Shown here in pieces: positions 1 to 64,000 of a stretch of DNA of 64,000 nucleotides. The notes beneath the pieces were generated by a model. It had not been told where the DNA came from, ran no database searches, and saw nothing but the letters and a program-made list of their open reading frames with translations. Position 1 is the stretch's first letter; every line of letters begins with the position of its first letter. The position numbers and the translations under genes were made by a program. The stretch covers positions 1-64,000 of the forward strand of contig NZ_JAPWGY010000011.1 of the NCBI RefSeq assembly GCF_027214005.1. Direction: 5' to 3'. This DNA is from Kiloniella laminariae. Its GTDB lineage: Bacteria; Pseudomonadota; Alphaproteobacteria; Kiloniellales; Kiloniellaceae.

Positions 1-1
1 A

Positions 2-577
2 TCTCTACGATCCTTCCGAATGCTGGAATTTCTTCAAGGCTGCTGGATATGTCTCAGATTAAAAGCAAAAGGCTTTAATGCGGAGAAACTGGACGGAGAA
101 CTCTATCGCCTGCCAAGTGTAGAAACGCTATATAAACGAAAATTTATCCGTTCTCGTCCTTTGTTTTCCGCTACGGGGTATCTTTGGAAGAACCCGAAGG
201 CATCAACTGGGCAAAGGCTGACAATAGCTTATGTTCTGGGGGTCTATTGGCAAGAGAATTATGTAAAGGATAAGCTTGGTGTTGCTTATCTTAACCTTGG
301 TTCTGCTATTCGTGCCTATGAACAAGGGGACGTTATGTCCTTCCTGGCGGTTGGATATGTCGTGGGTTCTTTGGTAAAGGAAAATAAAATTTCCCCTCCG
401 CCTTTACGGGAACAGCGGGTATTCATTGAACCGCTCTATCACTATCTCGGGATCGAATTTGAACCCTTTATGCAGCAATTTTCGGCTTATCTGGATACGC
501 ATGACCCCTTTGGGCGTTTTGAGTCTTTTTATGAAGGGGCGGAGGAGGGTGAAATAGAAGGACCACATGAAATGTGA
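2..577 (+). CDS. Orphan periplasmic substrate-binding-like protein, 5' end cut by window edge
   Basis: The frame is open from base 2 to the stop at 577, so the N-terminus, including any signal peptide, probably lies upstream of the window. The first in-frame ATG is at base 20. The protein closely resembles the complete product at 1346-2059: both share DGELYRLP, AYVLG-YWQE, AYEQG and LYHYLG-type blocks in the same order and end with a YLD-H-PF segment. This is the fold of family-3 (amino-acid type) solute-binding domains that stand alone without permease genes. I infer a tandem duplication. The ligand is unknown and a role in transport is not shown. Confidence 0.6.
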   Translation, partial: SLRSFRMLEFLQGCWICLRLKAKGFNAEKLDGELYRLPSVETLYKRKFIRSRPLFSATGYLWKNPKASTGQRLTIAYVLGVYWQENYVKDKLGVAYLNLGSAIRAYEQGDVMSFLAVGYVVGSLVKENKISPPPLREQRVFIEPLYHYLGIEFEPFMQQFSAYLDTHDPFGRFESFYEGAEEGEIEGPHEM

Positions 578-746
578 TGATGGGCTTCTGAAGTGACCAG
601 GAGTTTTCTGATATTGCTCAATTTTCAAAGTCTTATAGCAAAAAGACCCGCAAGAAATACTTTCGGTCCCGAAGACTTTTATAAAAAGTTGATTGTTCTC
701 AACATATGTAAATGATGATCAGAACGCCGGGGTGTAATTTCCGGTT

Positions 747-1196
747 ATGAACACATCTATTTTACCTTTTGTTGCCTTTGTCGCTGGCGCTGCCATTGCC
801 GCTCAGGCTGCTCTGAATTCCCAACTCGGCCTGCTGTTGAAAAACCCCATATTTGCAACAGTCGTGGCTTTTTCTGCCAGCCTGGTTTTTACAACTCTGG
901 CTCTGGTTTTTACTGTCAGGCGGGTTCCTGATTCTTCTTCACTCCAGAGCGTGCCCTTTTATCTCTGGTTCACTGGGGGGCTGCTCAGCGCCTTTGCCAT
1001 TGCATCCTTTTACTGGCTTATCCCGAAAATTGGAGCAGGCTCAGTTGTCTCTGCTGCTTTGACGGGCCAGATTTTGCTGGCGATGATCGCGGGGCATTTT
1101 GGCTGGTTCTATCTGCCGGTTGTTCCGGTGACGGCGGTCAAGCTGCTTGGTGTTGCTTTGCTTGTCGCGGGGGCTCTTCTGATCAACAAGTTTTAA
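747..1196 (+). CDS. DMT-family small membrane transporter (YdcZ/DUF606-like)
   Basis: A 149-residue, almost entirely hydrophobic protein with about five membrane segments. It opens with a helix containing AAQAALNSQLG, the small-residue and NSQLG pattern typical of the YdcZ (DUF606) branch of the drug/metabolite transporter superfamily, and the usual family length is about 140-150. These half-size transporters work in the inner membrane as dimers; substrates are mostly unknown. It lies between two paralogous binding-protein-like genes with gaps of about 170 and 150 bases. Those genes may be separate units, so a functional link to them is only inferred. Confidence 0.75.
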   Translation: MNTSILPFVAFVAGAAIAAQAALNSQLGLLLKNPIFATVVAFSASLVFTTLALVFTVRRVPDSSSLQSVPFYLWFTGGLLSAFAIASFYWLIPKIGAGSVVSAALTGQILLAMIAGHFGWFYLPVVPVTAVKLLGVALLVAGALLINKF

Positions 1197-1345
1197 CGGC
1201 AGCGCGATACAGGCTTGCAGTTTATGGTGGTAATTTTCAATTTGTAACTCAGGGTAAGGAAAAATTATTTTTTACATCCGATGATAGTGGTGTCGGTGTG
1301 TTGGTAACAGTCGCCGTTTGATTCTGGTAATCGTTTGGTGGAGCC

Positions 1346-2059
1346 ATGAGGCTGGGTGCCGCAGCTTTGATTTTTTTTCTTCTTGGGGGTGGCGGTGCCG
1401 GAGCCAGCCCAGCGGATAACGCTGTCGCTTGTCCAAAAAAGATCGCAACAGTCAGCCAAAACAAGCTGTCACTAAGAGCCCAGAAAATTGTCGAACATGT
1501 TTATCATGAACTTGGCTGCCCGATAGAGGTTGTTGCCTTTCCCGGTCGTCGAGGGATTGTTTCCTTTAACAATCGTACTGTGGATGGAGAGCTATACCGC
1601 TTGCCCACAGCTGAGGGGCTTTATGAACGAAGCTTTGTAAAGTCCGATCCCCTGTTTATGCTGTCCGGGTATCTTTGGCGACGACCGGGCGGCGTGGAAA
1701 AGGAACCCAGGATTGCATATGTCCTGGGTTTTTACTGGCAGGAAGATTTTGTGAAAACCAGAACTGCGGTTGCCTTTCAGAACTTCGATGCGGTGATCAA
1801 GGCCTATGAACAGGGCGAGGTTGAAGCCTTTCTGGCCTCTGACTTTCTGGTTCGCAGAATATTGGATGAAAAGAAGATTTCCGTGTTGCCTCTTCGCCAG
1901 GAGCGGCTGGAAGCTGGAGCCTTTTATCACTACCTCGGTGAGGAATATCAGGAGTTTATGAGGCGCTTTTCAGATTATCTTGATCGACACCACCCCTTTG
2001 CCGATCTGGAAGCAGAGTTGAACGGGACCCAGAGGGAAGAAAAAGACGGTCTTATGTAG
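1346..2059 (+). CDS. Orphan family-3 solute-binding-like periplasmic protein
   Basis: 237 residues. The first 20 residues form a signal peptide (hydrophobic core AALIFFLLGGG, cleavage near GAGASPA), so it is exported. The rest resembles the SBP_bac_3 fold of polar amino-acid binding proteins, with the FPGRRGIVSFNNRTVDGE block near residues 63-80 that is typical of stand-alone members of this family. No permease or ATPase is nearby. The gene at the left edge of the window is a close paralogue. It converges with the Sel1-repeat gene, 18 bases away. It could be a sensor input or scavenging protein; the ligand cannot be read from the sequence. Confidence 0.65.
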   Translation: MRLGAAALIFFLLGGGGAGASPADNAVACPKKIATVSQNKLSLRAQKIVEHVYHELGCPIEVVAFPGRRGIVSFNNRTVDGELYRLPTAEGLYERSFVKSDPLFMLSGYLWRRPGGVEKEPRIAYVLGFYWQEDFVKTRTAVAFQNFDAVIKAYEQGEVEAFLASDFLVRRILDEKKISVLPLRQERLEAGAFYHYLGEEYQEFMRRFSDYLDRHHPFADLEAELNGTQREEKDGLM

Positions 2060-2077
2060 GGTACAAAAAGTTGTCAC

Positions 2078-2947
2078 TTATTCTCCTTGCAGAACCCGGG
2101 GGTCATCAGAACAGCTTGCTTCTGTGGCGGGTTTGAAAAGGCTCTGTCCCCAGCGCTCCAGTTTTGTATACCATGTATGGCTACTCAGCTGTGCGATCTC
2201 ATCAAGGGCTTCCTCTGATCCGTTGTCAGCCGCTTTTTGACGCCACGCTGCCCGTTGATCCTGATCTGCTGTCAGATTTCCACGGCCAATGCTGTAAGCT
2301 TTGCTGAGTTCGTACTGGGCCTCGGGGTCGTCCTGCTGGGCAGAGAGACAGGTCCAGTAAGCAGCTTTGTCATCGTTCGATGCATAAGGTCCCTGCATGT
2401 CATCCATGCCGCGTTCATCGGTCCAATAATACCAGCCCAGCAAATACTGGGCAGCAGGATTTCCCTGTTTGGCAGCCTGTTCAAACCAGTACATGGCCTG
2501 TCCCAGATCTTTTTCTATTCCGCTGCCTTCACTGTAATTCAACCCCAGTTCAAGCTGGGCATGAACCTGCCCCAACTCTGCCCCCTGTTGCAGCCGATGG
2601 TTCATTTCGGCCAGATCCGGGTCGGGGATCAGGCCGTCCCGATGGATCATAGCAAGCTCAAGAGCTGCCCGTGCATGCCCCAGGTCAGCGGCCTTGCCCC
2701 ACCACTCCAGCGCCGGGGGATAGTTCTGCTGGGTGTAATAATAATAACCGAGTGCATTGGCGGCGCAGACGTCTCCTTTTTGACCTTTACCCAGGAGTGT
2801 CATCTCCTGCTCGGCGTCCTCTATGATTTCAAGGGCGCAAGCGGATGGATCAGATGTTTGCGCCACAGCGGAAGAGCTGAGGCCAAGAGACGCCAGAAGT
2901 GCAAGCATTGCGAGGGAGCAAGATCGGGAAGGGAGGGAGATTGTCAC
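2078..2947 (-). CDS. Exported Sel1-repeat protein
   Basis: 289 residues with a signal peptide (residues 1-29, ending SSAVAQ). After it come tandem alpha-helical Sel1-like repeats: the ANALGYYYYTQQNYPPALEW, ARAALELAMIHRDG, AQLELGLNYSEG, AQYLLGWYYW and AQYELSKAYSIG blocks are spaced about 36 residues apart. Sel1 repeats form a superhelix used for protein-protein contacts, often in envelope signalling or assembly. Nothing identifies the partner. It is divergent from the GNAT gene at 3112, with a 164-base shared upstream region. Confidence 0.8.
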   Translation of the reverse strand: MTISLPSRSCSLAMLALLASLGLSSSAVAQTSDPSACALEIIEDAEQEMTLLGKGQKGDVCAANALGYYYYTQQNYPPALEWWGKAADLGHARAALELAMIHRDGLIPDPDLAEMNHRLQQGAELGQVHAQLELGLNYSEGSGIEKDLGQAMYWFEQAAKQGNPAAQYLLGWYYWTDERGMDDMQGPYASNDDKAAYWTCLSAQQDDPEAQYELSKAYSIGRGNLTADQDQRAAWRQKAADNGSEEALDEIAQLSSHTWYTKLERWGQSLFKPATEASCSDDPRVLQGE

Positions 2948-3111
2948 GGGTGGAGCATCCTTGATAGCTTTGGGGGGCAGTGACAGAGGCAGGCGCGCAG
3001 GGTGGTTTACCGGGGGCAGCGGAAGATGGAGTGGTCACAGTTGTGCTGCAACTGCGCCTTATAGTAGTAATTTGATTGTGTCGCAAGAAATAGAAGGGGA
3101 GCGGGTGGTTT

Positions 3112-3687
3112 ATGCGAAGGATCCGTAAAGTGCGGGAACAAGATGCTGAGGGTATTGTTGCGTTGCTCAACCCGATTATTACTCATGGCAGTTTGACGGC
3201 AATGAACGAGATACTGTCTGTCGCAGAGCAGATCTCCTATCAGCGATCGTTTCCGGACGAAGGCATTTTTCTGGTTGCTGTTGCAGAAGAAGAACAACAA
3301 GTTCTCGGTTTTCAATCCATAGAGCCTTTGGCCAAAGGCCAACACCCGACAAGGCATAAGCATATGATCTGTGCAAATCAGGACGCTGTTCCAAAGCCGG
3401 AAAGTCGCGATCTGGTATCCCCAGGCTTTTCAGGCGAAGGAGAGATATCAACCTTTGTTTCCCTGTCCCATCAGGGAGACGGTATCGGCAGGAACCTGTG
3501 CGCGGCAAGCTTTGAGGCTGCACGCGCACAGGGGTATCAAAAAATATCAGCTTATATACGTGCTGATAATCCTGTTGCGCTGTCCTTTTATCAGAAAAAC
3601 GGGTTCCGGTTGGTTGAGCGATTGAAAAACACCATCCATTTGAAGGATGGGTTTGTTGACCAGATCTGGACAGTGAAAGAGCTTTGA
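3112..3687 (+). CDS. GNAT-family N-acetyltransferase
   Basis: 191 residues with the GNAT fold. The N-terminal IRKVREQDAEGIVALLNPI segment is typical of phosphinothricin-acetyltransferase-like members. The acetyl-CoA binding motif is GDGIGRNLCAASFEAARAQG near residues 122-141, followed by the YIRADNPVALSFYQKNGFR end motif. Such enzymes transfer acetyl from acetyl-CoA to an amine, and the substrate is not predictable here. The ATG at 3112 follows a purine-rich GGGGAG stretch. The gene converges with the dehydratase gene, with 39 bases between them. Confidence 0.8.
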   Translation: MRRIRKVREQDAEGIVALLNPIITHGSLTAMNEILSVAEQISYQRSFPDEGIFLVAVAEEEQQVLGFQSIEPLAKGQHPTRHKHMICANQDAVPKPESRDLVSPGFSGEGEISTFVSLSHQGDGIGRNLCAASFEAARAQGYQKISAYIRADNPVALSFYQKNGFRLVERLKNTIHLKDGFVDQIWTVKEL

Positions 3688-3726
3688 AGCCGCCCTTTCC
3701 TGTTCGTGCTTATCCTCTACTTTGGT

Positions 3727-4695
3727 CTAACCCCTGGGGGTTTCTCCGTTCAGGAGCTGCGCAAAAGCGGAGCTGTCGATATTACCGCCGGTGAGAACGA
3801 TGCCAATTTTCATGCCTTCGAGCTGGTCACGTTCCTGCAGGGCTGCGGCCAGAGTGACGGCGCCGGCACCTTCGGTGGCATTGTGGGTATCGCTGAAATA
3901 AATTCTGGCAGCTTCGGCCACTTCTTCGTCGCTCACACTTACAATCCGTTTTGCGCCTTTGCTGTAGATGGCAAAGGCATCGGGAACCGGTACTCTTACG
4001 GCCATGCCATCAGCAAAAGAACTTCCCGGGCCGCTCTCGACAATGCTGCCACTGTCAAAGGAGGTTTTCGCTGCGGGAAACTGGTCGGAAACAACCCCGA
4101 TGACTTCGGTTTTCAGGCCAAGCGCGTCACGGGCGGTAATCGTGCCACAGATGCCGGAGCCGCAGCCGATTGGTACATAGACCCTGTCAAGATCAGGCGC
4201 AGCAGAGAAAAGCTCAAGTGCATAGCTGGCTACACCCAGCATGATCTGGGGGTGGAAAGGAGGAACCACAAACAGGTTTCTCTGCTCGGCCAGTTTGGCG
4301 ACCTCGAGCAGGGCTTCATTGAAGTCAGCACCCTGTTCAATTACCTCTGCGCCAAAGGAGCGCATGGCATTGTTCTTTTCTTTGGAATTGCCGCGAGGGA
4401 CCACCACAACTGAGGCGATACCTGCCTTGGTTGCGGCAAAAGCCTGGGCCTGGCCGTGGTTGCCACGGGTCGCGGTAACAATCCCGGTTGCGTCGGGATG
4501 ATTTTTCTTGAGCCAGCGGGCAAAGGTCAGACCGCCACGGGCTTTGAAGGCGCCGATGGGGGTATGGTTTTCGTGCTTGACCAGAACCTGACAACCAACC
4601 CGCTGGTTAATCTGCGGCCAGCTGATCTGAGGTGTCGGGCTCATGTGCTGATAGATATAGCTGGCAGCTTCTCTCAACTGTGTTTCGGTAAACAT
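3727..4695 (-). CDS. PLP-dependent threonine/serine dehydratase-like enzyme
   Basis: 322 residues of the fold-type II PLP family (threonine dehydratase, serine racemase, threo-3-hydroxyaspartate ammonia-lyase). The PLP lysine is K51 in PIGAFKARGG, the phosphate-binding glycine-rich loop is GCGSGICG, and the C-terminus holds LTGGNID. There is no C-terminal ACT domain, so it is a catabolic-type enzyme. It removes the hydroxyl and amino group of a hydroxy amino acid to give an oxoacid and ammonia. Threonine, serine and 3-hydroxyaspartate are all possible substrates. It is divergent from a MocR regulator, which very likely controls it. Confidence 0.8.
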   Translation of the reverse strand: MFTETQLREAASYIYQHMSPTPQISWPQINQRVGCQVLVKHENHTPIGAFKARGGLTFARWLKKNHPDATGIVTATRGNHGQAQAFAATKAGIASVVVVPRGNSKEKNNAMRSFGAEVIEQGADFNEALLEVAKLAEQRNLFVVPPFHPQIMLGVASYALELFSAAPDLDRVYVPIGCGSGICGTITARDALGLKTEVIGVVSDQFPAAKTSFDSGSIVESGPGSSFADGMAVRVPVPDAFAIYSKGAKRIVSVSDEEVAEAARIYFSDTHNATEGAGAVTLAAALQERDQLEGMKIGIVLTGGNIDSSAFAQLLNGETPRG

Positions 4696-4787
4696 TAATC
4701 TGACTCCTGTTCGTTCTGTTTTGTGCCAGCTGTCCAGGCTTGCAAAAAAATAAGTAATCCGCGGATTGAGAAAAGCCTATCAGCTTG

Positions 4788-4826
4788 ATTGTGTGGTTCA
4801 ATACTAATATTGTGTGGGTTACAATA
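4788..4826. promoter_or_regulatory. Direct-repeat operator between dehydratase and mocR genes
   Basis: Two copies of one element lie in the same orientation: ATTGTGTGGTTCAATA at 4788-4803 and ATTGTGTGGGTTACAATA at 4809-4826. Their starts are 21 bases apart, about two helical turns. MocR/GntR-aminotransferase regulators are known to bind direct repeats, and this pair lies between the MocR gene and its divergent neighbour. It also favours the downstream MocR start at 4863, because the upstream start at 4785 would put the operator inside the coding region. Binding is inferred. Confidence 0.6.
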
Positions 4827-4862
4827 TTGTCTGTTTTTGGACAGGTATCTTTGGGGCATTTG

Positions 4863-6230
4863 ATGAAGCAGAACTGGAAACCGACACTGGACCCGACGAT
4901 CACGGTTAAATATTTAGCCGTTGCACAAGCAATTGCCTGCGCGATCAAAGAGGGAGAGTTACGGGCTGGTGACCGCCTGCCGACCTATCGTGACCTGGCC
5001 TGGGACCTTGGTTTGAATGTCAGTACCATTACCCAGGCCTATCGGGAGGCAACACGTCGGCACCTGATCGGCGGTGAAGTTGGTCGGGGCACTTTTGTTC
5101 TGGCCAGCAGTCGCGAAGCAGAGCTTTTCGCCTTGAAAGAAAACGCTACCCGGGAGCTTATCGACCTTTCCACAAATATTCCGGCCCGGCATCCGGATGA
5201 TGATCGGGCAGCAGAGCTGCTTGCCACCTATCTGAAACAGGAGGCAGGATCTGACGAGATATTTTCCTATCATGCCCCAAACCTGCTGACCCGGGCGCAG
5301 ATGGCAGGCAGCAAATGGCTGGCATGGCGGGGGGTAGAGCTGCCTCCGGCAGCTGTGGTGCCTACTGCAGGCGCACAACAAGCCTTGCTGGCCTGCTTGC
5401 TGGTCCTCTGTGAACCTGGTGCAACAGTTCTGGTCGAAGAGTTTACCTTTCCCGGTATGAAGGCAGTCGCGCGACAGCTTCGTTTGCGTCTGCAGGGGAT
5501 TGCCTGTGACGAGGAAGGCGTTTTGCCTTCTGCTCTGGATACAGCCAGTCGGAGCAGTGGTGCCAGACTTGTTGTTTTGACACCCAATCTGCAAAACCCG
5601 ACTGGTGCTGTTATGTCTGCAACAAGGCGGACTGAGATTGCGGCTGTTGTCAAAGCGAGAAAACTTCTTGTGATTGAAGACGATGTCTATGGCCCCTTGT
5701 CAGGACAGGCACCGTTAATGCAGGAAATACCGGAACAGTGTCTGGTGATTTCCAGTCTGTCCAAAACAGTGGGACCGGGACTTCGCTTCGGCTTTATTGC
5801 AGGACCGGAGCGTTGGATTGCCCCGATCCGGGCCGAGGTCCACGCCACGCACTGGACCATGAGTCCAGTGATGTTGGGTCTGGCGTGTCACTGGATCGAG
5901 GAGGGGCGGGCCTTTGCCCGCTGTGATTGGCAGCGGGCGGAGGTTTCTGCCCGCTGGAATCTGGCCCGATCACGGTTAAAGGAAGTAAGAAGGCAGACAC
6001 CGCGTAATGCTCTTTTTTCCGCGCCGCATCTCTGGCTGGAAACGGGCATTCCTGCTGAGGACGCGATGGTGGTTTTACGCTCGGGTGGCGTAGAAGCAGT
6101 TCCCGGCAGTTTTTTCTCTACCGGGCGGCAAGAGGAAAACAGAATACGGATCTGTCTGACAGCGCCGCAAAGTCGGGCTGTCCTCAGTCTGGCTCTGGAT
6201 AAGGTACTTGAATGCAATATTCTGAAGTAG
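4863..6230 (+). CDS. MocR-type GntR/aminotransferase transcription regulator
   Basis: 455 residues from the preferred ATG at 4863. Residues 1-75 are a GntR winged helix (AGDRLPTYRDLAWDLGLNVS, then TITQAYREATRRHLIGGEVG). The rest is a fold-type I aminotransferase-like domain with NLQNPTGAVMS, IEDDVYGPL and the PLP-lysine segment SSLSKTVGPGLRFGF. Members sense PLP adducts or amino compounds and bind direct repeats near their own promoters. The divergent dehydratase-like gene is the obvious target. An in-frame start at 4785 exists but covers the repeat operator, so I reject it. Confidence 0.85.
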   Translation: MKQNWKPTLDPTITVKYLAVAQAIACAIKEGELRAGDRLPTYRDLAWDLGLNVSTITQAYREATRRHLIGGEVGRGTFVLASSREAELFALKENATRELIDLSTNIPARHPDDDRAAELLATYLKQEAGSDEIFSYHAPNLLTRAQMAGSKWLAWRGVELPPAAVVPTAGAQQALLACLLVLCEPGATVLVEEFTFPGMKAVARQLRLRLQGIACDEEGVLPSALDTASRSSGARLVVLTPNLQNPTGAVMSATRRTEIAAVVKARKLLVIEDDVYGPLSGQAPLMQEIPEQCLVISSLSKTVGPGLRFGFIAGPERWIAPIRAEVHATHWTMSPVMLGLACHWIEEGRAFARCDWQRAEVSARWNLARSRLKEVRRQTPRNALFSAPHLWLETGIPAEDAMVVLRSGGVEAVPGSFFSTGRQEENRIRICLTAPQSRAVLSLALDKVLECNILK

Positions 6231-6253
6231 AGTTTTGATTGTTGGACCTGTTT

Positions 6254-6481
6254 TTAGAATCTGGGTCGGTCTTCAAGGAATTTTCCACTACACTGTTGGT
6301 GGGAAAACCCGATGTCTTCCTTGAGATGCTCAGGGAGGTAATGCAGGTTCGTATAAGACATTTTTTTTGTGCGTGGAGTGAATAATATATCATATATTAC
6401 AACAAGTAGATTTGGAATTTTACTTGGATTTTTTTTTCGTTCTGGCTGAATTTTGATACAGCTGTTGCAAATGTCACTCAT
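6254..6481 (-). CDS. Small DUF1127-like protein
   Basis: A 75-residue protein from the ATG at 6481, preceded by a purine-rich AGGAAAAGAAGAG stretch on the minus strand. The C-terminal half reads YTNLHYLPEHLKEDIGFSHQ, matching the DUF1127 pattern of a short basic stretch followed by L-x-x-L-x-x-x-L-x-x-DIG[LF]. DUF1127 proteins in alphaproteobacteria are small, basic and often bind RNA or act in phosphate and carbon metabolism. The match is divergent, with an unusual CNSC segment near the N-terminus. A longer in-frame start at 6559 is possible. It is divergent from the LysR gene. Confidence 0.5.
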   Translation of the reverse strand: MSDICNSCIKIQPERKKNPSKIPNLLVVIYDILFTPRTKKMSYTNLHYLPEHLKEDIGFSHQQCSGKFLEDRPRF

Positions 6482-6596
6482 GATGATCTCTTCTTTTCCT
6501 GATGATATAGCCTTGTTGCCCATGAATAGAATTTGCGCTTTCCCAGACTGGATTTCCAACTAAAATCCGAGTAGTATGCATAAGGAGGATTTATGC

Positions 6597-7541
6597 ATGG
6601 TGTCATCGAGTTTACCCCCTCTGTCATCACTTCGGGTGTTTGAAGCCGCGGCCCGGCATTGCAGTTTTACCCGTGCGGCTGAAGAACTGGGCATGACCCA
6701 GGCAGCTGTCAGCTATCAGATCAAGATCCTTGAAGAGCGGGTCGGGAGTAATCTGTTTTTGAGAAAACCCCGGCAGGTCAGCCTGTCGGAAACAGGACTG
6801 CGGCTGGCACCGGTGGTCAGCCAGGCCTTTGATTTGTTGCATAATGCTTTTGCCGCAGAAGAAGACGACAGCCAGTCCCTCTTGACTATATCGACGCTTC
6901 AGACCTTTGCCGCCAACTATCTGGTCGAGCGGATCGGACGTTTTCAGATGGAACACTGTAACCTGGCGGTTCGCCTTGATGCCTCGCAAGAGATGCGAAA
7001 CTTCGCACGGGAAGAATTCGATCTGGGTATTCGCTCAGGCATGGGGGACTGGCCGGGACTTGCTACTCATTTGCTGATGACAGCATCATTCACCCCAATG
7101 CTCAGCCCCGGGCTGGCCGAGAGTATCGATGGTGTGAAGGAGCCTGCCGATCTTCTTAGATTGCCCTTCATCGATGCAAGCGATCCCTGGTGGAAAGTAT
7201 GGTTCGATGCCGCGGGTGTCCCTTCGGATGAACTCAAGGCACGCCCGAGAAGCAGGTTGGGTTCGCAGACACTTGAAGCAACAGCTGCCATGGCCGGGCA
7301 GGGTGTGGCAGTTCTAACACCAATGTTTTATCGCAAGGCCCTCAATGACGGGAGCCTGATCCAGCCGTTTGATCTGGTTTGCAAGGATCTTGAGGGGCGG
7401 GGATACTGGCTGGTCTATCCTGAGTCCCGCCGGAATTCTCGCAAGATCAAGGCTTTTCGACGTTGGCTCGAGGTTGAGTTGAAACAGAGTTTTATCGAAG
7501 AGGATCTGGCAATAAAGGCTCAGGGGTGCCGAAAAATATGA
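6597..7541 (+). CDS. LysR-family regulator, GcvA-like
   Basis: 314 residues. The N-terminal helix-turn-helix (PLSSLRVFEAAARHCSFTRA, then AAEELGMTQAAVSYQIKILE) is the GcvA subgroup signature, followed by a LysR substrate-binding domain ending with a YWLVYPESRR segment. The start at 6597 is chosen because a perfect AAGGAGG sits at 6582-6588, 8 bases upstream; the ATG at 6576 lacks such a site. GcvA-type regulators commonly control amino-acid or beta-lactamase genes next to them. Here the only divergent neighbour is the small DUF1127 gene, so the target is unclear. Confidence 0.85.
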   Translation: MVSSSLPPLSSLRVFEAAARHCSFTRAAEELGMTQAAVSYQIKILEERVGSNLFLRKPRQVSLSETGLRLAPVVSQAFDLLHNAFAAEEDDSQSLLTISTLQTFAANYLVERIGRFQMEHCNLAVRLDASQEMRNFAREEFDLGIRSGMGDWPGLATHLLMTASFTPMLSPGLAESIDGVKEPADLLRLPFIDASDPWWKVWFDAAGVPSDELKARPRSRLGSQTLEATAAMAGQGVAVLTPMFYRKALNDGSLIQPFDLVCKDLEGRGYWLVYPESRRNSRKIKAFRRWLEVELKQSFIEEDLAIKAQGCRKI

Positions 7542-7565
7542 AAATCTGAAAGCGTTTCCTGGTGA

Positions 7566-8366
7566 TCAGGGCCGCACAGACCGCAGCAGCGAACCTGCCA
7601 GCAGGCTGCCGAGAAACAGCAGTAACTGGGCAACCACAACCGAAGGACCCGAAGGGGTATCCCACTGCAGCGACCCAAACAGACCTGCGACAACAGAGGC
7701 GCCGCCGATCAAGGCCGCAATCGCTGCCATCTGTTCCGGGGTTCGGGCGAAACGGCGGGCGGCGGCGGCGGGGATAATCAGGAGGGAGGTAATCAGGAGA
7801 ACGCCGACGACTTTCATGGCAATGGCAATAACAATCGCCACTGTGACCATGAACAGTGTCTGGGTCAGGGTGATATTGATGCCCTCGGCTCTGGCGAGTT
7901 CCTCGTGTAAAGTCAGCGCAAGAAGGTCTTTCCAGATATAGCCAAGTAACGCAAGAGCAATGGTTCCGCCCCCATAGATCCAGTAGATGTCCTCAAGAGT
8001 TACCGCGAGAACATCTCCAAAAAGATATGACAGCAGATCAACCCGATAGCCCTGTAACAGGCCGAGAACCACCAGACTGATGGCAAGGCTGGAGTGGGCT
8101 AGAATGCCAAGAAGCGTGTCACTGGCGATGCGTTTTTGATGCTGGAACAGGGTGACCAGCAGGGCGATCATTATAGCGGTGGCAACGATACCAAGTGTCA
8201 GATTAAAACCGAGCAAAAGACCCAGTGCGACCCCAAGCAAGGCGGAATGGGCGAGGGTGTCCCCAAAATAGGCCATGCGTCGCCAGACTACAAAACAGCC
8301 GAGCGGACCAGAGATCAGGGCAACTCCAACCCCGGCGATCAGGGCCCGAAGCAGAAAATCTTCCAT
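7566..8366 (-). CDS. znuB: Zinc ABC transporter permease ZnuB
   Basis: 266 residues with about eight membrane helices, of the ABC-3 metal permease family. Typical blocks are ALIAGVGVALISGPLGCFVV at the N-terminus, the YFGDTLAHSALLGVALG loop and a VGVLLITSLLIIPAAAARRF segment near residues 185-205. It forms the inner-membrane channel for Zn2+ delivered by ZnuA and powered by ZnuC. Its start lies 2 bases after the end of znuC, so the two are translationally close in a zur-znuC-znuB unit. The Zur box upstream of zur is the likely control point. Confidence 0.93.
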   Translation of the reverse strand: MEDFLLRALIAGVGVALISGPLGCFVVWRRMAYFGDTLAHSALLGVALGLLLGFNLTLGIVATAIMIALLVTLFQHQKRIASDTLLGILAHSSLAISLVVLGLLQGYRVDLLSYLFGDVLAVTLEDIYWIYGGGTIALALLGYIWKDLLALTLHEELARAEGINITLTQTLFMVTVAIVIAIAMKVVGVLLITSLLIIPAAAARRFARTPEQMAAIAALIGGASVVAGLFGSLQWDTPSGPSVVVAQLLLFLGSLLAGSLLRSVRP

Positions 8367-8368
8367 GA

Positions 8369-9274
8369 TCAGTTTCTTTCTTTCTGGGCGACATCGGGTT
8401 TGTCAGGGTGGTCGACATTCAGGCTGTGTGTGTGTTGTTGGGACGCCATCCCGTCATGGGTATGATCATGCAGATGATGATAGACCGCCAGTCCCGGTTT
8501 GGTCTGTCCGCCAAACAGGGCCAGATATTCCGGGCTGTCGCTGACCTGGGTCGGTGCGCCGGAACAGCAGACATGGCCATTGATACAGACCACACGATCG
8601 GTTTCGGCCATTACGATATGCAGATCGTGAGAAACCATCAAAATGCCAAAACCGTTTCGTTCGCGCAGTCGGGATATCAGGCGGTATAGTTCGGTTTGCC
8701 CTTGAAAATCAACCCCTTGAACGGGCTCGTCCAGAACCAGTAGATCAGGTTTGCGCAGAATTGCCCGGGCCAGCAGAACCCGTTGAAATTCCCCCCCGGA
8801 TAGACTCTGTACCGGTTGCTCCAGGGTTTGGTCTGCACCGACGCTGTGCAGGGCCTGCTTGCATTCAGCAAGAGAATGCGGGGAAGGAATTGAGAGGAAG
8901 CGCTTGACGGTCATGGGCATGATCGGGTCGATGTTCAGTCTCTGCGGCACATAGCCGATTACCAGCCCGTGCCGCCGCCAGACGTCGCCCTTATTCGGCT
9001 TGATTGCCTGTAGCAGGGCGCGGATCAAGGTTGATTTTCCCGCGCCATTGGGGCCGATAAGCGTGACAATCTCGTTGCGATGGACGGTAAGATTGACTTG
9101 GTCCAGGGCAACGCGGCCTCCAAATTCCACAGTCAGATCGCGCGCCTGAATCAGGGGTTCTCCACTGGCGGGGTTGACATGGGCATGGTCATGCCCACAA
9201 CCGCAGTCTGCTTGACTTTGGTGAGGAGGGGATGCGGGAGATCCGTTTTGTTGACTTGCCACTTCTCTGGTCAT
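8369..9274 (-). CDS. znuC: Zinc ABC transporter ATPase ZnuC with His-rich tails
   Basis: 301 residues, longer than the usual 230-260 of ZnuC. The ABC core has Walker A GPNGAGKST, signature LSGGEFQRV, Walker B LLVLDEP and the switch histidine in MVSHDLH. It energises zinc uptake with ZnuB and ZnuA. Unusual are two histidine-rich tails: CGCGHDHAH near residues 24-32 and a C-terminal stretch with HHLHDHTH and HTH. These may store or sense zinc; that is inference. The gene follows zur by 98 bases on the same strand. Confidence 0.93.
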   Translation of the reverse strand: MTREVASQQNGSPASPPHQSQADCGCGHDHAHVNPASGEPLIQARDLTVEFGGRVALDQVNLTVHRNEIVTLIGPNGAGKSTLIRALLQAIKPNKGDVWRRHGLVIGYVPQRLNIDPIMPMTVKRFLSIPSPHSLAECKQALHSVGADQTLEQPVQSLSGGEFQRVLLARAILRKPDLLVLDEPVQGVDFQGQTELYRLISRLRERNGFGILMVSHDLHIVMAETDRVVCINGHVCCSGAPTQVSDSPEYLALFGGQTKPGLAVYHHLHDHTHDGMASQQHTHSLNVDHPDKPDVAQKERN

Positions 9275-9372
9275 TTTGGTGGCGTTTCCTTAAATCTTGC
9301 CTGAACTTGCTGAATGCCCTGTCGTTGTCGTGTTCGCTTGAACAAACAGGGGCTTAAACTGTATTTGGATCT

Positions 9373-9870
9373 TTAAGTATTGGGGCGACAGTCCGGACAG
9401 GTGCCTCTGACTTCAAGGGTCCGTTGCTCGGGGCGAAACCCCAGTGTTGCAGCCTTGGTCACGATTGCCTGATCAATGGCTTCATCATGGACCTCGGCGG
9501 CACAACCACAGTCCGTACAGATCAGAAATAGCCCGGCATGTTCCTCTGCCGGATGTGCGCAGCCGACATAGGCATTAAGCGACTCAATCCGGTGGATCAG
9601 CCCCTGTTCCATCAGGAACTCGAGAGCACGATAGACTGTCGGCGGGGCGGTTTTCCCGCTTTCCTGGGATAATCTGGACAGGACGTCATAGGCCCCGACG
9701 GGGTGATGGCTTTCCCAGATCAGTTCAAGTACCCGTCGGCGTGCCGGAGTAAGGCGCACGCTACGCGAAAGGCACAGTTTGTCCGCGACCTTCATGGCGG
9801 TGTGAATACAGCGCCCGTGGTCGTGATTGTTTGTATCAAAAGAAAGAGAAACGGTGTCGAAGTTTTTCAT
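9373..9870 (-). CDS. zur: Zinc uptake regulator Zur (Fur family)
   Basis: 165 residues of the Fur superfamily. It has a winged-helix N-terminus (LTPARRRVLELIWESHHPVG, TVYRALEFLMEQGLIHRIES) and a metal-binding C-terminus with two CxxC pairs (CTDCG and CPDC). Zur with zinc represses high-affinity zinc import. The context (znuCB downstream, znuA divergent, Zur box between) settles Zur over Fur or PerR. The N-terminal NNHDHGRCIH segment is histidine-rich. It is probably autoregulated through the shared operator. Confidence 0.93.
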   Translation of the reverse strand: MKNFDTVSLSFDTNNHDHGRCIHTAMKVADKLCLSRSVRLTPARRRVLELIWESHHPVGAYDVLSRLSQESGKTAPPTVYRALEFLMEQGLIHRIESLNAYVGCAHPAEEHAGLFLICTDCGCAAEVHDEAIDQAIVTKAATLGFRPEQRTLEVRGTCPDCRPNT

Positions 9871-9890
9871 GGCTCTTTAAATATCGTGTC

Positions 9891-9921
9891 TTGACAGGCC
9901 TGTAAATGTTATAACATAACA
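9891..9921. promoter_or_regulatory. Bidirectional znuA/zur promoter with Zur box
   Basis: ATGTTATAACAT at 9906-9917 is a perfect 12-bp palindrome inside TGTTATAACATAACA, matching the Zur boxes known in proteobacteria. A good -35 (TTGACA, 9891-9896) for znuA lies just upstream, and a -10-like CATAAC follows 18 bases later at 9915-9920, so Zur would block it. The same site lies upstream of zur, so it probably also controls zur-znuCB. Promoter positions are read by eye. Confidence 0.75.
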
Positions 9922-9974
9922 ATGGCGAGATTTTCAAAATAATTCGTAACCCACGATCTGTTCGAGGAACGCTA

Positions 9975-11123
9975 ATGTCCTGTTTTGTCCGATTAACACC
10001 AGATACTCTTTTGAGACTTTTGCCTAAAAAATCGCTTTCAGTCCTCTTCGCTCTGCCATTGGGGCTGTTTATGACCGGGAGCGCCCTTGCCGATGAGGCC
10101 CCGCGTGTGGCCGTTTCCATTCTGCCGATCCATGCGTTGGTCCAGTCGGTCATGGAGGGGGTGGGAGAACCGGAACTTTTGATTGATCAGGGGGCTTCTC
10201 CTCATGGTTATAGCCTGCGTCCATCCCAGGTGCGTGCTCTGAACTCGGCCGACCTGGTGGTCTGGGTTGGTGAGGGCCTGGAAACATTTCTGGTCAAATC
10301 CTTGCATCAGAAATCTGAGAATGGCGGGACAGGGGCTGCGCTTGAGCTGATGGATATTGCCGGCCTTACCCTTCTTGAAAACCGGACAGCAGGGGCATGG
10401 AAAACCGGGGAAGATCACGACCATGGGGAAAAGGAAGGCGATGGTCATACCGAACAGGCCGAAGAAGATCAGGACCACACTCATGATCATGGCGATAATC
10501 CCGATCATGGCCCCGATCACAGCCACGGGCACGAAGGACATAATCACGAAGAACATAATGATGAAGTCCACCATCATGAAGAGGATCATGACCACAATCA
10601 TGGAAAGTATGATCCCCATATCTGGTTATCGCTGGATAATGCATCCGTGATTGTTGCGCGGGTTGGTGAAGAGTTGGCTCGAATTGATCCCGCCCACGCA
10701 GAAATCTATGCGGCAAACGTCAGTAAAACCCAGACGTCGCTGGCTATGTTAAAGCAGGATATTGCCGGACAACTGCTGCCTGTCTCCTCAAAGCCTTATC
10801 TGGTGTTTCATGATGCCTATCAATATTTTGAGCTGGATTTTGACCTGAATGTTATCGGGGCCGTGACGATCGACCCCGATCGAAAACCAGGCGCCAAAAG
10901 GTTGAGTGAACTGCGTCACCTGCTTGAGGAAAGCGGGGCTGTCTGTGTGTTCAGGGAACCCCAGTTCCAGCCTGCTGTGATTGAGGTGCTGAGCGAAAAC
11001 CTGGCTGTGCAAATCGGCGAACTTGATCCACTGGGGGCAAATCTTGAAAAAGGTGCCGATGCTTATCCACGTCTGCTGGAAGGTCTGGCAAATTCATTGA
11101 CGGGTTGCCTGTCGAAAAAATAG
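9975..11123 (+). CDS. znuA: Zinc-binding periplasmic protein ZnuA
   Basis: 382 residues with a signal peptide ending near SALADEAP. It belongs to the cluster A-I metal-binding family: PIHALVQSVM near the mature N-terminus, a GASPHGYSLRPSQV histidine site, HIWLSLDN, and a C-terminal lobe with VFREPQF. A very long His/Asp-rich loop at about residues 146-216 (many HDH, HSH and HNH units) is characteristic of ZnuA and thought to bind spare zinc. It delivers Zn2+ to ZnuB. It is divergent from zur across the Zur box. Confidence 0.95.
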   Translation: MSCFVRLTPDTLLRLLPKKSLSVLFALPLGLFMTGSALADEAPRVAVSILPIHALVQSVMEGVGEPELLIDQGASPHGYSLRPSQVRALNSADLVVWVGEGLETFLVKSLHQKSENGGTGAALELMDIAGLTLLENRTAGAWKTGEDHDHGEKEGDGHTEQAEEDQDHTHDHGDNPDHGPDHSHGHEGHNHEEHNDEVHHHEEDHDHNHGKYDPHIWLSLDNASVIVARVGEELARIDPAHAEIYAANVSKTQTSLAMLKQDIAGQLLPVSSKPYLVFHDAYQYFELDFDLNVIGAVTIDPDRKPGAKRLSELRHLLEESGAVCVFREPQFQPAVIEVLSENLAVQIGELDPLGANLEKGADAYPRLLEGLANSLTGCLSKK

Positions 11124-11277
11124 CCAAAGCTAAGAACCTGCCGGGATAATGTCGTTTACTTGTTCCTGTAATTGGTGTGAATATGCCTGCGCGTGACGAT
11201 TGTTAAGGGCTTCGCGCCCTATGGAGACCAACTGTCTTCCAGATCGTCAATTGGCTGTTCTGTACCAGGAGGGGATA

Positions 11278-11952
11278 ATGGGGAAAACGATATTGGCTGC
11301 TCTGATGATGAGCTTTGCGGTTGCGACAGCAACCGCGGACGAAGTTATCATTGGTTCGGTTGAAAAGGAAATCAGCAAGGATGAGGTCGGAAGTGTGTCG
11401 ATCTATTTCCTTGCTGATGTCTCTATGCCCAGTGTCAACGAATTGCTGCTGGACCTGCACAATATCGAGATGAATTACCCCAATGTTAAAAATATATACC
11501 TGTTGATCAGCAGCTACGGCGGCGACATGGATGCAGGATATATTGCCTACCAGGCGATCCGCAGTATGCCTGTTCCAGTGACCACAATTAACCTTTCAGA
11601 TGTCAGCTCTGCTGCGACAATGTTGTATTGCGGTGGTGAAAGCCGCCTGGGTGTGGACAGTTCCTATTTCCTGCTGCATCCGGCCAAGATTCGGGATTCT
11701 TCCTGGCAGGACCCAACGGCGATTTCGCAACTGCTTCAGGAAAACAAACGCTATAACAGCCTGTTTAAAAAAATCTATGGCAGTTGCACCAATTTTAACG
11801 ACACAGAAATCGAGGCATTTCTGAACAGCGAAAGCAACCGGCTTTATATTTCCCAGGAAGAAGCTCTTTTTCGCAAGCTTTCAACCGGGGTTATTGACAA
11901 GCTCCCGACCAGCGAGCTGGTCTATACCATCCGGGATGACTATTCCCACTAG
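11278..11952 (+). CDS. Exported ClpP-like (S14 family) protein
   Basis: 224 residues from the ATG at 11278, which has AGGAGGGG just upstream; the longer frame from 11200 has none. Residues 1-20 form a signal peptide ending ATATA, so it should be periplasmic, unlike ordinary ClpP. The crotonase-type fold is visible: YLLISSYGGDMDAGYIAYQA, then the nucleophile region SDVSSAATMLYCGG, then SYFLLHPA with the active-site histidine. At the C-terminal ISQEEA block the usual catalytic aspartate region reads NSESNRLYIS, with Asn where Asp is expected by eye. Activity is therefore uncertain. No Clp ATPase is nearby. Confidence 0.75.
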   Translation: MGKTILAALMMSFAVATATADEVIIGSVEKEISKDEVGSVSIYFLADVSMPSVNELLLDLHNIEMNYPNVKNIYLLISSYGGDMDAGYIAYQAIRSMPVPVTTINLSDVSSAATMLYCGGESRLGVDSSYFLLHPAKIRDSSWQDPTAISQLLQENKRYNSLFKKIYGSCTNFNDTEIEAFLNSESNRLYISQEEALFRKLSTGVIDKLPTSELVYTIRDDYSH

Positions 11953-12083
11953 GGGCTGGTTCTGATTAATGCCTGTATGTTTTTTGGAAAATTGTCGTGA
12001 TTGGAACAAATTCATGCAGCAGATAGGGTTTCCCTGATCCTGCTTGTACAGGTATAGAAGGAGTTTCTCCGGCTTGCGTTTGT

Positions 12084-12239
12084 CCGGAACAGAAGCGGAT
12101 AAATCCGGGAAAACGGATTAACGGTTTTGTTCCGGTGGCTGCGGGAAAAAAAGCCGCAATCGGATGGCGGGACTGAGGTTAGGCAGGAGCCTGAGAAAGA
12201 CGATCTTGAGCTTGGCTCAGGGAGGCTGTCTTTCTCAGG
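12084..12239 (-). other. Structured non-coding region at and below the HIT gene stop
   Basis: Two inverted repeats lie here. CCTGAGAAAGAC (12190-12201) pairs perfectly with GTCTTTCTCAGG (12228-12239), forming a 12-bp stem that straddles the HIT stop codon with a smaller TGAGC/GCTCA stem inside. CCGGAACA (12084-12091) pairs with TGTTCCGG (12128-12135). Between them, on the minus strand, GCGG is followed by seven Ts near 12150, a weak terminator-like site. It could be a 3' UTR processing structure or a small RNA. No coding frame here looks real. Confidence 0.4.
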
Positions 12240-12678
12240 TTGAGGGCTTCCCGTTCCCGATTGCGGCTTCAAGTTTAAGCAGGAGAACGCTGCTTGCTTC
12301 ATCGCTGTAGGCAAGCGGCGCTCCAACGCCCCAGACCGGACCCGGCCAGGCCGGGTCGCTCTGTGAACGTGCGATGACATGGATGTGCAGTTGCGGGACC
12401 ATATTGCCCAAGGCGGCAACATTGATTTTGAAGGCCCCGAAAGCCTGCACAAGAACCTCGGATACCTTGCGAACTTCTTCCATGACAGCAGCAAGCTCAG
12501 TTGGTGCCAGATCGTGCAATTCCCGTAGTTCATTGTGCCGTGGTACCAGAATAAGCCAGGGATAGCGGCTGTCATTCATCAACAGAACCCGGCATTGCGG
12601 CAGGTCTGTGACAACAAGCGTATCGGCTGTAAGACGAGGATGCAGTTCGAAGGTTTCGCTCAAGGTTTTTTTGTCCAT
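12235..12678 (-). CDS. HIT-domain nucleotide hydrolase/transferase
   Basis: 147 residues of the histidine-triad superfamily. The active-site motif reads QLHIHVIAR (residues about 96-104), in place of the canonical HxHxH; the first histidine position is Q, as in many FHIT/GalT-like proteobacterial members. The preceding PWLILVPRHNELRELHDL block is typical. Members hydrolyse or transfer nucleotide phosphoramidates or dinucleoside polyphosphates; the substrate is unknown. It lies downstream of betB on the same strand pattern but is separated by 64 bases, so linkage to choline metabolism is not supported. Confidence 0.85.
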   Translation of the reverse strand: MDKKTLSETFELHPRLTADTLVVTDLPQCRVLLMNDSRYPWLILVPRHNELRELHDLAPTELAAVMEEVRKVSEVLVQAFGAFKINVAALGNMVPQLHIHVIARSQSDPAWPGPVWGVGAPLAYSDEASSVLLLKLEAAIGNGKPST

Positions 12679-12742
12679 GTCGTTGTCTGGGCCTCTGAAG
12701 GCTTGGTTATTCGCCCTCAGAGACCGATTTCGTAATTACCCT

Positions 12743-14209
12743 CTAGTAAGGGCAGTCCACGTCTCCCATTTCCACATAAACCGATTTGAGTTGGGTAAAG
12801 TGATCCACCGCGACGGTACCGTTCTCGCGCCCGATGCCTGATTGTTTGTAGCCGCCAAAGGGCATTTCAATCGGGGTAATGTTGTAGTTGTTGATCCAGC
12901 AGGTGCCTGCTTCGAGATTGGCGATGACGCGATGTGCCCGGGTGATGTCCTGGGTAAAGACCCCGGCGGCAAGACCAAACTGGGTGTCATTTGCCGCGGC
13001 GACCACTTCATCTTCGTCGCTGAAGGTGATGACCGACATGACGGCGCCAAAGATTTCTTCACGGGCAATGCGCATGTCTGCTGTCACATTGGTGAAAATC
13101 GCCGGTTGAAGGAAGTTGCCTTTTTCAAAGCCCTTGACCGTGACCTGTTTTCCGCCATAGGCAAGGTTTGCACCTTCCTTCTTGCCGATTTCAATATAGC
13201 CGAGAACCTTTTCCATGTGATCGCGATGGATCAGAGAGCCGACCTGGGTGTCGGGGTGCATGGGGTCGCCGATAATCATTTTCTCGGTGCGGGCAATCAG
13301 CTTCTCGATAAACTTGTCCTTGATGTCCTTGTGGACATAGACGCGGGTGCCGTTGGAGCAGATTTCGCCCTGGGTATAGAAGTTTGCCAGCATGGCGGCT
13401 GAAACCGCGTTATCGAGCTTGGCGTCCTCAAAGACGATCAGCGGAGATTTTCCGCCCAGTTCAAGGGTGACATGTTTGAGGGTCTTGGCCGCGGATTCCA
13501 TTACCCGTTTGCCTGTCGGCACAGAACCGGTCAGGGAAATTTTCTCGATGCCTTCGTGTTCTGCCAGCATCTGCCCGACCGGACCTAGGCCGGAAACCAC
13601 GTTGAACACCCCGTCAGGCAATCCGGCTTCCGTATAGATTTCTGCAAGTTTCAAGGCGGTCAGCGGGGTAACTTCCGAAGCCTTGTAGACCATGGCATTG
13701 CCACAGGCGAGGGCAGGGGCGGACTTCCAGCAGGCAATCTGGATCGGGTAGTTCCAGGCACCAATTGCCCCACAAACACCCAAAGGTTCTTTGCGGGTGA
13801 AGGCAAAATTGCCGTTGGCAAGCTGGATGTGCTCGCCGTTCAGCGAAGCCGCAAGCCCGGCAAAATACTCGATGCATTCCGCACCGGATTCAACATCGAC
13901 ACAGTTGGCTTCCTGCAAAGGCTTGCCCGTGTCGGTGACTTCCAGGGCAGCCAGTTCATCGTTGCGTTCACGCAGCAGGGCCACGGCACGCAACAGGATG
14001 CGGCTGCGCTCTGTGCCACTCATCTTTGACCAAATTTTGAAGCCTGCTTTGGCAGCGGCAACGGCTTTGTCGACATCTGCTGAAGAGGCGATCTGTACAT
14101 CGCATATTACTTCACCGGTTGCCGGGTTGATGGTTTCAAAGGTCTGTCCAGAGGTGGCATCCACGTACCCGCCATTGATATAGAGTTTTTGGGTGGGGAG
14201 CTTACTCAT
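12743..14209 (-). CDS. betB: Betaine aldehyde dehydrogenase
   Basis: 488 residues of the aldehyde dehydrogenase superfamily. The catalytic glutamate lies in LELGGKSP and the nucleophile is C284 in [10 protein letters not shown], the sequence typical of BetB; the C-terminal [14 protein letters not shown] block agrees. It oxidises betaine aldehyde to glycine betaine with NAD(P)+ in the cytoplasm. It lies 82 bases downstream of betI on the same strand, so betI-betB is probably one transcript controlled by the palindrome at 15094-15141. No choline dehydrogenase (betA) or choline sulfatase gene follows, unlike many bet operons. Confidence 0.95.
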
Positions 14210-14291
14210 AATTGCGTGTCCTTAAGGTCTGATGTCGTATTAACTAACGGGTATTTTTGAAACGGGTGTTCAGTTACAGGGCAGGCAAAGC

Positions 14292-14924
14292 CTATTCTGT
14301 AAAGAGCCTGTCTGTACTGGTTCGCGTCTTGCCGGTTGTGTCCTGGAAGACAAGGATCTGGCTGTTGATATAGCTTTCCATAATAGAGATCGCCTCCTTC
14401 GGTGTCACGCCTCCGGCTGTCAGGGCGCAGCGGATCCATAGGCCTTCAACCATTGCAGCGAGACCGGTTGCCGTGCTGCGAACCATCTTGGCTGGCAACA
14501 GCGGTTTGAGCGCGTGCTGGAAGTTACTGTGCATCCGGCGCTCGTTGATCCGGTGCAGACGGGCCAGTTCAGGGGATGTCGGAACCAGCGCCCAGAAGGC
14601 AAGCCAGACATCGACGACACCGGGTTTGAACTGATCCTGGGCAAAGTTGGAATAGACCACGGCGAGAAGACGTTCAATCGGGGTCTTGGCTTTGGCAAGC
14701 CGGATAGAGGTTTCTTCACCAAGCTGGCGCATCAGGTGTTGGAGTGTCGCTGTCAACAAGCCGGATTTGTCGTCAAAATAATGGGCAACGATACCAGAGG
14801 ACAGGCCTGCGCGTTTGCTGATTTTCGAGATACTGGCATTGGTGAATCCCTCTTCGTGGATCAGGGCAATGGTTGCCTCGATCAACTGGGTTTTCCTGAT
14901 CTCTTCCATCCCGACTTTCGGCAA
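14292..14924 (-). CDS. betI: TetR-family choline-responsive repressor BetI
   Basis: 210 residues. The TetR helix-turn-helix reads RRKTQLIEATIALIHEEGF-like at residues 8-28, then ASISKISKRAGLSSGIVAHYF; the C-terminal TetR_C domain has the FWALVPTSPELARLHRINERR block specific to BetI. BetI represses bet and choline transport genes and is released by choline. Its gene is divergent from choX, with the palindromic operator in the 392-base gap. It is followed by betB. Confidence 0.93.
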   Translation of the reverse strand: MPKVGMEEIRKTQLIEATIALIHEEGFTNASISKISKRAGLSSGIVAHYFDDKSGLLTATLQHLMRQLGEETSIRLAKAKTPIERLLAVVYSNFAQDQFKPGVVDVWLAFWALVPTSPELARLHRINERRMHSNFQHALKPLLPAKMVRSTATGLAAMVEGLWIRCALTAGGVTPKEAISIMESYINSQILVFQDTTGKTRTSTDRLFTE

Positions 14925-15093
14925 GGCCTGCGACTCCTCTGTTCTTGTGCAGTGTTCCCTTCGGGGCTTCTGTCCTTAGGGGTGTGCTTGGTTTCTGGAG
15001 GGGCTGTTACCCTTGATACCCAGAGGTTGCCTGCCGAATAATCGTCTTGGGTGATCCTGGCATTGTGCAACGTTTTTTCTTGTTTGTTCCCTC

Positions 15094-15141
15094 ATCAATA
15101 ATTTATTTTTATTGAACGTTCAATCAAAATAAATTATTGAT
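15094..15141. promoter_or_regulatory. 48-bp near-perfect palindrome with BetI operator core
   Basis: The centre, ATTGAACGTTCAAT, resembles the known BetI operator (TTGGACGTTCAAT in E. coli). Extending outward from the dyad between 15117 and 15118, each arm is 24 bases and 23 of 24 positions pair; the single exception is 15110/15125. Flanks are AT-rich (ATCAATAATTTATTTT on the left arm). It lies between divergent betI and choX and could hold both promoters. BetI binding is inferred from the core sequence and position. The length is beyond one TetR dimer footprint. Confidence 0.8.
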
Positions 15142-15316
15142 AGAGATGTCATGGTAATTTTTTATGCTTCCTATTGCATAATTTTATACCGTGCCAAAGG
15201 GAGCGTATTCGGGCAATCTGTCCTGTGAAAAAACAATAAGAAGCTCGCAGGGAGTAGCCGTTAAATATAATATAGCCCTCTGGATTGCTCTGGAGGGAAA
15301 AATGGAGGCAAGTGGA

Positions 15317-16279
15317 ATGAAACTCAAGCATATGATTTCGGCCAGCACACTGGCAATCTCAACGGCAATCGCGGTAGCAGGCTTTTCAGCAACTGCACAG
15401 GCTGCTGATCCGGCGGAATGCCAGGCAATCACTTTCTCGGATGTTGGCTGGACAGATATCACTGCAACCACCGCTACGGCATCTGTTGTTCTGGAAGGTC
15501 TTGGTTACAAGCCTGAAACACAGATTCTTTCTGTGCCGGTTACCTATGCAGGTCTGAAAAACGGTGATGTTGATGTTTTCCTTGGCAACTGGATGCCAAC
15601 GATGGAAGCAGATATCGCACCCTACCGTGAAGAAGGTTCTGTAGAAGACCTCGGTGCCAACCTTGAAGGCGCGAAATACACTCTTGCTGTGCCAACATAT
15701 CTGGCAGACAAGGGCCTGAAAGATTTTGCCGACATCGCCAAGTTCAAGGATGAACTTGATGGCAAGATCTATGGTATCGAGCCCGGCAACGACGGTAACC
15801 GTTTGATTCAGGGGATGATCGATGCTGACACCTTTGGCCTGAAAGGCTTTGAAGTTGTTGAATCTTCCGAAGCAGGCATGCTGTCCCAGGTATCCCGCTC
15901 TACTCGCCGGGATAAAGGTGTTGTCTTCCTCGGTTGGGCACCACATCCAATGAACTCGAACTTCGAGCTGACCTACCTGACGGGTGGTGATGACGTGTTC
16001 GGTCCTAACTTTGGTGGAGCAAACGTTCATACCAACGTGCGCAAGGGCTATACAGAAGCCTGTCCAAACGTCGGCAAACTTTTGAATAACCTCAAGTTCT
16101 CCCTCGCTATGGAAAACGAGATCATGGGCGCAATTCTGGACGATGGCAAAGACGGCCCCGTTGCAGCTACCGATTGGCTTAAAGCCAATCCGGGTGCTCT
16201 GGATGCCTGGCTGGCTGGCGTGACCACTTTTGACGGTGGCGACGGACTTGCTGCTGTAAAAGGCCATCTCGGACTGTAA
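15317..16279 (+). CDS. choX: Choline-binding periplasmic protein ChoX
   Basis: 320 residues from the ATG at 15317, with GGAGG 8 bases upstream. A signal peptide ends in SATAQA. It is an OpuAC-type binding protein close to ChoX: SDVGWTDITATTATA, LGNWMPT, KYTLAVPTYL and the GWAPHPMN segment supply the aromatic residues (three tryptophans and a tyrosine) that cage the trimethylammonium group, together with the aspartate in WTD. It captures choline for ChoW/ChoV. The in-frame start at 15191 would add 42 residues before the signal peptide and is rejected. Confidence 0.93.
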   Translation: MKLKHMISASTLAISTAIAVAGFSATAQAADPAECQAITFSDVGWTDITATTATASVVLEGLGYKPETQILSVPVTYAGLKNGDVDVFLGNWMPTMEADIAPYREEGSVEDLGANLEGAKYTLAVPTYLADKGLKDFADIAKFKDELDGKIYGIEPGNDGNRLIQGMIDADTFGLKGFEVVESSEAGMLSQVSRSTRRDKGVVFLGWAPHPMNSNFELTYLTGGDDVFGPNFGGANVHTNVRKGYTEACPNVGKLLNNLKFSLAMENEIMGAILDDGKDGPVAATDWLKANPGALDAWLAGVTTFDGGDGLAAVKGHLGL

Positions 16280-16306
16280 GTCTGATTGCCTGTTACGCTA
16301 TAATTG

Positions 16307-16335
16307 CAGAGGGCTGGTTGTACACCAGCCCTCTG
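16307..16335 (+). terminator. Intercistronic hairpin between choX and choW
   Basis: CAGAGGGCTGGT pairs with ACCAGCCCTCTG around a 5-base loop, a perfect 12-bp stem. No T-run follows directly, so it is better read as an mRNA-stabilising or attenuating structure that gives more binding protein than permease, as known after malE. It lies 27 bases after the choX stop. Confidence 0.6.
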
Positions 16336-16500
16336 GCATGTTTTCATACCAAGAATAAATCCAGCGACAGTAAGAAGCCGTTCAAGACAAAGAAACGGTT
16401 CGGTTGCCAAAACAAAAAACAGGACTTGAGTCCGGGACGTCAGCAGGGAATATAACCGGGATACGTCTTCGGGATCGCCTTGAAAAAAAAGGGTTTCACT

Positions 16501-17361
16501 ATGTCCAGCATCGAAGAGTGGTTAATTGAGAATAAAGTTCCTGTGGGGAAGTGGGGAGAGAGTTTTTTCGATTTTCTCATCGATAACTTTTCAGGATTTT
16601 TTGATTTGTTTTCGGATGTCATGTCCTTTTTGATCAAAGGATCTGTTGATATTCTGCTCTATTTACCACCCATCGTTCTTGTGGCTCTGATCGCGGCGCT
16701 GGCACATTTTCTGCAGCGATCCTGGAAATTGAGTCTCTTTGTTTTTCTGTCACTTCTGTTCATTATTAATCAGGGGTATTGGCAAGAGGCGATTCAGTCA
16801 CTAGTTCTGGTAATCTACTCGACGATGGTTTGTATGGTTGTCGGGGTGCCCTTAGGCATCGCTGCTGCTCATCGACCCTGGCTGTTTTCTATCCTTCGCC
16901 CTATTCTGGATCTGATGCAGACCATTCCAACATTTGTTTATCTTATCCCGGCAATGATCCTGCTTGGGCTCGGGATGGTTCCGGGAATGATCGCTACTGT
17001 GATTTTTGCTGTAGCCGCGCCGATCCGACTGACCCATTTGGGAGTATCTTCGGTACCGACACCTTTGATCGAAGCTGCTGAGTCTTTTGGCGCAACAAAA
17101 AGTCAGTTGCTGTGGAAGGTTGAAATCCCCTTTGCCTTGCCGACGATTATCGCAGGGGTCACCCAGTGTATCATGCTGTCTCTTTCAATGGTGGTAATTG
17201 CTGCCATGGTTGGCGCGCCAGGACTGGGTGTGCCGGTGCTGCGGGCACTATCTCAGGTCAAGCCTGATATGGGGATCGAAGCAGGTCTGGCCATTGTGAT
17301 TATTGCGATCCTGCTGGATCGACTGTGCAAGCAGCGTAACGCTCCGGTCGACGGCGCATAA
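16501..17361 (+). CDS. choW: Choline ABC transporter permease ChoW
   Basis: 286 residues with about six to seven membrane helices. The permease EAA loop appears as LIEAAESFGATKSQLLWKVE near residues 190-210, and PTFVYLIPAMILLGLG is typical of ProW/ChoW. The chosen ATG at 16501 has AAGGG 8 bases upstream; a TTG at 16480 in frame is less likely. It forms the channel with ChoV. Its start lies 221 bases after choX, a gap holding the strong hairpin, and choV begins 11 bases after its stop. Confidence 0.92.
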   Translation: MSSIEEWLIENKVPVGKWGESFFDFLIDNFSGFFDLFSDVMSFLIKGSVDILLYLPPIVLVALIAALAHFLQRSWKLSLFVFLSLLFIINQGYWQEAIQSLVLVIYSTMVCMVVGVPLGIAAAHRPWLFSILRPILDLMQTIPTFVYLIPAMILLGLGMVPGMIATVIFAVAAPIRLTHLGVSSVPTPLIEAAESFGATKSQLLWKVEIPFALPTIIAGVTQCIMLSLSMVVIAAMVGAPGLGVPVLRALSQVKPDMGIEAGLAIVIIAILLDRLCKQRNAPVDGA

Positions 17362-17372
17362 GGGGACAGAAC

Positions 17373-18578
17373 ATGACATCTAGTGCAGTAGAATTCAAAA
17401 ATGTCGATATCATCTTTGGTGATCGGCAAAAAGAAGCAGTCCCGATGGTCGATGCCGGGAAAACACGTGAAGAAATCCTTGATGCCACAGGCTGTGTTCT
17501 GGGGGTTGCCAATGGGTCGATCACCATTGAAGAAGGCGAGATCTGTGTCCTGATGGGGCTGTCCGGATCGGGCAAATCCACCCTGTTACGCGCGGTGAAC
17601 GGCCTGAACAAGGTCACCCGTGGTGAAGTACTGGTGCGGGATGGAAACGACATGGTTGATGTGGCGTCCTGCGATGCCAAGACCTTGCGCCACATGCGCA
17701 CAGAACGGGTTTCCATGGTCTTTCAGCAGTTCGCGCTTTTACCCTGGCGGACAGTTGCCGAGAATGTCGGTCTCGGTTTGGAGCTCAAGGGCATGCCCAA
17801 GGCCGAGCGTGAAGCCATTGTCGAGGAAAAGCTGAAGCTGGTCAGTCTCGACAAGTGGAAAGACAAATACGCCCACGAGCTGTCCGGGGGGATGCAACAG
17901 CGTGTGGGGCTTGCCCGTGCCTTTGCCACAGATGCTGATATTCTGTTGATGGATGAGCCTTTTTCCGCGCTTGATCCTTTGATCCGGGATCATTTGCAGG
18001 ACGAATTGCTTGAGCTGCAGCGCAATCTGAAAAAGACGATTATCTTTGTCAGTCATGATCTGGATGAGGCCCTGAAAATCGGAACGCACATCGCGATTAT
18101 GGAGGGGGGGCGTATTGTCCAGTACGGTGAACCGGAAGAAATCGTGCTTAATCCGGCGAATGAGTATGTGGCCGAATTTGTCGCCCATATGAACCCGCTG
18201 AATGTCCTGCGCTGTGCCTCGCTGATGACCGAGGTCAATGACATGCGCCGGGATGGCAAGCAGCTGATTCTCGATAAATACGACGCTTTCAAGGTCACAG
18301 TTGATGCGCAGGGGGCTTTGGTAAAGGCGACCTTCGAAGACAAACTCGATCTGACACTCTTTCCTTATGGGGACGAAAGTGAACTTTCGGATATCGGTGA
18401 TTGTTCACTGGCGGTTGCTTCGCCGGACATCACGATGAAGCGGGCGATTGAACTGCGTCAGGCTACTGGAAATCCTGTGCTGTTGGCAGTTGACGGGCGT
18501 CTTGTCGGGGTTGTCGGTGATGAGGAGATTTATCAGGGTATCCTGCGTCAAAGTTCCATTGCCGATGCTGCTGAATAG
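17373..18578 (+). CDS. choV: Choline ABC transporter ATPase ChoV
   Basis: 401 residues. An ABC domain (Walker A GLSGSGKST, Q-loop FQQFALLPWRTV, signature LSGGMQQRVGLARA, Walker B ILLMDEPFSALDP, switch FVSHDLDEA) is followed by a C-terminal region of about 120 residues in the position of the CBS pair of the ProV/OpuAA class. In that class CBS domains sense ionic strength. The gene order choX-choW-choV matches Sinorhizobium. The stop is 3-9 bases before the HAD gene, showing co-transcription. Confidence 0.93.
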   Translation: MTSSAVEFKNVDIIFGDRQKEAVPMVDAGKTREEILDATGCVLGVANGSITIEEGEICVLMGLSGSGKSTLLRAVNGLNKVTRGEVLVRDGNDMVDVASCDAKTLRHMRTERVSMVFQQFALLPWRTVAENVGLGLELKGMPKAEREAIVEEKLKLVSLDKWKDKYAHELSGGMQQRVGLARAFATDADILLMDEPFSALDPLIRDHLQDELLELQRNLKKTIIFVSHDLDEALKIGTHIAIMEGGRIVQYGEPEEIVLNPANEYVAEFVAHMNPLNVLRCASLMTEVNDMRRDGKQLILDKYDAFKVTVDAQGALVKATFEDKLDLTLFPYGDESELSDIGDCSLAVASPDITMKRAIELRQATGNPVLLAVDGRLVGVVGDEEIYQGILRQSSIADAAE

Positions 18579-18587
18579 GGAATGGTA

Positions 18588-19304
18588 ATGCAGGAAACGA
18601 CCAAGGGCGAAATCAAGGGAATTCTGTTCGACAAGGATGGAACCCTGCTTGATTATGCCAAAAGCTGGATGCCTTTAAACCGGAAGGCTTCATTGATGGC
18701 CGCGGCAGGGGATGAAGACCTTGCCGCCCGTATTCTTGAAGCAACAGGCTATGATGCGGTACAGGACCGGGTGCTGCCTGGCTCGATGCTTGCTGCCAGC
18801 AGCAATGGTGAAATCATTGCCAAATGGTGTGAGTTTCTTCCCGACGTTGTCTATGAAGATCTCTTGGTCAAGGTCGAGAAGATTTTTCAGGAAGACGGCG
18901 AAACAGCGGCGGTCGCGGTGACCGATCTGGCTGTCCTGTTTGATCGCTTGAAGGCTAAAGGTTTGAAGCTTGGTGTTGCCACCAGCGACAGCGAGCAAGG
19001 GGCGCGACGTTCTTTGCGCCGCTTCGGGGCGATTGAAAAGCTCGATTTTATTGCAGGATATGATTCCGGACATGGCCTGAAACCAACGGCTGGGATGGTG
19101 CAGGGTTTTTGCGCTGCAATGGGACTTTCACCACATCAGGTGATGGTTGTGGGGGATAATCTGCACGATATGGAAATGGGCCACAATGCCGGGGCTGGTC
19201 TCAAGGTTGGTGTCTTGACGGGAACGTCTGAGCGAGAGCTGCTTGCAACCCTGGCAGATCATGTCCTTGAATCAATTGAAGAGCTGGAAAGTGTTCTCGG
19301 ATAA
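18588..19304 (+). CDS. HAD-family phosphatase, last gene of the cho operon
   Basis: 238 residues. HAD motif I is GILFDKDGTLLDY (nucleophile D and acid D), motif II is VATSDS, and motif IV is VVGDNLHDMEMG. The cap is helical, as in phosphoglycolate phosphatase (Gph) relatives. It should be a cytoplasmic Mg2+ phosphatase on a small phosphoester. It follows choV by 9 bases and is followed by a strong terminator, so it is part of the choline transport transcript. A phosphocholine-related role is an inference. The start at 18588 has AGGG 7 bases upstream; 18582 is an alternative. Confidence 0.8.
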   Translation: MQETTKGEIKGILFDKDGTLLDYAKSWMPLNRKASLMAAAGDEDLAARILEATGYDAVQDRVLPGSMLAASSNGEIIAKWCEFLPDVVYEDLLVKVEKIFQEDGETAAVAVTDLAVLFDRLKAKGLKLGVATSDSEQGARRSLRRFGAIEKLDFIAGYDSGHGLKPTAGMVQGFCAAMGLSPHQVMVVGDNLHDMEMGHNAGAGLKVGVLTGTSERELLATLADHVLESIEELESVLG

Positions 19305-19338
19305 GAGATTGATCCGAAAAAATATTTCGGACACTGTT

Positions 19339-19373
19339 AAAACCGCTGCTCACTTGTGTGCAGCGGTTTTTAT
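19339..19373. terminator. Terminator after cho operon, bidirectional
   Basis: AAAACCGCTGC pairs with GCAGCGGTTTT (19360-19370), followed by a short T-rich tail. On the minus strand it has a T-run too, so it can also end transcripts of the convergent binding-protein gene at 19381. Confidence 0.85.
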
Positions 19374-19380
19374 TTGGGAG

Positions 19381-20187
19381 TTAACCTGTGATATCCCCGT
19401 GTTCCGGGTCTCCAAGGTATTTGTCCATGATCCTCTGGATTGTGCCATCCTCTTGTAATTGCCTTATTATTTCATCATAGCGTTTGATCAGATCTTCCTT
19501 GTCAGGAAAATCGGATGCTTTGCTGAAGACATTGTAATAGCGCGTGGATTTTAAGGGGGTTGGCAAGTAGGATATTTTGCTCAGATTGCCTCTGTGTTTT
19601 TCTTCATAAAGTGTGCTGATGGTGTTGAGGGGAACCAGATCAAAGCGTCCGGCCAGCAGCTTTGAAATCTGTTGGTCATTATTGGTCGTGATATCCAGTT
19701 GAAGACCTGCTTGCCAAAACTCCGGGGTGTAGGCAACGTCCTTGGTTGCTCCAATAGCCAATCCCTTGAGGTCAGCCAGCTCGTTGAATTTGTATTTACC
19801 GTTGTCTTCCCGGCGAATGAAGAAGTTCCAGGTAAGGTCGATATAGGATTCTTCTGGGTAGATCAGATACTCAAGCCTTGACTGTTTTTTCGAAAAAAGT
19901 ACGAGCATGTCGGCTTTGCCGCGGCGGGCTTCTTCCTGAATTCGGGCATCAGACTTGATCAGGCGCAGTTGAAAGCCGAGATTAAGTCTTTTCATTACTT
20001 CCGTAATGATTTCTACATCTATCCCCTTTAACTCGCCATTTTCTTCGTATTTGAAGGGAGCCTGAGGTGTTGCCAACAGGATCAGGTCCCGGGCCTGAGC
20101 AGGTGAAATCAGGGGGGGTATAAGCATGAATAGGCAGGGAAGCAGCAGCTGCTGAAAAACTGACTTTATCCAGTTCCTGTTAGTCAT
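19381..20187 (-). CDS. Orphan family-3 amino-acid-type solute-binding protein
   Basis: 268 residues from the ATG at 20187, which starts a signal peptide (FQQLLLPCLFMLIPPLISPA, cleaved near AQARD). The mature part shows the SBP_bac_3 order: PFKYEENGELKGIDVEI, then RGKADMLVLFSKKQSRLEYL, ADLKGLAIGATKDVAYTPEF, and a QLQEDGTIQRIMDKY C-terminus. No permease or ATPase is linked. The open frame continues to 20406 but that extension has no signal sequence. It could feed a distant transporter or a sensor. Confidence 0.75.
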   Translation of the reverse strand: MTNRNWIKSVFQQLLLPCLFMLIPPLISPAQARDLILLATPQAPFKYEENGELKGIDVEIITEVMKRLNLGFQLRLIKSDARIQEEARRGKADMLVLFSKKQSRLEYLIYPEESYIDLTWNFFIRREDNGKYKFNELADLKGLAIGATKDVAYTPEFWQAGLQLDITTNNDQQISKLLAGRFDLVPLNTISTLYEEKHRGNLSKISYLPTPLKSTRYYNVFSKASDFPDKEDLIKRYDEIIRQLQEDGTIQRIMDKYLGDPEHGDITG

Positions 20188-20376
20188 CAATGCATTTCCC
20201 CAGACAATTTTCAGACAATTTTCCCTGAAAACGACAGGTCGTGATGTGAGAGTAATCTGATTGGCCAAGAGGCTCACATCCTGAATAGACGAAAAAAAAG
20301 TGTCAGCCTCCAAGCCATTCTTTGAAGGCAAGCTTACTGCTTTGGGGGTTAAGGTTTGGTGAAGTCGTTTGTTTGT

Positions 20377-20419
20377 AAAAAAGCCAGAAGGGGTGTGATT
20401 GCACACCCCTTCTGGCTTT
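20377..20419 (-). terminator. Strong terminator of the betaine-homocysteine methyltransferase gene
   Basis: AAAGCCAGAAGGGGTGTG pairs perfectly over 18 bp with CACACCCCTTCTGGCTTT, with a 4-base loop (ATTG). On the minus strand it ends in six Ts, and it starts about 28 bases after the methyltransferase stop. Confidence 0.92.
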
Positions 20420-20447
20420 GACGGTCGTTATTGAGCTTGTGATCTTG

Positions 20448-21530
20448 TCAAAGTTGGCCGGGAAATTTCCCGTCGTCTGCTGCCTTGCGTTTGGGATCGC
20501 GTCCTCGACGACGCCCCTCACGGGCTGGAGCTTCAGGCTTTGATCCTAGAGGACCCAGGCTGTTTTGCTCTCTTGCACCATTGGATATTTCGCCAAGGCG
20601 GGCGACAACTTCATCCAGGCCAGGTTTTTTGCCTCGGGTGTGACTGTCGAGTGCGTTGCGCATATGGCGCACATGATCCGGGGAGGTACCACAGCATCCG
20701 CCGATGATACGGATCCCGGCATCAACGGCAATTCTGGCATAATCCGCCATCAGCTCTGGGGTGCCGTTATAACGTATGGCACCATCCACATACTCGGGGA
20801 TACCGCAATTGCTTTTCGAGACGAGAATATCACCTTCCTCGGCGGCCATTGCCATATTGATCAGAGCAGCAACCATTTCCGAAGCACCAACCCCGCAGTT
20901 AGCGCCATAGGCAACAGGAACCGGTGACAGTTCCTTGACCTTGCGGGCAAAGTTACTCGGGGTCAGGCCCATCATCGTCCTGCCATTGGTATCAAAACTG
21001 AGTGTTGTAACAATAGGCAGACCGGTTTCGCTGCAGGCTGTAACGGCTGCTTCAAGTTCTTCCGGGGCGGAAATGGTTTCAAGCCAGAGGACATCTGCAC
21101 CGGCACCCGCCAGAGCAACGGCCTGCTCACGGAAGGCGTCTATCCCTTCCTGGCGGGTCAGGCTGCCGACGGGCTCAAAGATGTCGCCTGTTGGCCCCAT
21201 GGAGCCTGCAACAATAACAGGGCGACCGGCGCTATCGGCAACGCGCCTGGTGATTTCCACCGCAGCAGCATTCAGCTCTGCAACCCGGTCTTCCATCTTG
21301 TGCAGTTTCATCCGGTTCCTGGTGCCGCCAAAGGTATTGGTCAGGATGATGTCCGATCCGGAATCAACAAAGGCTTTTTGCAGATTATAGATTTTTTCGG
21401 GCTGTTCGATGTTCCAGAGCTCGGGCGAGTCTCCGGTTTCCAGACCCACATCGAAAAGGTTGGTCCCGGTTGCCCCATCGGCAAGCAGCCAGTCACGCTT
21501 GCTCAGAAGCTCCAGAAATTTGTTCGACAT
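20448..21530 (-). CDS. Betaine-homocysteine S-methyltransferase-like enzyme
   Basis: 360 residues of the Pfam homocysteine S-methyltransferase barrel. The N-terminus has LLADGATGTNLFD; zinc-ligand cysteines lie in GANCGVGASE and IIGGCCGTSPDHV; NTFGGTRNRMKLH is typical of the bacterial BHMT branch. It transfers a methyl group to homocysteine, giving methionine; with betaine as donor it yields dimethylglycine. The charged C-terminal tail after about residue 320 is non-conserved. The neighbourhood (choline uptake, betB, dimethylglycine dehydrogenase) supports betaine as donor; S-methylmethionine is a possible alternative. Confidence 0.8.
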   Translation of the reverse strand: MSNKFLELLSKRDWLLADGATGTNLFDVGLETGDSPELWNIEQPEKIYNLQKAFVDSGSDIILTNTFGGTRNRMKLHKMEDRVAELNAAAVEITRRVADSAGRPVIVAGSMGPTGDIFEPVGSLTRQEGIDAFREQAVALAGAGADVLWLETISAPEELEAAVTACSETGLPIVTTLSFDTNGRTMMGLTPSNFARKVKELSPVPVAYGANCGVGASEMVAALINMAMAAEEGDILVSKSNCGIPEYVDGAIRYNGTPELMADYARIAVDAGIRIIGGCCGTSPDHVRHMRNALDSHTRGKKPGLDEVVARLGEISNGAREQNSLGPLGSKPEAPAREGRRRGRDPKRKAADDGKFPGQL

Positions 21531-21849
21531 GTGTCACCTACCTAACAAAGGATAAAATAATATCTTTGAAACTAGGCGGTTTTGACAAATTGCGCAAGCT
21601 ATATCAGGAATTCTTTATATGGTTTTACTGCTCTTTCATGCAGATCTGCCTGTTGCCGGAGACATGCAGGTGCAGAAGCAGTGGTAAAAAAATGATATTT
21701 TGTTCTGTCCTGACTGTTCATCTGTTGGAAAAAGGACTACATATAGGCCCCTCGCAATTGCTCTCCTGTCTGTTTGAGCGACGCCATGGTGCTCTGGCAT
21801 ATGGCCGAACAGGAAGCTTGTGTGTGATACAGGGTTGGAAAACGGGTTC
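21531..21849. other. Intergenic region between methyltransferase and kinase-like gene
   Basis: An AT-rich divergent promoter region. On the minus strand a TTGTCA hexamer and AGATAT/TATTAT hexamers are candidate promoter parts for the methyltransferase. A weak CAAAG/CTTTG hairpin lies at 21547-21569. I do not recognise a SAM or SAH riboswitch. Confidence 0.3.
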
Positions 21850-23439
21850 ATGTCGAGTTTAAAAGATCGCAAGATCGGTGCAGGTCGGTCCGCAACAGTC
21901 TATCTGGATTATCTTCCGGACGGGCGGGCAACGGCACGGAAAATATTTGTCGGATCAACGCTTGCCGGGCTGGTCCACAATGTGATCTTTGGCGCGAACA
22001 ATCCCTATATCTGGCACCGTGGATCCATTGCCGAGGCCGCTTGCCGTCGCCGGGTTCTTTCAAAACTGATGAAACTCTGGCTGCCGGGCAAGCTGCGCAT
22101 CGCGGAAATTATTTCAGTTTCCTGGAATGAGGACTTCCGGGCCAACGAAATTACCATGGAATTTATTGATGGCCGGGCACCTTCCCTGCATCATCCTTTT
22201 TCTTCGGAAAAAGAGGGTGAGATAAAGGATCTGGTCGAGAACGTGATGAAACCGCTGCAAGGGCTTTTGCTTGATGCCGGTTTTGATGGTCTGGCCTGGC
22301 AGGCGGGGTATGGTAATCCGGTCGCGACCAGCAATTTCCTGCTGGAGACAACAGACACAGGGGAAAACCGCTGGGTCTGGGTCGATCTTGAATCTGGCGT
22401 TCCGGCCCTGTTTCCGGCGAACCCGATCCTGCTTTTTACTTTTTATCTGCAACGCACACTGCTCAATGGCCGCCCGCTTTATGACGATGTTGATGTTCCG
22501 CGTTTGCGGGACTATGTATCACGCCATCAGAAAGAACTGGGCGCTGTCCTGAGCGAAGCAGAACTGGCGGAATTGGCGCAGGATGTTGAAGAACTTCTGC
22601 CGGATGCGGGTGACTGGCGCTTTATGTCCCGTCTTCAACGCAGTCTCCAGTCCCGACTTGCGCGAGGCAAGATATCTGAAGAAGAAGTCTCCCATTATGA
22701 AACCCGGCCTGTCCGCTGGTATGCCCGGCTCGCCAAAGAGGGAGTGGCCAAGGTTGCACGCAAGGCTGGAGAGCTGTTACGGGACAGCAAGCTGGTCAAA
22801 CAGCTGACACATATTGTCCCCAAGGTTCGCGCATTTGTCCTGTTGCCGTCCTATCGCAGCCAGCTCAGCAGACTTCTGGTCGCCCGGGGAATAGAAGATT
22901 GGCACAAGCGTCGCCAGCTTGATGATCGTGAAGCAGATTTGCTCAAGCATGAAATCGAAACCGGCGAGACCAGCCTCTACATTACCGATTTTGGTATTCT
23001 GATGGCGGTGAAACCCTTTGTGAAGGTTATCACGCTGGCAATCCTCTTTACCCTGGGGGCTTTTGGCGTTATTGACGTCCTTGGCGGTATCATTGGCTAT
23101 CTGAGCTCAGGGGTTATTGTCCGTACAATCTACACGACCTGCCGGATTATTGCCTCGACAGGCCGCAAGGCCCACCAACCCTGGATCGCGCTGGTCGTCG
23201 GATTTTTCCCCGTGGTTGGCAATGCTGCCTATCCTCTGCAACTTCTCTATGAAGGTACCCGGGGGGGCAATGCGGTTGCCAAGTTTATCATCTATGATCT
23301 GATGGCCCGGCTTGGTCGTGCTGTTCCGATCTGGGGTGGACCAGACACACTGGTAGAACACAAGCTCAACAGTATCGGTGACCTGTTGGTGCGCAAGCGA
23401 CAGGCCTTACCGGAACTCCATGAGAAGCAGGTTTTCTGA
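21850..23439 (+). CDS. Kinase-like membrane protein of unknown function
   Basis: 529 residues. The start at 21850 is favoured because the ten residues before it (from 21820) are not needed for the domain. Residues 1-30 hold a glycine-rich-loop-like IGAGRSATVYLDY followed by ARKIF with a lysine; GFDGLAWQAGYGNPVATSNF and WVWVDLESG near residues 150-190 resemble the catalytic and metal loops of RIO/ABC1-like kinases. The middle is basic and helical. Near residues 385-480 come membrane segments (VITLAILFTLGAFGVIDVLG and IALVVGFFPVVGNAAYPLQL). This suggests a membrane-attached lipid or small-molecule kinase or pseudokinase; no family name is recognised. Confidence 0.6.
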   Translation: MSSLKDRKIGAGRSATVYLDYLPDGRATARKIFVGSTLAGLVHNVIFGANNPYIWHRGSIAEAACRRRVLSKLMKLWLPGKLRIAEIISVSWNEDFRANEITMEFIDGRAPSLHHPFSSEKEGEIKDLVENVMKPLQGLLLDAGFDGLAWQAGYGNPVATSNFLLETTDTGENRWVWVDLESGVPALFPANPILLFTFYLQRTLLNGRPLYDDVDVPRLRDYVSRHQKELGAVLSEAELAELAQDVEELLPDAGDWRFMSRLQRSLQSRLARGKISEEEVSHYETRPVRWYARLAKEGVAKVARKAGELLRDSKLVKQLTHIVPKVRAFVLLPSYRSQLSRLLVARGIEDWHKRRQLDDREADLLKHEIETGETSLYITDFGILMAVKPFVKVITLAILFTLGAFGVIDVLGGIIGYLSSGVIVRTIYTTCRIIASTGRKAHQPWIALVVGFFPVVGNAAYPLQLLYEGTRGGNAVAKFIIYDLMARLGRAVPIWGGPDTLVEHKLNSIGDLLVRKRQALPELHEKQVF

Positions 23440-23497
23440 TCCTTGTGTTGTTGATCCTGAAGACAAAAGCCGTGTTTCTTTAAAATAGAGATCGGTT

Positions 23498-24217
23498 TTA
23501 ATTGAGTTCTGCCTGGGTTCCGAGAAATTTCTGCAGACGGTTTACCAGCTGGGAAAAAGTCTGCTCATTTTCAAAATCGGCAGAGATATACTGAAAAAAC
23601 AGTTTTCCTTTTAGGACTTGGGGCGCACCCACTGTCGCGGTGATTGCGGGCTTTCCGAATTCGTCAATAAGATTTTGTAAAACGCCGACGTAACAGGTTG
23701 TCTGGTCCTGTTCGACGACACCCAGAAATTCGTTATTGTTTACTTTGATCTGTGAACCAGCCTCAACGCTATCTGTTGCCTGTGTCATCAACTGTTCCAT
23801 GTGTTCTTTGGGATAGATATTCATGCCCTGACAGATACCCTGGATCGTATTTTTTTCGGTGGCCGTAAAATCTTGCTGTATGGTTGATCTCATAACCTGG
23901 ACAGACATCAGATCATCAAGGGTATCTTGCTCCCCCGCCCGCCATTTTTTCAGTCCCTGGCAGGGCGTTATCATGGTGATAATCTCGTTTGCGGGATTGG
24001 CTTGGGATAATATCGAGAGAAGACGCGCATCTCCGGGATATTTCTTGTCCAGAAAACAATAATCATCGGGTGCAGCTATCGCGACCTCCTTGCCGCCAAT
24101 ATTGAAAGCCTCGGTCGCAGCCAGAGCAGTGCTGTTGGACTGGAATAAATGTATGGCAACTGCAAAAGGGAATATTAAGAGTGTTCGTAGAGGAGGTAAT
24201 TGTTGTGTTTTTTTCAT
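23498..24217 (-). CDS. Exported protein of unknown function
   Basis: 239 residues with an N-terminal signal sequence: basic start KKTQQ, hydrophobic LLIFPFAVAIHLFQ, cleavage near TALAATE. The mature part has four cysteines (CFLDKK, CQGLKK, CQGMN, CYVG), compatible with disulfides in the periplasm. No conserved domain is recognised. It converges with the kinase-like gene and is divergent from the binding-protein gene at 24380. Function unknown. Confidence 0.6.
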   Translation of the reverse strand: MKKTQQLPPLRTLLIFPFAVAIHLFQSNSTALAATEAFNIGGKEVAIAAPDDYCFLDKKYPGDARLLSILSQANPANEIITMITPCQGLKKWRAGEQDTLDDLMSVQVMRSTIQQDFTATEKNTIQGICQGMNIYPKEHMEQLMTQATDSVEAGSQIKVNNNEFLGVVEQDQTTCYVGVLQNLIDEFGKPAITATVGAPQVLKGKLFFQYISADFENEQTFSQLVNRLQKFLGTQAELN

Positions 24218-24379
24218 ATCTGTTCCCGATGTCTTGGCTTTGTTTTATCCTACTGAGAGAAAATGAATTCGTCTAATAGTGGTATTAATTATCATAAATC
24301 TCTTGTGAATTGTTTTCCTGCTACAATCTCATGGTTCTTTTCTGCTAACATATAGCTATCGTGCTAAACAGGAGGTACT

Positions 24380-25207
24380 TTGTTCTTGTTCTGCTATAGC
24401 GAAGACATTCGTCGCTTCTCGTGTCATGTCAGGAAAGCGTTGCCCCATCCGGGCCGGGGTCTTCTGTTTCTTATGATTGTTACTGCAGCATATGCCTGCC
24501 TGTTAAGGGGGACCGATGCAGCTGAACTCAAGGTGTTGTTTCATGCGCGCGCGCCCTATTACAGTCAGTCTGGCGAGCAGGTTACCGGGCTGATTGCGGA
24601 TCGGACAGCCGAGGTTTTTCAAAAGGCTGGTATCGCTTTTTTCTGGGAAGAGATGCCGCCTAAAAGGCAACTGGTAACAATCAGCAAAAATCTTGAACCT
24701 GTTTGTGCTGCAGGCTGGTTCAAAAATCCCGAGCGCGAGGCTTTCGCCCGTTATACACTGCCGATATACCAGGACAGGCCGACTGTTGTGCTTACCCGTC
24801 AGGATGCGACAGCGGTGATTATACACAAACGGATTGATGGTTTGCTGGCGGATGTGAGAGCGACACTTCTGATCCGGGATGGCTATTCCTATGGCGCTTT
24901 CCTTGATGACAGGATCAATGCCGTGAAGCCCAAAATGACCGCAACCAGTCAAACAAATGCCGTAATGGCGGATATGATCACCCGGGGGCGGGCAGATTAC
25001 ATGTTTATGGCCGAGGAAGAGGCAATTTCCTTGCTGGGAGAACTGGCTTTTGATGGTGGGGGGCTGGCTCTCCATACTTTGGACGATATGCCTGTCGGCA
25101 ACAAGCGCCATATTATCTGCAGCCAGCAGGTCAGCACGGCAATTATAGAAGCCCTTGATCGGGTAATTGAAGCTCTGAACGAAGCAAAAGTTGATGATGC
25201 AAGCTGA
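24380..25207 (+). CDS. Orphan periplasmic amino-acid-type solute-binding protein
   Basis: 275 residues. The start is a TTG at 24380 directly after a consensus AGGAGG (24370-24375), 4 bases away; no upstream ATG is in frame with a site. A signal/anchor helix (LLFLMIVTAAYACLL) precedes AELKVLFHARAPYY. The fold elements GLIADRTAEVFQKAGIAF and a conserved AAGWFKNPEREAFARYT segment match a stand-alone SBP_bac_3-like family. No permease is linked. It is the fourth such gene in the window; the role could be sensing. Confidence 0.7.
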   Translation: MFLFCYSEDIRRFSCHVRKALPHPGRGLLFLMIVTAAYACLLRGTDAAELKVLFHARAPYYSQSGEQVTGLIADRTAEVFQKAGIAFFWEEMPPKRQLVTISKNLEPVCAAGWFKNPEREAFARYTLPIYQDRPTVVLTRQDATAVIIHKRIDGLLADVRATLLIRDGYSYGAFLDDRINAVKPKMTATSQTNAVMADMITRGRADYMFMAEEEAISLLGELAFDGGGLALHTLDDMPVGNKRHIICSQQVSTAIIEALDRVIEALNEAKVDDAS

Positions 25208-25230
25208 AGCGGGATCACGATTGAAAGTTG

Positions 25231-25728
25231 CTATTTTGTAAACTGGGATTTGGAGCCGGTCTGTTGCAGGGGATTTGGCAAGGAGTTGCGTTCAACAATG
25301 GACCGCAGGGCAAAGCGGGATCTGACCGCGCGAATGGTCGGGATACGGGTCAGTTTTTCCTGGAGAAACTTTTCAAAGGTCATCAGATCCGGCGCAACGA
25401 CCTTGAGCAGAAAATCCTGACTTCCAGTCATGAGGTAACATTCGACCACCTCTTCAAAGCGTTCGATGGCTTCTTCAAAAAGTTTGAGGTTTTCCGAGGC
25501 CTGTTTTTCCAGCTCGACCGAGACAAAGATGTTGATCATGTATCCAAGCTTGGTCTGGTCAACGATGGCCGAGTAGCCTTTGATCACACCTTCGTCCTCA
25601 AGCATCTTGACCCGCCGGGCACAGGGGGTGGGCGAAAGGCCAACCCGTTCGGCCAGATCAATCGAACGGATACGACCTTCTTTTTGCAGGATTCGGAGAA
25701 TCTTCATGTCAATGGCGTCGAGTTGCAT
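25231..25728 (-). CDS. Lrp/AsnC-family regulator, likely of the bkd operon
   Basis: 165 residues. The helix-turn-helix LDAIDMKILRILQKEGRIRS, then DLAERVGLSPTPCARRVKML is standard for Lrp, followed by a RAM domain with GSQDFLLKVVAPDLMTFEKF. Lrp-type BkdR proteins activate branched-chain oxoacid dehydrogenase genes in response to branched-chain amino acids. This gene is divergent from that operon with a 149-base AT-rich gap, so that role is likely. Confidence 0.88.
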   Translation of the reverse strand: MQLDAIDMKILRILQKEGRIRSIDLAERVGLSPTPCARRVKMLEDEGVIKGYSAIVDQTKLGYMINIFVSVELEKQASENLKLFEEAIERFEEVVECYLMTGSQDFLLKVVAPDLMTFEKFLQEKLTRIPTIRAVRSRFALRSIVERNSLPNPLQQTGSKSQFTK

Positions 25729-27110
<1,382 letters not shown>

Positions 27111-27112
27111 CC

Positions 27113-28126
27113 ATGAGCAGAATGACCATGATTCAGGCCATCCGTGATGCCATGGATGTCAAGATGGGCCAGGACGAAGACGTCGTCGTCTTTGGCGAGG
27201 ACGTTGGCTATTTCGGCGGTGTGTTCCGCTGTACCCAGGGCCTGCAGGAAAAATATGGCCGCAACCGCTGCTTCGATACCCCGATCAATGAGTCCGGGAT
27301 TGTCGGTGCGGCGATTGGTATGGCCGCCTATGGCCTGCGCCCCTGTGTCGAGATCCAGTTTGCCGATTACGTCTATCCGGCCTATGACCAGATTGTTTCG
27401 GAAGCTGCGCGCCTGCGCTATCGTTCCGCCGGGGATTTTACTGCCCCGATCACCATCCGCATGCCGACAGGCGGCGGGATCTTCGGTGGCCAGACCCACA
27501 GCCAGAGTCCGGAAGCAGTCTTTACCCAGGTCTCTGGCCTCAAGGTCGTGGTGCCGTCCAATCCGATTGATGCCAAGGGCCTGCTGATCGCCTCGATTGA
27601 AGACGATGATCCCGTGATTTTCCTGGAGCCTAAGCGTCTCTACAACGGCCCCTTTGACGGTCATCATGAACAGCCTGTGACCCCCTGGTCGAAACACGAA
27701 CTGGGCGAGGTGCCGGATGGTCATTACAGCATCCCCCTGGGCAAGGCCAAGGTCACCCGCGAAGGTTCAGCCGTGACCGTGCTGGCCTATGGCACCATGG
27801 TCTATGTTGCCGAGGCTGCAGCGCGGGAAACCGGGATAGATGCCGAGATCATTGATCTGCGCACACTGCTGCCGCTGGACGAGGAAACCATCATTGCCTC
27901 GGTCAAGAAAACCGGGCGTTGTGTGGTGGTCCATGAAGCGACCCTGACGTCGGGCTTTGGCGGCGAGTTGCTCTCGCGGGTACAGGAAACCTGTTTCTAT
28001 CACCTCGAAGCCCCGATCATTCGTGTGGCTGGGTGGGACACGCCTTATCCCCATGCCCAGGAATGGGACTATTTCCCCGGACCAGCCCGTGTGGGCCGGG
28101 CCCTTGTTAAAGTGATGGAGGCCTGA
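27113..28126 (+). CDS. bkdA2: Branched-chain 2-oxoacid dehydrogenase E1 beta subunit
   Basis: 337 residues. The N-terminus has MTMIQAIRDAMDVKMGQDED and VVVFGEDVGYFGGVFRCT; the transketolase pyrimidine-binding part holds FDTPINESGIVGAAIG, and the C-terminal transketolase domain has VHEATLTSGFGGEL. It pairs with the alpha subunit to form the alpha2beta2 E1. It begins 2 bases after bkdA1 and ends 2 bases before bkdB, so the operon is translationally coupled. Confidence 0.93.
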   Translation: MSRMTMIQAIRDAMDVKMGQDEDVVVFGEDVGYFGGVFRCTQGLQEKYGRNRCFDTPINESGIVGAAIGMAAYGLRPCVEIQFADYVYPAYDQIVSEAARLRYRSAGDFTAPITIRMPTGGGIFGGQTHSQSPEAVFTQVSGLKVVVPSNPIDAKGLLIASIEDDDPVIFLEPKRLYNGPFDGHHEQPVTPWSKHELGEVPDGHYSIPLGKAKVTREGSAVTVLAYGTMVYVAEAAARETGIDAEIIDLRTLLPLDEETIIASVKKTGRCVVVHEATLTSGFGGELLSRVQETCFYHLEAPIIRVAGWDTPYPHAQEWDYFPGPARVGRALVKVMEA

Positions 28127-28128
28127 TC

Positions 28129-29508
28129 ATGGGTGAATATGTCATCAAGCTCCCCGATGTTGGTGAAGGTGTTGCCGAAGCCGAGATCGTCGAGTGGGAA
28201 GTTGCCATCGGCGACGTGGTTCAGGAAGACATGGTGCTGGCTGCGGTTATGACCGACAAGGCGACGGTGGAAATTCCTTCCCCGGTTGATGGGCGGGTGA
28301 TCTGGCTCGGCGCGGAACCCGGCGATATCATGTCGGTGGGCGCCCCGATTATCCGGCTTGAAGTCAGCGGTGAGGGGAATGTCTCTGCCTCTGACAAGAA
28401 GACGGACAAAGGATCAGAAGCTGACGCCCTGATCGCCAAGGCGGCAAAGGCCGCCAAGGACGTTGCCGCTGCAGAAGAAACCGCGAAAGCGTCAACTGCA
28501 GCGACGAGTACAAAAGTGGAAGCCACGGTTTCAGCTTCCGCCTTTGTTGCCGATGGCCGAACAAAAGTTACTATTGAAAAACCTGCGGCTTTACAGACGC
28601 GGCGCACAGTTTCCGGTCCAACCAGAGCCGAGGGCGAGAAACCGCTGGCCTCGCCATCGGTCCGTAAACGGGCCAAGGAAGCCGGGGTCGATCTGCGACA
28701 GGTGCCGGGAACTGGCCCCGCCGGGCGGATTTCCCACGAAGATCTCGATGCCTATTTCGATGGCAGCACCATCACGGCTCAACCCGGCGGCGGCTTGCAG
28801 GCCAATACCTCTGTTACTGATATCAAGGTGGTGGGGCTGCGGCGCAAGATTGCGGAAAAGATGTCGATTTCCAAATCGCGCATCCCGCACATCACGATTG
28901 TCGAGGAAGTGGACATGACCGCGCTGGAAGAACTGCGTGGTGTGCTCAACAAATCCAAATCAGACGACAAACCCAAACTGACGCTGCTGCCCTTCCTGAT
29001 GCGTTCTCTGGTCAAGGCAGTAGGCGAACAACCTGCACTCAACGCGATCTTTGATGATGAAGCCGGAGTGATCCACCAGTACGGCGGTGTGCATATCGGC
29101 ATGGCGGCCCAGACCCCGAACGGTCTGGTGGTGCCTGTGATCAAACATGCCGAAGCCCGTGATATCTGGGGCTGTGCCGCCGAGGTCAACCGTCTGGCGG
29201 CTGCGGCAAAATCCGGGACCGCGACCCGTGAAGAGCTGGGCGGCTCGACCATCACCATTACCTCGCTCGGTCCACTGGGGGCAATTGCGACCACGCCTGT
29301 GATCAACCACCCCGAGGTGGCGATTATCGGGGTGAACAAGATGGCGATCCGGCCGATGTGGGATGGTACGACTTTTGTGCCGCGCAAGATGATGAATATC
29401 TCGGCCAGTTTTGATCACCGCGTGATCGACGGCTGGGATGCAGCGGTGTTTGTCCAGAAGATCAAGTCGCTTCTGGAAAGCCCGGCAATGATCTTTATGG
29501 AGGGCTAG
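28129..29508 (+). CDS. bkdB: Branched-chain 2-oxoacid dehydrogenase E2 (lipoamide acyltransferase)
   Basis: 459 residues. One lipoyl domain (K44 in MTDKATVEIPSP), an alanine/lysine-rich linker near residues 90-160, an E1/E3-binding domain (LASPSVRKRAKEAGVDLRQV), then the CoA acyltransferase core with the catalytic histidine in SFDHRVIDGWDAA. It moves the acyl group from lipoamide to CoA. The linker is long and low in complexity, as expected. It lies between E1 beta and E3. Confidence 0.93.
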   Translation: MGEYVIKLPDVGEGVAEAEIVEWEVAIGDVVQEDMVLAAVMTDKATVEIPSPVDGRVIWLGAEPGDIMSVGAPIIRLEVSGEGNVSASDKKTDKGSEADALIAKAAKAAKDVAAAEETAKASTAATSTKVEATVSASAFVADGRTKVTIEKPAALQTRRTVSGPTRAEGEKPLASPSVRKRAKEAGVDLRQVPGTGPAGRISHEDLDAYFDGSTITAQPGGGLQANTSVTDIKVVGLRRKIAEKMSISKSRIPHITIVEEVDMTALEELRGVLNKSKSDDKPKLTLLPFLMRSLVKAVGEQPALNAIFDDEAGVIHQYGGVHIGMAAQTPNGLVVPVIKHAEARDIWGCAAEVNRLAAAAKSGTATREELGGSTITITSLGPLGAIATTPVINHPEVAIIGVNKMAIRPMWDGTTFVPRKMMNISASFDHRVIDGWDAAVFVQKIKSLLESPAMIFMEG

Positions 29509-29511
29509 GCC

Positions 29512-30906
29512 GTGAAAGAAATCAAGACAAAGCTTCTGGTCATCGGTGCTGGCCCCGGTGGCTACATCTGTGCCATTCGCGCCGGACAGCTGGGCATTGA
29601 TACGGTGATTATCGAAGCCGGAAAACCGGGTGGTACTTGCCTGAACGTTGGCTGTATTCCCTCCAAGGCGCTGATCCATGCAGCAGGCGAGTTTGAAAAG
29701 GCCGTGCATTTTTCCGGTGATAATGCTCTGGGGATTTCTGCTTCGGCACCCAGGATCAATCTCAGGAAAACCCTGGAATGGAAGAACGGCATTGTCAGCC
29801 GACTGAATTCGGGTGTGGCCGGGCTGCTCAAAAAACACGGGGTGAAGACTGTAGAGGGCTGGGCGAAATTCCGCGACGGCAAAACTGTGGCCGTGGAAAC
29901 CCCGACGGGGACCCAGGTCATCCGCGCGGAATACATTGTCATCGCCACGGGATCTGCACCGATCGAGTTGCCGTTCCTGCCGTTTGGCGGTCGTGTGATC
30001 TCTTCAACCGAAGCCCTGTCCCTGAACGAAGTTCCGGCCAAACTGGCCGTGGTTGGGGGCGGCTATATCGGTCTGGAGCTGGGCATTGCCTATGCCAAAC
30101 TCGGCAGTGAAGTCACGGTGGTTGAAGCCGCCAAAGCCGTCCTGCCGCTTTATGACAAGGATCTGATCCGCCCGGTGACCAAGCGCCTGAAAGAACTGGG
30201 CATCAAGGTTCTGACCGGGGCCAAGGCCAAGGGGCTGTCCAGCAAGGGGGATGCTCTGCTGGTAGAAAACGGCAGCGGCAAGGATGTGAAAATTCCGGCA
30301 GACAAGATTTTGGTCACGGTTGGGCGTAAGCCGGTGACCGAGGGCTGGGGGCTTGAGGAGATTGACCTCTTTATGGAGGGACGCTTCATCCGCATCAATG
30401 AACGCTGCGAAACCTCCATGCGCGGCATCTATGCCATTGGCGATGTTACGGGGGAACCGATGCTGGCCCATCGCGCCATGGCCCAGGGGGAAATGGTGGC
30501 CGAACTGATCGCCGGGGAAAAACGGTCCTGGGACAAGGTCTGCATTCCGGCGGTTTGCTTTACCGATCCTGAAATCGTTACTGCAGGTCTGTCACCAGAC
30601 GAGGCCCGGGCGCAGGGGCATGAGATCAAAAGCGATCTCTTCCCGCTGCAGGCCAATGGCCGGGCCATGTCGATGGAACGCGAAGACGGTTTTGTCCGCA
30701 TCGTCGCCCGGGCCGACAACCATCTGGTCCTGGGCATCCAGGCGGTAGGATCCGGCGTATCCGAACTCTCTGCCGGATTTGCGCTTGCCTTGGAAATAGG
30801 TGCCAGGCTCGAAGACATCGCCGCCACGATCCACGCCCACCCGACCCAAAGCGAAGCATTGCAGGAAGCGGCCCTGCGTACATTGGGACATGCCTTGCAT
30901 ATATAG
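29512..30906 (+). CDS. lpdV: Dihydrolipoamide dehydrogenase (E3)
   Basis: 464 residues of the pyridine nucleotide-disulfide oxidoreductases. FAD motif GAGPGGY, redox disulfide C43/C48 in GGTCLNVGCIPSK, NAD motif VGGGYIGLELG, second FAD motif IYAIGDVTGEPMLAH, and catalytic histidine/glutamate in HAHPTQSEAL near the C-terminus. It reoxidises lipoamide and reduces NAD+. Its place as fourth gene of the operon makes it the dedicated E3 of this complex. Confidence 0.94.
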   Translation: MKEIKTKLLVIGAGPGGYICAIRAGQLGIDTVIIEAGKPGGTCLNVGCIPSKALIHAAGEFEKAVHFSGDNALGISASAPRINLRKTLEWKNGIVSRLNSGVAGLLKKHGVKTVEGWAKFRDGKTVAVETPTGTQVIRAEYIVIATGSAPIELPFLPFGGRVISSTEALSLNEVPAKLAVVGGGYIGLELGIAYAKLGSEVTVVEAAKAVLPLYDKDLIRPVTKRLKELGIKVLTGAKAKGLSSKGDALLVENGSGKDVKIPADKILVTVGRKPVTEGWGLEEIDLFMEGRFIRINERCETSMRGIYAIGDVTGEPMLAHRAMAQGEMVAELIAGEKRSWDKVCIPAVCFTDPEIVTAGLSPDEARAQGHEIKSDLFPLQANGRAMSMEREDGFVRIVARADNHLVLGIQAVGSGVSELSAGFALALEIGARLEDIAATIHAHPTQSEALQEAALRTLGHALHI

Positions 30907-30943
30907 ATTGGACAGTTCGGCTTTGATTTACTGGGGAAAGTTC

Positions 30944-30975
30944 AAAAGGCGCCGGAATTTCCGGCGCCTTTTTCA
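30944..30975 (+). terminator. Terminator after the bkd operon
   Basis: AAAAGGCGCCGGAA and TTCCGGCGCCTTTT form a GC-rich stem, followed by Ts. It lies 38 bases after the E3 stop. The same core occurs in the terminator at 34946. Confidence 0.92.
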
Positions 30976-31049
30976 TTTTCAAGTCCTGTTCTGAACCTGA
31001 TGTTTCACGGAAGTATTGACTTTATGTGTAATCATAAAAACATTTGGGA

Positions 31050-32012
31050 TTAGTTCGTGTTTTCAGCAGATTCATTCCGCACGATGTTCTCAAAATATTC
31101 GATTGTTTTTACCAGGCCTTCTCTGATCTGAACTGTAGGGGACCAGGATAGTTCACTTGTTGCTTTGGAAATATCGGGTTTTCTTTGCGTTGGATCATCT
31201 TGTGGTAAAGGTTTGTTGATGATTTTTGAGCTGGATCCGGTCAGTTCGATAACGATTTCTGCGAGTTCGCGAATGGTGAATTCGTTTGGATTCCCTACAT
31301 TGATAGGTCCGGTAATATCGTCGCTTGTATCCATCATCCGTATCATGGCTTCCACCAAATCGTCGCGATAACAGAATGATCTGGTCTGGCTACCGTCGCC
31401 ATAAATCGTGATGTCCTGGTTTTGCAGAGCCTGCATGACAAAGTTGGAAACAACCCGGCCATCATTCGGGTGCATGCTCGGCCCATAGGTATTGAAGATA
31501 CGCAGTACTTTTATTCGCAGTTGATGCTGGCGCCAGTAGTCAAAAAACAGTGTTTCGGCGCAACGTTTGCCTTCGTCATAACAAGAGCGGATGCCAATCG
31601 GGTTTACATTGCCCCAATAATCTTCTGTCTGTGGGTGAACGACAGGATCACCATAAACTTCAGATGTTGAAGCCTGGAGAATTTTGGCGTTGGTTCTTTT
31701 GGCAAGGCCAAGCATGTTGATGGCGCCATGAACGGATGTTTTTGTCGTCTGAACAGGATCGTGCTGATAATGAACAGGCGAGGCCGGGCAGGCCAGATTG
31801 TAGATTTCGTCAACTTCTACATAGAGAGGGAAGCAGACGTCATGACGCATCAGCTCAAAACGTGGGTGGCCAATAAGATGCTCCACGTTTCTTCTTGTAC
31901 CTGTAAAGTAGTTGTCAACACACAGGACTTCATCGCCACGCTGCAACAGACGCTCACACAAATGCGAACCGAGAAAACCTGCTCCGCCAGTAATCAAAAT
32001 TCTTTTGTTCAT
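31050..32012 (-). CDS. UDP-glucuronate decarboxylase (UDP-xylose synthase)
   Basis: 320 residues of the extended short-chain dehydrogenase family. NAD motif [11 protein letters not shown], catalytic YxxxK in [11 protein letters not shown], and blocks [20 protein letters not shown] and [16 protein letters not shown] are those of UDP-glucuronic acid decarboxylases (UXS). It turns UDP-glucuronate into UDP-xylose, the donor for xylosylation of glycans. It follows a GT61 glycosyltransferase gene by 40 bases on the same strand, so the two probably form one unit. Confidence 0.88.
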
Positions 32013-32052
32013 TCTGCTATTCTACCTCGGGCGATCGCCCTGTTGTAAGGGC

Positions 32053-33078
32053 TTAAGAAAGACTGAGTACGTTGGCCAGGCACTTTTCAAGGGAAACCGG
32101 GTTCAGTGTCATATTGCTTTTATCGTCGATACTGTCTGCAATCAAATACTGATAACTATGATGCATGGCGTGAGACAGGTTGAAATAACATTGATTTAAT
32201 TCTGATCTTTGAGGGTGAAATTCTATCACTTTTCCTCCTTCTGGCATGAACATGATATTGGTCAGGCCCGCGCCATGAGGCCCGACGATCATCTCGCAGG
32301 AAGCCGCGAGTTCAACTTGTTCTGCAAAGGAAAGAGTTTCGAAAGAGATTGCCTCAAACCCATATTTCTCAAGAACCGGCAATATTTCGTCCTCATTCTT
32401 GATGATTCTGTTGGGTGCAAGTTTCCGGCTGATATAGACCCGGCGCTTGTTGTTCGCCGATTTGTTCCAAGGGCTCCTGAATTTTTCTGCCACGGCTCTG
32501 ATTGTTGGTTCATGGTTATTGCCGACTTCGCCAGCATAGGTCGGTAAAAATAGCTTACCAAATCGTATGGACGCGATGTTTTCACGGATATACAGCGGTT
32601 GCTTCTCACCAAGAAGTTCGAGCGAAGCCGGGATGAATTTTGGTGTGATACAGATCTTAGGCAGATAAAGCTGTGCTGTAACCCCGTGTTCTCTGGCAAG
32701 ATACAGGCGCGGAATTGTATCTGTCAGCCAGTGATAATAATTATAACTCCATACATCAGAGACCCAAAGGCCAGTTGATGCTTTTTTCCTTCGAAGGCTG
32801 GAAAGCAGCAGGCGCAGTTTCCCTTTCAGCCTTTTCTTTTTTGCATCCGGCATTCGAAAAGGATTAAATGCTTCTCTGACCACGGTATTATCAGACCACA
32901 CCCAACCGTTTCCAAGAACAACAGCATCTTCGATTTCCAGCAGATTGCTCGCAGGAACGCTTTGCTCTGTTGCTTCTTGAAAAAGGAACTTGTCAGTGGA
33001 AGAAATATTAATCGGGTAATCCCGATGAACTTTCATTGTTTCGGTCAGGGGAGTTCTCTGAATTTTTCCGCGCGTCAT
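32053..33078 (-). CDS. Glycosyltransferase family 61 (DUF563) protein
   Basis: 341 residues. The hallmark blocks of GT61/DUF563 are visible: VWSYNYYHWLTDTIPRLYLA, RRVYISRKLAPNRIIKNEDE and EMIVGPHGAGLTNIMFMPEG. The family includes xylosyl- and N-acetylglucosaminyltransferases. With a UDP-xylose synthase next to it, xylose transfer to a polysaccharide or other glycan is a reasonable inference. No signal peptide or membrane helix is seen. The region is AT-richer than its neighbours, suggesting acquisition with other glycan genes. Confidence 0.8.
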   Translation of the reverse strand: MTRGKIQRTPLTETMKVHRDYPINISSTDKFLFQEATEQSVPASNLLEIEDAVVLGNGWVWSDNTVVREAFNPFRMPDAKKKRLKGKLRLLLSSLRRKKASTGLWVSDVWSYNYYHWLTDTIPRLYLAREHGVTAQLYLPKICITPKFIPASLELLGEKQPLYIRENIASIRFGKLFLPTYAGEVGNNHEPTIRAVAEKFRSPWNKSANNKRRVYISRKLAPNRIIKNEDEILPVLEKYGFEAISFETLSFAEQVELAASCEMIVGPHGAGLTNIMFMPEGGKVIEFHPQRSELNQCYFNLSHAMHHSYQYLIADSIDDKSNMTLNPVSLEKCLANVLSLS

Positions 33079-33380
33079 ACAGAAATTTGCCTTTATTATT
33101 CTAAATTTTGCAAAAAACTTAAAACGCTTGTCCTATTACATAATCCAATTTCTCTCGCAACTTATTTATAACCAAGTAATTTCCAATCGGGCTAACAGGG
33201 TGTTGCCAGAAATTTCTGATAGAGACCAAGCCCTGTGCAGTTATTGGGCATGCATTCTATATTCAGGTTCTGATGCAAGAGCACAAAACAGACAGTAACC
33301 ACAGTGTGTATATTCCTTTAAGACATTACCCACTATAGTCATCAGATGGGTGATGACATTAATGCGGGGAAGAAATTCTT
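33079..33380. other. Intergenic region without a recognised gene
   Basis: 302 bases, AT-rich, between the divergent GT61 gene and the glutamate-synthase-like gene. It should hold both promoters. I do not see a strong hairpin or a convincing coding frame. Confidence 0.3.
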
Positions 33381-34889
33381 ATGGGGCAGATTTCAGAGTT
33401 CGTTATAAACTTTATGGAGCTGTTGTCGTTTCTCTTTATCACAGCGATTGGCGCCGGAGTTCTCTGGTTGGTTTTTGCCTATATTAAAGACAAGACCCAG
33501 ACCGAAAGCACCTTGCGCCGCAATTATCCGGTGATTGCCCGTTTCCGCTATCTGTTTGAACATCTGGGCGAGTTTTTCCGCCAGTATTTCTTTGCCCAGG
33601 ATCGGGAGGAAATGCCCTTTAACCGGGCCGAGCGCTCCTGGGTGTATCGCGCGGCAAAGAATGTTGATTCCACCGTGGCTTTTGGCTCTTCCCGCGATCT
33701 GCGCCCGGCGGGGACGGTCTATTTTGTCAACTGCGCCTTTCCGACACTGGATGAGGATACGGTCGAGCCGGGCCCTGTGATTATCGGCCCCTATTGCAAA
33801 CAGCCCTATGAAACCGACAGCATCTTCAACATCTCGGGCATGAGTTACGGCGCGATCTCGATCCCGGCGATCCGGGCACTTTCCGCCGGGGCGAAAAAAG
33901 CCGGGGTCTGGATGAACACGGGCGAGGGCGGTCTGTCGCCCTATCACCTCGAAGGCGGGGCGGATATCGTGTTCCAGATCGGCACGGCAAAGTTTGGCGT
34001 GCGCAAGCTTGAAGGCGGTTTTGACGAAGACAAACTGCGGGAGGTCGCCGGGCATGAACAGGTCAAGATGTTCGAGCTCAAGCTCAGCCAGGGCGCAAAA
34101 CCGGGCAAGGGCGGGATTCTGCCCGCTGCCAAGGTGACGGAAGAAATCTCGAAGATCCGTGGCGTACCCATGGGCAGGGATGCGATCAGCCCGAACCGTC
34201 ATCCCGAGGTGCGCAACGAAGCCGACCTGCTCGATATGCTAGGCTATATCCGCGACATCACAGGCAAACCAGTGGGCTTTAAACTGGTGGTAGGGGTTTA
34301 CGGGTTTTTTGAAAATCTCTGTGTCGAGATCAATAAACGCGGCCCGGAATCTGCACCGGATTTCATCACCATCGACAGTGCCGATGGTGGCACCGGGGCA
34401 GCCCCCATGAGCCTGATCGACAACATGGGCATGCCGCTGCGCGAAAGTCTGCCGCTGGTGGTTGATAGCCTGAAACGCCATGGCCTGCGCGAGCGGATCA
34501 AGGTCTGTGCCAGTGGCAAGATGGTCAATCCGTCGGATGTTGCCTGGGCCTATTGCGCCGGGGCTGACTTTGTCAACTCGGCCCGTGGCTTCATGTTTGC
34601 GTTGGGCTGTATCCAGGCCCTGCAGTGTAACAAGAACACCTGCCCGACCGGGATTACCACCCATAATAAAAAACTGCAATTCGGGCTCGACCCGGTGGAC
34701 AAGGCCGAACGTGTCGCCTGGTACGCCAAGAACATGCACAAGGAAGTCGGTACCATCGCCCACAGCTGTGGCGCGGCAGACGTGCGCAGCCTGAGGCGCC
34801 AGCACGCCCGGGTGGTGATGGACAATGGCCGCAGTGTCTCGATGGCCGATCTTTATCCCGAACCGGAAATCAGCAAAGCGGCGGAATAG
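33381..34889 (+). CDS. Membrane-anchored FMN-binding glutamate synthase-like protein
   Basis: 502 residues. A single membrane helix (LLSFLFITAIGAGVLWLVFA) near residues 15-35 precedes a GltS FMN-binding domain: FNISGMSYGAIS, NTGEGGLSPYH, KPGKGGILPA, SADGGTGAAP, and a 3Fe-4S cysteine cluster in CIQALQCNKNTCPTG. The glutaminase domain of true glutamate synthase is absent. Relatives are N-methylglutamate-synthase MgsC-like or orphan FMN proteins. Its neighbours are dimethylglycine and betaine methyl enzymes, so a role in methylamine metabolism is possible but unproved. Confidence 0.78.
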   Translation: MGQISEFVINFMELLSFLFITAIGAGVLWLVFAYIKDKTQTESTLRRNYPVIARFRYLFEHLGEFFRQYFFAQDREEMPFNRAERSWVYRAAKNVDSTVAFGSSRDLRPAGTVYFVNCAFPTLDEDTVEPGPVIIGPYCKQPYETDSIFNISGMSYGAISIPAIRALSAGAKKAGVWMNTGEGGLSPYHLEGGADIVFQIGTAKFGVRKLEGGFDEDKLREVAGHEQVKMFELKLSQGAKPGKGGILPAAKVTEEISKIRGVPMGRDAISPNRHPEVRNEADLLDMLGYIRDITGKPVGFKLVVGVYGFFENLCVEINKRGPESAPDFITIDSADGGTGAAPMSLIDNMGMPLRESLPLVVDSLKRHGLRERIKVCASGKMVNPSDVAWAYCAGADFVNSARGFMFALGCIQALQCNKNTCPTGITTHNKKLQFGLDPVDKAERVAWYAKNMHKEVGTIAHSCGAADVRSLRRQHARVVMDNGRSVSMADLYPEPEISKAAE

Positions 34890-34945
34890 CCGGGTATCTC
34901 TTATTTGATGCTTTGGAAAAGCGGATAGTAAAATTCTCAAACAAG

Positions 34946-34973
34946 AAAGGCGCCGGAAATTCCGACGCCTTTT
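34946..34973. terminator. Terminator between two convergent genes
   Basis: AAAGGCGCCGGAA pairs with TTCCGACGCCTTTT with one C-A mismatch. It lies between the stops at 34889 (+) and 35009 (-) and has T-runs on both sides. Confidence 0.8.
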
Positions 34974-35008
34974 GATTGCCGCTCTGCGTGAGTACGCGGT
35001 TGTCGGGA

Positions 35009-37528
35009 TTATTCGACAGCGCGGAGTTTTTTGTTTTCGGGATCGTAGGGTGATTCCTCGATAACAGTGGCTTTGTAGAGATCGCCGAGGATGTAGACTT
35101 CCAGCTCGGTGCCGATGTCTGCCAGATCCGGACGGACCATGGCCAGGGCAAGGGATTTCCCTGTACGCCAGCCGTATCCACCAGAGGTTACGCGGCCAAT
35201 CATCTCGCCATTGAGATAGATCGGCTCGGAACCGCGGGCGTCAACGTCCTTGATGCCGTGAACTTCCATGGTGACGAACTGGTTTGCGAAACCGCGTTCT
35301 TTCCAGGCAGCCAGAGCCGCTTTACCGATGAAGTCTTCTTCCTTGTCCAGGCGGACAAAGCGGTCGAGACCGGTTTCAAGAGCCGCGTACTCGATCGACA
35401 TTTCGGTCGGGATCAGACGATAGGATTTCTCCAGACGCATGGAATCCATGGCGCGGATACCGAACGGCTTGAGGCCGAATTCTGCACCGGCTTCCATCAG
35501 CAGGTCGAACAGGTAGTTCTGCATCTCGATCGGGTGATGCAGTTCCCAGCCGTATTCACCGACAAAGTTCACACGTGCAGCCGTCACCGGGGCGATGCCA
35601 ACGGAGATCTGCTGGGCAGTCAACCATGGGAAAGCCTTGTTGGAGAAGTCGGCGTCGGAGAGTTTTTCCATCAGCAGACGGGACTTTGGACCGGCGATGA
35701 CGAACACGCCCTGCTGGGTGGTGATCTTCTGCAGGTCAACAGAACCATCCGTTGGCTTCAGCTTGGTCAGGTAATCCCAGTCGTGACGCTCCTGGGCACC
35801 GGCTGAAACCAGATAGTAGCTCTGCTTGCCGGTTTTCAGGATGGTGAATTCCGCGCGTACACCGCCGTGCAGGGTCAGCATGTGGGTCAGTGCCATACGG
35901 CCGATCTTTTTCGGGATCTTGTTGGCCACCAGGCTTTCCAGCCAGGCTTCGGCACCCCGGCCCTGAACGATGAACTTGGAGAAAGCGGACATGTCGAGCA
36001 GGCCGACGTTCTCTTCAACGTTTTTGCACTCCTGTCCAACAAACTCGAAGTAGTTGGAACGACGGAAGGACCATTTTTCCACAGGCAGCTTGCCGGGTTC
36101 GGCTGGCGCGTGGTTTTCACGGGTGATGGTGTCATCCTGGTTGAGTTGCTCTGCTGTCAGTCCGTAACCAGCTGGTGCGAACCAGTTTGGACGCTCCCAA
36201 CCGTAGATGGTGCCCATAACCGCGCCATGTTCTTTCATGCGGTCATAACAGGGGGAACGCTTCAGGCCACGCGCTGCTGGACGGGATTCATCCGGGAAGT
36301 GCGGGGTGAAGACGTTGGCATAGGCTTCTTCGTTTTTGACCTTGAGGAAGCCGCGGCTTGCGTAGGGACCAAAACGACGCGGATCAACACCGGACATGTC
36401 GATGGTCGGTTCGCCGTCCACGATCCATTCTGCCAGCTGCCAGCCCGCGCCACCAGTTGCGGTGATTCCGAAAGAGTGACCTTCGTTGAGCCAGAAGTTC
36501 TTCAGACCCCAGGCCGGGCCGATGATCGGGGAGCCGTCAGGTGTGTAGGCAATCGCGCCGTTGTAAACTTCCTTGATGCCGACTTCGGCAAAGGCAGGAA
36601 CGCGGGTGAAGGCTGTTTCAATGTAAGGCATAAGGCGTTCAAGTTCTTCGTTGAACAGCTCGTACTTTGCATCTTTGGCCGGACCGTCAACGTAACAGCA
36701 AGGCGCACCAACTTCGTAAGGGCCGAGCAGCAGGCCGCCGGCTTCTTCACGCATGTACCAGGAAGAGTCAGACTCGCGCAGCACGCCCATCTCGGGCAGG
36801 CCAGCCGCGTGACGGGCTTTGATTTCCGGGTGGGCTTCGGTGACGATGAACTGGTGCTCGACCGGGATAACCGGAATGTCGAGGCCAACCATGGCACCGG
36901 TCTGACGGGCAAAGTTACCGGTACAGGAGATCACGTGTTCACAGGTGATATCGCCCTTGTCGGTCTGAACCAGCCAACTGTCGTCGTCCTGCTGCTCCAT
37001 GCCGATCACGGCTGTGTGCTGGTGGATTTCCGCGCCGAGGTTACGGGCACCTTTGGCCAGGGCCTGGGTCAGTTCAGCGGGCTGGACATAGCCGTCATCC
37101 ATGTGCTGGATCGCACCGAGGATACCGTCAGTGTTACAAAGCGGCCAGATCTCTTTCAGTTCTTCAACAGAAAGCCAGCGCACGTTGACGCCGAGGGTTT
37201 TGGCAACACCAACATAGTAACGGTATTCGTCCATACGGTCCTGGGTACGGGCCAGACGAATGTTGGTGACCTGTTTCAGGCCGGAGTGCAGACCTGTTTC
37301 GGCTTCGAGGGAGGCATAGAGGTCAACCGAGTACTGGTGGATTTTACCAACAGAGTAGCTCATGTTGAACAGGGGAAGCAGACCGGCGGCGTGCCAGGTG
37401 GAACCGGAGGTGAGATCGTGACGCTCGAGAAGAGCAACGTCTGACCAGCCTTTTTTCGCCAAGTGGTACAGGGTACCTACGCCGACAGCACCACCACCGA
37501 TAACCACGGCTTTGTAGTGAGATTTCAT
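35009..37528 (-). CDS. Dimethylglycine dehydrogenase-like FAD/folate enzyme
   Basis: 839 residues. Residues 1-380 are an FAD-dependent DAO domain (VVIGGGAVGVGTLYHLAKKG); H46 in SGSTWHAAGLL matches the histidine that binds FAD covalently in mammalian dimethylglycine dehydrogenase. The rest is FAO_M, GcvT and GcvT_C domains, with TEMSIEYAALETGLDRFVR near residue 700, which would pass the methyl to tetrahydrofolate. It demethylates dimethylglycine or sarcosine. It is divergent from the MttB-family gene, and the organisation supports a betaine route. Confidence 0.88.
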   Translation of the reverse strand: MKSHYKAVVIGGGAVGVGTLYHLAKKGWSDVALLERHDLTSGSTWHAAGLLPLFNMSYSVGKIHQYSVDLYASLEAETGLHSGLKQVTNIRLARTQDRMDEYRYYVGVAKTLGVNVRWLSVEELKEIWPLCNTDGILGAIQHMDDGYVQPAELTQALAKGARNLGAEIHQHTAVIGMEQQDDDSWLVQTDKGDITCEHVISCTGNFARQTGAMVGLDIPVIPVEHQFIVTEAHPEIKARHAAGLPEMGVLRESDSSWYMREEAGGLLLGPYEVGAPCCYVDGPAKDAKYELFNEELERLMPYIETAFTRVPAFAEVGIKEVYNGAIAYTPDGSPIIGPAWGLKNFWLNEGHSFGITATGGAGWQLAEWIVDGEPTIDMSGVDPRRFGPYASRGFLKVKNEEAYANVFTPHFPDESRPAARGLKRSPCYDRMKEHGAVMGTIYGWERPNWFAPAGYGLTAEQLNQDDTITRENHAPAEPGKLPVEKWSFRRSNYFEFVGQECKNVEENVGLLDMSAFSKFIVQGRGAEAWLESLVANKIPKKIGRMALTHMLTLHGGVRAEFTILKTGKQSYYLVSAGAQERHDWDYLTKLKPTDGSVDLQKITTQQGVFVIAGPKSRLLMEKLSDADFSNKAFPWLTAQQISVGIAPVTAARVNFVGEYGWELHHPIEMQNYLFDLLMEAGAEFGLKPFGIRAMDSMRLEKSYRLIPTEMSIEYAALETGLDRFVRLDKEEDFIGKAALAAWKERGFANQFVTMEVHGIKDVDARGSEPIYLNGEMIGRVTSGGYGWRTGKSLALAMVRPDLADIGTELEVYILGDLYKATVIEESPYDPENKKLRAVE

Positions 37529-38252
37529 CGCCTGACTCCAAGTTTAATGCGACTAACGTGTCTAAAGACAACACGCGTTCCAGATTGTTCCTTTGTGCTT
37601 CTGATGACGGGCAGCTGGAAAGTGATGAGCTGATCTTTCGATCCTGAAAGCTGCTCAAGACAACAGACCCTTGCCAGAAGTACGCGCCATGATGATGGAG
37701 AACAGGTCTGTAAACGTCCTATCGGTTTGCGTCATCAGCATTGCATATTACGACACGAATGATTTTTTGCGACATTTTTTCCATCTTTGCTGGATGAGGA
37801 CACTCTTTCAAAACCGCACATGACAGGGGAAACATGGGGCGGGGTGATGAAAATATTCCCTGGCACCCGGGCAAGGGGGGCACCGTATTAGGTGACTGAT
37901 ATTGAAGTTGTTTTGGAATAGGTCAGGGGAACTTCTCTTGGAGGGAGATAGCAGGCTGGTTTTGATGAAGGATATTCTGTCTGGGGAATAAAAATGAAAA
38001 AATATGTCTCTCCGGGCAAAGCGACTCGTTTTTCAGAAACCTTGTTTTGTTTGGATGAGAGGAAAGTTTCGTACAAAAAAATGTTAAAATCTGTTTTAAT
38101 GGTACTCAACAAGCCAGCCGTTGGTGGTTTTTTATCCCAGGAAACAGCCAGTTTCTCCCGCTTGCCGCTTTTGGTTTTCAGACTGTCGCAAACTCGACAG
38201 AGCAGAAACGGTCCGGGGGGAATATTTCGAAGAGTCTATGGGAGGGCTTTTT
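37529..38252. promoter_or_regulatory. Long divergent promoter region of dimethylglycine dehydrogenase and mttB-like genes
   Basis: 724 bases with no convincing gene. TTTGCGTCAT (37726-37735) and TTTGCGACAT (37766-37775) are direct repeats 40 bases apart. TGTCGCAAA at 38184-38192, part of the inverted repeat CTGTCGCAAACTCGACAG (38183-38200), is the reverse complement of the second one, so the same site has the same orientation relative to both genes. AraC-type regulators bind direct repeats, and the GlxA-type regulator lies nearby. Sites are candidate only. Confidence 0.4.
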
Positions 38253-39833
38253 ATGAGTGATAGTGATACAGATACAGAACAGCAAGCTGGCCGCGCCGGT
38301 CGTGCAGGCCGCGGTCGCAGTGGTGGTGGGGCGGCGTCCCGCCGTGCTGTCCGTTCTGCTGGTAAGGCTACGCAGCTGAAATTCATTACCCGCAAGATCC
38401 CTTATTTCGAGACGCTCAATGAAGAAGCGCTTGAGATTATCGAGGAAAATGCGGAGATCATCCTTGAGGAAATCGGGATCGAGTTTCGGGATGATGCAGA
38501 AGCACTCCAGATTCTTAAAGATAACGGCTGTGATGTCCAGGGTGAACGCGTCCGCTTCCCCCGCGGTCTGGCACGTCAATGGTGCAAACATGCGCCAAGC
38601 CAGTTCACACAGCATGCTCGCAACAGCGAACGCAGTGTCATTATCGGCGGAAACAATACTGTTTTTGCTCCGGTTTATGGTCCTCCCTTTGTCCGGGATT
38701 ATGATGGTGGCCGTCGCTATGCCACGATTGAGGATTTCCGCAACTTTGTGAAGCTTGCCTACGCGATGCCAGCGTTGCATCACTCTGGGGGAACTGTCTG
38801 TGAACCGGTTGATATTCCGGTGAACAAACGCCATCTGGATATGCTCTACTCGCACATCCGTTATTCGGACAAGCCTTATATGGGGTCGGTGACAGCGCCT
38901 GAACGTGCGGAAGATTCCATCGCCATGTCCAAGCTGGTTTTCGGCGATGAATTCGTTGAAAACAATACGGTGATGATCAGTCTGATCAACGCCAACTCGC
39001 CGATGACTTTTGACGATACCATGCTTGGCGCGTTGAAAGTCTACGCGCGCAACATGCAGGCCTGTATCATTACACCGTTTATTCTTTCCGGTGCGATGGC
39101 GCCTGTTACACCTGCGGGTGTGATGGCACAAACCCTGGCCGAAGCCATGGCCGGAATTGCCTTTGCCCAGATGGTTCGCAAAGGCGCGCCAGTTGTGCTT
39201 GGCTCTTTTGCCAGCTCGATCTCCATGCAGTCTGGTGCGCCGACTTTCGGAACCCCTGAACCTGCACTGGTGCTGTATGGTATGGCACAGTTGGCCCGTC
39301 GTCTGGGGCTGCCGTTCCGTTCTGGTGGATCACTTTGTGGTTCCAAAACACCTGATGCACAGGCGGCTTATGAATCCGCCAATACTATTATTCCAACCGC
39401 ACTGGCCGGGGTGAACTTCACCCTGCACGCGGCTGGCTGGCTTGAAGGTGGATTGATTTCTTCCTATGAGAAGCTGGTGATGGATGCCGATCAGCTTGGC
39501 ATGATGCAGCGGATGCTTGACGGGTATGACATGACTGAAAACGGTCAGGCCATGAGCGCGATCCGTGAAGTTGGCCCAGGCAGTCATTTCCTTGGCTGTG
39601 CCCATACCCAGGCGAACTTTGAAACCGCTTTCTTCCGTTCAACCATTGCTGACAATAACTCTTTTGAGCAGTGGGAATCCGAAGGCTCCAAGGATGCCTA
39701 TCAGCGGGCAAGCGGGCTGGTGAAGAAAATTCTGGAAGAGTATGTTGCACCGGAGCTTGATCCGGCGATCGATGAGGCGGTACTGGAATTTATCTCCAAT
39801 AAAAAAACCTCCATGCCGGATGCTTTCACTTAA
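38253..39833 (+). CDS. MttB-family (trimethylamine/betaine) methyltransferase without pyrrolysine
   Basis: 526 residues from the ATG at 38253, preceded by GGAGGG at 38241-38246. It belongs to the trimethylamine methyltransferase (MttB) superfamily: FITRKIPYFETL, EEIGIEFRDDAEAL, SGGTVCEPVD, the FGTPEPALVLYG segment and GPGSHFLGCAHT. There is no in-frame TAG, so it is the non-pyrrolysine type, some of which demethylate glycine betaine to a corrinoid protein. The first 45 residues are a Gly/Arg-rich disordered tail. No corrinoid protein lies next to it. Confidence 0.85.
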   Translation: MSDSDTDTEQQAGRAGRAGRGRSGGGAASRRAVRSAGKATQLKFITRKIPYFETLNEEALEIIEENAEIILEEIGIEFRDDAEALQILKDNGCDVQGERVRFPRGLARQWCKHAPSQFTQHARNSERSVIIGGNNTVFAPVYGPPFVRDYDGGRRYATIEDFRNFVKLAYAMPALHHSGGTVCEPVDIPVNKRHLDMLYSHIRYSDKPYMGSVTAPERAEDSIAMSKLVFGDEFVENNTVMISLINANSPMTFDDTMLGALKVYARNMQACIITPFILSGAMAPVTPAGVMAQTLAEAMAGIAFAQMVRKGAPVVLGSFASSISMQSGAPTFGTPEPALVLYGMAQLARRLGLPFRSGGSLCGSKTPDAQAAYESANTIIPTALAGVNFTLHAAGWLEGGLISSYEKLVMDADQLGMMQRMLDGYDMTENGQAMSAIREVGPGSHFLGCAHTQANFETAFFRSTIADNNSFEQWESEGSKDAYQRASGLVKKILEEYVAPELDPAIDEAVLEFISNKKTSMPDAFT

Positions 39834-40255
39834 GATCGTCCAGTAAAAAGGTTATGTCGCTGGATAGATATTGAAAAATGACAGCGATAAATCGACAAAA
39901 CAAAAGAGGCAGCCAGGTGCTGCCTCTTTTTTATTGAGAAAACCGCTAGAAAGTACGAAGACGTGGCTTGTCGGCCTCTATTCTTTCTGATATCTGGCGT
40001 CTCAACAGTAAAAATGAAATAACGATTAACTGTTCTGAATGCGTCATTTCTGGTGAAGGAAGCCGAAAGTTGGTATGCTTCCGTGTTTCTGGTGTCTGTT
40101 TTCGGGTTTTTGAATGCCCGGTCACATCAGATTGCGGGAACAGCTGCTTCTGTTCCTTTCTTAAAGGCAGGACCCGCAAGGAAAGCCTTCGTTAAGGCCT
40201 TTGCGTCAAGATCGGTTAATGGGTTTAAAATACACACGTGTCAGGTGAGCATAAA
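39834..40255 (+). other. Terminator and intergenic region upstream of the GlxA-type regulator
   Basis: AAAAGAGGCAGC pairs with GCTGCCTCTTTT around the loop CAGGT at 39902-39930, then Ts: a clear Rho-independent terminator for the MttB-family gene. Beyond it to 40255 I see no convincing gene. Confidence 0.85.
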
Positions 40256-41248
40256 ATGATTCGTAAGGCCCCGCAGGAACTACCTCAACGCATTGTCTTT
40301 TTTCTGGTTCCCCGTTTCTCGCTCATTGCCTTTACCTCGGCACTGGAACCTCTGCGACTGGCGAACCGCGAGTCCGGGAAAAGGCTCTATAGCTGGAGTC
40401 TGGTTTCTGTTGACGATCTTCCTGTGCGTTCTTCCTGTGGTATCCCCTTTACACCGGATGCCAAGCTCGATGAGTTGCAACACTTTCACACCGTGGTGGT
40501 CTGTAGCGGCGAAGATGTTCAGAAAGTGGATGACAGGCGAATCTATTCTTGGCTGCGTCGGGTAGACCGGACCGGTGTTGATGTCGGGGCTCTTTGTACC
40601 GGGGCGCATATCCTGGCCAAAGCAGGGCTGCTGGATGGTTACAGCTGTACGATTCACTGGGAAAACCTTGCAGGATTTCTTGAAGATTTCCCGGAAATCG
40701 AAGTCACGCCAGAACTGTTCGAGATTGATCGTAACCGCTTTACCTGTGCGGGGGGGACAGCTGCTCTCGACATGATGCTCAATGTGATTTCTGCCCAGCA
40801 TGGTCATGAGCTTGCCTCGGAAGTTGCGGACCAGTTTATGCACGAGCGTATTCGCGACCAGCACGATCAGCAGCGGATGTCCTTGCCAATCCGTCTCGGG
40901 GTTCGACATCCCAAACTTCTGGCGGTTATCAAGCTTATGGAAGACAATCTCGAAGAGCCTTTGACCAGAATTCAGCTGGCACGGGATGCGGGGCTGTCAA
41001 CACGCCAGCTTGAGCGCCTGTTCCGCAAGTACCTCAGCCGGTCACCCGCCCGTTATTATCTGGAACTGCGGCTGAACAAAGCCCGGCTGTTGTTGCTGCA
41101 GACCAATATGTCGGTCATCGATGTGGCCCTGGCCTGTGGCTTTGTTTCCGCATCGCATTTCTCCAAGTGTTATCGTGATTTCTTTGGGCGCACACCACGC
41201 AAGGAGCGGGGCTTGCCAAGCCTGGCTGGAGAAGACGACGAAGACTAG
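40256..41248 (+). CDS. GlxA/GbdR-like AraC-family regulator with DJ-1/PfpI domain
   Basis: 330 residues. The start at 40256 has AGGTGA 8 bases upstream; a GTG at 40238 is rejected. The N-terminal DJ-1/PfpI domain (about residues 5-180) has VFFLVPRFSLIAF and GALCTGAHILAKAGLLDG; the C-terminal AraC double helix-turn-helix has TRIQLARDAGLSTRQLERLF and SVIDVALACGFVSASHFSKC. This class includes GbdR and CdhR, activators of betaine and carnitine breakdown. Its location after the dimethylglycine and MttB genes suggests it controls them. Confidence 0.85.
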   Translation: MIRKAPQELPQRIVFFLVPRFSLIAFTSALEPLRLANRESGKRLYSWSLVSVDDLPVRSSCGIPFTPDAKLDELQHFHTVVVCSGEDVQKVDDRRIYSWLRRVDRTGVDVGALCTGAHILAKAGLLDGYSCTIHWENLAGFLEDFPEIEVTPELFEIDRNRFTCAGGTAALDMMLNVISAQHGHELASEVADQFMHERIRDQHDQQRMSLPIRLGVRHPKLLAVIKLMEDNLEEPLTRIQLARDAGLSTRQLERLFRKYLSRSPARYYLELRLNKARLLLLQTNMSVIDVALACGFVSASHFSKCYRDFFGRTPRKERGLPSLAGEDDED

Positions 41249-41408
41249 AATTGTTTCAGCGTAACTCGAACTAGCAATGAGAGTGTGCAGGATCTGGTAA
41301 TGTTTGCTTTTTTTTGTTAAAGAAGCATTCACCTACCCTCTTGTAAACTGCCGAAGTCGCCACCCCGTGGTGGTGGCGTGGTTGTCCCGTTATAAATTGA
41401 GTTTGCTG

Positions 41409-44400
41409 ATGAAACTGACCAAGGCTGCGACCTTTCTGGTCGCGTTGACGGGTGTTTGTGCCAGTGTTTCCCTGTGGTTTTTTCTCAATACCATCAACGA
41501 GGAGACACTTCATCGGAATGCATCCTATGAAGCTACTCTTTTCCGGCAACAGATCCTCAACGGGATTGATAGCCGGGTTGATGTCCTGGAACGCTTTGCC
41601 CAACGTTCTCATATTTCAGGTGAGCTTGACCGAAGGAAATGGGATCACGATGCCCGGGCAATCATCGAGGATTTCCCCGGGTTCCGGGCCGTTGAATGGG
41701 TTGATCCAGAAAATATCATTCAATGGGTTGTTCCCCTAAAGGGTAATGAAAGTGCCTTGGGACTTGACCTTAACAAAATTGAATGGCGTCGCAATGATAT
41801 CAAGAACCATGCCCGCAAGGGGCGGATGCATGTTTCCAGGGCCATCGAGCTGGTGCAGTCCGGTAACGCGATTATTGTTGATTTTCCACTTAATTTTGAG
41901 GGCCACTATAACGGCTTGATTGCCGGAATTATCGAACTCCCTGTTTATTTTGATTTTGTAACCAAGTCACTCGGCAACAGAGGCTATTCGATTTCAATTC
42001 TCGATGGGGACAAGCAGCTCTACTATAAGCTTACCGAGAAAAGCGACGCTGGACTTGCTTACAAGCAATCTGTTCCTTTGCCTTTTCCTGGAAACAGGCA
42101 TTGGAATATAGAAGTCTGGCCAAATGAAACTGTTCTTGATCAAAACCGTCGCCAGTATCCGGCCTGGGGATTTCTGGGTGGGTTGTTATTAACCTTTCTG
42201 TTGACCGGACTTTTCCATCTTGCCCGTTTATCGCAACTGCGTTCGAGTGAACTGCACCGGGTTAATCATGCCCTGGTTGAAAGTAAAACCCGACTACAGG
42301 CTTTTTCTGATGTTGCTTCCGACTGGCTCTGGGAGAGCGATGAAAATCTGCGCCTGTGTTTTGTGAGCCCCCAAGTCACCAAAATTACCGGGCGCGCGGA
42401 TAAAGAATATCTCGGCCAACCAATTGCCAGCCTTATTATTGAAGATGATAAAAGTGATGCAGGGGAAATCCTGCACGCCCTGAAGCGGCGCCAATCTTTT
42501 AGAAATCTGCTTTGTCGCAGTCTGGATGTCACTGAACAGACGATCTGGATCAATATCAGTGGTGTTCCCCTGTTATCCGAGGTAGGGGAGTTTCTTGGCT
42601 ATCGGGGTAGCGCGAGTGAGGTCACAAACCGGGTTATTACCGAAGAACGTTTCAAAACCTTGTTTGAGCATTCTTCTGATGCACTTCTACTCAAAGGGAA
42701 GCTCGGTTTTCTGGACTGTAATCAGACCGCTGTACGGATGAGTGGTTGTAAGGACAAAGCCGAGTTGCTGTCCTTGCAAATGGAAGATCTTGCACCTGAA
42801 TTCCAGGCAGATGGAGAACGTTCTTCTTTCAAGCTGCTTTCCATGACAGACAAGGCACTGGCCGAAGGAATAAGCCGGTTTGAGTGGACTATGTGTTCAT
42901 CCTTTGACCAGGAATACCCTGTTGAAGTCACGATCACGCCGATTATAACACTGGGCGAGGAAGGACAGCTGATTTCATGGCGGGATATATCAGATCTTAA
43001 ACAGCGTGCCGATGAAATTTCCCGCCATTACTCGGTCCTGAAAACAACCCTGAATACCATTGATCAGGGGGTTTGTATGATTGATGGCCAACGCATCATC
43101 GCTGTGAACAATCCTTTGTTTTATCGCATTCTCGGTATTTCTTTTGAAGCTTTCCCGATTGGCGTCAGCATCGATAAAATTATCGAACAAATCGAAGGCC
43201 GCCGGGATTATGGTGTGAAAGGCAAGCAGAAACAGGATGAAAGTCTGCTGGATTTACTGATCCGCGGGGAACCTTTCTTTCTGCCTTTACATATGTCCAA
43301 CCGCCAGTTTCTCGAGGTTTCGGGAAGCCCGGTTATTGATAACGGAATGGTTCTGACGTTTAGCGATGTGACTGAAAGACGCGCTGCCGAAGAATTCCAG
43401 CAGGCAGTGACGTCGAACCTGCCGGGTGCCGTCTATCGCCTGACCCTTGATGACCAGGGAAAGATCTCTTTTCCCTATGTGAGTGACGGGATCAGAAAAA
43501 TTACGGGCATCAGTGCCAGTTCGATCAAGATCAATCCTGATCTTCTGGCGACGGCACTCGATGGCTATGATTATCAGCACTGGCTGACCTCTATGGCCGA
43601 AGCCGGTGCTGAGACGCAACGGCTCGACTTTGAAATGCGATTCAAGCAAGACCCCGAGAGCTATCGCCAACCCCGCTGGGTGAGGTCGATTGCCCAATTA
43701 AGCCACAATGATCTTGGTATGGCGCAGTGGGATGGTATTTTGCTGGATGTCACCAAGCATAAAAATGCCGAACTGGCTCTTGAACAGAATTTGAACGATC
43801 TGCAGATGGCACACGAGGCTTTGGAAACCCAAAGTGGTGAACTGGCAAATATGGCAGAAGAACTCAGTGTTGCACGGGATCTGTCCGAAGCAGCCAACAA
43901 GGCAAAATCCGAATTCCTGGCGACCATGAGTCATGAAATCCGAACGCCGATGAACGGTGTTATGGGGATGGCGGAGATGTTGCTGGAAACCACGCTTGAT
44001 CCCGAACAGTACGAGTTTGCCAAGATGATCAATGAGTCGGGCCAGGCTCTGATGAACATTATTGATGATGTGCTTGATTTTTCCAAGATCGAGGCCGGTC
44101 GGATGGAACTGTCGGTATCCGAAGTTGATCTGGTCGGAATTGTTGAATCAAGCCTGAACCTGCTTGCCTCGCGTGCGAACGACAAGGAGCTGGCAATATC
44201 GGCCTATCTGCCGCCTGATCTTGATCGACATATTGTCGCTGACGGTGGGCGGTTGCGCCAAATTCTGCTTAATCTGCTCGGCAATGCCATGAAGTTTACA
44301 CTACAGGGCGGGGTCAGTGTAAATGTCTTTGCGGAAGATACGCCCGTCGAGAGTAATAAGGTGAGGCTTCGTTTTGAGATCCGGGACACAGGAATCGGAA

Positions 44401-45605
44401 TTAGCGAGGATGTCCAGAAACATCTGTTTGAGAAATTTACCCAGGCTGATGCCTCTACGACCCGTAAGTTTGGCGGGACAGGCCTGGGGTTGGCTATTTG
44501 TAAACAGCTTGTCCACCTGATGGGGGGAGAAATCGGGATCCAAAGCCAGATCGGGCAGGGAAGTACCTTCTGGTTTACGGTCGAGTTGAATAAATCGACA
44601 CGGGATATTGAGCTGATTGGGACGGTAAAGCCCGAGGAGGAACTCGGCTGTGATTCTGCCCTGCTTTATATGGAAAATAATTTTTGTACCGAACATCTCT
44701 GTCGCTATTTGAAAGAGGCGGGTATCCGTGTCGAGGTGACGAATGAAAGCAGAAAAGCAATTTCAATGCTTGAACAGCAGGATATCTCGTTGTTCTTGGC
44801 CAGTGATGACTGCGGTAATGCCGAACTGAAGGCCCTGTCGGCTGTTTTCGAAAAACTGGGCAAGCAAAAGACCTTCTACTCTGCCCTTGTTATCCAGCAT
44901 AAATCCAGCGAGATCCAGCTCTGGGCCAAAGGGCTCGGCTATCATGGTACGCTGGCTTTGCCGATAAACCACAGTACATTACAAAACTTTCTGCGCCTTG
45001 CCTTTGACAAACGCGATGAGCCGACAACGGACAAACGTTTCTCCTTGCGGGAAGTTGCTCTGAAGAAGCAAAACCTGAAAATCCTGGTGGTGGAAGACAA
45101 TAGGATAAACCAGAAACTGGCTGTGAGCATGCTGGCCAAAGCGGGACATCAGGCACATGTCGTCGGGAATGGTCAGGAGGCACTTGATACGGTTACCTCC
45201 GGTGAAAATTTTGATCTTCTGCTGATGGATATGCAGATGCCGGTGATGGATGGGCTTGAAGCCACTCGAAAAATCCGTGCGTTATCTGACAAGGCCCTGG
45301 CGACAATTCCGATTATTGCCATGACAGCGAATGCGATGGAGACAGACCGGGAACTCTGTCTGGATGCGGGAATGAATGAATATGTTTCAAAACCGATCAA
45401 TCCGGGCGAGCTTTTTTCCAAGATCTCTGCTTGTGTCGGGGATATTGGTGACGTTTCCCGCGAAGACCTGGCGGAGGATACTGAAATAATAACGCTCGCT
45501 GGGGACTCTAAGAAAGAAGCTGGCAAAATTGAGACGAACCCAGCTGCTATGGATCCTGCTCTCGATGTATTTAAAGGGCTGCTGGAGAAGCTGGAGGGGT
45601 TGTGA
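41409..45605 (+). CDS. Large hybrid sensor histidine kinase with CHASE, four PAS and two receiver-like domains
   Basis: 1398 residues from the ATG at 41409. Order: membrane helix (1-25), CHASE-type extracellular sensor (about 60-240), second helix (251-273), PAS domains near 295, 412, 542 and 662, a coiled coil, HisKA with H842 in [11 protein letters not shown], HATPase ([21 protein letters not shown]), a degenerate receiver near 1082-1207 with no clear phosphorylatable aspartate, and a true receiver with D1274 in [13 protein letters not shown]. No Hpt domain follows, so a separate phosphotransferase is needed. Inputs and targets are unknown. A longer in-frame start at 41304 lacks a ribosome site. 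Confidence 0.9.
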
Positions 45606-45763
45606 GGCGCCCACCCCACACAAGACAAAAGGGGTGACCAGCTCGCAGGTTCGTTTTTCTCCAGTAGGGGACGGACAGAAAACTGTCGCCCCAAACGGTC
45701 TGGTCTGGCAGCGGTCTGTATCTGCGTCTGATAAAAAACTAATCGGTCAAAAGACAGAATAAA

Positions 45764-46087
45764 TTATGATTTGCTGAAAGGCTCAAAGCAACTGTCTGGC
45801 AACAGGCGTTCAAGCGCATTTGCAATATCATGTGGGTCGTCGGTGAAGGTGACGCCGACACTGGTGCCTTTGTGCCAGGCAACGGAGACATTCAAAGCGG
45901 TGGTTTGCGAGAACCTGATTGTCTGGATTGATTTACTGTCCAGCGGTTTATCCAGCTCAAGTTTGGCGCCGGTAAGGGATATATCGATTACCGCGCAATC
46001 CCGGCGATCATAACTTCCTTTCATACTGCCAGCCATAACAACTTCGGCACGAGGGAAAGATCTGCGGTCTTCATTTGAGTCAGTCAT
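45764..46087 (-). CDS. PilZ-domain c-di-GMP binding protein
   Basis: 107 residues, a single PilZ domain. The c-di-GMP motifs are both present: RRSFPR at residues 8-13 and DISLTGAKLEL near residues 35-45. Such small proteins switch motility, polysaccharide or transcription outputs on binding c-di-GMP. The target is not shown. It converges with the hybrid kinase gene and is divergent from the hypothetical gene at 46278. Confidence 0.88.
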   Translation of the reverse strand: MTDSNEDRRSFPRAEVVMAGSMKGSYDRRDCAVIDISLTGAKLELDKPLDSKSIQTIRFSQTTALNVSVAWHKGTSVGVTFTDDPHDIANALERLLPDSCFEPFSKS

Positions 46088-46277
46088 TGCCGGGAGTCTT
46101 TCTTTCTACAGTCTTGTATTACACATAGGTAACTTACTGAGCTTAAAAAAGCTTTAAAGTTTGATCGGGTGGTTTGGTCTCCAGAACCTTGTTTTATGGT
46201 TAATTTTTGTCAAGAAATATTTAACGTAAATTTTAGATTTAATTTCCTAAAATAGCACAGCTTGTACGGAGATTGTC

Positions 46278-46727
46278 ATGCTCGCTGTTGCCGAAGAAAT
46301 GAATTACGCTGAAACCTGCCTTGATGGGAAAACCTTCCTCGAGATGGAGGAAGAGTTGCTCTATGTGCCTGAGCACACCGAACAGGGAGTTCACAACCTG
46401 CAGGGCATGCTTGCCAACTCGATCCTGTACGATAACGCCACAAGGAATAAATCTTCTGATCTTAATCAGGCCTTGCGCATGACCGAGGCCGGATCCCGCA
46501 TCTTGGCCGATCTTTGTGCTGAAGACGAAGGGGATCAAGACAGTATCGACAACGCAGAGACAATGGTTTCCAGATCACCTCGTCCTACTTCTTTTATGGG
46601 CATGGGCATGCTGTCTTATTTTATGCACGCTGATGATCTTGAGGACCATTGCGAGACTGCCCCAATGACTGTCCTGCTGGATGAAGAAGAGCTTGCACCG
46701 GTTCCTCTCGTCTCTGTCTTTCATTAA
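46278..46727 (+). CDS. Acidic hypothetical protein
   Basis: 149 residues with many Glu and Asp and no recognised domain. Segments such as EEMNYAETCLDGKTFLEMEE suggest a helical N-terminal half; there is no signal peptide. It converges with a MocR-type gene, 22 bases away. Function unknown. Confidence 0.6.
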   Translation: MLAVAEEMNYAETCLDGKTFLEMEEELLYVPEHTEQGVHNLQGMLANSILYDNATRNKSSDLNQALRMTEAGSRILADLCAEDEGDQDSIDNAETMVSRSPRPTSFMGMGMLSYFMHADDLEDHCETAPMTVLLDEEELAPVPLVSVFH

Positions 46728-46749
46728 TCGTAAAAATCAGACCTGTATT

Positions 46750-48231
46750 TTAATTCTGCTTCAGGCTTTGCCTTGTCGCTTTTTCCAGTTGATGGATACC
46801 TTCGCCAATAAATTTTTTCTCGATCGCTGTATAGCCCAGTCTGAAATTTGATCTGGGTTGATTGTCACCAGAATAGTAGACATTCCCGGGTTCAAGGACG
46901 ACGCCCTGTTTCAAGGCATTATCCCGTAAAACATTACTGTCGAGATCTTGTGGTCCTTTGACCCAGATGCTGGAGCCGCCATAGGCTGGCTGGACATGAA
47001 AACCGATTTCGGAAGCCTCCAAAGCCTGTGTTATTTCCAACCAGCGGCTTTTGTAAATTCTGTGCAGGCGTTTGCGTAAGGCATCGTGATGGCCCAAAGC
47101 AAGGAAGAGAGCCATGGTTCGCTGGTTATTGGTTGGGGTGTGGCGGTGCATCAGGCGCGCCAGTGCTCTGGCTTCACGAATAACGGGGGCAGGACCCACG
47201 AGATAGCCCAGTCTCAAACCGGGGAAAAATGATTTTGACAGGCTGCCGACATAGATAACCCGTCCTGATTGATCCAGGGATTTTATGGCGGGTGTCGGCG
47301 TGCCGATAAAGTTCAGTTCCGGTTCGTAATCATCTTCGATAATAATGATATTTTCCCGCTCGGCCTTGTCCAACAGGGCGCGTCGTCGCTCGATAGGCAG
47401 TGTGACAGTGGTGGGAAATTGGTGGCTTGGTGTGATGTAGAGCAGATCACAGCCAGTGAGCTGTTGATCCGGGATCAGCCCTTGATCATCGATTTCCAGC
47501 TGGCGCATGGCTGACCCTGTTAACTCGATCATGTTTCTCAGGTCGGGGTAGCCGGGGTTCTCTACACCGGCCAGGCTGTTCTTGTTAAGAAAAAGCTGCG
47601 TCAGCATAAAGAGGCTGTTTTGCGCCCCCGCAGTTACCAGGATTTCATCCTCACGGGCATGTATCCCCCGGGCAGGCAGGAGACGCGTGCGGATTTGTTC
47701 GATCAGGAAAGGGTCATCTGTTCCCAGACGGTCCTCGGTCCAGTCAGCCATTGCGTTAAGGCTCAGCGCTTGCCGGGAACAGTCCCGCCAGGCTGTAATG
47801 GGAAACAGGGCCTTGTCGACCTGTGCTGTGACAAAGGGATAGGGATAGTCACGCCAGTTTGCCGGTTTTTCGATATTGGCCTGACGGGTTGGTTGTCGTC
47901 TCAGATGGGTTGAGAAATCAGTTGTTGCAATAGCGGAAGGGGGGGGGCTTTCTGTTTCGAATGGAGAATGGCTTGGCAATGTCAGTCGGTCACTGACGCA
48001 GATACGGCTTCGTTCCCTGCTGGAGAGAAAACCATCATCAATCAATGCCTGATAAGCTTGGGTAACGGTGATGCGTGAGACCTTTAGCTGGGTGGCCAGC
48101 TTGCGGCTTGAAGGGACTGCAGCCCCAGGCGGCAGGCTCCCGCCCAGAATACCGTTAACCAGTTGTCGCCGGATCTGTAGCTGCAGGGACTCTTCACTAT
48201 TTCGGTCGAGAACAAAAAGTTGGTCAGGCAT
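46750..48231 (-). CDS. PdxR/MocR-type GntR/aminotransferase regulator
   Basis: 493 residues. A GntR winged helix (SSRKLATQLKVSRITVTQAY) is followed by an aminotransferase-like domain with YITPSHQFPTTVTLPI, IIEDDYEPELNF and the PLP-lysine block GSLSKSFFPGLRLGYLVGP. PdxR members activate PLP synthesis or amino-acid genes. No such gene lies next to it, so the target is unknown. The two CTGGATATAG repeats at 48276 and 48299 are in its promoter and may be its own operator. Confidence 0.88.
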   Translation of the reverse strand: MPDQLFVLDRNSEESLQLQIRRQLVNGILGGSLPPGAAVPSSRKLATQLKVSRITVTQAYQALIDDGFLSSRERSRICVSDRLTLPSHSPFETESPPPSAIATTDFSTHLRRQPTRQANIEKPANWRDYPYPFVTAQVDKALFPITAWRDCSRQALSLNAMADWTEDRLGTDDPFLIEQIRTRLLPARGIHAREDEILVTAGAQNSLFMLTQLFLNKNSLAGVENPGYPDLRNMIELTGSAMRQLEIDDQGLIPDQQLTGCDLLYITPSHQFPTTVTLPIERRRALLDKAERENIIIIEDDYEPELNFIGTPTPAIKSLDQSGRVIYVGSLSKSFFPGLRLGYLVGPAPVIREARALARLMHRHTPTNNQRTMALFLALGHHDALRKRLHRIYKSRWLEITQALEASEIGFHVQPAYGGSSIWVKGPQDLDSNVLRDNALKQGVVLEPGNVYYSGDNQPRSNFRLGYTAIEKKFIGEGIHQLEKATRQSLKQN

Positions 48232-48275
48232 TCCGATATTTTCTTGGGTTGAAAAGGGTCGAAAAAATGTCCGTT

Positions 48276-48409
48276 CTGGATATAGAAAGTGTATCTAGCT
48301 GGATATAGTGTAATTTAATACTGCTTTTCGTAAAAGCCGAACAATGAATACCTTTGAGAATGTGCCTTGTGGAAAAGCCGGGCAAAAAGTCCGCCGAAAA
48401 TGAATACCT
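48276..48409. promoter_or_regulatory. Repeat-rich upstream region of the second MocR gene
   Basis: CTGGATATAG occurs twice in direct orientation at 48276-48285 and 48299-48308 (23 bases apart), 45-77 bases before the MocR start: the layout of a MocR operator. Further out an imperfect direct repeat is present: GCCGAACAATGAATACCT (48336-48353) and GCCGAAAATGAATACCT (48393-48409). Confidence 0.5.
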
Positions 48410-48443
48410 GATCTTATAAAGTTCAAGTGAATTCATCAGGGCT

Positions 48444-48890
48444 TTATGTTCCGTTCTGGCGCAGTGTATTGTTCAACTGTTTTAGTTGGGTAAGCAGCTG
48501 TTGAAATGTTTCGAGGTCAAGGCCGCTGGAACAGGCAACGGCCTGTTGCATTTCGGCGATCTTGCCTTCAAGGGAGCGTGCTTTTGCACTCAGACCAACC
48601 ATGACTTTACGTTCGTCTTCGCTGCTGCGCTCCCTTGTTACCAGTCCGGATTTTTCCATGCGTTTGAGCAGCGGGGAAAGGGTGCCTGAATCAAGATGCA
48701 GCAATTCTCCCAGTTCCTTGACCGGGATCTGTGTCTTGGGCTCCAGAGCCAGATAGGCAAGATATTGAGGATAGGTCATGTCCAGCGCAGACAGGAAGGG
48801 GCCGTATTTTTTGATAATTGCCTGGGAACTGGAATAGAGCGCGAAGCAGAGCTGTTCTTCCAGGCAGGATATCTTTTGGTTTTCAGGCAT
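48444..48890 (-). CDS. ohrR: MarR-family organic peroxide sensor OhrR
   Basis: 148 residues from the ATG at 48890; the frame is open upstream to 49040 but that part is not family-like. Residue C15 in EEQLCFALYSSSQ matches the redox-sensing cysteine of OhrR, followed by the YPQYLAYLALEP and SGTLSPLLKRMEKSGLVTRE winged helix. Oxidation by organic hydroperoxides releases it from ohr. A second cysteine, C9, is nearby. The ohr gene lies upstream in the same direction. Confidence 0.9.
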   Translation of the reverse strand: MPENQKISCLEEQLCFALYSSSQAIIKKYGPFLSALDMTYPQYLAYLALEPKTQIPVKELGELLHLDSGTLSPLLKRMEKSGLVTRERSSEDERKVMVGLSAKARSLEGKIAEMQQAVACSSGLDLETFQQLLTQLKQLNNTLRQNGT

Positions 48891-48976
48891 GTTTATCTGT
48901 CTTAAGTATCTCTGGTCACATATAAGCCGGGTCGAAAAGAACTCCCGGAAAGGGTCGTTGAAAAATAGGTTACAAT

Positions 48977-49058
48977 CAGGTCGGGGGAAAGGGGGATTTC
49001 CCCCCGACCTGCTTCGGATTGAAACATCAACAGATATCAATCGATATCTGCCGATATC
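48977..49058. other. Hairpin and GATATC repeat cluster between ohr and ohrR
   Basis: CAGGTCGGGGGAAA (48977-48990) pairs with TTTCCCCCCGACCTG (48997-49011), a strong hairpin downstream of ohr on the minus strand without an adjacent T-run. Just beyond, GATATC occurs three times at exactly 10-base spacing (49033, 49043, 49053), the first two inside CAGATATCAATCGATATCTG. Confidence 0.6.
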
Positions 49059-49096
49059 CTTGCTCCAATCCTGACGCCGTACTTGGGGATGTTTCC

Positions 49097-49525
49097 TTAG
49101 CTGGCAAGGCTCAGTTTTACATCGACGTTGCCGCGGGTGGCATTGGAATAGGGGCAGACCTTGTGCGCTTTCGCGATCAGGTCTTCTGCCTTGGCCTTTT
49201 CAATGCCGGGCAGGGAAATGTTCAGCGAAGCGGTGATGTTAAAGCCGCCTGTGATCGGCCCGATACCAACTTCACTGGCAATTTTTGTATCTGCGGGCAG
49301 GGCGATTTTTTCCTGCCCGGCAACAACCTTGAGGGCACCAATAAAGCAAGCAGCATAGCCTGCAGCAAACATCTGCTCCGGGTTTACGCCGAAATTACCC
49401 GCGCCACCGAGCTCTTTCGGGGTTGTCAGGGCCAGATCCAAAGCACCGTCATCAGACTTGATATGGCCTTCGCGTCCACCTGTTGCTTCGGCGCGGGCGG
49501 TATAGAGAATTTTTTCGGGTGTCAT
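49097..49525 (-). CDS. ohr: Organic hydroperoxide resistance protein Ohr
   Basis: 142 residues of the OsmC/Ohr family. The redox pair is C60 (GYAACFIGAL) and C124 (HKVCPYSNATRGN), and the FGVNPEQMFAAGYAACF block is typical of Ohr rather than OsmC. It reduces organic hydroperoxides with lipoyl-type thiols. Regulated by the nearby OhrR, with the inverted repeat at 49545-49593 as likely operator. Confidence 0.95.
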   Translation of the reverse strand: MTPEKILYTARAEATGGREGHIKSDDGALDLALTTPKELGGAGNFGVNPEQMFAAGYAACFIGALKVVAGQEKIALPADTKIASEVGIGPITGGFNITASLNISLPGIEKAKAEDLIAKAHKVCPYSNATRGNVDVKLSLAS

Positions 49526-49544
49526 GTTTTGCTCCTGTTGGCAT

Positions 49545-49593
49545 GAATAATATTAATTGTTAGTAATTATATTGTGCGCAATTCATATTATTC
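49545..49593. promoter_or_regulatory. Likely OhrR operator upstream of ohr
   Basis: GAATAATATTAATTG (49545-49559) and CAATTCATATTATTC (49579-49593) pair over 15 bases with one mismatch. Between and within them are the half-sites TAATTGTTAGTAATTA (49554-49569) and ATTGTGCGCAAT, which resemble the TACAATT-AATTGTA OhrR boxes. It lies 20 bases before the ohr start. Confidence 0.6.
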
Positions 49594-49639
49594 AAGAAAA
49601 TTCTGCATAATTGTCAAACAAAGGAAACTGAGCTGCCGC

Positions 49640-50110
49640 TTAGAGAATTTTTTCCATACGGAAGTTGATCAGTTTTTCCCCCCGAAGTTCGACCTGTTGT
49701 TCAGCAAGAACCTGGAAACCCAATTTTTCGAAAAAGGGGCGCGCGGTGATGCTGACTTCAGCATAGAGGCGGCGCAATTTTTGACCTACAGCCTCGTCTT
49801 CCAGCTTTTGCATCAGCAACTTGCCCGTCCCCTGGCCCTGATGTCTGTGGCTGACGTAGAAACAGTCGATGTGACCATCGATATCCAGCTCGGCAAACCC
49901 GGCAATATTCCCCGTATCCTGTTTGTCTTCTGCAACAAATATCCTGTAGCTGGCTGTTCTTTCCAGCCACCCTTCCGGGGTGAATTCTCCCCCGGTCCAG
50001 GCAGCGATCTGTGCCGGGCTGTAGTCGCGTATGTTGACCTGACGCACCGTGTCGCGAAAAAGCCGGAACAGGGTTTCCGCTTCTTCCTGCCTGAATTCTC
50101 TAATGATCAT
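49640..50110 (-). CDS. GNAT-family N-acetyltransferase
   Basis: 156 residues. The N-terminus IIREFRQEEAETLFRLFRDT and the acetyl-CoA motif VSHRHQGQGTGKLLMQKLED, near residues 90-110, are clear; the C-terminus has RPFFEKLGFQVL. It resembles the YafP/putative acetyltransferase group. It overlaps the end of the GlcD-like gene by 4 bases (ATGA), so it is translationally coupled to it. The substrate is unknown. Confidence 0.85.
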   Translation of the reverse strand: MIIREFRQEEAETLFRLFRDTVRQVNIRDYSPAQIAAWTGGEFTPEGWLERTASYRIFVAEDKQDTGNIAGFAELDIDGHIDCFYVSHRHQGQGTGKLLMQKLEDEAVGQKLRRLYAEVSITARPFFEKLGFQVLAEQQVELRGEKLINFRMEKIL

Positions 50111-51570
50111 GATCGTGGGGAAACGGGCAAAAGTTTGCCAGGGTTCATCAGGTTTTTTGGATCAAGGCTTTGTTTGATCTGTTGCATCATCCTGATTTCC
50201 AAAGGCGATTTATAGTGGAGGTTTTCTTCCAGTTTGACCCGGCCAATGCCGTGTTCCGCTGATATACTTCCCCCCATGTCGACCACGATGTCATGGACAA
50301 TCCGATTGAGCCTGTCCCAGTGGGCGAGATAATCATTTATATCCATGCCCGGAGGCTGGCTGAGATTATAGTGGATGTTGCCATCGCCGATATGACCGAA
50401 GGGATAGGGTCGGATACCGGGCAGATAAGATTCTACCGCAGCATTGGCCTTGCTGATAAAGGCCGGGATTGCTGAAAGAGGGACAGCAATATCATGTTTG
50501 ATCGACCCGCCCTCGGCCTTTTGGCAAAGGGTGATGTTTTCACGCAAACGCCAGAAACTGTCGGCCTGTGCCGTGTTTTGCGCCAAGGCAGCATCATGGA
50601 TCAGGCCTGCTTCAAGCGCCTGTTCGAGAAAGCTTTCGAACAGCAAGGGCAAGTTTGCCTGTGGGGTTCCGGCGCTGGCTTCCAGCAGAATATACCAGTC
50701 GTAGGGTTGCCCCAGTGGATCAGTAATGTCCTGTCCGTGTTTCAAGGCAAAGTCCAAAGCAATACGGGGGATCAGCTCAAAAGAGTTGAGCGCTTCACCA
50801 ATGAGCGATTGGGCAAGGCCGAGCAGGGGCGGGGCATCATCAAGTTGCCGGAGACCAATAAAAGCGGTGCTGCGTTCCTTCATGGCTGGGAAAAGCTTGA
50901 GCACGGCAGCGGTAATAACCCCGAGTGTTCCTTCCGAGCCGATAAACAGCTGTTTGAGATCATACCCGGTATTGTCCTTGCGCAGGGATCGCAAGCCGTC
51001 CCAGATCTCGCCATCAGCTGTTACAACCTCCAGCCCGAGGACCAGTGCACGGGTGTTGCCATAACGGATGACATTGATGCCTCCGGCATTGCTGGCGATA
51101 TTGCCGCCGATCTGACAGCTGCCCTCCGACCCCAGAGACAGCGGAAAGAAACGATCAGCCTTGGCAGCTGCTTCCTGAATGTTCTGCAGGATGCAGCCAG
51201 CCTCGACAGTCATGGTGTTGTTCAGTGGGTCGAGGTTCCTGACTTTGTTCATACGGCTGAGGTTAAGGATAATCGCCCGATCTTCGGCAAAGGCAATCCC
51301 GGCACTGACCAACCCGGTATTGCCGCCCTGTGGGACAATCGCAATGTCGTGATCTTGGCAGAGCTTTATAACCTGTGCGACTTCTCCTGTTGTCCCGGGT
51401 TTGACCACACAGGCCGTTGCCCCGACAAAGCGTCCGCGCTGTTCCGTTACGTGCGGCAGGATTCCTTCAGCCTTGGTCAGAAGCCCCCTGTCGCCCACGA
51501 TCCGCTTCAGGGCAGGGAGGAAGCCATCGGGCAATGCGGGAAGTGAAACCGGGGTTGAAGAAGGAGCCAT
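50107..51570 (-). CDS. FAD-linked hydroxyacid dehydrogenase (GlcD/D2HGDH-like)
   Basis: 487 residues from the ATG at 51570. The vanillyl-alcohol-oxidase FAD fold has VVPQGGNTGLVSAG, LSLGSEGSCQIGGNIASNAG and GSEGTLGVITAAVLKLFP; the C-terminal FAD-oxidase domain has HIGDGNIHYN and SAEHGIGRVK. It is a flavin enzyme for 2-hydroxyacids such as D-lactate, glycolate or D-2-hydroxyglutarate. A longer open frame reaches 51753, but that would overlap the photolyase gene and adds non-conserved residues. Confidence 0.88.
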   Translation of the reverse strand: MAPSSTPVSLPALPDGFLPALKRIVGDRGLLTKAEGILPHVTEQRGRFVGATACVVKPGTTGEVAQVIKLCQDHDIAIVPQGGNTGLVSAGIAFAEDRAIILNLSRMNKVRNLDPLNNTMTVEAGCILQNIQEAAAKADRFFPLSLGSEGSCQIGGNIASNAGGINVIRYGNTRALVLGLEVVTADGEIWDGLRSLRKDNTGYDLKQLFIGSEGTLGVITAAVLKLFPAMKERSTAFIGLRQLDDAPPLLGLAQSLIGEALNSFELIPRIALDFALKHGQDITDPLGQPYDWYILLEASAGTPQANLPLLFESFLEQALEAGLIHDAALAQNTAQADSFWRLRENITLCQKAEGGSIKHDIAVPLSAIPAFISKANAAVESYLPGIRPYPFGHIGDGNIHYNLSQPPGMDINDYLAHWDRLNRIVHDIVVDMGGSISAEHGIGRVKLEENLHYKSPLEIRMMQQIKQSLDPKNLMNPGKLLPVSPRS

Positions 51571-51697
51571 GACAGAACTGGAGCTTTTATAAAGGTTTAG
51601 AAGCAGGATGAGCTTCATTTTAAATCTAGTGTGCTTTTGGGCCAAGCGCCAGATCAAAGCTTTTGATTTTCCCCATAGGGTTATTATTCGCAGATGT

Positions 51698-53140
51698 TTA
51701 TAACGACTTGAGCGCGGCAAGTGCCCGATTGCGTGCCGCTGCGTGATCAACAATCGGGCGGGGATAATCCTTGCCCAGTGTCACGCCAGCCTGTTTCAGC
51801 ACATTTTCGGGGCCCAGCCAGGGGGCGTGAATGTATTTTGCAGGCAGATTGCCCAGTTCGGGAACCCAGCGCTTGATATATACACCATCGGGATCGAATT
51901 TTTCTCCCTGGAGGACGGGATTGAAAATCCGGAAATAGGGTGCGGCATCAGCACCGCAACCGGCGACCCACTGCCAGCTCGCTGCATTGTTGGCGAGATC
52001 AGCATCAACCAGTGTATCCCAGAACCATTTCTGTCCCTGTCGCCAGTCAATCAGCAAATGCTTGATCAGAAAAGAAGCGGTGATCATCCGCACACGGTTG
52101 TGCATCCAGCCGCTGTGCCAGAGTTCGCGCATGCCTGCATCAACCAGAGGATAGCCCGTCAGACCGCGTTGCCAGGCGACAAGCTGATCCTCATCCTTGC
52201 GCCAGGGAAATTCTGAAAACTTCTGCCGGAAAGGTCTGGATGGAAGATCGGGGGTGTGATGAAGAAGATGATGAGAGAATTCCCGCCAGATCAGTTCTTT
52301 CAGGAAAACCTCGGCCCCCTGTGAGGGGAAGCCGTTTTCGATAACACATTTGCTCAGGGTGCGTTGCCAGCAGGAGCGGGGAGTGATCTCCCCAAAATGC
52401 AGATGTGGTGACAGGCGCGATGTTCCTTTGATGCCGGGCCGATCCCGATCAGAGGAATAGCGGTTTAGATGCTCCTCGATGAAATTCTCAAGCGCGGCGT
52501 CTGCGCCCTGTTCTCCCGGTTGCCAGTTCTCTGCCAGTCCGGTGCTCCAGTCCGGTTTTGTCGGACAAAGGTTCCAGCTGCGGAGGTCATCACTTGAGGG
52601 AAGGTTTGCAGGAGCCGGAAGTTTCTCGGGGCGGGGTCTGATGCCTTCAGTCTGGAGCTGCTTCAAACCGGCCTTGTAAAAAGGGGTGTAGACCTTGAAG
52701 GGCTGCTGCGACCCGGTTTTCAGACTTTCCGGTTCGAAGAGTAGATTTCCACCAAAACGTCGGGCGGCAATCCCGGATGCCTTGAGTTCGTGCGCCAGAA
52801 TTTTTTCTTCTTCTGCGGCCCAGGGTTCATAGCATCGGGTGAAAAATACAGTACTGGCTTTCGTTTCCACCGCCAGATCGCGAATAACATTGACAGCAGA
52901 TCCCTTGCGAAAAACAATCCGGTTGCCATAGGGCAGAAGATCCCGGTTCAGGTTTTCCAGGCTGTGATGAAGAAACCAGTTCGAAGCGGCTCCAGCGGTC
53001 CAGTCAACGGCTGATATGTCATCGTGAACATAGAGCAGGATGACCGGAGCACCATTTTGGCCTGCGGCGGTGAGGGCGGGGTTGTCTGCAAGCCGAAGAT
53101 CGCGACGAAACCAGTGAATAACGGGGCCGGGCATTGTCAT
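51698..53140 (-). CDS. phrB: CPD photolyase (class I)
   Basis: 480 residues. The antenna-binding N-terminus has IHWFRRDLRLADNPAL, and the FAD-binding C-terminus has YPLVDAGMRELWHSGWMHNR, WQWVAGCGADAAPYFRIFNP. It repairs cyclobutane pyrimidine dimers using blue light. The FAD and tryptophan-chain blocks are intact, so it should be active. It is divergent from the HAD gene and precedes the GlcD-like gene. Confidence 0.93.
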   Translation of the reverse strand: MTMPGPVIHWFRRDLRLADNPALTAAGQNGAPVILLYVHDDISAVDWTAGAASNWFLHHSLENLNRDLLPYGNRIVFRKGSAVNVIRDLAVETKASTVFFTRCYEPWAAEEEKILAHELKASGIAARRFGGNLLFEPESLKTGSQQPFKVYTPFYKAGLKQLQTEGIRPRPEKLPAPANLPSSDDLRSWNLCPTKPDWSTGLAENWQPGEQGADAALENFIEEHLNRYSSDRDRPGIKGTSRLSPHLHFGEITPRSCWQRTLSKCVIENGFPSQGAEVFLKELIWREFSHHLLHHTPDLPSRPFRQKFSEFPWRKDEDQLVAWQRGLTGYPLVDAGMRELWHSGWMHNRVRMITASFLIKHLLIDWRQGQKWFWDTLVDADLANNAASWQWVAGCGADAAPYFRIFNPVLQGEKFDPDGVYIKRWVPELGNLPAKYIHAPWLGPENVLKQAGVTLGKDYPRPIVDHAAARNRALAALKSL

Positions 53141-53307
53141 GAAAAATATATTGCTCTATGGGATAATCTGTTGAAAATTAAATCATCTTTAAATGCCATG
53201 GTTGATATTGATGTAATATTTTCCATGACCCGGTTTTAATACCAGCCGGATTACACTATCAGATACGAAGCTTTACATCAGCTGGATCATAGGGAAAGAG
53301 TTTTATA

Positions 53308-53922
53308 ATGGCAAAAGCAGTCGTATTTGATCTCGGCGGTGTTCTGGTAGACTGGAATCTGCGATATCTCTATGGCACGATATTTGATGATGCGGATGAA
53401 ATGGAGCGGTTCCTCGGCTCTGTCTTTACCTTTGAAGCCAATCACAGACTGGACGCCGGGGAAGCCTTTGCGGATGTTATTGGCGAACTGCAACATAAAT
53501 TTCCACAGTATCATACCCCTCTTGAGGCGTTGCTGACCCGCTGGCCTGAAACGCTGGGCGAACAGATTGAGGGCACTGTGGAGATTCTGGAACAACTTCA
53601 TAGCGCTGAAGTGCCGCTTTATGCCCTGACCAACTGGTCAGCGGAAACCTTCCCTTTTGCCCAGGAACGTTTTCCCTTTCTGCAACACTTCCGCGGGATC
53701 ACGGTATCCGGCGAAGTGAAACTTGCCAAACCTGATCCGGCGATCTATCGACGCTTGCTGACGGATTTTTCACTGACAGCTGAGAATTGTGTCTTTATTG
53801 ATGACCGGGCAGATAACATTCTGATGGCGAAAGATCTGGGCTTTGAAACAGTTCACTTCATCGACCCCGAAAAACTGAAGAAGTCATTAATACAAATGAA
53901 CCTGTTATCTGATTTTGTTTGA
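53308..53922 (+). CDS. HAD-IA family hydrolase
   Basis: 204 residues. Motif I VVFDLGGVLVDW, motif II YALTNWSAE, motif III with K in KLAKPDPAIY, motif IV VFIDDRADNI. This is the haloacid-dehalogenase/YihX-like subgroup with a small helical cap. It hydrolyses a small phosphoester or C-halogen bond; substrate unknown. The MFS gene follows 21 bases later. Confidence 0.85.
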   Translation: MAKAVVFDLGGVLVDWNLRYLYGTIFDDADEMERFLGSVFTFEANHRLDAGEAFADVIGELQHKFPQYHTPLEALLTRWPETLGEQIEGTVEILEQLHSAEVPLYALTNWSAETFPFAQERFPFLQHFRGITVSGEVKLAKPDPAIYRRLLTDFSLTAENCVFIDDRADNILMAKDLGFETVHFIDPEKLKKSLIQMNLLSDFV

Positions 53923-53943
53923 TTTGAATACAAGGAAGGGATC

Positions 53944-55197
53944 ATGGCAGAACAAGCCCTGTTAGGGGGGATAGGGAAAGCCTTTGCTGATCGCAACTTT
54001 CGAATTTTCTCGGTTGGTTCGATTGCATCCTGGATCAGTTTCTTTGTCCAGATTATTGCTGTGTCGTGGTTCACCTGGGAATTGACGGGCTCAACCAGCT
54101 GGTTGGCGACCATGGCCTTGCTTGACATTGTGCCGAATGTCGTCCTTACGCCCTTTGGTGGTGTGCTTGCAGATCGTTATGACCGTTACCGGATTTTAAT
54201 GATCGCCTATGTATTGGCTCTTGTGCATGCCTTGGTTCTCGCCTTCCTTGCCCTGAATGGCGATCTGACAATTTGGGTGTTGGCGCTGATGGTCTTCATT
54301 CACGGTATTATTATCAGCCTGAGTGTTCCGTCCATGTATGGTATGCTTCCACGGTTTGTTGATAAGTCTCTACTTTCTTCAGCAATTGCCGTTAATTCCT
54401 CCTATAGCCAGTTTGCCGTTTTTGCAGGACCAGTCCTCGCAGGCTGGATTATCAGTGTCTATGGTGTTTCTTTGGCTTTTGCTGTCAATGCGCTGGGCTA
54501 TGTTGTGTTTTTAGGCTCGGCAATGCTGCTGAAAACACCTGAAGAGTATGTCAAGCCGGAGAGGAGCCAGAATAGTGTCTTGAAAGATATTGCCATAGGG
54601 GCTGATTATCTTCGTCAGCATCGCGGTATTTTCGGATTGCTGGCACTGTTACTGGTAGGGGATGTTCTAGGATCAAGTTTTTACTTCCTGAACCCGGCCT
54701 ATGCCGAACAGATTCTTGGAATGGGGGTAGAAGGTGTTTCCCTAATCCTGTCTTCTCTCGGGGTGGGGGCTACACTTTCAGCCCTTTGGCTTGCTTATCA
54801 GGGGGTGAAAGCAGTAGGAACCAATAAAATCCTCTGGTCGCTTCTGGTTTATATCTGTTGTATTGCTGGATTATTCTTGGCAGGAAATGTGTATTTGGCC
54901 GTTGCAGGCGCGGTTGTTCTGGGGATAACGGGCGAATTTCACCGGACAGGAACAATTTCGCTTATCCAATTGTCCGTTGCTGAGGAAATGCGGGGCAGGA
55001 CAATGGGCAGTGTTTTCATGTTGACCGAATTGACTGGGGGAATTGGGACCTATTTGCTCGGAACCTTTGCTGTTACACGGGGGCTGGTTACTCCGATGTT
55101 GATTGCCGTCGCTGTCAGTCTGGTTCTCTGGTTGGCCTTTTTCATCAGGCGTAAACAGTTGATCCGGTACCTTGATGATACAGTCAGGGCAATCTGA
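53944..55197 (+). CDS. MFS transporter (EntS-like, MFS_3)
   Basis: 417 residues with about 12 membrane helices. The A-like motif after helix 2 reads GGVLADRYDRYRILM, matching the enterobactin-exporter-like MFS_3 family. It would export a small molecule with proton exchange; the substrate is unknown. GGAAGGG before the ATG is a good ribosome site. It is in one direction with the HAD gene and converges with the Sua5 gene. Confidence 0.85.
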   Translation: MAEQALLGGIGKAFADRNFRIFSVGSIASWISFFVQIIAVSWFTWELTGSTSWLATMALLDIVPNVVLTPFGGVLADRYDRYRILMIAYVLALVHALVLAFLALNGDLTIWVLALMVFIHGIIISLSVPSMYGMLPRFVDKSLLSSAIAVNSSYSQFAVFAGPVLAGWIISVYGVSLAFAVNALGYVVFLGSAMLLKTPEEYVKPERSQNSVLKDIAIGADYLRQHRGIFGLLALLLVGDVLGSSFYFLNPAYAEQILGMGVEGVSLILSSLGVGATLSALWLAYQGVKAVGTNKILWSLLVYICCIAGLFLAGNVYLAVAGAVVLGITGEFHRTGTISLIQLSVAEEMRGRTMGSVFMLTELTGGIGTYLLGTFAVTRGLVTPMLIAVAVSLVLWLAFFIRRKQLIRYLDDTVRAI

Positions 55198-55208
55198 AAC
55201 TTGTTGGA

Positions 55209-56231
55209 TCAGCGTGGCGCTGCAGCGCGTTTCAGCCTGTCGTTGATGGCCAGTCCGAGGCCATGTTCGGGGAGCGGAACAACGGCAATTCCGGCAATAT
55301 CCGTCCTGCTGTCCAGTTCGTGCAGGGCAGCAAAGAGGTTCGCGGCAGCTTCGCGCAGGTCTTCTGCCGGGCTGAGGTTCAGGGTCACGGCGGCCCCGGC
55401 CAGCACGATGGAGCCAAAGGAAAGCAGAGCTTCATCAGCCAGAACATGACGGGCGTTTAGCCGGAGCGGCAGGCGCGGTGCATAGTGGCTTTTCAACAGC
55501 CCGGGTGATTTGAGGCCAGTTGTGGTTATCTCTGTCCCTGAAAGTTCCTCGGCTTTGCACTCCATCAGGGACTGCCCGAGCAGAATTGGGCCGACAACCG
55601 CTTCGATGTCTTCTCTGGTCAGGGTGCCGGGGCGCAGCAAAACCGGGGCTGAACCTGTCAGGTCGATCACAGTTGATTCCAGCCCGACCGTACAGGCAGG
55701 GCCCTTGATAATACAGCTGACCCTGTTGCCCAGAGAACTGGCAACATGTTCCGCAGTGGTTGGGCTGATCTTGCCTGATGCATTGGCGCTGGGGGCGGCA
55801 AGGGGCAGGCCAATCTGTTCGAGCAGCTGATGCGCCAGTGGATGTCCGGGAACCCGAACGGCCAGGCTGTCAAGTCCGGCCGAACAAATCGGGGCGATGT
55901 CGCAATTTTCCTGGCGGGGTAAAACCAGTGTCAGCGGGCCGGGCCAGAAGGTCTGGGCCAGCTTCTCGGCCTGACTGGTGAAAATAACACGTTTGGCTGC
56001 TGCAGCTTTGTCAGAGAAATGAACAATCAGCGGATTGAAGCTGGGCCGGCCTTTGGCTTCGTAAATCCCTGCGCAAGCCTTGCCGTTGGTGGCATCTGCC
56101 CCAAGGCCATAGACGGTTTCTGTAGGAAAGGCGACCAGACCACCAGCGCGGAGCAGGTCGCAGGCAAGATCAAATCCGGCAGTGTCTGCGGTGATGATGT
56201 TGTCATACGTTCCTGAGCGAGTAGCTGTCAT
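55209..56231 (-). CDS. L-threonylcarbamoyladenylate synthase (Sua5/TsaC)
   Basis: 340 residues. The N-terminal YrdC domain has LVAFPTETVYGLGADATN, IYEAKGRPSFNPLIVH and LAAPSANASGKISPTTAEHV; the C-terminal Sua5 domain has LKSPGLLKSHYAPR. It makes threonylcarbamoyl-AMP for t6A37 of tRNA. The two-domain form is Sua5, longer than TsaC. It is in one direction with the CysQ-like gene and 41 bases after it. Confidence 0.93.
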   Translation of the reverse strand: MTATRSGTYDNIITADTAGFDLACDLLRAGGLVAFPTETVYGLGADATNGKACAGIYEAKGRPSFNPLIVHFSDKAAAAKRVIFTSQAEKLAQTFWPGPLTLVLPRQENCDIAPICSAGLDSLAVRVPGHPLAHQLLEQIGLPLAAPSANASGKISPTTAEHVASSLGNRVSCIIKGPACTVGLESTVIDLTGSAPVLLRPGTLTREDIEAVVGPILLGQSLMECKAEELSGTEITTTGLKSPGLLKSHYAPRLPLRLNARHVLADEALLSFGSIVLAGAAVTLNLSPAEDLREAAANLFAALHELDSRTDIAGIAVVPLPEHGLGLAINDRLKRAAAPR

Positions 56232-56272
56232 GGTAAGGCCCCGGTCGTTTAGCTAAGGATAGGCGCTGCAGC

Positions 56273-57136
56273 TCAGGCTTCGTCCTGTTCTTCATCGGCG
56301 TCATCTTCAAACAGGTCAAAACCCGCATCCAGATGTTCGCCTTCTGCGACAAAATACGGATTGCGGAAATTATGTTTGCCATAGGTCAGTGGATCGCCAT
56401 CGGCATCACTGAGATGTCCACCTGCTGCGAGCAGGACCGCGTGAGCTGCGGCAGTATCCCATTCCATTGTCGGGCCAAAACGGGGGTAAAGATCGGCGCG
56501 TCCTGTAGCGATCAGGCAGATCTTGAGCGAGGAGCCGGCAGAAATCTGCTCGTAAACTTTGCGGCTTTCAAGGAAGGCGGCGAGATCATCGTTATCACCG
56601 TGACGGCGGCTGGCAACAACAGTTGCACCTTCTTCGGGGATAGACCGCACCTGTGCCACGATAGGTTCGTAGCCTTCTTCGAAGAACACACAAAGATCGG
56701 CGGAAACCCAGGTCTGTCCTTTGGCCGGAGCATGCACGACACCTGCAACAGGCACACCGTTTTCGATCAGGCCGATGTTGACCGTGAATTCGCCGTTACG
56801 GTTGATAAATTCCTTGGTGCCATCCAGCGGGTCAACCAGCCAGAAAAGCCCGTCATCAATTGAAGGGATTTCGCCTTTGGAGGCGGCTTCTTCAGAAACC
56901 ACCGGAATATCCGGGGTAACGGTGTTCAGTGCACCGAGGATAAAAGCTTCTGCGGCCTGATCTGCTTCTGTGACCGGGGAAGCATCATCCTTTGTCTGAA
57001 CTTCGATCTCGCCCTGGCGATTGTAGACTTCCATAACGATTTCACCCGCGCGCTGGGCGATCATGAGCAGGGCATTCATCAGGTCACGATTGTCAGCGTG
57101 TACCGGAATTTCTGCAGGGATCTGTAGTGGGCTCAT
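56273..57136 (-). CDS. cysQ: 3'(2'),5'-bisphosphate nucleotidase CysQ-like
   Basis: 287 residues of the inositol monophosphatase superfamily. Metal-binding blocks are DASPVTEADQAAE, VSEEAA, WLVDPLDGTKEFI and MEWDTAAAHAVLLAAGG. It hydrolyses PAP to AMP and controls sulfate-assimilation intermediates. The acidic C-terminal tail (DDADEEQDEA) is not conserved. It is followed by the Sua5 gene. Confidence 0.9.
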   Translation of the reverse strand: MSPLQIPAEIPVHADNRDLMNALLMIAQRAGEIVMEVYNRQGEIEVQTKDDASPVTEADQAAEAFILGALNTVTPDIPVVSEEAASKGEIPSIDDGLFWLVDPLDGTKEFINRNGEFTVNIGLIENGVPVAGVVHAPAKGQTWVSADLCVFFEEGYEPIVAQVRSIPEEGATVVASRRHGDNDDLAAFLESRKVYEQISAGSSLKICLIATGRADLYPRFGPTMEWDTAAAHAVLLAAGGHLSDADGDPLTYGKHNFRNPYFVAEGEHLDAGFDLFEDDADEEQDEA

Positions 57137-57450
57137 GGTCTTTTCCTCGCGCGGCAGCAGGCAATTGAATAGATGAGGTTGCTCCTAGCTTATCTAAAGA
57201 GAACTGTCCAGATTTTAAGCAAAAAACAGGGGGTAATCGTGCTGAACCAGACCAGTTTCTGGAGCCGGGTTTCTTGTAAAAGCTTGATGAAAGGCTTTCA
57301 GCCAAGGTTGCAAAAAAGAATTTCCGGTGGCATTACCAGCTGGTATTTTCTTTTTCTGATCCGGTATTAAGGGACATCAAGTGTGTCTGATGTTCTGCTT
57401 TCAACAAAGGCAGATCAAAGACTGTGATAGCCTGTCTGTTGGAGTTTGCC

Positions 57451-58083
57451 TTGCCAAAAAATCTGCTTGTTCTTGCTTTGGTCAGCTTGCCGCTTCTGGC
57501 AGCCTGCAGCGTAACGAAACCATCAGAGAAAGCTCTGTCTCATCTCTCGAGCAGCTATACGCCGGGGCAGATAGGATATTGTTATGGGCATGGCTGTACT
57601 TTCAAGGGAGAGATTCACCTGGATGAGAGCCAGTGGGGCGAAATTCAGGCGATGTTCAAGGACAAGGATCTGGACCCCGAGGCTGAACGTTTTGCTCTTG
57701 CGACAGCTGTCGGAAAACTGGAAGACTATGCTGGCAAGCAAAACGGGACTTCCGGCGACAGGGCAGGAACCTTTATGGATGGTGTTGGCAACAGGCAGCT
57801 CGATTGCATTGATGAAGCAGTGAATGCCAGCAACTTTATCGGTCTGTTACAACGTGATGGTCTGTTACAACATCATGAGCTGCGCAGACCGGTTTTGCGG
57901 AGCTGGGTGTCGGGGAACATTTTGCATGCAACAGCGGTGATCGAACAGGTTGATCCACAGGGCCGCGAAAAAGGATCAAAATGGTCAGTCGACAGTTCAT
58001 TTTTTAAAAACGGGGAAAAGGCAACTGTGGCCCCGCTTGAACAGTGGCAGACCGGGTGGGTTCCCGAAGGGGGCGTCAACTGA
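57451..58083 (+). CDS. Predicted lipoprotein of unknown function
   Basis: 210 residues from a TTG at 57451, with GGAG 6 bases upstream. That start gives a textbook signal (MPKNLLVLALVSLPLLAAC) with a lipobox LLAAC; the GTG at 57424 adds non-signal residues. The mature part has YCYGHGCTF and a cysteine in QLDCIDEAVNAS, and the region HATAVIEQV may belong to a small enzyme-like domain. The family is unrecognised. First of a group of lipoproteins. Confidence 0.65.
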   Translation: MPKNLLVLALVSLPLLAACSVTKPSEKALSHLSSSYTPGQIGYCYGHGCTFKGEIHLDESQWGEIQAMFKDKDLDPEAERFALATAVGKLEDYAGKQNGTSGDRAGTFMDGVGNRQLDCIDEAVNASNFIGLLQRDGLLQHHELRRPVLRSWVSGNILHATAVIEQVDPQGREKGSKWSVDSSFFKNGEKATVAPLEQWQTGWVPEGGVN

Positions 58084-58226
58084 AGGTCCATCAGCTATAG
58101 CAGACTATTTGAGCTAATATTTAGGGTTTATTAACGCTAAAGAAAGAGTTTTCCGATAAACAGAAGCAGTAACCGGATGATTGAAATAGTCTTCTTGTGT
58201 GCTGAATTTGTTAAGTGGAGAGCTTT

Positions 58227-59021
58227 ATGTTGAAGCCTGCTGTGATCATGTTGGCCCTTGCCAGTCTTGCCCTGTCAGCCTGTGCAAAGCCCTGGGTCGC
58301 GCGCGATCAGGCCACAGGAACGGAGCATAGCCAGTATAAGGTTCTGACCTGGAACGACTGGAACCTGCTTGGGGAACGGGCAGCTGACCGGATTGCATCC
58401 GACCTTGCTGCTGTCCCTGACTTCCAGGTGGCATCTCTAGATGATCCAGATGAAGTTACCAGTGATACAGGTGGTGTTTCTGTTCCGGGGTATGTCTCTT
58501 CCAGACCCTTCTACATTCAGCCCGGGCCGGTAGATATGCCCTTTAGCCGGGCATTTAAACGGATACTGGAAACCAGATTGCTGGAACAGGGTGTGCCTGT
58601 GGTGACTTCTCCCAAAGGGGCGATTATCGTTAATTATCAGGTTCAGAGCTTTTTCTACGATGACGAAGGGATGCGTTTGCCTGCGTCCCCCTATTCCATA
58701 TTCGGGATCGCAACAGCCATCGGCATTACTGAATATGGTAACTGGGGCAGGCTTTCTACCCTTGGCGCAGGGATCGGGGCCGCGGCTTTGCTTCAGGAAC
58801 TGGTCAGTAATGGGGCTGTGACCAATGCGGAGATGGTCCTGACCACTGCAGTGGTTCATGGGGATGAATTGTTGCACCAGAAATCCGAAGTTCTCTATAT
58901 CAGGCCGGAAGAGCTTTCGCTCTATATGACAAGCACGCCCGCTGATCGGCCAATCCGCAGCACGGGTACCACGGCTGACCAACCGCTTGAAGTCCGGCCA
59001 ATCGCGATTGTGACGCAATAG
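58227..59021 (+). CDS. Predicted lipoprotein of unknown function
   Basis: 264 residues from the ATG at 58227, preceded by GTGGAGAG. The signal MLKPAVIMLALASLALSAC ends in a lipobox (ALSAC). The mature part has a DRIASDLAAVPDF segment, FSRAFKRILETRLLEQGVPV and GAIIVNYQVQSFF, resembling small beta-rich outer-membrane lipoproteins. A hydrophobic stretch (IGAAALLQEL) follows. The next gene, 100 bases on, has a FlgO-like domain. No specific family is recognised. Confidence 0.65.
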   Translation: MLKPAVIMLALASLALSACAKPWVARDQATGTEHSQYKVLTWNDWNLLGERAADRIASDLAAVPDFQVASLDDPDEVTSDTGGVSVPGYVSSRPFYIQPGPVDMPFSRAFKRILETRLLEQGVPVVTSPKGAIIVNYQVQSFFYDDEGMRLPASPYSIFGIATAIGITEYGNWGRLSTLGAGIGAAALLQELVSNGAVTNAEMVLTTAVVHGDELLHQKSEVLYIRPEELSLYMTSTPADRPIRSTGTTADQPLEVRPIAIVTQ

Positions 59022-59121
59022 TTACCGGGTAAAAGCCCCGGGTTAGATGAGACAACAGAATTCCAGAATGCAGGGTAACCATCAGAAGACACCTGTATCG
59101 CGGGGAGAAGGAAGATCCGTA

Positions 59122-59703
59122 ATGTATAAATTTGCTGTATCCGCATTACTGTTACTGGGCGTTTCTGCCTGTGCTCCCGAATATTTTAATGTCTATAGCG
59201 AACCCAAGCCTGAACATACGATCACCAGCAGAGAAAAACTGTTGCCTGAAGTCTATAATGCGGCAGATACCCTCGTTTACAGTTCAAATCAGCCGCTTGA
59301 CCGGAATGCTTCGGTTCTTGTCGCTTCGATTGTGAATATTGATGCGCTTGAGACCAGCTCGACTTTTGGCCGGACCGTCGGAGAACAGCTTTCCGGGCGG
59401 ATTGCCCAGCTGGGATACGCGGTATCAGAAGTGAAAATGCGGGATTCCCTTGCTGTTCGCCCTGCCCAAGGGGAGCTTATGCTTTCGCGCGATCTGGCTT
59501 TTCTTGCAGGGCGTCAGGATGCCCAGGCGGTTCTGACCGGAACCTATTCCGTTGGTGTGGATACGGTCTATGTCAACCTTAAGCTCTTGCGGGCCGGCGA
59601 TGGACGAATTCTGTCAGCGACAGATTTCAAGTTGCCGCTGGATCCGGATCTGGATGCGATGCTGCCGAAACAAACTGAAGGCGGTTGGGTTCTGGTTCAG
59701 TAG
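59122..59703 (+). CDS. Lipoprotein with FlgO-like domain
   Basis: 193 residues from the ATG at 59122, with GGAAG upstream. Signal MYKFAVSALLLLGVSAC (lipobox GVSAC). The mature protein has ASVLVASIVNIDALETSSTF, GRTVGEQLSGRIAQLGYAVS and RQDAQAVLTGTYSVGVDTVY, matching the FlgO domain described for an outer-membrane lipoprotein of the Vibrio flagellar apparatus. No flagellar genes are near, so the role here is open. Confidence 0.75.
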   Translation: MYKFAVSALLLLGVSACAPEYFNVYSEPKPEHTITSREKLLPEVYNAADTLVYSSNQPLDRNASVLVASIVNIDALETSSTFGRTVGEQLSGRIAQLGYAVSEVKMRDSLAVRPAQGELMLSRDLAFLAGRQDAQAVLTGTYSVGVDTVYVNLKLLRAGDGRILSATDFKLPLDPDLDAMLPKQTEGGWVLVQ

Positions 59704-60041
59704 CGCCCGGCTGCATCTGGACGACTGGGCAGATTTCCTGGCATCCCTGATATTATCCTGGGTCTTGTTCAGCTTTGGTCTTTCTGATTGATGATTCCCG
59801 ATACAGAGTAATAAAGGATAAAAAAAATCACGCCATGGTGGTTTTTTCTTTTGTTTGTTCTATCAATTTATTGTTCACTGCCTCCTCAAATAAAACAAAA
59901 CAGGCTTTGTCTTTTTAGCTGTTCCGGAGTGGTGCCCTGCAGGAATGGGGACCCAAATATCAAGGAACACTATCAAGATCAGGCAGCAGGCCGATAGCGT
60001 GAGCTTGTTATCGGCAATAATGTGTGATGGGGGTTATGTAT
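59704..60041 (+). other. Intergenic region with a terminator-like hairpin
   Basis: 338 bases with no convincing gene. AAAAAATCAC pairs with GTGGTTTTTT (one G-U pair) at 59822-59847, ending in Ts: a probable terminator for the FlgO-like gene. The rest is AT-rich and unassigned. Confidence 0.5.
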
Positions 60042-60620
60042 ATGTATAAAAAATTCGGGTTATTTATTCTGATTGCCGCGGCTCTTGCCGGCTGCCAGAC
60101 CACCTCGGAAGCTGACAGGAAAAAAGGGTTAGAACTTTCAATCGGTGAATGTCCGGTTAATCTAAGTCCAGATGTAATGTCAAAACTAGGTGATTCTGGT
60201 TGTGAGCGCCGTATGACCAATAGTCGTACAGGATATTATTACAGTAGTCATTGGGAATGGGATTCCTCAAACAAAAGTGCAGAGTTATATTATCAGCCGA
60301 TTAAGTCCTACCAATATTGGACAACAGATCCGACCGCTAGCAAAGAAGATATCCATCTATGGGGATTTCTGAATACCGTTAACCTTGATAAAATTTCCGA
60401 AGTTCAATGTTCTGGGTTTTCTTGTTACAGTTTCACTTCTCCACTCGGAGCTGGTACCTGTTTCTGGTTTGCCCGGGACGCCAAACAAGGAACGAAGACC
60501 TATGATGTTCCCGGGGCAAGCGATTTGCTGGAAGGATATACTTGTGATCGTGTCAAGCGTGAACTTTACTCCGCTGCTGATGCCAAGGAGTTCCTTGGAG
60601 GACTTGTCTTTAACCGATAA
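60042..60620 (+). CDS. Small predicted lipoprotein
   Basis: 192 residues from the ATG at 60042, with GGGGG about 8 bases upstream; earlier starts (60024-60036) are possible. Signal MYKKFGLFILIAAALAGC with lipobox ALAGC. The mature part has six cysteines (CPVNL, CERRM, CSGFSCYSF, CFWF, CDRV), suggesting several disulfides. No family is recognised. It is followed by a strong terminator. Confidence 0.65.
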   Translation: MYKKFGLFILIAAALAGCQTTSEADRKKGLELSIGECPVNLSPDVMSKLGDSGCERRMTNSRTGYYYSSHWEWDSSNKSAELYYQPIKSYQYWTTDPTASKEDIHLWGFLNTVNLDKISEVQCSGFSCYSFTSPLGAGTCFWFARDAKQGTKTYDVPGASDLLEGYTCDRVKRELYSAADAKEFLGGLVFNR

Positions 60621-60641
60621 TCCAGATTTAAGTTGAAGGAG

Positions 60642-60678
60642 AACAGCCGGGCTTGATAAAACCCGGCTGTTTTTTTTA
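60642..60678 (+). terminator. Terminator after the lipoprotein gene
   Basis: AACAGCCGGG pairs with CCCGGCTGTT (60662-60671), followed by a run of Ts. Confidence 0.9.
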
Positions 60679-60698
60679 TACGGCATGCTCTTTGAGAG

Positions 60699-61190
60699 TT
60701 ACCCGCGTTCGATCCGGCAGGAATAGCAGTTGTTTGTAGCAGAGCGGACGTGGATATAAGCCACATCTGGTTGCTCGAACAACTTCAAACATTGTGCTTT
60801 GAGTGCTTGGCTGGAGACGATTTCTCCGGTGCCATAGATGATCCGTTCATCAACATCATATCCGCGAATAAGAATGCTATCCCGCCCTTCAAGCACTTCA
60901 GGTACAACATCGCTTTCTATCGCCCGTTCACAGCTATTGGCATGAAGGAATATCGGCCCTGTCTCGGCAAAGGGTCGTTTGCGATGAAAGGGGCGGTAGG
61001 ACAGAAGTAAAACCTGCTCGTCCTTGGCCACATATTTCAGGCAGTGGCGACAGGGGTTGCCTTCACCATCAGAAATGTGAACTTCCGGTTCTTGTCCGTT
61101 TTCATCAGCCGTTCCCGATTGATAAGCCCGTGCTTTGTCACTTGGCATGGCAACAAACCTGATGGTGGCGCTTTTCTCTTGAATAGCCAT
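60699..61190 (-). CDS. DUF1203 family protein
   Basis: 163 residues from the ATG at 61190, preceded by AGAGGAAA. The family blocks are GNPCRHCLKYV, LLSYRPFHRKRPFAETGPIF, and YIHVRSATNNCYSCRIERG at the C-terminus; conserved cysteines and histidines suggest a metal or redox site. Function of DUF1203 is unknown. An in-frame start at 61328 is open but lacks a ribosome site. It converges with the lipoprotein gene. Confidence 0.85.
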   Translation of the reverse strand: MAIQEKSATIRFVAMPSDKARAYQSGTADENGQEPEVHISDGEGNPCRHCLKYVAKDEQVLLLSYRPFHRKRPFAETGPIFLHANSCERAIESDVVPEVLEGRDSILIRGYDVDERIIYGTGEIVSSQALKAQCLKLFEQPDVAYIHVRSATNNCYSCRIERG

Positions 61191-61287
61191 AGATATTTCC
61201 TCTGTCTTAATCCTGTTGGATGGCAAGAGGAGGATGCCGGGGCGGGGTGAAGGGAAATATCTGAATCTTGCTTTGTGATTGAAAAAA

Positions 61288-61316
61288 CAAAGGCCCCGGT
61301 TAAGGAGCCTTTGTCT
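61288..61316 (-). terminator. Terminator of ribB
   Basis: On the minus strand ACAAAGGCTCC pairs with GGGGCCTTTGT (one mismatch), followed by Ts. It lies 28 bases after the ribB stop. Confidence 0.8.
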
Positions 61317-61343
61317 TGGTATAATCAACCGAGAACTGTGATG

Positions 61344-62063
61344 TTAAACGGCGATGGCCTGTGCAGTTGAAACCCGGTCATTTTCTGCCAGGGACTCTTC
61401 TCGTCTGCGATAGAGAATGATGTCTTCAATCGATACAACAGGAAAACCGTGCAGCTTGCCAAAGGCAATAATCTCGGGCAGGCGGGCCATGGTGCCGTCG
61501 GGGTTGGTTACTTCGCAAAGCACCCCGGCAGGCTTCCAGCCAGCCATGCGTGACAGATCACAGGTGGCTTCGGTGTGGCCTTCGCGGGCGAGGACGCCGC
61601 CCGGCATGGCTCGTAAAGGGAAGACGTGGCCGGGACGGGCCAGGTCGTCGGGTTTGCAGTCATCGGCAATGGCTGTTTTGACTGTGGTCACCCGGTCAGC
61701 AGCTGATACCCCTGTGGTCACCCCAACCTTGGCTTCGATGGTGACAGTAAAACCGGTGCCCATGGAGGAGTTGTTGTCACTGACCATCTGTGGCAGATCC
61801 AGCGCGCGCAGCTTTTCATCTGTCATGCAAAGACAGACAATGCCACTGCATTCACGGATCAGCATGGCCATCTGTTCATTGGTGAGTGTTTCTGCCGGGA
61901 AGATAAGGTCACCTTCGTTTTCCCGGCTTTCGTCGTCGACGACAAGAACGCCCTGTCCGGCCCGAAGGGCCGAGAGAGCTTTTTCCACACGGTCATAGGC
62001 TGTGCCGAACTGGGCCAGCAAAGACTGGTGGGTCTGGGTATGATCATTTGCGATCTGATTCAT
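61344..62063 (-). CDS. ribB: 3,4-dihydroxy-2-butanone-4-phosphate synthase
   Basis: 239 residues from the ATG at 62063, which has AGGAG 9 bases upstream (TTG at 62081 is upstream of that site). The family signature [18 protein letters not shown] and [20 protein letters not shown] are clear, with HTEATCDL. It makes DHBP from ribulose-5-phosphate for riboflavin. There is no GTP cyclohydrolase II domain. Its 5' leader holds an FMN riboswitch. Confidence 0.94.
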
Positions 62064-62203
62064 GGTTGTCACTCCTAACAAAAGCGGCGTAAACCAGAAT
62101 CAGGGCGTGTTCAGAAAGGTCGTGGTTCACCAGCAGGATCGCTCCAGCCGTTTTTGCCACGCACGCGCCAGAACGGCACAGATGTTTCCACCTGGACGTT
62201 CCG

Positions 62204-62395
62204 CCTATCCTCTCCCATCCGGACTGTTACCGTCGGCTCCGGTTTTTCACCGGATCTGCTGACCCCTTGGTTTTTCAAAATTCCAAAAGAACTCTGAATA
62301 CCCAAGGGCGCTCGCGGGCTTCTTGCGTCTTCCTGAAATCATCAGGATCTATGCAAGTTACCGCCGGTCGGGAATTTCACCCTGCCCTGAGAACA
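62204..62395 (-). ncRNA. FMN riboswitch (RFN element) controlling ribB
   Basis: Read on the minus strand, the element begins CAGGGCAGGGTGAAATTCCC, continues GACCGGCGGTAA, contains AGCCCGCGAGCGCC, GGTCAGCAGATCCGGTG and GGAGCCGACGGT, and ends AGTCCGGATGGGAGAGGATA. These are the conserved RFN blocks in order. A variable stem of about 42 bases, including CCTTGG and CCAAGG arms, sits between them, making it longer than average. It ends about 140 bases before the ribB ATG. Binding FMN should reduce ribB expression. Confidence 0.95.
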
Positions 62396-62640
62396 AGCGC
62401 CTAAATGCACATGTTTCTCCCAACACAAGCACAAGAGCTCTTATTGCGAAAAACAGGACAAGCCTAGACCATTCCCGTTAACAAGGGCAAGCAGGAAACC
62501 GCCGCCTTTGATTAAATCCGCGACGCTTGCATAGGTTACCCAACATAGATTACCCAGAATAGATTACGAAGACTGTGGCTGTACAGGAGAGGGACGGTAC
62601 AGCAATAATGCCCAGCCAAACGTCATGAGGAAGAAAGCAG

Positions 62641-63057
62641 ATGAAGATCAGGACCTATCAGGATAGAGATGCGGAAGGGGTTATCGCCCTCTGGCGAGCA
62701 GATGAACCGAACCCTTCATCCTGGAATGAGCCAGAAAGTGTTTTGCTTCGTAAGCAGGCTTTTCAGCCAGATCTGTTGTTTGTTGCCGAGGAAAATGACC
62801 AGATCATTGGCACGACCATGGCAGGATATGATGGGCACCGTGGCTGGATCTACGCCGTGGTCGTTGCCCCGAGCCACAGGCGTAAAGGTATTGCCAGCTC
62901 TCTGGTCGCCGAAGCCGAGCGCACTTTGCACAAGATTGGATGTCTAAAGGTCAATCTGCAGGTACGAAAAGGCAACGATGCTGCTATCGAACTCTATGAA
63001 AGCCTGGGATATGGTATCGAGGCACGGGTAAGTATGGGGAAGACATTGGGGAGCTGA
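62641..63057 (+). CDS. GNAT-family acetyltransferase (YpeA-like)
   Basis: 138 residues. The N-terminus MKIRTYQDRDAEGVIALW, the acetyl-CoA motif VAPSHRRKGIASSLVAEAER and the C-terminal NLQVRKGNDAAIELYESLGY match the YpeA/RimI-like group. The substrate is unknown. It converges with the DUF1523 gene; the ORFs abut. Confidence 0.88.
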   Translation: MKIRTYQDRDAEGVIALWRADEPNPSSWNEPESVLLRKQAFQPDLLFVAEENDQIIGTTMAGYDGHRGWIYAVVVAPSHRRKGIASSLVAEAERTLHKIGCLKVNLQVRKGNDAAIELYESLGYGIEARVSMGKTLGS

Positions 63058-63726
63058 TTACTTCTGCCGTTTGTCCTTGGGTTTCCATGTGTCGAGCCAG
63101 CGGGAGAACTTTGACCCGGTTTCACGGGTGCGTTGACTTGCCGCCTCTGCAGTCTCTGAAAGGTCGTCGAATGCCTCGGCCACATCATCCAGTGTCGGAT
63201 CGAGGTGGCGGCGTTTCAGGCGAAGCAGAAAGCGCCCGACCAGGAAAAAAACAATCCCGAGCGAGACAAAAAAGAAGATGTTGAACCAGGGAATGAGCAG
63301 TTCATCCGGCCCGGTTGCGCGCCTGATATCAACAGCATTGGGAAAGAGCGTCAGGATCGGGATGCGCCAGCCATAGTGGGTAACCACGACCCAGACCGGG
63401 GCAGCTTCTGTGGAAATAAGCGACTGGGCCTCGGCCTGCAGGTTACCGGAATCAAATTTCAGATAGGGCGGCCAGGACCAGTCGGTGTCTTCGTTGCGGA
63501 AAACGCGGGGGACACCATCGGGCCAGACGGTGTTGATAAAACGGACATCTCTTGTGCTCTTGGTTTCGTTCTTCGGAACTTCGGAATCCCAGAAGGTCGA
63601 GGTGTCGACGCGTTTGACATCGCTGCCCACGACGCGCACCAGATCCTTGCCTGGCAGGTTATAATGCAGAAATCCACCGATAAGGACGACCAGAAGAGAA
63701 GAGAAAAGCCATTTTATAATCTGCAT
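63058..63726 (-). CDS. DUF1523 family membrane protein
   Basis: 222 residues from the ATG at 63726. A first membrane helix (IIKWLFSSLLVVLIGGFLHY) is followed by a periplasmic domain with conserved GSDVKRVD, RFINTVWPDGVPRVFRNEDT and APVWVVVTHYGWR, then a second helix (FNIFFFVSLGIVFFLVGRFL) and a charged cytoplasmic tail. This matches DUF1523, common in alphaproteobacteria. Function unknown. The next gene on this strand begins upstream, 8 bases away. Confidence 0.8.
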   Translation of the reverse strand: MQIIKWLFSSLLVVLIGGFLHYNLPGKDLVRVVGSDVKRVDTSTFWDSEVPKNETKSTRDVRFINTVWPDGVPRVFRNEDTDWSWPPYLKFDSGNLQAEAQSLISTEAAPVWVVVTHYGWRIPILTLFPNAVDIRRATGPDELLIPWFNIFFFVSLGIVFFLVGRFLLRLKRRHLDPTLDDVAEAFDDLSETAEAASQRTRETGSKFSRWLDTWKPKDKRQK

Positions 63727-63733
63727 GGAGGAC

Positions 63734-64000
63734 TCACATAAAATTCGCAATAAAGAGAAGGCCGAAAATAATGAACAGAGGCAGGGCAAAAACGCCAAGC
63801 AAAAGGCGTTTTTTCAGAGAACGGTCATACCCGACCATACCTTCGGCAATAAATTTTTCTTTCTCACTTTCATCCCTTGCCGCAGCCTTGAACTGGCTTT
63901 CCAGTTCTTTTTTCTTGTCCCAGCGGTAATAACGGGACAAGGCGATATAGATCACTGTGAGTATGGCAAAGATAATGATGAGCCTGAACAACCAGAGCAG
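63734..64000 (-). CDS. Small membrane protein, probably cut by the window edge
   Basis: The frame is open through base 64000; a TTG start at 63991 would give 85 residues, but the upstream triplets continue as LLW, so the true start is probably outside. There are two membrane helices (LIIIFAILTVIYIAL and LLLGVFALPLFIIFGLLF) with a charged segment between (YYRWDKKKELESQF). It lies 8 bases before the DUF1523 gene and is probably co-transcribed. Confidence 0.6.
   Translation of the reverse strand: MLWLFRLIIIFAILTVIYIALSRYYRWDKKKELESQFKAAARDESEKEKFIAEGMVGYDRSLKKRLLLGVFALPLFIIFGLLFIANFM

Follow-up and report, generated by a model that had tools for sequence, protein, structure and literature searches.

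The intergenic region between the divergent betI-betB and choXWV operons of this Kiloniella genome holds a BetI box of 14 bases at the centre of a palindrome of 48 bp, and the question that the locus raises is why the symmetry runs so far beyond the box. We examined the locus in a window of 64 kb, by which we mean the whole stretch of DNA that was analysed. A repeat search revealed two 24-base arms (15094-15117 and 15118-15141) that are 96% complementary, with a spacer of 0 and a single mismatch 8 bases off centre. On a scoring devised for this analysis, the palindrome was the top inverted repeat in the window (score 21), and the unrelated runner-up at 20380-20419 scored 18. In dinucleotide-preserving shuffles of the intergenic region (n = 5000), the best zero-gap palindrome scored 11 or less; the same limit was observed for 5000 shuffles of the local 180 bases, while 40 shuffles of the whole window gave 13 or less. 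The near-perfect palindrome with 24-base arms that a preliminary description had reported is confirmed by the repeat search and the shuffles; it is real and well beyond chance. The runner-up repeat has perfect arms of 18 bases and a 4-base loop, and sits across the upstream end of a reading frame on the minus strand.

The naming of betI, betB, and choX in the preliminary description also held, with small corrections to two starts (betI TTG 14924 and choX ATG 15317). BetI, betaine-aldehyde dehydrogenase, ChoX, ChoW, and ChoV of the window locus all passed their NCBIfam cut-offs, BetI with 226.9 bits (TIGR03384, cut-off 201.3). The start of betI is most likely the TTG at 14924, because its LPKVGM aligns with the MPKVGM or MPKLGM of other BetI proteins. 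This TTG start (14909-14924) lies five codons ahead of the first ATG, and LPKVGM is kept in the eight genomes aligned. The window BetI is 97% identical to the BetI of K. laminariae DSM 19542, with 89% identity of the betI DNA, and the 3 kb around the palindrome is 87.5% identical to the DSM 19542 record, the best of seven compared. In the choX leader (15200-15310), the islands GGGAG, GGCAA, and CCTG/GCAGG are kept in eight genomes and the surrounding spacer diverges. When the leader was analysed for structure, a compensated change was found in 2 of 29 predicted pairs and the covariation term was unfavourable (+1.99); we draw no claim from it. An Rfam scan of 14850-15400 gave seven matches, all far under their gathering scores, as expected of a hairpin-like stretch.

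Features of the palindrome locus, in window coordinates
Feature	Position	Strand	Basis
betB, betaine-aldehyde dehydrogenase	12743..14209	-	family match
betI, choline-responsive TetR-family repressor	14292..14924	-	family match; likely TTG start
48-bp palindrome	15094..15141	none	repeat search, shuffles, alignment
Left outer arm, betI side	15094..15110	none	invariant in 8 Kiloniella genomes except position 8 from centre
Candidate -10 TAAATT toward betI	15100..15105	-	inferred
BetI box ATTGAACGTTCAAT	15111..15124	none	sole perfect copy in genome; also at betI in sister genera
Candidate -35 TTGAAC toward choX, within BetI box	15112..15117	+	inferred from sister operators
Candidate -35 TTGATT toward betI	15122..15127	-	inferred
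Right outer arm, choX side	15125..15141	none	invariant in 8 Kiloniella genomes
Candidate -10 TAAATT toward choX	15130..15135	+	weak match, inferred
Match to IHF consensus WATCAANNNNTTR	15130..15142	-	motif match
Alternative weak candidate -10 TATTGA toward choX	15135-15140	+	weak match
choX, choline-binding protein of ABC transporter	15317..16279	+	family match; ATG at 15317
choW, choline ABC transporter permease	16480..17361	+	family match
choV, choline ABC transporter ATPase	17373..18578	+	family match

The core of the palindrome is a perfect ATTGAACGTTCAAT box, 193 bases from the likely start of a betI whose product scores above its family cut-off. The box beside E. coli betI is ATTGAACGTCCAAT, and the region protected by E. 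coli BetI is reported to span 41 bases. Of 61 genomes of the order, at least 28 carry a perfect box, the eight Kiloniella among them; the count is a lower bound, as the search pattern fixed the letter class at each end and one genome is known to have been missed. Across the class, few genomes have the perfect 14-base box (8 of 386 sampled). Both betI and choX were present in 26 of the 28 box loci viewed, and in all 26 both genes point away from the box. The preliminary description likened the core to a BetI operator at the divergent promoter; a BetI box separating betI-betB from choXWV is borne out by the perfect sequence and by the same arrangement in sister genera, and the centre of the palindrome is very probably a BetI operator.

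We then compared the arms within the genus. The Kiloniella set of choX operators comprised the window and seven named records (L005-L011), about three deep lineages in all; seven further Kiloniella genomes were identical to L005-L011 over 3042 bases and were not counted twice. From -26 to +26, 49 of 52 positions were invariant in the eight genomes, compared with 8 of 68 in the flanks (ungapped, 27-60 bases either side of the centre). Six of the seven non-window loci have perfect arms, 25-28 bases long, and one uncompensated substitution is common to the window and L005, where the arms are 24. Since the arms reach 28 bases in L006 and 24-26 in the other Kiloniella loci, the outer edge of the palindrome seems to decay while the inner 48 bases are held. 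In a ninth Kiloniella genome, G010 (77% complete), no match to the palindrome was found, and the only BetI found was the one adjacent to betA. From the conservation observed, we infer that both arms have been kept by selection since their origin.

Conservation of this kind bears on whether the symmetry is a neutral leftover, a by-product of template switching whose outer arms are idle. The betA operator of K. spongiae, described below, suggests that such by-products occur, and the outer palindrome edge does vary by species (arms of 24-28). Across the deep Kiloniella lineages, however, the palindrome was 94-100% identical while the flanks were 28-51% identical, and betI itself was only 73-77% identical over the same splits, so we regard idle arms as highly improbable. 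A search of nine Kiloniella genomes for arm-like sites elsewhere, allowing up to three mismatches, gave 16 hits in six of the nine, each with three mismatches, and the reversed-arm control gave 15 hits in all nine. The arm hits were no better than the control, and nothing therefore points to a regulon built on such sites.

Outside the genus, the arms are short. The non-Kiloniella set held 21 operators, 20 from the order and one (L072) from another order; betI was present in the fetched locus for 20 of them, the exception being L041, with choX only. L072 is one of four box loci from outside the order, and the other three (L076, L077, and L078) lacked a betI match and do not figure in the promoter and arm counts. 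Allowing one mismatch, the arms of the 21 operators measured 7-16 bases, and long arms are therefore a genus feature among the operators sampled. In 30 further upstream regions, namely those of E. coli and of the 29 top-scoring TIGR03384 hits from the class (many of them under the cut-off, and two from genomes already counted), no arm exceeded 13 bases at one mismatch or less. Loose palindromes were found there in E. coli (35 with 7 mismatches, away from its box) and at a weak BetI relative (24 with 4 mismatches). Conservation of the full arms in relatives, which the preliminary description had offered as a check for a composite operator, was thus observed in the eight Kiloniella genomes and stopped at the genus. 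Because the full arms are conserved in Kiloniella, more than the 14-base box is at stake.

One way to account for long arms is an extended BetI site, with two or more dimers, or both BetI paralogues, side by side over 48 bases; two stacked dimers had been suggested in the preliminary description. The genome does encode two BetI proteins with similar DNA-binding domains, the motif ATTGA recurs in the arms, and BetI2 of Ruegeria is described as binding two overlapping boxes (PMC12442346). On inspection, however, the arms hold at most a half-site (ATTGA) and no second complete BetI box, and the long arms are missing from the 21 operators outside the genus. The same report describes protection of 29 bases by Ruegeria BetI1 over a 14-base palindrome (PMC12442346). 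We consider an extended site improbable, and judging from the sequence comparisons a longer BetI site appears less likely than a mirror-image divergent promoter that arose by inverted copying.

Another possible reason for keeping the arms is a structure in the DNA, a cruciform or a hairpin, that governs both promoters; a cruciform had likewise been proposed. The full hairpin folds at -14.2 kcal/mol in the window and at -23.2 kcal/mol in L006, in each case below all 200 shuffles, but any palindrome folds in this way. A cruciform would tolerate compensated changes, and in the eight genomes there were none; the bases themselves are frozen, and the one change shared by the window and L005 is uncompensated. 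With the structure also absent from sister operators, we give a cruciform very little weight.

A point that the preliminary description did not consider is that the arms appear to occupy the place of -10-like boxes in sister operators. Of the 42 sides of the 21 sister operators, 21 have a TANNNT that begins 17-19 bases from the dyad; shuffles that permuted positions 13-45 had a mean of 1.9, and none of 5000 reached as high. When one locus per genus was counted, the motif was present on 8 of 14 sides (shuffle mean 0.6, 0 of 20000 as high). Taking TTGAAC of the box as a -35 element gives spacers of 16-18 bases to TANNNT in the sister operators, and this placement makes it probable that a pair of divergent promoters have their -35 elements under the BetI box. 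Closer to the dyad, the 11 family loci compared, from two sister genera, all have TAAAAT starting at position 13 on their betI side; 16 bases ahead of it, one genus has TTGATT and the other TTAATT. Kiloniella has TAAATT at position 13 on both sides with TTGATT ahead, which toward choX in the window is TTTATT.

The promoters in the Kiloniella palindrome, if present, nevertheless look weak, and this is the main weakness of reading the arms as twin promoters. TANNNT at 17-19 is absent from the Kiloniella choX-operator arms, and a strict sigma-70 scan found no promoter inside the palindrome; its one promoter-like site, at 15013-15042, lies outside, and shuffles averaged 0.6 sites. Also counting against twin promoters, the betA operators of the window genome and K. 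laminariae have no TANNNT at 12-29, and the left side of the betA operator is conserved to -18 though no leftward promoter is known there. On balance, we put the chance that twin promoters are the reason for the conservation of the arms at about even.

If the arms are not promoter halves, a sequence-specific protein may bind them. The operator would then be a composite one, with BetI in the centre and IHF or another such protein on each arm, and the symmetry would reflect two equal bends flanking the repressor. The consensus for IHF is WATCAANNNNTTR, and the sequence from arm position 25 to position 13, TATCAATAATTTA, matches it exactly. There are seven matches to the consensus on both strands of the 64 kb, one of them within the palindrome; by eye on the alignment, both arms match in L006-L011, and the genome encodes three members of the IHF/HU family (PF00216). 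Against this, the match was found post hoc among several motifs, and in the window it is full on the right arm only. The four free consensus positions are frozen as well, and there is no match in the 21 sister operators (within 60 bases) or in nine betA operators. IHF in the arms therefore seems unlikely to us, even as the strongest of the rival accounts.

Evidence on how long arms arise came from a second BetI operator. Two proteins of the window genome score above the BetI cut-off, and the second is encoded directly upstream of betA (G000:C54:259797-262053; L085, L092). A BetI box was found upstream of betI2-betA in nine Kiloniella genomes, as ATTGAACGTCCAAT in five and with 1-2 changes in four. 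Around it lies a block of 37 bases (-18 to +19) in which, with K. spongiae left out, the commonest base occurs in at least six of eight genomes. The two halves of this operator match at 11-16 of 26 positions in eight of the nine genomes. In the ninth, K. spongiae (locus L080; genome G014, assigned from a stretch of 3042 bases at the choX locus with 100% identity), the betA operator is a palindrome with 26-base arms, 25 of 26 positions matching, whose sole mismatch falls inside the box and whose arm sequence is unlike that of the choX palindrome. The right arm of K. spongiae matches the right arms of the others at 16-23 of 26 positions. Its left arm matches their left arms at 11-16 positions and their right arms at 15-22, with one tie (L085, 16 in both comparisons). 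The simplest account is that the left half in K. spongiae was overwritten by a reversed copy of the right half.

In quasipalindrome template switching, as reported, one arm of an imperfect inverted repeat serves as the template for the other, and a single event makes the repeat perfect (PMC7202029, PMC8794818). The K. spongiae betA operator bears its signature, one arm being the reverse complement of the other with the old arm visible in outgroups. It suggests that a single inverted copy is enough to make an operator symmetric, a possibility that the preliminary description had not considered. Because the K. spongiae palindrome differs in sequence from the choX palindrome, long arms arose at least twice, and the best explanation for them is a template switch at the BetI dyad. 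The choX operators are symmetric in all eight Kiloniella genomes. Because none of these genomes retains an asymmetric state, the copying event at the choX operator is argued by analogy; we think an inverted-copy origin of its arms fairly likely. When arm positions 8-19 were set against 11 family operators, 10-11 of 12 positions matched on the betI side, compared with 7-9 of 12 on the choX side in ten of them and 11 of 12 in one; for nine operators of the order outside the family, either side matched at 3-9 of 12. The better fit to the betI side of the family operators makes that side the likelier donor arm.

We propose, as a tentative reading that falls a little short of an even chance, that the palindrome is a BetI operator inside two divergent, mutually exclusive promoters with near-identical halves, made by inverted copying and then frozen. 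The central box would carry the -35 region of both promoters, and one BetI dimer would therefore shut betI-betB and choXWV together; by inference from characterised BetI proteins, choline would free both operons by releasing BetI. Each promoter would have its -10 region in the arm through which it fires outward, as the sister operators suggest. With an upstream half common to both promoters, RNA polymerase could bind just one of them at any given moment. As to origin, the K. spongiae betA operator points to a replication event in the genus ancestor, a template switch at the BetI dyad by which one arm, more likely the betI-side arm in the case of the choX operator, was copied backwards over the other. 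In Ruegeria, choline is reported to lower the expression of betI2 while raising that of betTA (PMC12442346), and release therefore need not be equal in both directions.

We suggest more tentatively still that BetI operators seed inverted template switching, which would create a mirror-symmetric bidirectional promoter in one mutation, at two paralogous operators of Kiloniella, one of them fixed genus-wide and frozen. If this is true, a natural replication error has rewritten a promoter in one step and given two divergent operons the same promoter, and the states before and after such an event are visible at the second operator in sister species. With the BetI dyad as the seed of the switch, transporter and enzyme genes would gain common control. 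Long perfect palindromes over repressor boxes would then not need to mean longer protein sites, and the locus would offer a defined system for RNA polymerase competition at a symmetric promoter. Among the titles and abstract openings of the open-access literature we found no account of such a case, which is not proof that none is published.

Parts of this arrangement are familiar from known systems. The E. coli betT-betIBA and Ruegeria pomeroyi BetI1 operators likewise have a TetR-family BetI and a box of about 14 bases, which lies between choline genes or upstream of them. Their palindromes are short, whereas the Kiloniella arms are 24-28 bases, near-perfect, and frozen genus-wide. As in our reading of Kiloniella, the box is described as lying over predicted -35 elements; for Ruegeria BetI1 the 29-base footprint and 14-base palindrome cover a predicted -35, with choline as the effector (PMC12442346). 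Regulation by two BetI proteins is reported mainly in Rhodobacterales and in some Hyphomicrobiales, and in Ruegeria, as in Kiloniella, one BetI goes with choline transport and one with other bet genes (PMC12442346). Unlike the case described there, betB and choXWV share one locus in Kiloniella while betA is at the other. The bidirectional promoters of E. coli described by Warman and colleagues are similar in that symmetric DNA engages polymerase in two exclusive orientations, and acrR/acrA is such a promoter with a TetR-family repressor, like the Kiloniella case (PMC12825309). Those promoters are described as only pseudo-symmetric and as sharing a -10, whereas the Kiloniella promoters would have in common the -35 region, inside the repressor box. 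The template-switch cases reported so far in the sources cited concern an E. coli reporter gene (PMC7202029) and RNA stems (PMC8794818), while in Kiloniella the putative event would have rewritten an operator together with its promoter in nature.
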